From the IMG/VR virus record IMGVR_UViG_3300030101_003109, positions 1 through 22,713 of that record: DNA of 22,713 nt. One strand, 5' to 3'. This document shows, in pieces, positions 1-22,713 of this stretch (position 1 is its first letter; each line of letters begins with the position of its first letter). This DNA comes from a virus. Position numbers and translations under genes: made by a program. The notes below the pieces were generated by a model. It was not told where the DNA came from. It did not search any database and saw only the letters and a program-made list of their open reading frames with translations.

Positions 1-187
1 GTTCTCCTTCAAACTTTAAATCTCTAGTATCAATATTTACAGATGTTATTGTTTGTTCTAAATAACCATTAATAGCTATATGGTCAGCATCAGACATTAA
101 TCTTCCGTTAGGCATATAGTGAAAACCTTTAGGAGCTTTAACACCATCTTTTATTTTTACAAACAAACCTGATTCTTCGTATGCCAT
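1..187 (-). CDS. Conserved phage protein of unknown function (3' part missing)
   Basis: This minus-strand frame opens at 187 and runs off the left edge, so only the first 62 residues are visible. It begins MAYEESGLFVKIKDGVKAPK and continues with a Gly-Phe-His-Tyr-Met-Pro-Asn-Gly segment, then Leu-Met-Ser-Asp-Ala-Asp-His. From memory, this short pattern recurs in small proteins near the tail genes of marine phages; no function is known to me. The start is chosen because the ATG lies 4 nt after the stop of the preceding gene, behind the A-rich leader typical of this window. The neighbours make a late, structural or virion-associated role plausible, but that is inference. The reading frame is solid; the function is open. 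Confidence 0.75.
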   Translation of the reverse strand, partial: MAYEESGLFVKIKDGVKAPKGFHYMPNGRLMSDADHIAINGYLEQTITSVNIDTRDLKFEGE

Positions 188-191
188 TTTA

Positions 192-572
192 TTAATATTT
201 TGCGTTTATTATAATTTCACTACTAACTGCAAACAACTCTGCTTTTTCAGTAGAATTATTTTCAAATTTAGCCATAGCATAATAACCTAAAACACCACTA
301 TCACCTTGTGTAAATTTAGAGAACATTAAATAATCACCTTCATTAGGTGTACCATAGCCGTCAACATATAGTTTATAACCCACAGGCGTTGCTTTTTCAA
401 TTTTTCTTAATATACCTAATATATTAGCTTGTCCTATACCGTTTGAATCTATACGCGTGTTAGCCTGAGGATCAACAGCTCCTGTTTGCACTCCAGTTGG
501 ACATGCAAAAACTAAATCACCTACTTGAAGCGACTCGTTTAAATTATCTATTGTTAAAGTTAATACTATCAT
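192..572 (-). CDS. Small conserved late-gene protein, probably virion-associated
   Basis: The 126-aa product is predicted to be mostly beta strand, with no signal peptide, membrane segment or cysteine cluster. It starts with a hydrophobic strand and an LQVGDLVFACPTG segment (about residues 15-27), which looks like a small beta-barrel entry. It ends with the more characteristic GYYAMAKFENNSTEKAELFA stretch (about 96-115). I recall this C-terminal pattern from uncharacterised small proteins next to the tail genes of marine phages, but no experimental role. The gene follows the giant nozzle gene by about 10 nt and precedes the partial gene at the window edge by 4 nt, so it belongs to the late operon. 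A minor tail or head decoration protein is possible; that is inferred from position only. Confidence 0.75.
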   Translation of the reverse strand: MIVLTLTIDNLNESLQVGDLVFACPTGVQTGAVDPQANTRIDSNGIGQANILGILRKIEKATPVGYKLYVDGYGTPNEGDYLMFSKFTQGDSGVLGYYAMAKFENNSTEKAELFAVSSEIIINAKY

Positions 573-582
573 TTATAAATTT

Positions 583-3500
583 TTAATATCCAGAACCTCT
601 ACTTACTCTAGCTGATTGTTGTCTTAATCTTATTTGTATTTCTTCTTCTGTTTCTCTTCTAACAGTTGGAACTACTCTTTCTCTTTCTTCTTCTTGTTTT
701 TTCTCAGCTTCTTGTTTAGCTATAAGCTCTTCTCTTTTCTTTTGTTCAATTTCAAATCTTTGTTCAGCTTCTTCTACAGTTCGTACGTTTACTTGCTGTT
801 GTTGAATTTGACTTGCTTGCACTACAGCTTGTTGTTGTTGTGTCTCTTGAGCTTGCTGTTGAGCTATGGCTTGCTGTTGTTGTATTTGAGGTGCTATAAC
901 AGCGTCAGCAAAGTTACTACTAGTATCAACAGGTGCTGTAACAGGTGGTATAGATCTATAGTTACTTGGTGAGCTTTGAAAACCAACTAAAGAGGTTGGT
1001 TGAGCGCCTTTGTAACTAGGTGTAAAGTTAGAGAAAAAGCCTGGTGGAAATATACTAGCAGACGTTGGAACAAAGCTAGCGCCAGACCAAGCATTAGTTC
1101 CAGCGTAAGGATTATTTGTAGCGGTTACTGTTGGAACAGTTGGAGTAGTTGAAGTAGTGCTAGGTAAAGGTGTTAACAACGGTGTTTGAGCAACTGGAGC
1201 AAGCGTTGTAGGTACTCCACCTGGTGGAAGCGGTGGTGGTGGTGGAGCAAGTAGTATTGTTGGAACTACTGGTGGAAAAGATACTACTGATACATTTTTA
1301 ATAGGAATTTGTGTTAGAACTACAGGTGTTGGCGCAAGAATAACACCAGAGTCTATTAACTGTTGTTCTAAACTAGTTGATGTTGGTATAGCCCCAGATA
1401 CAGCAGTTAAAGAAGTAGGAATACTTGAAACAGATATACTAGGATCAATAATTAACGAAGGGAAATTTACTAAATTATCTTCATCTGGAAAACATGATGG
1501 ATCTAATTTTGTTGTATCCCAAGTGTCAGGTGTTGCTGTTGGGTTAGCTTCGTAGTCAACACCACCAACAGGAATAAACCCAATACCTTGAAAAGAAAAA
1601 TCAGCAGTGTCACTATTTACAACTAAAGGATTAACACATTTTTTTATATTATTAAACCATCTACCTTCTTTTTCTAAAAACTCATTTATATAACCTTCTT
1701 CTTTATTTGTTATTATTCTTTTTACAAACCAACCATCTTTATTATCTAAATTATAAACCTCTTGATCGTTGTAAGTTCTAGTGTCTTGATACGGAAGTGT
1801 TAAATCTTGAGATTCAAATTTATCTACTTTACTAGCACTACCTTCGTAGTTTAAAGTATGAAATACTTTAGTATCACTAGGAGCATCGTTTAATATTACA
1901 TCTATAGTAGAGCTTGTAAAATTATTGTAAAAAGTATTTCTAGGGCCATTTTCATCGTGGTGTTTATATAATCTACCTTTATCAAAAGTATAATAATCAT
2001 TAGCCATACTAATACCAAACTGCATTTCAGAAAAAGATTTAAAACTTACCCAACCTTTTGTTCTTTCTTTAAATGTTAAAACAGCTGATTTATCTATTAA
2101 AGCCATATCATCGTAAGGTGTAGCTATTAACCCTAAACCACCTAATATTTGATAGAAATTATAAGCTGTATTTTTTTGGTTTAAAAAGAAACCAGTTGAG
2201 TACTCTGGGTTATTAGCATCGCCATCAGGATAAGTTATGTTTACTGCTTGTATTTTTTCAAGCTTTACGTTGTACTCACTATTTCTGTCATCATAACTAC
2301 CTATAACTCTATTACTAATTTTAAGATTATCTCTAAACCAGTCTTTCATGCCTGCTTCAGATATAGGTGTTAAGCCGTCCATAGAAAGTCTAAGTATCGC
2401 GCCTCTAACTTTATCACTAAAATAAGCTCTATAATTTTCAGAAGCAAAAGACTCTGGGTTTGTTGATATACCATACTCACCAGCAAAAGGTATAGTTTGG
2501 CCAAGCACATTTTCAGTAGCTGTTAAGTTAGTGTTACCATCAGCGTTAAATACAGCATCTTTATTTGCTAATATTTTTAAAACTTTATCTTCACATAAAG
2601 TAACTAAATCACTATCTCTAGAATATAGTTTTTGTATACTACCATAAATAGGGTTTATATCTTTAGTTATTTTTTCAGCAGCAATAAATTGATTTAAATT
2701 ATTAACACCGCCTGTAGAGTTATATAAACCAGAATATATTAAACCATATTTTCTATGTTCTTCTTTATATTCTGTTTCTAGTGTTGTTGAAACTCTAACG
2801 CCGTTAGATATAAAAGGTAAATTAAAGTTATCTCTAATTCTATTTGACTCAACACCATTACCAAACGAATAACAATTATACCAAGGTAATTCGTAAGAGT
2901 TGTTGTACATGTTATTATCTAATCTTACAAACGCATGTATTTTTGATGGAGAACCTGCTAAACCATAAAGAACTGAGTTTGGTGGTATTATTGCTCTAAA
3001 ATCTAAATCATCTGGACGCATTATTGTAACTTCAAGAGATTTACCAAGAGGTAAAGCGGTAACTCCGCTAAAGATATTAACAAATGTAGACGGAATAAGC
3101 GTTGTTGTAGTTGAAACTTCTTCAGTAGCTATGACCAACTCATCACCTCTATAATCAACTACTATAAAGCTATCATCACCATTTATTATTTTAGAACCAA
3201 GCGGCACAGCTTCATGTATATTGTCTTCTGTTATAAACAAAGGTACAGCTGCGCTAGCTTCGTAGTATATATCTAAATCTTTTGTTTCTTTTGGTTCAGT
3301 TTCCCATATAGCTGGATTATCTGATAATATCTCTTCAGGCTCTATAGGTTCTATAAAATCTAAATGAAAACCAACAGCGCCAATAGCTCCAACATCATCT
3401 CTTGTGTTAAAGTTAAACTCAGAGTTATGGCTATAACCGTTCATACCTACTTGAACAAATACATAAGTTTGTATGACGCCACCTACATCTCCTGCAACAG

Positions 3501-6500
3501 GGTTTTTTGCTGGAACAGAAGCCAACACGTGTTCAACACTAGATAAAGGAAATCTATAACCACCTAAAGTTAACTCAAAACCATTACCACTAGCTAATTC
3601 ATTTATCTGCGTAACAACTAAAAAATCATTAGAACTTGAACCTAAGTTTGCAGAATCATTTACAGCATTACCATTGTATTCTTTTAACGCCATACCTGGT
3701 ATTAAAACTGATGTTGAATCAGTATCTTTTAAAGTAGAAACATATATTACTAAAGGAACACCTAAGCTACTACCACTAGAAGTTGTTCCACTAGTACCAC
3801 CAGTACTATCAGCTATTGCTAACGTTACCACTGTGCCATTATTTATCTGACCATCAGTAACAGGATTCCAAGCTAAGGTTTCAGGTATATTTTTAATATT
3901 AAAACCACTAGTAAAATTATGCGAAAGATGCTCTGCCATACTAACACCACCTTCTATATACCTTGCGCCACCATCGTGGCCAACATATTTAGATCTTCTA
4001 GAGCTATGTCTCAGCAAGTTTAATCTACTTAAATCTGGTATAGTGTATATTGTTTGATTTGGATCTTCTCTAAACCTAAATTGAGCACCTGGTTTAAAGT
4101 TTTGTGTAAAAGTAGTATTTTTACTATTAGCTGAAGATGTATAATAAGGGTTTTGTGATTTACCATTAGGAGTAAACCAATTGCCAAAATTAAAAAAATC
4201 TGTTGTTAACACGTCATCTGCACAACCATATATACCACCGTAAGATATAGTCATGCTCCATTTTCCTGAAGAAGAAACTGTTAAACCGCCTTGGTTTTCA
4301 TAACCACCTGACTCTGCTATATTATCTTGATATCCAGTTTCAGTAGGAGTAGGACCTGTCACATCAAATCTTAGTTTATTAGCATTTGTGTTTCCAGCGG
4401 CAGCTGTTAAACCTGCATATTTACCACTTAAATATAACCAAGATAAATCATCATCTGTACTATTTCTTCTAGCAGCGGCTGGTCCAGCATCAATAAACCA
4501 AACATCTGTTTCTATAGGATTATCAGCGCCAATTTGGTGTGGTCGTTCTTCATAATATTTCCCAAGTATACTCGATTTCTCAAGCCAGTGACCAGTATAA
4601 TTTACAGACTCACCATAAGCTTTATCATCCCAATGCCAAAACTCATTTTTATATGGAATCGCACCGACCGTGCTTGAAGTGACTTTAGTAAGTGGTAATA
4701 TTAATTTTGAATCTGCAATCGTCGTAACGCTAGTCGCAACAGGTATATTGCCAGCAACTATACCGGTAGAAACACCAGGACTAACTACACCATCAAGACC
4801 GTTACGAAAATTTGGTAGACCATCTTCACCAAAGTTTGTTGTTTTTAATCTTCTAAAGTAAGTTGACATTGAAGCGAACTCAGCGATACCATAATAACCA
4901 TAAGCTCTATCTATATCTGTGTTGGCGTAATTAAAAGCTTGAGGCCCAGCGTTAAAATCATTAGCTTCAATACCAGGATGACCATCAGTTAAAGGGTAAT
5001 TAACATTAGTTCCAGACCAATGCTTTTCAATATGTTCATCTCTATTTTTCATAGAATAAATTATGCTACTAGATATAACTCTAAAATCTAAACCATCTAA
5101 AAATGATTTACCTATGTTTTCTGTAAATACTTCGTCTAAAAATATTTTTACAAAAAATCTACCATCAAATTTTGGTGTATTTTCTACTCTATATTTATAT
5201 ATATTAACCGTGGTACCATTATTAATACTAGTTGAGTTAGCTCCTGATGGATCGTTAGATATAAAGTTTACGTCTGATCCTAATGGTTTCTCTAACTGTA
5301 TACTAAATTGTGCATTAGCTACTCCAACAGAAGCATCTGTAGAGTTTTGAGTTATTGATGTAATTCTATAACGCTCTGAAGTTTGAAGACCACTTTGAAA
5401 CTCTATATATAATTGAGCATCAGTAACTATATCTAAGTTTCTACCAGGACCACTAGCAAAAGGACTATAATCCATTTTAAACTCATCTCTACCTATTAAA
5501 GGCAATTGACCAGCGCTAAATAAATTTACTGCAACAGAACTATGTGTAGCGCTAACACTTAATAATTTATTAGTTTTTATAAAATCAGGTGCTTCATTTT
5601 CAACTGCTAAAACTTTGTATCTAGCAACATCTGTAACTAAAGTGTCTTGATCAGAACCTTTTTTTAGTATTATAAAAGTATCTATATCTATTTTGTTTCT
5701 ATCAGAAGAAGGAAAAGCAAGCCAAATATTACCATCTTCAGCGTCGTAAAAACGATCCATAGCCATATTATAATATTCACCAGCTGTTTCTTTTATATAA
5801 AACTTCATGTGAGTAGCGTTCTGAGGTCTACTCAAAGCTTGTAATAATTGAACTTGAAATCTATTATATTTATCTGCTCTTTCTTTTTCAAGTTTTATAG
5901 CCCCAGATGTGTTTGATATTACAGGAGTTTCTCTACCGTACTCATCTGTAAACACAACTCCTAGTTGGTATTCTCTAAGTGATTTTACAGATTTTAAAGT
6001 TTCAGTTATATTTGGATCAACTAAAACGCTATCAAGACCATTATCGTAATATTCTTTACTTGGATTATTACTCCAGTAAACAGATATGTTTGGTGTGTAT
6101 TTTTTACCATCTAAAGATATTAAAGTGTAGTTTTGTATATAGTTACCATATACTATTCTATTACCAGTTACATCTTGTGCTAACGCTCTTCTTGGCACAT
6201 TGTCATAAGGTCGTAACAATTGATTAGAAGGTACAACAGTTCTTACTGTTTCTTTACTTATAATATAAGGGTTTGATGCAACTCCACTTACCCAGTTACC
6301 TCTATTAGACTTCCAAGAGTTAGTACCAGGTGTATCTTCGTAATCATCTTGACTAATAGTATCTACAACATAAATAACAGGTGATGCATCATCTTTAAAT
6401 AATATATCAATAGATGTAACGTCTTTTGGTGTTTGTGGCGTTACTATTCTAGTGAGCTCTATTTCTTTAGCTCTGTTGGTCATACCTAAATTATAACCTT

Positions 6501-7740
6501 TTTTAGGATGGTAATCAAAAGCGCCTGGTCTAAACGCTACTTGTGTAAAAGGTGCAAACGGTGAATATTCTCCATCTTCAAATTTATATCTATAAGAAAA
6601 TCTAGGAAACTTAAATTCAAATAGTTTTTCTTCTTCATCCCAAAGATCTATTACGTATTTTATTTCATTGTTTCCATCTGCTGGAATTGGTGGAATACCA
6701 ACTTGAGATAATATTTTAATTGTAAAACCAGAATCAAACGTGTTAGCATCAGTATCAGGATCATAATCTACAACTATACCCTTTAAAACGTAATCTGTTA
6801 AAGGTAGTCCAGGTGGAGTGTTATCATCATCAAAAGGAGATATAGCAAATTTTGTTCCAACAGCTATAGCGTTATTGTTTCCGGTTGGGTTTGTTGGTCC
6901 AGTGTGCCAACCTGTAAGACCATCTGAATTGTTTACATCACCTATACTTTGTATATCAGCAGTTGATTGAGACAAACCTTCTACTACAGACAAAGATAAA
7001 GTATCACCAGTTTCATTTAAAGTAACATCTCTATCAGTGCCAACTTCAATACCTGAAAAATCATATAAGCCACCAAAAAAAGAAGAGTTGGCTTTATTAT
7101 CTTCTGTAGTAATAGTTAAAACACCTGTGTATATTTTATTAGGATTTCTATCAACAGAAACACGCATGTCTAAAGGTTTCTTAGGCGCTTTTTTAATTAC
7201 TGTTATATGTTTTTCCTCTATGTCTATATTAGTTAAAGACTGGCTATCATTTATTAATTTAGTCTGCGCTGCTAAACTAGTTGTACCTTGCTTAGATCTA
7301 GTTATGTTTATTTTTCTAGGCTCATTAATATTATCAGTCCAGAATAACATATCATCAATAATATTAATACCAGTTATAATATTTATTGGATCAAACTTTA
7401 AAACGTTTTTATTTATATCAACAAAAATAGGTGTAGGATTATTATCTAGTCTTGAGTGTTCAAATATATAATCAGCGTCTAACGTCCAAACAAAATAATA
7501 TAACTTATCGTTTTTTTCGTCAGATATAGAAGCTACAGTTGTTGCGTGATCTGGTAATACTACACCATCAATAACAACTTCTGTATTACCTAATATATTT
7601 TGAGCAGTACCAACGTCAGACTCTTCAGACGTAGAAACTTGCACATTCATGGCATCTCTATATTCTCCATTAGGAACAAGCCTATCATCAAGGTCTTTGT
7701 TCATTTTACCACTAATGAACGTGTGTTTAATCTCTGGCAT
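583..7740 (-). CDS. Giant tail nozzle/hub protein (stabilization or muzzle-like)
   Basis: This 2385-aa protein is the largest in the window and probably forms the distal tube or nozzle of a short tail. The N-terminus (residues 8-52) carries the pattern ISGKMNKDLDDRLVPNGEYR followed by a QNILGN turn, which I recognise from the tail stabilization/muzzle proteins of crAss-like phages and their marine relatives. Further family-like blocks are FPRFSYRYKFEDGEYS (about 380-395), VVFTDEYGRETPVISN (about 590), NPAIWETEPK with LDIYYEAS (about 1470), NCYSFGNGVESNRIRDNFN (about 1619), and EYGISTNPESFASENYRAYF (about 1750). Residues about 2090-2275 are rich in Pro, Ser and Thr, including a five-proline run. 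Residues 2285-2320 are Gln-rich, and 2320-2375 look like a charged coiled coil. It starts 3 nt after the second ring-protein gene. The length and C-terminal tail look unusual. The family call is from pattern recall. Confidence 0.78.
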   Translation of the reverse strand: MPEIKHTFISGKMNKDLDDRLVPNGEYRDAMNVQVSTSEESDVGTAQNILGNTEVVIDGVVLPDHATTVASISDEKNDKLYYFVWTLDADYIFEHSRLDNNPTPIFVDINKNVLKFDPINIITGINIIDDMLFWTDNINEPRKINITRSKQGTTSLAAQTKLINDSQSLTNIDIEEKHITVIKKAPKKPLDMRVSVDRNPNKIYTGVLTITTEDNKANSSFFGGLYDFSGIEVGTDRDVTLNETGDTLSLSVVEGLSQSTADIQSIGDVNNSDGLTGWHTGPTNPTGNNNAIAVGTKFAISPFDDDNTPPGLPLTDYVLKGIVVDYDPDTDANTFDSGFTIKILSQVGIPPIPADGNNEIKYVIDLWDEEEKLFEFKFPRFSYRYKFEDGEYSPFAPFTQVAFRPGAFDYHPKKGYNLGMTNRAKEIELTRIVTPQTPKDVTSIDILFKDDASPVIYVVDTISQDDYEDTPGTNSWKSNRGNWVSGVASNPYIISKETVRTVVPSNQLLRPYDNVPRRALAQDVTGNRIVYGNYIQNYTLISLDGKKYTPNISVYWSNNPSKEYYDNGLDSVLVDPNITETLKSVKSLREYQLGVVFTDEYGRETPVISNTSGAIKLEKERADKYNRFQVQLLQALSRPQNATHMKFYIKETAGEYYNMAMDRFYDAEDGNIWLAFPSSDRNKIDIDTFIILKKGSDQDTLVTDVARYKVLAVENEAPDFIKTNKLLSVSATHSSVAVNLFSAGQLPLIGRDEFKMDYSPFASGPGRNLDIVTDAQLYIEFQSGLQTSERYRITSITQNSTDASVGVANAQFSIQLEKPLGSDVNFISNDPSGANSTSINNGTTVNIYKYRVENTPKFDGRFFVKIFLDEVFTENIGKSFLDGLDFRVISSSIIYSMKNRDEHIEKHWSGTNVNYPLTDGHPGIEANDFNAGPQAFNYANTDIDRAYGYYGIAEFASMSTYFRRLKTTNFGEDGLPNFRNGLDGVVSPGVSTGIVAGNIPVATSVTTIADSKLILPLTKVTSSTVGAIPYKNEFWHWDDKAYGESVNYTGHWLEKSSILGKYYEERPHQIGADNPIETDVWFIDAGPAAARRNSTDDDLSWLYLSGKYAGLTAAAGNTNANKLRFDVTGPTPTETGYQDNIAESGGYENQGGLTVSSSGKWSMTISYGGIYGCADDVLTTDFFNFGNWFTPNGKSQNPYYTSSANSKNTTFTQNFKPGAQFRFREDPNQTIYTIPDLSRLNLLRHSSRRSKYVGHDGGARYIEGGVSMAEHLSHNFTSGFNIKNIPETLAWNPVTDGQINNGTVVTLAIADSTGGTSGTTSSGSSLGVPLVIYVSTLKDTDSTSVLIPGMALKEYNGNAVNDSANLGSSSNDFLVVTQINELASGNGFELTLGGYRFPLSSVEHVLASVPAKNPVAGDVGGVIQTYVFVQVGMNGYSHNSEFNFNTRDDVGAIGAVGFHLDFIEPIEPEEILSDNPAIWETEPKETKDLDIYYEASAAVPLFITEDNIHEAVPLGSKIINGDDSFIVVDYRGDELVIATEEVSTTTTLIPSTFVNIFSGVTALPLGKSLEVTIMRPDDLDFRAIIPPNSVLYGLAGSPSKIHAFVRLDNNMYNNSYELPWYNCYSFGNGVESNRIRDNFNLPFISNGVRVSTTLETEYKEEHRKYGLIYSGLYNSTGGVNNLNQFIAAEKITKDINPIYGSIQKLYSRDSDLVTLCEDKVLKILANKDAVFNADGNTNLTATENVLGQTIPFAGEYGISTNPESFASENYRAYFSDKVRGAILRLSMDGLTPISEAGMKDWFRDNLKISNRVIGSYDDRNSEYNVKLEKIQAVNITYPDGDANNPEYSTGFFLNQKNTAYNFYQILGGLGLIATPYDDMALIDKSAVLTFKERTKGWVSFKSFSEMQFGISMANDYYTFDKGRLYKHHDENGPRNTFYNNFTSSTIDVILNDAPSDTKVFHTLNYEGSASKVDKFESQDLTLPYQDTRTYNDQEVYNLDNKDGWFVKRIITNKEEGYINEFLEKEGRWFNNIKKCVNPLVVNSDTADFSFQGIGFIPVGGVDYEANPTATPDTWDTTKLDPSCFPDEDNLVNFPSLIIDPSISVSSIPTSLTAVSGAIPTSTSLEQQLIDSGVILAPTPVVLTQIPIKNVSVVSFPPVVPTILLAPPPPPLPPGGVPTTLAPVAQTPLLTPLPSTTSTTPTVPTVTATNNPYAGTNAWSGASFVPTSASIFPPGFFSNFTPSYKGAQPTSLVGFQSSPSNYRSIPPVTAPVDTSSNFADAVIAPQIQQQQAIAQQQAQETQQQQAVVQASQIQQQQVNVRTVEEAEQRFEIEQKKREELIAKQEAEKKQEEERERVVPTVRRETEEEIQIRLRQQSARVSRGSGY
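792..888 (-). repeat. CAA/CAG-type low-complexity tract encoding a Gln-rich segment
   Basis: This part of the giant nozzle gene is built from repeated Gln codons (CAA and CAG on the minus strand, seen as TTG and CTG on the plus strand). It encodes runs of two to four glutamines separated by Ala, Ile and Val at about residues 2285-2316. Such triplet-rich DNA can vary in length by slippage, but one sequence cannot show variation. Confidence 0.7.
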
Positions 7741-7743
7741 ATT

Positions 7744-9078
7744 TTAGTGTTTTATCCACTTAGATTTGCCTCTAAGTATTTGAGTTAATTCTTCTAGTTT
7801 TAAGTTTGATAATCTTAGTTTAGCTGTTCTTACAGCTGCAAATTTTTCTTTTTTAAGCCTTGGTACTAACTGTTGTGTTTGCATAAGACCTGAAGCAACC
7901 GCGTGTAATATTGATCTATACATAGCTTCTTCAGCAAACTTGTGAACCTGCATCTCTTCATCTGTACCAAGACTATCACTTATATAATCTAATATCACAG
8001 TTTTTTCAGCAATATTAGAGCTAAAATATATTTTACCTGAAACACAGTCTATATAAAAAGAACCGTTGACTTGAGCAAACGAAGGTTCTATTCCATATCT
8101 ATTACCTTCAACTGGCCAATAAACATCGTCTTCATAATCATTTTTATTATTTTCAGATGGAGTATTTAGCTTGTAATTAGCCCAAGCTGTAGTATCTACT
8201 TTATCTGGTGAAACAAAAGTTACTTCACCGCTAGAAGATACAGCTGTATCTGGTAATTCGCTAACTACAATAGTTGTAGAATTAACATTTGTTACAATAG
8301 TACCTACAGGAAAGTTATCATGCGAAACTATCATACCAACTTTAATATCAGCAATATCAGCTGCTGAGGCTGCTGTTATTTTATAATTTGCAGAAAGATC
8401 CCAAGATAAGTTTTCAACTATAAAAGATTCTTTTTGAGGTAATAATAACGAACCATCTACGTTTTCAAAATTTAAAGTTGTACTAGTATTACTTTTTGTT
8501 GGTAAAGTAACAATACCGCTAACATCTTCTATTGTTATGGTTGTAATACCACCAGAGTTTGAAGTAGCTTTTACAAAAGTGTTTTCTGGTATATAAGGCC
8601 CTATAACTTTCATGCCAACTAATATGTCTTTATATTCTTTATCTAAAACAATATCGCTAGAGCTACTACTTAAAGTACCAACAGCTTGTAGTTTAAAATC
8701 ACCATTATCGTCTTGTAGTGGGTTTGATGATGGATTTGAAGTGTGTTTCGTAGGATATAAAGGATGTTTTATACCGGCATCATCTACCCAGCTTATTCTA
8801 GTGTAGTTAACATAATCTTGCGGCAAAGGCATCTGAAGTGTTGCTGGTACTTCATACTCTTGAGCTTTACAAGATTTTAAAGTATCAAATGATAATTCAG
8901 CTAAAGCTCTTTGTGCATGAAAAGCAACATCTGTTTTACTTGCTTTAGATATTATTTTATCTTCACCAACATATATATACATAAATTGTTTTATGATATC
9001 TGCTAGCGAAACAAATTGATAATTACCATAATCATTATCATTGTAATATTCTTGTGGTGTATTATTTAATAATGCCAT
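7744..9078 (-). CDS. Neck/tail ring (tail tubular-type) structural protein
   Basis: The 444-aa product resembles the ring/adaptor proteins between portal and nozzle in crAss-like and related short-tailed phages. The N-terminal part has the segment YEVPATLQMPLPQDYVNYTR (75-94). The C-terminal part has NGSFYIDCVSGKIYFSS (338-354), then a conserved-looking LDYISDSLGTDEE and HKFAEEAMYRSILHAVAS (379-396). Between these halves lie two similar beta-rich modules (about 138-205 and 228-290), each with an Ile-x-Val-Gly-Met core, a Pro, and a Thr-x-Val strand; they look like an inserted tandem duplication. It lies 4 nt after the 236-aa ring gene and 3 nt before the nozzle gene, as expected for proteins stacked along the same axis. 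The exact ring position cannot be assigned from sequence alone. Confidence 0.75.
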   Translation of the reverse strand: MALLNNTPQEYYNDNDYGNYQFVSLADIIKQFMYIYVGEDKIISKASKTDVAFHAQRALAELSFDTLKSCKAQEYEVPATLQMPLPQDYVNYTRISWVDDAGIKHPLYPTKHTSNPSSNPLQDDNGDFKLQAVGTLSSSSSDIVLDKEYKDILVGMKVIGPYIPENTFVKATSNSGGITTITIEDVSGIVTLPTKSNTSTTLNFENVDGSLLLPQKESFIVENLSWDLSANYKITAASAADIADIKVGMIVSHDNFPVGTIVTNVNSTTIVVSELPDTAVSSSGEVTFVSPDKVDTTAWANYKLNTPSENNKNDYEDDVYWPVEGNRYGIEPSFAQVNGSFYIDCVSGKIYFSSNIAEKTVILDYISDSLGTDEEMQVHKFAEEAMYRSILHAVASGLMQTQQLVPRLKKEKFAAVRTAKLRLSNLKLEELTQILRGKSKWIKH

Positions 9079-9082
9079 TTAT

Positions 9083-9793
9083 TTATTGTTTTTCTTGTTG
9101 TACTTGATTTGTTTCTAAAGCTTGTGATACTTGTACTACTTCTGGTGATTTTAGATTTACACCTGCAAGTTTTAATATTTTATAAACTAGTTTAACTTCT
9201 TCTGAAGGATGTAACTCAAAGTCTATAGTAAGACCAGGGTTCCATAATGGTTTTTCATTAACTATAACATAAGCCCATTGAGCTTTGCTAGGTGTTTTAA
9301 AATAAATAATTTCAGTTGGAGTTACGTTTTCAGGGGCTAAGCATGAGATAGCTTGAGAATTACTAATGTTAACTACTGGTCTTTGTGCAGTAGGTTTTAT
9401 TAGTGGCCCTCCGTTTTTAACATTGTTAAAGTCTTTAGTATTTAATATTTCACAATCAATATTATTAAAAGAAACTTTATTTACTCTATAAACGTAATTT
9501 GGAAGTACTTTTAATCCTGCTGGATTACTAGCGTACGAGCTAATTGTTGCGGAATCATCTACAGCTTCTAAAAACTGTAGCTTTTCATATAACATATCAT
9601 CAACATCAGAGTGAACAGTGTTGTTACCAGGAACTCTTAAAAATTGATTTAAGTCGTAAAAATACTGCTCAAATATTTCCATCTGAGCGTGGTTCGCGAA
9701 TAAATTAAATTCTTGAGGTGTTATATATCCTCTTTGTTCTTTATTGGCTAAAGCCAAAACTCTTTGATATACAGTATCTATATTTACCGCCAT
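9083..9793 (-). CDS. Neck/ring (head-completion) structural protein
   Basis: The 236-aa product has an N-terminal helical block, VYQRVLALANKEQRGYITPQ (8-27), followed by EFNLFANHAQMEIFEQYFYD (28-47). I recognise this block from conserved virion proteins of crAss-like and marine podophages, where they are taken as ring or head-tail adaptor components. The C-terminus ends in a Gln/Val-rich tail. The gene begins after a 61-nt gap holding a GC-rich hairpin and is followed 4 nt later by the second ring-protein gene. Its role is inferred from position (capsid side of the nozzle) and pattern recall; no catalytic motif is expected or seen. An alternative is a connector protein that is not itself a ring. 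Confidence 0.72.
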   Translation of the reverse strand: MAVNIDTVYQRVLALANKEQRGYITPQEFNLFANHAQMEIFEQYFYDLNQFLRVPGNNTVHSDVDDMLYEKLQFLEAVDDSATISSYASNPAGLKVLPNYVYRVNKVSFNNIDCEILNTKDFNNVKNGGPLIKPTAQRPVVNISNSQAISCLAPENVTPTEIIYFKTPSKAQWAYVIVNEKPLWNPGLTIDFELHPSEEVKLVYKILKLAGVNLKSPEVVQVSQALETNQVQQEKQ

Positions 9794-9814
9794 AATTTCT
9801 TTTTATTTGTATTT

Positions 9815-9844
9815 GCAATCGCCCCGTAGAGCGACTGCATCTAC
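9815..9844 (-). other. GC-rich hairpin with a competing alternative stem between two late genes
   Basis: On the transcribed strand, GCAGTCGC and GCGATTGC (plus 9831-9838 and 9815-9822) form an 8-bp stem with one G-U pair and an 8-nt loop. A competing stem pairs GTAGA with TCTAC (plus 9840-9844 and 9826-9830) and would use part of the first stem's loop. No T-run follows, so this is not a standard intrinsic terminator. It sits 22 nt before the start codon at 9793, where it could affect translation or RNA processing of the ring-protein gene. That role is inferred. Confidence 0.6.
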
Positions 9845-9854
9845 AAGTTGATTA

Positions 9855-10700
9855 TTATTTTAATCTTTTTTCTATATTTGCATATATTTCCATACCTTCA
9901 TCAGTTTTAAACCAAGCGGCTAAAGCTGTGTATGGGTGCTCTTCAAAAGGAACAGTGAATAATTTTCTATTTGTTGAAGCCCATAAAAAATCTCTTTGGT
10001 TTTCTGAAAGCTTTAATATTCTAGCTTCAACAGCTTTTATACCAAAATTTCTTAACATTACATTGTCGTCAGAGGCTAACTCTAAGAACAAAGCAGGATT
10101 TTCTTTAGCAAATAGTAATAAATCACGTTTTACTTCTTTAGAACTCATTTTAGACACTTCAGAGCCAATCTCAACACGCATAATAGCTTCAGCCATATCA
10201 ATATCAACATCTCTTGCCGCTATTAAAGCATCAACTTCTAACTCTAAAATATCTATTTGTTGTTCAGCTACTTCTTTTGGTTTGTGTTCGTAAAACAATT
10301 TATCTCTATGTGGATGATATAAAGATAATAATTTTTGCAAAACTGTTTTGTTTTTAGGAACAAATAAACCACCATTTTGAAATATAATATGCTCTAACCT
10401 TTGCTCTCCTTTCATTTCATCAACAAAAGAAGTTCGTTGATTAGATGTATATTTTAATTCTCTTTCATAACCTTTTTCTTCATCAAACCAAAATATATTG
10501 CTACCTCTTATCAAGTAAGTTAAAGGCGATCTGTTGTGAGTAAGATAATACATCCTATCTTTCATTTCCCACTTAGGTTCTTTAGATTCAACTTTTTTAG
10601 GTTTTGGTGCTTCAACAACTGGTGTTTCTACAACCGTTTTTTCTACGTGCTCATCACCAGGATCTCCTTGGTAAGAAGCTTTTTTTGTTTTTTTTGCCAT
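9855..10700 (-). CDS. Conserved late protein of unknown function after the capsid gene
   Basis: The 281-aa product starts with a Lys/Glu/Pro/Val-rich, probably disordered segment (1-45). A globular part follows, with SPLTYLIRGSNIFWFDEEKG (58-77), a TSNQRTSFVDE segment (about 85-95) and GGLFVPKNKTVLQKLL (110-125). The C-terminal half is mainly helical and acidic. I recall related proteins directly after the major capsid gene in many marine phages, but know of no defined function. No enzyme motif or membrane segment is visible. A terminator and an AT-rich leader separate it from the capsid gene, so it is probably expressed at a lower level or from its own signal. A minor capsid, vertex or internal virion protein is possible, but that is a positional guess. 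Confidence 0.75.
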   Translation of the reverse strand: MAKKTKKASYQGDPGDEHVEKTVVETPVVEAPKPKKVESKEPKWEMKDRMYYLTHNRSPLTYLIRGSNIFWFDEEKGYERELKYTSNQRTSFVDEMKGEQRLEHIIFQNGGLFVPKNKTVLQKLLSLYHPHRDKLFYEHKPKEVAEQQIDILELEVDALIAARDVDIDMAEAIMRVEIGSEVSKMSSKEVKRDLLLFAKENPALFLELASDDNVMLRNFGIKAVEARILKLSENQRDFLWASTNRKLFTVPFEEHPYTALAAWFKTDEGMEIYANIEKRLK

Positions 10701-10729
10701 AATATAATATATAATAAAATTAATAAAAT
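10701..10729 (-). promoter_or_regulatory. AT-only leader, copy 1 of a shared 28-30 nt element
   Basis: Immediately upstream of the start codon at 10700, the transcribed strand carries a TTTATTAATT core, a TTATTATAT block and ATATTATG at the start codon. Nearly the same sequence precedes the start at 13431. No Shine-Dalgarno sequence is present. It could be a translational leader or an AT-rich late promoter region. Confidence 0.5.
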
Positions 10730-10759
10730 AAAAGGCCGAGGCCGAAGCCTCGGTCTTTT
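10730..10759 (-). terminator. Rho-independent terminator after the major capsid gene
   Basis: Read on the minus strand, AAAAGACCGAGGC, a TTCG loop, and GCCTCGGCCTTTT form a 13-bp stem with a single A-C mismatch, followed by a T-rich TTTTATTTTATT tract. The C(UUCG)G closing pair and loop is a known extra-stable tetraloop. It begins 11 nt after the capsid stop codon. It probably ends or attenuates capsid transcription and shields its mRNA 3' end. Its plus-strand reading also has a short A/T flank, so weak bidirectional activity is possible. Confidence 0.92.
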
Positions 10760-10770
10760 AAAAAAATAGT

Positions 10771-12201
10771 TTAGTTCATCAACATGAAGTTATTAGCTCC
10801 TTGTGTGATTAAACATCTTTCAGATAAATAGTGTACTTCCATCACGTCTTTACCAGAAGTAGCAGCACCCACAGAACCAGTAATCCAAGTTTTCATTCTT
10901 CGATCATCAGTTTGTGAAGCTCTATATCTAACATGTAAGAAAGGACGTTTCATATTTGCGCCTAACTGTTCGTCGTAAACTGAAGTTACACCAGCAGGAA
11001 TAACAACTCCTCTAATGTTAGTAACAACATCATTTAAAGCACCTCTTGTACCTTTATCGTTAAGATATTTAAAGTCAGACTTATAGAAGTCATAAGAACC
11101 TCTTCGGAAACCAGAGAAACCTAAGTTAAGCGCCATATCTTCAGAGTTATCAAATACTCCGTAAGATGTACCACCAGCACCGTAAGAATTCATTGAAGCT
11201 AACATGTCATCAATAGCCAAACTAGTTGATCTATCAACAAACATCATATTTTCTTCAATAGCACCGTTTTGGTCGAATACAGCTAATATAGCGTCAAACT
11301 CAGCTAAATCAGTTGCAGCGTTAACACCAGTAATACCAGTAGTTTGGTGACCTCTAGTAGTAATAGCTTGGAATAAACCTTGCGTACCATCTTGTAGAGC
11401 ACCTCCGTCAGTACCACCAATTGCACCAGCATTTGTTACAGCAGTTTCAGCTTCTAGCATAGTCATTTCTAAATAATCAGTGAAACGAGCTCTAGTATCA
11501 CCTTCAGCTTTTAAATACCACAAGTAACCTGATTGACCTTCTTCTCCAGCAACTTCAATCCATCCAATTTGCGTAGTATCAGATCCAGACACTTCGTAGT
11601 AGTCTTTCATGATAATGTGCTTGTTAGAGTGAGACTTGAATTTAGGAGAGTTAGCAGCAGATCTACCATCAGTTCCTTTTTCAAATTCAGAACCAATAAC
11701 TAGTATTCTATAAGCTCCAGCACCAGCTGAATCAGAGAATCCAGCAGCATCAAAATTAGCTTCAGCGTAAGGTAAAATAGTAGCTGTATTAGTAGAGACA
11801 GCTGAACAGTAACCTCTTAAAGTTAATGCAGCGCTAGATACTAACACCATATCACCTACTCTAATACCGTGATCAGCACCAACAGAGTTACCGTCAACAT
11901 CGTTTACAATTGTAAATATGTTAGCAGAAACATCTTCGTTTGTAGCTGTATAAGCTAAATGTAATCTACCTTGCTCTGACCATATAACTCGGTCAGAAGT
12001 AGAAGCTTCTTCAGCTCCAACTTGAGCTAAGAAACCTGCGATTGTTCTCTTACCGTAAACCTCAGCTTCTTTTTCCATAAGATCTGGTAAGTATTGTTGT
12101 GCCCATCCTTCAGTAGCAGACGATGTAAAGTCTACATAGTTAGAGGACAACGTTTGTTTTCTAGGAGCAGCATCTATACCACTCGCACTTGTAATTGCCA
12201 T
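10771..12201 (-). CDS. Major capsid protein (HK97-fold, crAss-like/marine phage type)
   Basis: The 476-aa product would form the icosahedral shell. The N-terminal segment (about 20-65) is helical and charged. The central EGQSGYLWYLKAEGDTRARF (221-240) and the C-terminal RPFLHVRYRAS, VHYLSERCLI and QGANNFML segments match the capsid proteins I know from this phage group. An extra beta-rich region at about 92-171 contains IRVGDMVLVSS and looks like an inserted surface domain. The gene directly follows the scaffold-like gene (18-nt gap) and precedes a strong terminator, the usual place for the most abundant late product. By eye its DNA is less A/T-biased than its neighbours, consistent with codon choice for high expression. 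The HK97 fold is inferred from family and context. Confidence 0.88.
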   Translation of the reverse strand: MAITSASGIDAAPRKQTLSSNYVDFTSSATEGWAQQYLPDLMEKEAEVYGKRTIAGFLAQVGAEEASTSDRVIWSEQGRLHLAYTATNEDVSANIFTIVNDVDGNSVGADHGIRVGDMVLVSSAALTLRGYCSAVSTNTATILPYAEANFDAAGFSDSAGAGAYRILVIGSEFEKGTDGRSAANSPKFKSHSNKHIIMKDYYEVSGSDTTQIGWIEVAGEEGQSGYLWYLKAEGDTRARFTDYLEMTMLEAETAVTNAGAIGGTDGGALQDGTQGLFQAITTRGHQTTGITGVNAATDLAEFDAILAVFDQNGAIEENMMFVDRSTSLAIDDMLASMNSYGAGGTSYGVFDNSEDMALNLGFSGFRRGSYDFYKSDFKYLNDKGTRGALNDVVTNIRGVVIPAGVTSVYDEQLGANMKRPFLHVRYRASQTDDRRMKTWITGSVGAATSGKDVMEVHYLSERCLITQGANNFMLMN

Positions 12202-12219
12202 TTTGTAATAATTTTAAAT

Positions 12220-13431
12220 TTATGATTTGTTTTTATTTTTAAACTTAAAGCTAGAAGAATTATCACCTAACACTTTAAACGTCAAACCACCTGCTTCAAT
12301 TTTACCATGATTTTGTCTTGGTTTCATATTCACATTTTTAGCTTTAGCTATACTATCTTTCATAGCATCAGCTTTGCCTTGTTCGTAAAAGTGTTTTGCA
12401 ACAGCGTCTGCATTCATTGCTGTGTATAAAGATTTATGATAACCCGCAGCATCTGACATTTCATTATTTTCATTCAAAAACTTTTTGACAAAATTATTAA
12501 TATCGCTTTGAGCATTTTTTACTTCATTAGCATTGTTAACGTTAAACCTATACTTTTTATCACCGACGTTATATTCAAAACCTTTGAATTTATCGTTAAA
12601 AACCTGGTTAGTTTTATTTAAAAAAGTAGAAGTTTGTTTTTCTGTTACTTTTTTAGTCTCTTCTGACTCTTTGTTATATCTATTAAAAAAATCTACAGCT
12701 TTTTGTTGTTCAGGTGTAAGCTTTGAACCAGCTTTGATATCTTTATAGTATTTGGACTTTTGCCCGTCCAGATGGGCTTTAGCGTTGGCAACTTGCTCTT
12801 TTAACGCTAATTTTTTTCTTCTTATTTCTTTCGCATCATCTTCTTCTTCGTCGTAAGAAAATTGATCTTCCATAAGAAAGTTAATTTCTTCTGTATTTAA
12901 ATGCGGCTTAGTTTGCTTATAGTATTCGTATAATAAATCTTGATTATCTAATTTACTATAATCTTGATTAAGCCTAACATAGTCATTTAAATCACCACCA
13001 GTCTCATCCATGAAATCTACTAGCTTTTGTATATTCTCTGGCAGCGGTTTACCGGTAGCTTTTGATTCAGCTATAGCTTCTTCAACTTGTTCAGCTACTT
13101 CTTCTGCTTTTTCTTCTACTTCTTCTTCTGTTATTTCTTCAATAACGGGTTTTTCATCTTGAACCTCGTCGGAGCTTTCTTCTCCGGTAGATTTTTCATC
13201 TTTTGCTTCGATGTTTTCTTCACGTACCTCTTCGCTAGCTTCGGGTTCGTTGCGAACAGGTACCTCATCTGTGCTTTGCTTTCCAGTGGCATCTTCTTCT
13301 TTTTTTATTGGTTTACTTAAATCTACTTTTATAACTTCATCATCACCCGCAGATTCAAATTTAGTTTCATCAACTTTTTCTACAGTTTCTTGTGTAGTCT
13401 CTTCAACTACTTTTTCATTTTTTTCTTCCAT
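12220..13431 (-). CDS. Acidic scaffold-like head assembly protein
   Basis: The 403-aa product has an extremely Glu/Asp/Lys-rich N-terminal third (1-130, with the acidic repeats expected of a disordered arm). The middle is charged and helical, with likely coiled coils at about 195-280. A basic, Lys/Asn-rich C-terminus follows a GGLTFKVLGDNSSSFKFK segment. An acidic, helical protein between portal and major capsid genes is the classic setting for a scaffolding protein, which binds capsid subunits by a basic C-terminal end and is removed or cleaved during maturation. No Ser-His protease signature is visible, so it does not look like a fused protease-scaffold. The start at 13431 follows a purely AT leader resembling that at 10701-10729. 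The role is inferred from composition and position. Confidence 0.75.
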   Translation of the reverse strand: MEEKNEKVVEETTQETVEKVDETKFESAGDDEVIKVDLSKPIKKEEDATGKQSTDEVPVRNEPEASEEVREENIEAKDEKSTGEESSDEVQDEKPVIEEITEEEVEEKAEEVAEQVEEAIAESKATGKPLPENIQKLVDFMDETGGDLNDYVRLNQDYSKLDNQDLLYEYYKQTKPHLNTEEINFLMEDQFSYDEEEDDAKEIRRKKLALKEQVANAKAHLDGQKSKYYKDIKAGSKLTPEQQKAVDFFNRYNKESEETKKVTEKQTSTFLNKTNQVFNDKFKGFEYNVGDKKYRFNVNNANEVKNAQSDINNFVKKFLNENNEMSDAAGYHKSLYTAMNADAVAKHFYEQGKADAMKDSIAKAKNVNMKPRQNHGKIEAGGLTFKVLGDNSSSFKFKNKNKS

Positions 13432-13460
13432 AATATAATATAATAATAATTAATAAATTT
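13432..13460 (-). promoter_or_regulatory. AT-only leader, copy 2 of a shared 28-30 nt element
   Basis: The region before the start codon at 13431 reads, on the transcribed strand, TTTATTAATT, then ATTATTATATT, then ATATTATG. It matches the leader at 10701-10729 except for small length differences. It lies between the portal stop codon and the scaffold-like gene and lacks a Shine-Dalgarno sequence. Confidence 0.5.
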
Positions 13461-15876
13461 ACTTAGGATCAAAACTTCCTAATCCAAAGCCACCACCTAG
13501 TATATCATTACCTGATGACTCAAAGTTTTTAGGTGGTTTGTTGTTTAATCTTTGATCTATAAGTTCGCTTTGTTGAGAAGCTTGCATTCTTGTTCTATCG
13601 TCTTTTCTATTTTCTTTTATAGTTTCTTTCATATCAACTTGTTTCATGTTCATTTGCTGTAACTGTTGATTTATTTGAAACTCTAATTGCATTAATCTCA
13701 TTTTATGCTCAACTTCTAATTCCATTTCTTGTGCTTTTAACTGAGACTTCATTTGCTCTAGTTGAGCGTTGTTTTGTGTAATAGCTTGATTTTTTTGAAC
13801 TTCAGCCTGAGCAGCTACTTGTTGTGCTTGTGCATTAGCTTGTGCTTGTGCTTGAATGTTTTGCTGTTGAACTAATTGATCTCTTTGTTGTTTTTTCTTT
13901 CTTCTAATTTTAAGCACTTGATTTGCTAGTTTAACATTTCTAATTTCTCTAACATCAATAGCATCTTCAAGATCTATACTCTGTTGTTGTATAGCCATTT
14001 GTATATTGTTTTCTAACATTGCTTTTTCTTCTTCATCCGGCATTAACTCTAAAAATATACCAAAATCATAAAGATGTAGCTCAGACATTTCTTTTAATGT
14101 AGCTAAATTATGACCACCTATAGCTTGTATAAATGCATCTGCAGCTGGAGAATATTCTAATATATCTGATATTCTAAGCGATAAACACTCTGCAACTTCT
14201 GATGTTAAAAATAAACCAGCTTGTAGTATATGTCTTGTCGCTGTGTTAGAGTTAGCTGCTGCTAATTTTTGAACACCAACTAAAGCGTTTTTATCTGGTA
14301 TACTACCATCTCTAGCTTCGTTAAGTCCGGTTACATCTCTTATCATTTGTAAATAGTAATTGTAATTACCAATAAGAGCTTGCATTTTGTTACCACCGCT
14401 ACCACTAGTTATTTCTTGTATTGGCACTTTACCAGGATTCATATCACCTTCAGAAGTAAACGATCTACCTATAACAGAACCTGTTTGGAAGAACATGTTT
14501 AAAGCTTCTTGCGGATTATAGTTTGTACCGTTACCTAAATCAACTTCAGCTAAACCATCAGCATCAAGATACACACCATCTGGAACCATACGTGACATTA
14601 CTTGTTGTAGCTTCAAATGTGTAAGCTGTATCATATCAGCAAAACCAGTAATACGTCTTACTAATGAATCAATTTTACCGTTATACATACGTGGCGCTAC
14701 AATAGAGTAATTCATTTTAACTTTAGTATAATCACTTTTTGGCCTCATCATATTGCTAGCCATTTCCCATTTAAGAAGTTTATCAGTACCTAATATTAAA
14801 GCTCCATCGTAAAGTGTTTCTATAGATCTTAACATTTTTGCAAAGCCACCTTCCATGTTTTCAGGTGGATTAAACCTATCATCTTTAGGTATAATTTTAT
14901 CAGCACCAGTGCCAGTTTCTTTTATTTTGTAAACCTCATTCATATACGTTTTATAATTAAAATACAAAACTTGAATAGTATTGTTATCTTCTTTATCTTC
15001 ACTATGCCTTGAGCTATAATTAGAACGATTATAAGATTTGTTTTTCATTATATCTTCTAAATCAGACTCAGATAAATGTGGAAACTCTTTTGCTAATTCA
15101 TTAACAGGTATAGTTTTTACTTCACCAACATAATATATATCTTCAAAATAAGGTGATTCAGTATAAGAATAAACTAAATTAGCTGGATCTACATAATCAA
15201 CAGTAACACCTTCAGATGTATTAAAACCTGTTTTTACCGCACCTATACCTAAAACAGCTAGATCATAATAAAATCTTTTTTTAGTTAACTCGTATCTATT
15301 ACCATCTAACAAAGTATTTATAGCTTGCTCTTCTGCTATTTCTACAGCTTGCTTGTAATTTAACTGCATGTGTAACTGTAACTCTTCTTCAGAATCTGGT
15401 AAAGTCTCTGGATCATTGTCAGTTATTTGTATACCAAAAGCTTCTTCTGTAAAGTCGTTTAAATCTTTAGTACGCATGTCAGCTAGTATAGACTCCATGT
15501 AAGCAGTTCTTTTACTCATACCGTATGTATCTTGAGAATATGCTTTTATATCATAAAGTCTTTCTGTCATACCATTTACAACTATATCTACAAATTTAGA
15601 TACAATTGGAACTGGCTTCCAGTCTAAATTTAAATAGGACAAGTCACCGTTTATAGATAATTCGTCCTTGTACTTTTGTATTGATTGCTCGCCCCTAGCG
15701 TATAATCTTAAATTATGAAAATCGCTATGATGATCCCTGTATCTGTTAGAACCTCTGTCGCTATTAAACCACTCTTGCTCTATAGCTTTAGCAACCTTTA
15801 AACCATAGTCATAGCTTATTTTTTCAGCATCGCTTACAGTTTGACTAGGAAAATAACTTTTACCAGAATATGCCAT
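13459..15876 (-). CDS. Portal protein
   Basis: The 805-aa product fits a podophage or crAss-like portal, the dodecameric ring through which DNA enters and leaves the head. Residues 55-70 (NLRLYARGEQSIQKYK) and 80-102 (SYLNLDWKPVPIV followed by KFVDIVVNGM) match portals of this group as I recall them. The middle contains the expected helical core with RDVTGLNEARDGSIPD near residue 520. Residues about 658-770 are a very Gln/Ala-rich, then Gln/Met/Lys-rich predicted coiled coil, which could form a barrel inside the head. The last 15 residues are Gly-rich. The gene follows the large terminase gene with a 2-nt gap and precedes the scaffold-like gene, the canonical head-module order. Length and context support the call. 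Confidence 0.88.
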   Translation of the reverse strand: MAYSGKSYFPSQTVSDAEKISYDYGLKVAKAIEQEWFNSDRGSNRYRDHHSDFHNLRLYARGEQSIQKYKDELSINGDLSYLNLDWKPVPIVSKFVDIVVNGMTERLYDIKAYSQDTYGMSKRTAYMESILADMRTKDLNDFTEEAFGIQITDNDPETLPDSEEELQLHMQLNYKQAVEIAEEQAINTLLDGNRYELTKKRFYYDLAVLGIGAVKTGFNTSEGVTVDYVDPANLVYSYTESPYFEDIYYVGEVKTIPVNELAKEFPHLSESDLEDIMKNKSYNRSNYSSRHSEDKEDNNTIQVLYFNYKTYMNEVYKIKETGTGADKIIPKDDRFNPPENMEGGFAKMLRSIETLYDGALILGTDKLLKWEMASNMMRPKSDYTKVKMNYSIVAPRMYNGKIDSLVRRITGFADMIQLTHLKLQQVMSRMVPDGVYLDADGLAEVDLGNGTNYNPQEALNMFFQTGSVIGRSFTSEGDMNPGKVPIQEITSGSGGNKMQALIGNYNYYLQMIRDVTGLNEARDGSIPDKNALVGVQKLAAANSNTATRHILQAGLFLTSEVAECLSLRISDILEYSPAADAFIQAIGGHNLATLKEMSELHLYDFGIFLELMPDEEEKAMLENNIQMAIQQQSIDLEDAIDVREIRNVKLANQVLKIRRKKKQQRDQLVQQQNIQAQAQANAQAQQVAAQAEVQKNQAITQNNAQLEQMKSQLKAQEMELEVEHKMRLMQLEFQINQQLQQMNMKQVDMKETIKENRKDDRTRMQASQQSELIDQRLNNKPPKNFESSGNDILGGGFGLGSFDPK
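13570..13905 (-). repeat. Low-complexity Gln/Ala-rich coding tract in the portal gene
   Basis: This part of the portal gene encodes repeated Gln-Ala, Gln-Gln and Gln-Met units (about residues 658-770). It is dominated by CAA and GCA/GCT codons on the minus strand. It is read here as a long coiled coil rather than a DNA-level element. Confidence 0.55.
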
Positions 15877-15878
15877 AT

Positions 15879-18092
15879 TTATTTTATTATTTGTGAATTT
15901 GTTCCAGTATTCCTATATTTAGAAATACTTATATTTAGTTTAGGTTTTTCAACCTTTACGTTTGGTGCGTACAAATGTCTATTGTTTGCCATTATAGCTA
16001 ACCCAGAACTTATTGATGCATCAAACTTTGTTCTTTTGTTTATATCAAACTTACTCCAATCGTTTAGTAATTCATTAAAATATAAACTACCAAAACTACC
16101 ATCTTGCTTCATGCCAACATGATCTTGTATATACATTTCAATTGCAGCAGCGTGAGCTTGCTTAATGTCTTCTGAAGAGTTTGGTATACCACCTATTTCT
16201 TTTTCTGCTGTAGATAATTTGTTCCAAGATTTATCAGGTCTATTCATACTAAAACCTCTATAACCTCTACGTCGTAAATAATACAACAGTCTTGGTTTGT
16301 TATTCTCTGCTAATATTGGCATACCATAAAAAACTAACGCCATTAATACATCTTCAAAGAATATTTCAGCTGTAGGTGGTCTTGACAAGTATTCTAAAAA
16401 AAAGCTGTTCGCAGGAGCGTCCTCCATACTAAACCTGGTTAAGCCGTGTAATGCTCCTTTAGATCCTTTACCATCTACAGTTCCTGATATATCATAAGAG
16501 TCACAACCAAATGCTCCCATGTGTTCATTACCAGGATATTTTACACCGTTTTTAAGAACCACTCTATTTTGTAAATGCTGAGGTGGAACCCAGCTAAGTT
16601 TAAATCTACCTTTTGGTTCTGGGTAGAATATTACTTGTGTATCTTTTATTCCGTTAAACCATTGAAAATTACCTGTAGTAACTCCTAGGTTTTTAGATAA
16701 TTCTTCGTTATAATCTATTTGCTCGTATATTTTTACTAAATTAAATATACTATTTTTTGTTTCATCTCTAAACGCATGCTCAGTAGTTCTTGGAAACTGC
16801 CTATAAAACTCGTTTAAAGCATCTTGATCGTTTTTTAAACCATCAACTTCGTTTTGCCAACTATCTATTACACCTACATCTATTAGTTCACCATCTGGGG
16901 CGAACACATCGCTGTCAGGAGTAGTGAATACTGGAACTCCGTACTCATCAATAAATCCTTCGTAGTTCCACTCCATTGGGATAAACAAAGAGTATAAACC
17001 AGATTTTGTTTGACCATTTCTATTTCTCTTAGTGACATCTGATGCATTATATAACTTTTTAAAATTATCTCCACCTTTGTCTAGGGCGTTGGAAGTTGAC
17101 CCCATCATACACTTACCTATAATTCTACTACCTAACCTTAAACATGTCTTTGTGACACGCCAGTTGTTTAATATATTATCAGGTCTTTCCCACTTACCAC
17201 TTTCGTCGTGTACTAGTAATTGTAGCTTTTCTCCATCATAGCTATTGTCACCTGTGTTTTTCCAATCAATAGTAGTATCAAGTCCAGCCAAGTCTTCCTG
17301 CTGTTCATTTGTAGTAATTTTTTTACGCGTAAACTTACTTGCAGGTACCCTATAAGCAAGCTCAGACTTAGGTCTGTCCATACCGTCTTGAATCGGTTTA
17401 AAAAAGAACGGGTAATTAATTGATATTGGAACAACTTTGTCTGTGAACATTTTTTTAGCATCTGCACCTGTTTTAGAAAGTATACCATATCTACTATCAC
17501 TTGAAATAGTAGCTAAATTAACTGTTTCAGCAGAAGACATAAAAGAAAAACCACTACGTCTGTTTTTAAGATAACACATACCATAGCACCTTTTATCTGC
17601 TTTACAAGCTTCCCAGAATATAAAGAATAATCTATTTGCCTCTCTAAAATCTGGAGCACCTACATCTATTTTACTCCACTGTAAATACATATAATGCGTA
17701 CCTACTATATAAGTTGGTTTACCATTGTTTGTAAACCAAAAACCTTCATCTCTTCTTTTGAACTCTTCGTCTATGTAATCGTACCACTGTTCTTTTTGCT
17801 CTTCAGGGTAATTTCTCCAATCAAATATATTTTTTAATCTAGCTAGTTCTTTAGGTTGATCAAATTTTACCCATTTGTTTTTTGGGTGCACGTACACTCG
17901 TTTTGGTTCCAACGGCAAGCCAATTCGCAAACCTTGAATTTCAAGTATTTCACCGATTTTACCAGTTTTTGATATAACGACAATATCATGTTCTTTATCA
18001 TATCCATATTTCCATTTTTTAGATTTATTAAGTCTACTAATAGTAGTCTTTTTAATCGGTTCTATTATTTTAACTAAACTTTGACTGTACAT
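15879..18092 (-). CDS. terL: Terminase large subunit (ATPase/nuclease packaging motor)
   Basis: The 737-aa product packages DNA into the procapsid and cuts it. The N-terminal ATPase half has a P-loop-like KNRRSGFS (176-183). It deviates from the usual GxxxxGK(T/S), lacking the normal Lys before Ser. A Walker B strand LQLLVHDE (290-297, with Asp296 and Glu297) and a coupling motif GST (331-333) follow. The C-terminal nuclease half shows FGCDSYD (Asp531), a later acidic residue in ILAEN (Glu596), and a candidate third acidic residue at Asp691, in the order expected of an RNase H-like fold. The segments around KWERP and QTKSGLYSLFIP match crAss-like terminases as I recall them. The start overlaps the stop of the preceding gene by 1 nt (TAATG), which suggests translational coupling. 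Confidence 0.93.
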   Translation of the reverse strand: MYSQSLVKIIEPIKKTTISRLNKSKKWKYGYDKEHDIVVISKTGKIGEILEIQGLRIGLPLEPKRVYVHPKNKWVKFDQPKELARLKNIFDWRNYPEEQKEQWYDYIDEEFKRRDEGFWFTNNGKPTYIVGTHYMYLQWSKIDVGAPDFREANRLFFIFWEACKADKRCYGMCYLKNRRSGFSFMSSAETVNLATISSDSRYGILSKTGADAKKMFTDKVVPISINYPFFFKPIQDGMDRPKSELAYRVPASKFTRKKITTNEQQEDLAGLDTTIDWKNTGDNSYDGEKLQLLVHDESGKWERPDNILNNWRVTKTCLRLGSRIIGKCMMGSTSNALDKGGDNFKKLYNASDVTKRNRNGQTKSGLYSLFIPMEWNYEGFIDEYGVPVFTTPDSDVFAPDGELIDVGVIDSWQNEVDGLKNDQDALNEFYRQFPRTTEHAFRDETKNSIFNLVKIYEQIDYNEELSKNLGVTTGNFQWFNGIKDTQVIFYPEPKGRFKLSWVPPQHLQNRVVLKNGVKYPGNEHMGAFGCDSYDISGTVDGKGSKGALHGLTRFSMEDAPANSFFLEYLSRPPTAEIFFEDVLMALVFYGMPILAENNKPRLLYYLRRRGYRGFSMNRPDKSWNKLSTAEKEIGGIPNSSEDIKQAHAAAIEMYIQDHVGMKQDGSFGSLYFNELLNDWSKFDINKRTKFDASISSGLAIMANNRHLYAPNVKVEKPKLNISISKYRNTGTNSQIIK

Positions 18093-18367
18093 TACTTAGA
18101 TCTGCCTTCTGCGAATCCTTTAAAAGCTTTTTTCTCTGTCTTTTCAGATGTCTTGCCCTCAAGCAAGTTTTCTTCTTCTTGGATTCTATTAAGTATTTCA
18201 AACGCATCAAATATAGCTAATTTTTTAGTAGCTGCTGCATTTTTTAATCTATCAGCTGATATATCATCGTCAGAATCTACAATAGCTTCTCTAGCTACTT
18301 TTATAAGCTCTTCAACTGCTTTATGCCCAGCTTGGATTATACTCTTCTTCGTTTCCTTGATATTCAT
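18092..18367 (-). CDS. Putative terminase small subunit
   Basis: I place the start at 18367, giving 91 aa beginning MNIKETKKSIIQAGHKAVEE. An in-frame ATG at 18418 would add 17 residues and lengthen the overlap with the upstream gene from 47 to 98 nt. The product is helical and charged, with a central ADRLKNAAATKKLAIFDAFE stretch. I recall this from small proteins directly upstream of large terminases in related phages, where it would recognise the packaging start and regulate the motor. Its position (a 1-nt TAATG overlap with the large-subunit gene) and size support the call. No clear helix-turn-helix is seen, so the assignment is mainly contextual. Confidence 0.65.
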   Translation of the reverse strand: MNIKETKKSIIQAGHKAVEELIKVAREAIVDSDDDISADRLKNAAATKKLAIFDAFEILNRIQEEENLLEGKTSEKTEKKAFKGFAEGRSK

Positions 18368-18902
18368 ATTTAATTGTAATAAAATTTGATAAAACTCTGT
18401 ATAGTCTTTCGTTATCAACTATAAATTCATATTTACTGTTTGGTCTAACGCCAACTAAATCGTTAACATTTACAGTGCCATCAGAATATTTTACAATACC
18501 TTGTAATGGCTTTTCAGTTTCAATATTAAACTGATCCACCGCTTTCAAAGGCTTTACAAAACAATAACCTTTTGGAGCTACCCAGTATTTATTTCTTTTG
18601 TATAAAAATATTTGATCTTTATTTATAAAATAAGTGTTTTCGTTAAAATAGCTTTTACTATTACGCTCTACACCTTTCATATCGTGCCATCTTCTAAAAA
18701 CATTATGATGCACTATAACTGTATCACCAGGTTTTACATCTGTATTACCAATAATAGGTGTTGATATAACTATTGCTTCTCTATTTACATATTGATGATT
18801 AAAGATCTCAGTGTTAATTATTAACTCTGAGTCTCCAACTTTTTTAGTATTATTATATCTTTTTCCTTTTGGTTTTACAACAAAGTTGTAAACGCTTTTC
18901 AT
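18321..18902 (-). CDS. Putative tandem GroES-like (double Cpn10-fold) protein
   Basis: The 193-aa product is beta-rich and appears to hold two similar halves. The first (about 26-102) has REAIVISTPI, then TDVKPGDTVIVHHN (54-67), then YFINKDQIFLYK (91-102). This is the order of a GroES subunit: a conserved strand, a Lys-x-Gly-Asp-x-Val turn, and a closing strand ending at a Asp-x-Ile motif. The second (about 112-180) repeats the order with CFVKPL, VNVNDLVGVRPN, YEFIVDNERLYRV and FITIKY. The two could form one subunit with two Cpn10-like domains, perhaps a folding cap for phage proteins. I infer this by pattern only; no long exact motif proves it. It overlaps the 73-aa gene by 1 nt (TAATG) and runs 47 nt into the small-terminase gene. 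A structural protein with two beta-barrels is the main alternative. Confidence 0.6.
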   Translation of the reverse strand: MKSVYNFVVKPKGKRYNNTKKVGDSELIINTEIFNHQYVNREAIVISTPIIGNTDVKPGDTVIVHHNVFRRWHDMKGVERNSKSYFNENTYFINKDQIFLYKRNKYWVAPKGYCFVKPLKAVDQFNIETEKPLQGIVKYSDGTVNVNDLVGVRPNSKYEFIVDNERLYRVLSNFITIKYEYQGNEEEYNPSWA

Positions 18903-19123
18903 TAGTACTCTAAGTTATATTCTACAGAAACAGCCATGTTTTTATTAAAGTCTTTCCATGGTAATACATCTTTTTTCTTTTTAATATAAATAGAATATTT
19001 ATCATCTTCTTCTATTATATTACAAATAGTATGTCCACCGTAAACCTCTTGTCCAACAGCGTAGTGCATAGCGTCGTTTTTGTAGTCTTTACCTATACTT
19101 ATCTTACGAATTAACTTTGACAT
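18902..19123 (-). CDS. Small conserved phage protein of unknown function
   Basis: The 73-aa product contains ISIGKDYKNDAMHYAVGQ (8-25), a Gly-Gly-His turn and a C-terminal PWKDFNKNMAVSVEYNLEY (55-73). I recall this combination from small conserved proteins upstream of the terminase in marine phages, with no known role. It has no membrane segment or cysteine pairs beyond a single Cys. Its start overlaps the previous gene by 20 nt and its stop overlaps the next start by 1 nt, so translation is probably coupled. The tight clustering and conserved-looking core argue for a real gene. Confidence 0.75.
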   Translation of the reverse strand: MSKLIRKISIGKDYKNDAMHYAVGQEVYGGHTICNIIEEDDKYSIYIKKKKDVLPWKDFNKNMAVSVEYNLEY

Positions 19124-19385
19124 CGTCTTTGTAATTAATTTTACCTGTTTGAATATCTATATCATAAGTACCATAGTCTTTTTCAAACTCAGCTTGTAAT
19201 ACACTTAATTGATCTCTGTTTCCAGCTATTTGATGTAATAGCTCATGTTTTTTAACTTCCATTGAACCAATTTCTAACTGTGCTCTATTTATACCGTTTA
19301 CAGTGTTTTGAACTTTTTTTAATTGTTCATCTGTTATTTTTTCTGCTTTTTGTTTTAAGTCTACTATTTTTTCTTTTTTTGCCAT
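19104..19385 (-). CDS. Small coiled-coil protein of unknown function
   Basis: The 93-aa product is mainly helical from about 5 to 70, with heptad-like spacing and a Lys/Glu-rich start, and ends with EKDYGTYDIDIQTGKINYKD (68-87). The helix plus the YGTYDI-type tail recurs, as I recall, in small uncharacterised proteins of related phages upstream of the packaging genes. No catalytic or membrane motif is seen. A chaperone-like, adaptor or core protein is possible, but nothing in the sequence decides. Its ATG follows an A/T-only stretch of about 34 nt with a 9-nt direct repeat (TTAATTTAA, plus 19391-19409). Confidence 0.72.
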   Translation of the reverse strand: MAKKEKIVDLKQKAEKITDEQLKKVQNTVNGINRAQLEIGSMEVKKHELLHQIAGNRDQLSVLQAEFEKDYGTYDIDIQTGKINYKDDVKVNS

Positions 19386-19419
19386 TTTATTTAATTTAAG
19401 TTAATTTAATATTTATATT

Positions 19420-20169
19420 TTATGATATATATTCTTGTGACCAAGTGTTTATTAAGCCTCTTTCAGTGCTTGTTAACTGTCTATCCCAAACAACAAGTTG
19501 TTTTAACGCACCAGTAAGAGTATCTGTAGTTGCTCTTCTTCCAAATTGTTCTATTACAAAGTCGTTTCCAGCACTTGTTTCAGTGTCAGCTTGTGCTGTG
19601 TTGTTTATAAATAATGTTAAATTACCAGAATCATCACAAGTTAACATTACAGACACAAAGTCATCATCGGTTAAAGCGCTATCAAGATCAAAAGTTCTTG
19701 CTTGATTACCTGCTTTAACAGTAAATGAATCCGCAGCATTATGTCTAAAAAAGTTAGCACTATCGTCTGGATCACCATACAAAGCCTGTTGAGCACCATT
19801 CCAGTCGGTAGCTGAGTATATACCCATTATAGTCCAACCGCCAACGCTAGTGTCTAATGTTAATTGTATATCAGACCCTGAAGAAGCGGCATCTTTAAAT
19901 TCAAAAGCATTTGAACCACCAGTTCCTATACCATTTACACCAGCTGGTGTTCCCGCAATTAAAGATGTATTTGCTGAAACAGATGGTATTGCAAACAAAT
20001 TACCAGATCCTGAATAATGAGCAGCTTGCCAAGATGTAATGTTTCCTTTATTTGAGCTAACATTTTGTTCAGAGTCAAACCAAAACACTATATCATCTAT
20101 ACTTGTAGGCGTAAATGGTAATTCTTCAGTGACACCACCTTTTGTTATACTATTTCCTAAGCCTAACAT
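19420..20169 (-). CDS. LamG/ConA-like lectin-fold virion protein
   Basis: The 249-aa product begins MLGLGNSITKGG and continues with SIDDIVFWFDSEQNVSS (23-39). The rest is a predicted beta sandwich with the strand order of a concanavalin A-like/LamG domain, closing with GNLTLFINNTAQ, then LTGALKQLVVWDRQLTSTER (218-237) and an INTWSQEYIS helix. Such domains bind glycans in many proteins, so it could be a head fibre, decoration or receptor-contact protein. I recall similar proteins with the same GLGNS-TKGG start in marine phages. Its ATG overlaps the stop of the preceding gene by 1 nt (TAATG). No signal peptide or catalytic residues are seen; carbohydrate binding is inferred from fold. Confidence 0.72.
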   Translation of the reverse strand: MLGLGNSITKGGVTEELPFTPTSIDDIVFWFDSEQNVSSNKGNITSWQAAHYSGSGNLFAIPSVSANTSLIAGTPAGVNGIGTGGSNAFEFKDAASSGSDIQLTLDTSVGGWTIMGIYSATDWNGAQQALYGDPDDSANFFRHNAADSFTVKAGNQARTFDLDSALTDDDFVSVMLTCDDSGNLTLFINNTAQADTETSAGNDFVIEQFGRRATTDTLTGALKQLVVWDRQLTSTERGLINTWSQEYIS

Positions 20170-20540
20170 TATATACCTACGTAAGCTATTACTCTACCTG
20201 AAGCTAATTTAAAACCAGTCCACCTACCGTATATAGTTACACCTTTTGGAAAAGTCTCACTATCAACAACATCACCACCATCAGCGTCAATATCTGTACT
20301 GTTACCATCTGAGCTAGGAAAGTTTTGTGCTTCAGCAGGAACTAAACCAGTAGCACCACTATCAAACACTGTGTCTTCTAAAAATGTTATTGCTACAAAA
20401 ACTTTTGTAATTCTATTTACGTTTGAAGCTGGAGTTGCATCAGTATCGTCTCCACCTATTATTGTTATAGCTTCTGTGCCAGCAACGTGTATACTACCTA
20501 GTTGACCAAAAGCGTAATCTGTTGGATCTTTAAATGCCAT
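20169..20540 (-). CDS. Probable small virion surface protein
   Basis: The 123-aa product is Gly/Asp/Thr/Ser-rich, acidic and beta-predicted, with no membrane segment. It starts MAFKDPTDYAFGQLGSIHVA and ends with a conserved-looking YGRWTGFKLASGRVIAYVGI segment (104-123). The composition (low Lys, many Asp, Thr and Val) resembles secreted or capsid-surface proteins. It overlaps the LamG-like gene by 1 nt, so the two are probably translated together and may act in the same external structure, for instance as a fibre base. The function is inferred from composition and neighbour only. Confidence 0.68.
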   Translation of the reverse strand: MAFKDPTDYAFGQLGSIHVAGTEAITIIGGDDTDATPASNVNRITKVFVAITFLEDTVFDSGATGLVPAEAQNFPSSDGNSTDIDADGGDVVDSETFPKGVTIYGRWTGFKLASGRVIAYVGI

Positions 20541-20544
20541 AATT

Positions 20545-20931
20545 TTATTTTTTTACTTTTTCTAGTGATCTACCGCCAAAATAAGCGCCGATCACAGTTA
20601 TTAATACTAATTGCAAAAGATCAATATAAGAATCTTTTACGTTAAATTTTATTGCACCAGCATCTATAAATATTAATAGCATGGTGCATACTATTAAAAA
20701 TATCAATACCATTGGCCTAACATTTTTACTAAGCCATGAATCTGATTTTAAATCTGCTTGCCAGCGAGACGTTATATTCTTTTCCATTTCTATCTCGTAG
20801 TTAGCAAGTAGTTCTTTTATTTTTCTTTCAGCTTCTAGTTTCTCTTCTTTTGAAGTATGTAGTTTATCTATAACTCCACCTACATTTTTTACTAAATCAG
20901 CAGCTCCACCAGACAATAGTTTACTTAACAT
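20545..20931 (-). CDS. Holin-like membrane protein (3TM/GTA-holin type)
   Basis: The 128-aa product has an amphipathic start, a charged helical stretch (28-58), a WLSKNVRP motif (66-73), and two hydrophobic segments (about 72-91 and 103-121), ending in a basic tail. The Trp-Leu-Ser-Lys-Asn-x-Arg-Pro pattern before the first membrane segment is characteristic, as I recall, of the GTA_holin_3TM family, whose members make membrane lesions for lysis. The N-terminal amphipathic helix may count as a third segment. The gene follows a second small membrane-protein gene by 1 nt and lies near an HExxH protein, a possible lysis cluster. A recognisable endolysin is not in the window. Confidence 0.78.
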   Translation of the reverse strand: MLSKLLSGGAADLVKNVGGVIDKLHTSKEEKLEAERKIKELLANYEIEMEKNITSRWQADLKSDSWLSKNVRPMVLIFLIVCTMLLIFIDAGAIKFNVKDSYIDLLQLVLITVIGAYFGGRSLEKVKK

Positions 20932-20932
20932 A

Positions 20933-21166
20933 TTATTTACTTTTTACTTTTTCAAACGCACTAATACCAAAACACCCTAATGTTACTAAAACAAAAGAGT
21001 TATATATAGTGTCATTAATAACTAACTCTCCATCTCCTACGTAACCCATAAAAGCTATACCAGTAACTAAATCAGCTATAGCAAATAATACCATTACAGT
21101 AAAAGATATAAAACCAACTATATTCTTTTCGTTTATGTTATTTTTATCTTTAAATATTTTCCACAT
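20933..21166 (-). CDS. Small two-TM membrane protein
   Basis: I choose the start at 21166 (77 aa, MWKIFKDKNN). It lies 1 nt after the preceding stop codon, the same TAATATG spacing seen at 20931. An in-frame ATG at 21250 would add 28 residues and overlap the metallopeptidase-like gene by 83 nt. The protein has hydrophobic segments at about 15-37 and 55-72 and a basic C-terminus (FEKVKSK), similar to that of the downstream holin-like protein (LEKVKK). The organisation fits a holin partner or antiholin. No family motif is certain. Confidence 0.66.
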   Translation of the reverse strand: MWKIFKDKNNINEKNIVGFISFTVMVLFAIADLVTGIAFMGYVGDGELVINDTIYNSFVLVTLGCFGISAFEKVKSK

Positions 21167-21167
21167 A

Positions 21168-21602
21168 TTATACTGTTCCGTTGTCGTTTCCATTATTAGC
21201 ATCGTTTTCCCATGGAAAACCTGTATCTCCTGCTTCTTTCCATACGCCATCTACTAGTATAGAGTCAACACCGTTTACATCTTTTCTAGGAAAATACTCT
21301 CCATTGTAAGTTACACTATCATCAGTGTAAGATAGCTTACCAAGTTTCATGTCTGTAGAGTGTCTCATCTCGTGGTTTAACACTTGACGATAATCTTCAC
21401 TACCTGGCGCTATGTCTTCATTTATATATATAGTACCATCCATATTAGCTTCACCTAAAACTCCTTCATCTAAAGGTACTCTTATAACAGGTGTACCAGG
21501 TACAGAACCATCTTCACCGGCTTGCTGACCAAAACGTAGTTTAGTTTTGATTTCACCACCGACAGCATAATTACCTCTTTCTTTACCTAGTTTAAATCCC
21601 AT
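21168..21602 (-). CDS. HExxH-motif protein, putative zinc metallopeptidase
   Basis: The 144-aa product contains HEMRHSTD (77-84). His77, Glu78 and His81 match the HExxH zinc-binding/catalytic signature, and Asp84 is a candidate third ligand in an HExxHxxD arrangement. The start MGFKLGKERGNYAVGGEIKT and a VLGEANMDGTIYIN segment (48-61) are familiar to me from uncharacterised marine-phage proteins, but no activity is established that I know of. It has no signal peptide or cysteine pair. Its start overlaps the winged-helix gene's stop by 1 nt. Beside membrane-protein genes it might act in lysis; as a late gene it might also process virion proteins. Both are inferences, and the HExxH pattern alone can occur by chance. 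Confidence 0.7.
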   Translation of the reverse strand: MGFKLGKERGNYAVGGEIKTKLRFGQQAGEDGSVPGTPVIRVPLDEGVLGEANMDGTIYINEDIAPGSEDYRQVLNHEMRHSTDMKLGKLSYTDDSVTYNGEYFPRKDVNGVDSILVDGVWKEAGDTGFPWENDANNGNDNGTV

Positions 21603-22042
21603 TATCTATCTTTATCTTTTATCATATCATCTATAGCTTTATTGTAAACTTTATCTGTATATGATTTGTTATTATAAAAAATACTTCTTTCTGATGTAGG
21701 TAAATCTTCTTCACCTAAAAGTATTCTATATATTCTACTTATCATTTGTGAACATTTAAAAGATGTTTTAAATACTGAGTACATTATAGTAGTTCTGTTT
21801 CTATGTCTCCAAGTATCTATCCAACCATCTTTTCTTAATCTGTCCCACCTTGTCTTATCCCATGAATAAGTGTAAACTCCATCCATAAAATCTTTTCGTG
21901 TAAATCTTCTTTTACAATCTAAATAAATTAATAATTCTAAATCTGCATCTTTTAACCCGTAAGTTTTACAGACCCACTTTCTAGTGAGCCTGTAATACTT
22001 AAGGATATTTAATTCACGCAGATCCTGCGCAGTTAATCTCAT
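21602..22042 (-). CDS. Putative winged-helix DNA-binding protein
   Basis: The 146-aa product is basic and mostly helical. The core LELLIYLDCKRRFTRKDFMD (35-54) is followed by YSWDKTRWDRLRKDGWIDTW (59-78) and an Arg-rich stretch RHRNRTTIMYSVF (79-91). This resembles a helix-turn-helix and wing as found in MarR-like regulators. A C-terminal helical tail has SYTDKVYNKAIDDMIKDKD. I recall similar phage proteins annotated as unknown. It could control late transcription or bind phage DNA in packaging, so a small-terminase role cannot be fully excluded. It begins 6 nt after the previous gene and overlaps the next start by 1 nt. Confidence 0.65.
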   Translation of the reverse strand: MRLTAQDLRELNILKYYRLTRKWVCKTYGLKDADLELLIYLDCKRRFTRKDFMDGVYTYSWDKTRWDRLRKDGWIDTWRHRNRTTIMYSVFKTSFKCSQMISRIYRILLGEEDLPTSERSIFYNNKSYTDKVYNKAIDDMIKDKDR

Positions 22043-22048
22043 TCAAGA

Positions 22049-22468
22049 TTAGTCAGTAGCAGTTTTATGCTCCACAACGTGTATACCAGAAACACCAGTA
22101 ATACCATTTCCTGTTACAGCATCAAAAACGTCAATCATACCACTAATATGAGGTTGACCATAGATCTTGTTTATTAAATCTGTCATGGCTGCTTTTTGAG
22201 TATTAACAGCTGTAAGATCTAAAACAACAACATCACAGTGGTCACCATCAGCGTTTACAGTAGCATCAGGTGCACCAGCAGGTACAACACCTTTTGGAGT
22301 AAAAAACAAACTCAGTCTATCTGTGTCACCAGTAACAACACCACCTAAAGCAGCATCACCAGCGCACATACCTCTTAAAGCGCTAGCTGGATAACAAGTA
22401 GACCCATTAGCTGCATCATCATCGTTGCCAATAGTAGCGTCTTTTCTAAAATACAAATATCTTTCCAT
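22049..22468 (-). CDS. Conserved phage protein of unknown function
   Basis: The 139-aa product starts MERYLYFRKDATIGNDDDAA and continues with LRGMCAGDAALGGVVTGDTD (31-50), then LSLFFTPKG (52-60). A VVVLDLTA strand and a helix lead to a C-terminal ISGIHVVEHKT-like end. It is Ala/Gly/Asp/Val-rich and beta-alpha mixed, with no membrane or enzyme motif. I recall the ERYLYFR-NDDD-NGS pattern from small late proteins of related marine phages, without a function. Its composition would suit a virion surface component. The ATG follows a 72-nt gap with A/C-rich coding-strand sequence. Confidence 0.72.
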   Translation of the reverse strand: MERYLYFRKDATIGNDDDAANGSTCYPASALRGMCAGDAALGGVVTGDTDRLSLFFTPKGVVPAGAPDATVNADGDHCDVVVLDLTAVNTQKAAMTDLINKIYGQPHISGMIDVFDAVTGNGITGVSGIHVVEHKTATD

Positions 22469-22540
22469 TTTAAAATTTGTTTTAAGTTAATAATTAGGTT
22501 AATTGTTTTTGGGTTTAGGTTTATTGTTTATGGTTTGGGC
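22469..22540. other. Intergenic spacer with strand-asymmetric G/T-rich plus strand
   Basis: The spacer between the co-chaperonin-like gene and the 139-aa gene has almost no C on the plus strand and clustered G-runs (22511-22513, 22518-22519, 22532-22533, 22537-22539). The transcribed strand is correspondingly A/C-rich and unstructured. No promoter consensus or terminator hairpin is visible. A weak two-layer G-quadruplex on the plus strand is conceivable. Confidence 0.4.
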
Positions 22541-22713
22541 TTAATCTACTAGAACAACATCTCTGTCTTGAATAACTCTATAAAGAGTATCTTTCCATGA
22601 TATGTCGTGTCCAGCATGTTTATCATAATATATCGTATCTCCATCTTTTAAACCTTCCACAAGATTTCCACACGATATTATTTTTGCTTTTAAGTACCTA
22701 TTGTCAACATCGG
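22541..22713 (-). CDS. GroES/Cpn10-like co-chaperonin (5' part outside the window)
   Basis: The frame enters from the right edge and ends at the stop at 22541-22543, giving the last 56 residues. They show KIISCGNLVEGLKDGDTIYY (10-29), then DKHAGHDISW and YRVIQDRDVVLVD. This is the C-terminal pattern of GroES: a strand, a Lys-x-Gly-Asp-x-Val/Ile turn, a Tyr-x-Lys-x-Ala-Gly segment, and a closing strand with Asp-Val before the last residues. Phage co-chaperonins such as T4 gp31 replace host GroES in capsid folding, so a role with the capsid protein is plausible. The N-terminal mobile loop that would bind GroEL lies outside the window. Confidence 0.82.
   Translation of the reverse strand, partial: DVDNRYLKAKIISCGNLVEGLKDGDTIYYDKHAGHDISWKDTLYRVIQDRDVVLVD

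Follow-up and report, generated by a model that had tools for sequence, protein, structure and literature searches.

What could a phage muzzle protein gain from a long C-terminal tail of low-complexity sequence? This question is raised by a virus fragment of 22,713 bases (IMG/VR record IMGVR_UViG_3300030101_003109, positions 1 to 22,713; the whole stretch is called the window below), in which one unbroken ORF codes for a protein of 2385 aa. An earlier note, made from the letters alone, had described this protein as a crAss-like muzzle with a low-complexity tail of about 300 residues that may act as plug, tether, or host-contact element. The features of the locus are as follows.

583..7740, minus strand: muzzle ORF, 2385 aa, 263.6 kDa
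1573..7740, minus strand: conserved muzzle core, residues 1–2056, from alignment to relatives
7255..7725, minus strand: best stretch of Pfam model crAss_MUZ, residues 6–162
1642..1950, minus strand: Pfam model crAss_MUZ_C, residues 1931–2033
1579..1590, minus strand: junction motif QGIG, residues 2051–2054
586..1572, minus strand: apparently lineage-specific tail, residues 2057–2385 (329 residues)
1441..1572, minus strand: acidic start of the tail, residues 2057–2100, net charge −8
898..1440, minus strand: Pro/Ser/Thr-rich, charge-poor segment, predicted to be disordered, residues 2101–2281, with PPPPP at 1231–1245
784..897, minus strand: Gln-rich tract, residues 2282–2319, which opens a predicted helix
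607..783, minus strand: charged, E/K/R-rich part of this helix, residues 2320–2378 (whole helix 2282–2378, predicted by AlphaFold2)
586..606, minus strand: C-terminal peptide, residues 2379–2385, last residues Ser-Gly-Tyr
192..572, minus strand: P2 gene, 126 aa, the next gene after the muzzle; other lineages and cultured relatives have this domain as a fusion at the C-terminal end of the muzzle
2..187, minus strand: start of a P3-like gene, truncated where the record stops; resemblance to P3 N-termini judged by eye

Identification of the Muzzle and Its Tail

Both Pfam muzzle models identify the protein as a crAss-type muzzle, as the earlier note had supposed: crAss_MUZ scores 33.2 bits and crAss_MUZ_C 40.5 bits, each above the cut-off of 27. 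The gene lies within a head/tail module: upstream, in the same orientation, are PHROGs for terminase, portal, and virion structural proteins. Among named phages the best matches come from Cellulophaga and Flavobacterium phages; the records examined belong to Pervagoviridae, Pachyviridae, and Elemovirus. A sequence search of the PDB with the muzzle protein found no match, and the same search with a profile returned a single chance-level invertase.

BLAST matches of most relatives end at about residue 2056, directly behind the QGIG-type motif. This motif, of the type QG[ILVF][GDAS], is present in 133 of 135 distinct relatives, and one copy lacks the Q. With residue 2056 as the last of the conserved core, the tail begins at this point and not near residue 2090 as first proposed, and is 329 rather than 300 residues long. 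Its extreme composition holds up. Pro, Ser, Thr, and Gln together make up a fraction of 0.427 of the last 300 residues, a value matched by none of 8664 windows of 300 aa taken from the remaining plus-strand ORFs of the retrieved loci, without deduplication; the Pro content alone is matched by three of them. The five-proline run (residues 2166–2170) and the Gln-rich tract, which begins at about residue 2285, are both where a Pro/Ser/Thr-rich and Gln-rich tail had been described. A 42-bp tandem repeat of 2.6 copies (792–890) overlaps the Gln-rich tract.

The codons of the tail look coding. Its GC content by codon position (0.556/0.492/0.128) compares with 0.431/0.385/0.158 for the core, and its synonymous codon usage fits that of the core better than uniform usage (log-likelihood −278.9 vs −404.1). 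The idea that the tail is a separate or frame-joined gene was rejected on the basis of the uninterrupted ORF and this core-like codon usage.

An AlphaFold2 model of residues 1581–2385, computed from 64 alignment rows, reached a mean pLDDT of 52.9. The tail up to about residue 2280 scores between 30 and 47 per ten-residue block, followed by a continuous predicted helix (2282–2378) with blocks up to 94. The confidence assigned to long Gln-rich or charged helices is often inflated, and six shuffle tests for heptad periodicity in the charged end gave none (p 0.33–0.95). For these two reasons we describe this end as a predicted helix; the charge noted earlier is present (residues 2320–2361), and the coiled coil is unsupported. 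Gln-rich and charged ends are not unique to the muzzle in the window, as the portal protein (13459–15876, minus strand) also contains such a stretch near its C-terminus.

Structural matches of the same model to the PhiCrAss001 muzzle were weak. The chain 7qok_A ranked first with an E value of 0.15, and 7qol_P gave a Z score of 2.1, lower than those of unrelated long-helix matches (up to Z 6.5).

P2 as Separate Gene or Fused Domain in Relatives

Relatives were sampled by six viral scans, of which five yielded loci (no more than 80 apiece), and by a single scan of genomes that added four. Loci that shared 97% identity in their last 170 (set of 92) or 120 (set of 135) core residues were combined into one. 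The muzzle-anchored set comprises 92 distinct complete C-termini, which we sorted by thresholds of our own into 46 CYS, 18 BARE, 12 FUSED, 10 LOWC, and 6 P3F. With a P2-anchored scan added, the set grows to 135 (61 CYS, 32 BARE, 20 LOWC, 12 FUSED, and 10 P3F), where six LOWC members outside the window clade (L227, L254, L251, L242, L264, and L283) have Cys-rich or folded-looking tails. L062 was excluded from the 135, as its muzzle stops before the junction motif.

P2 was seen with 90 of the 92 muzzle-anchored C-termini, as a separate gene in 78 (58 adjacent, 20 farther away) and fused in 12; the other two loci are cut off. In the set of 135 it was found in 133 (68 adjacent, 53 farther away, 12 fused), with two loci cut off, although its presence in 43 of the 135 is no evidence because those loci were fetched through P2. 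The fused muzzle–P2 architecture is absent from the window, where P2 is a gene of its own. All 68 muzzles with an adjacent P2 gene (gaps of −33 to +32 nt) carry a tail of 99–1296 aa. Short-ended muzzles, with at most 45 tail residues, have P2 farther away in all 31 cases with P2 in view, and make up 31 of the 53 far-P2 cases. A P3-family gene lies between muzzle and P2 in 25 of these 31; in five others a different large ORF occupies this place, and for one (L128) no ORF is listed. Classes CYS and LOWC include 58 P2-adjacent loci, and in 53 of them P3 comes after P2. The tails of the ten P3F loci have a 78-column stretch in common with the P3 family (profile match probability 94.8, E 5e-8; P2 control probability 0.1), and a P3 HMM run against the same ten tails left P3 undetected. 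A fold search with P2 gave no match at E ≤ 0.001. Alignment of P2 with whole muzzle ends misplaced the P2 N-terminus and was not used for folding.

These comparisons place the end of the muzzle core at residue 2056 and P2 in a separate downstream gene, and leave a free C-terminus with a 329-residue tail, without detectable homologues, at a junction that other lineages fill with unrelated modules. An anatomy of core, variable slot, and detached P2 is a description in which we have high confidence.

What Fills the Slot

The slot between core and P2 holds a disordered tail, a Cys-rich tail (the longest has 1296 aa, and FN3 or LRR domains occur in some), or a further gene. Three of ten fillers scanned with Pfam exceed the cut-offs, namely for fn3 (L037), LRR_4 (L195), and Lcl_C (L062, a separate gene); the other seven contain no domain above cut-off. 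The window tail is without an adhesin domain. CYS tails such as that at L037:16138-18066 consist of many copies of a GCTDPxAxNYNPxAxxDDGSC-like repeat. No Pfam model for this repeat emerged from the ten sequences scanned, and a text search for DDGSC gave nothing related among the ten titles listed. At L062:15426-20565, a tandem pair of Cys-repeat genes (844 and 849 residues) has the junction motif repeated at the start of each member, and the Lcl_C match lies in the first.

Tail classes follow the tree: 22 changes are needed on a quick tree rooted on phi38:1 and elemoF, compared with a mean of 65.0 after shuffling, so that the classes are not swapped freely. The first tree used 88 of the 92 C-termini (four with less than 400 aa were left out); the second used 128 and two outgroups, omitting seven of the 135 (L182 and L080, whose branches in the first tree were very long, and five with less than 400 aa). 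Supported branches force at least four changes of the fused state, and the sisters L188 (fused) and L048 (826-residue tail) exhibit such a switch. Both splitting and refusing of the muzzle therefore seem possible, with the direction not settled by these sequences. The clade of the window, with ten tree members and SH-aLRT support of 100, has tails of 127–329 residues throughout.

Searches for homologues of the window tail found none in phage records by BLAST with the low-complexity filter on, which can hide such sequence, and none in IMG/VR, where 23 pattern matches yielded no confirmed case. Compared with 11 clade relatives, the window protein is 0.46–0.62 identical in the core (last 170 residues), 0.42–0.56 in P2, and 0.18–0.32 in the tail; shuffled tails give 0.17–0.24 (mean 0.24 real vs 0.21 shuffled). 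The closest tail is that of L137 (0.32 vs 0.21 shuffled). Means over all 66 clade pairs are 0.59 for the core, 0.51 for P2, 0.26 for the tail, and 0.22 for shuffled tails. Thirteen listed pairs, prefiltered by the last 60 core residues and for tails of at least 45 aa, share 75% or more identity in the core; in 12 of them the tail is less identical than the core, and the lone exception is a fused pair (0.95 vs 0.94). The alignment to other muzzles proposed in the earlier note, which returned no tail homologue and unrelated ends in relatives, thus supports a lineage-specific tail. Relatives do not have one common folded tail.

The final tyrosine of the window protein recurs. Tyr ends 9 of 20 LOWC tails and 8 of 1098 other genes (Fisher 5e-13), counts that are not independent because seven of the nine belong to the window clade, where 7 of 12 members end in Tyr; L238 and L259 sit in a distant clade. 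Gly-Tyr ends 5 of 20 LOWC tails and 2 of 1098 other genes (Fisher 2e-8), the latter being non-overlapping, uncurated ORFs of at least 100 aa in which one of the two Gly-Tyr ends is the L202 muzzle fragment. A Gly-Tyr end also occurs on a separate L062 gene. The other classes have 8 of 61 (CYS), 2 of 32 (BARE), 0 of 10 (P3F), and 0 of 12 (FUSED) Tyr ends, with the Tyr of several CYS tails lying inside the repeat unit. The Tyr end was spotted by eye before the classes existed and was counted on the same data.

Comparison with Known Muzzles

A muzzle match was present in 87 phage records. Four of these were examined in detail, and the following E values of the P2 HMM apply to these four loci only. 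In elemoF (1.4e-12) and, more weakly, phi38:1 (3.2e-5), the domain forms the end of the muzzle itself; in phi18:3 (gp115, 2.4e-14) and MW202828 (3e-14), it forms the end of a C-terminal muzzle piece encoded separately. Fusion of P2 with the muzzle or with the end piece is thus seen in three cultured relatives (elemoF, phi38:1, and phi18:3); MW202828 is a record from spring water and is not known to have been cultured. The muzzles of phi38:1 (Cellulophaga, Pervagoviridae) and elemoF (Flavobacterium) share a homologous core with the window protein (38% and 28% query coverage, about 33% identity) but, unlike the window, have P2 fused C-terminally and no tail.

Cellulophaga phage phi18:3 (Pachyviridae) resembles the window in that its muzzle, too, is split and the freed C-terminus bears an extension. 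Its products gp114 and gp115 are both annotated in the record from MS/MS, and gp114 (L289:6004-10842) extends 428 aa past the last muzzle-like residue, with a Big_9/cadherin-like domain. It differs in that the split lies upstream of crAss_MUZ_C and P2 is fused to the C-terminal piece. The larger muzzle piece of MW202828 extends 353 residues past its last muzzle-like residue. The gp114 end marks a second break point, near which L006, L019, and L202 are also split; extensions there measure 290 residues in L006 and 76 in L202.

PhiCrAss001 gp44 (PDB 7qok/7qol; PMC10172136, cited here and below from parts of the paper) matches the same Pfam muzzle models as the window protein. Its crAss_MUZ_C match spans residues 1244–1333 of 1371, leaving only 38 residues beyond, with neither such a tail nor a detectable P2. 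Ends of fused-type muzzles resemble gut muzzle ends by profile comparison (E 2e-11). Homology of the last P2 residues to the gp44 end looked good by eye and proved not significant, so that we treat it as no more than a lead: the only profile alignment had an E value of 0.36, and a reverse search from the gp44 end ranked background ORFs first and listed only 13 of 137 P2 sequences at all. The T7 nozzle gp12 works alike, as a hexameric channel-closing tail tip, and the ring-joining domain and propeller of gp44 resemble it (PMC10172136). The comparison is one of function; gp12 is smaller, and the consulted parts of PMC6702177 describe no comparable tail.

We found no description of the C-terminal slot in literature on crAss-like or Crassvirales muzzles and Cellulophaga phage tails, a search that covered parts of PMC10172136, PMC12386605, PMC11054128, PMC10136315, and PMC6702177, with subscription papers mostly outside its scope. 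Length variation of muzzles has been placed in the crass and IG2 regions (PMC10172136).

Possible Function of the Tail

The muzzle end looks like an exchangeable display point, because relatives carry different end pieces there, some of them adhesin-like. We suggest that the muzzle gene was split at the core/P2 junction, that P2 joins the muzzle non-covalently, and that six freed C-termini, by analogy with the PhiCrAss001 hexamer, would display exchangeable elements outside the phage tail. In the window this element would consist of a flexible stalk rich in Pro/Ser/Thr, then a long Gln-rich and charged helix, and finally a short C-terminal peptide with Tyr as its last residue; the element may reach the host envelope or hold a partner that does. 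As a whole, this explanation by a split gene and an exchangeable, probably external element is the best we can offer, and the chances for and against it seem about equal. The same even balance applies to its central step, the external display of the tail for putative host contact. Three points speak for it: certain fillers contain adhesin-type domains, the muzzle has been described as a probable point of contact with the cell (PMC10172136), and the volume of the tails fits an outside position. Among the three roles originally considered, host contact fits best, since some other lineages place adhesin-type domains at this very position. The C-terminal domain of the T7 nozzle is a platform that faces the adaptor and not the tip (PMC6702177, in part); the stalk would therefore start proximally, although a long stalk could still reach outwards.

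The role of tether also has points in its favor. The tail may replace the lost covalent link, in that its helix and C-terminal peptide would hold a partner (P2, P3, or a fibre protein) at the muzzle's ring-joining end. Every P2-adjacent muzzle is tailed, the recurrent Tyr could end a docking peptide, and the P3F tails share their common stretch with P3. However, 31 muzzles with a separate P2 manage with at most 45 tail residues, Cys-repeat tails of up to 1296 aa far exceed the needs of a tether, and the P3 HMM missed P3 in the P3F tails. We regard an assembly tether as unlikely, yet worth keeping in mind. A plug or cargo guide, in which six tails fill the tail tube and exit with the cargo, is hard to reconcile with size: six of the largest tails (6 × 1296 aa) amount to 0.82 MDa, whereas the cargo space of the PhiCrAss001 tail barrel has been estimated at about 0.4 MDa (PMC10172136). 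The Cys-rich repeats and the fn3 or LRR domains of some tails are also unlike the PhiCrAss001 cargo, described as mostly helical (PMC10172136), and we consider this role improbable. Little-constrained expansion of low-complexity sequence at a tolerant C-terminus would account for the 42-bp repeat at the Gln tract and for the scarcely alignable tails within the clade, but not for the at least 99 residues kept by every P2-adjacent muzzle or the non-random Tyr end, which makes it a rather improbable origin.

Returning to the split muzzle with an external element, a more general version is tentative and somewhat doubtful: a widespread environmental group of crAss-like phages may have split its gate-keeping muzzle into two reassembling polypeptides, with the break serving as a general port for the display of exchangeable modules that contact the host; disordered Tyr-ended stalks would be one class of these. 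This reading predicts two-chain muzzles with the C-terminal elements outside; the one muzzle structure found comes from a gut crassvirus without this slot (PMC10172136). A variable C-terminal slot next to a conserved, detachable P2 would offer a concrete place to seek host-range determinants in uncultured Bacteroidota phages.

Other Genes in the Window and at Related Loci

Two further genes of the window may be mentioned. A 249-aa protein (19420–20169, minus strand) matches Laminin_G_3, a ConA-like lectin model, barely above the cut-off (28.2 vs 27.6 bits), and a 144-aa protein (21168–21602, minus strand) contains an HEMRH stretch, which we take to resemble a zinc-protease motif. Four related loci have a small gene, by eye similar to a GNAT acetyltransferase, after the muzzle, after its end piece, or after P2 (L288:9991-10389, L289:11571-11981, L290:10495-10902, and L064:18838-19248).
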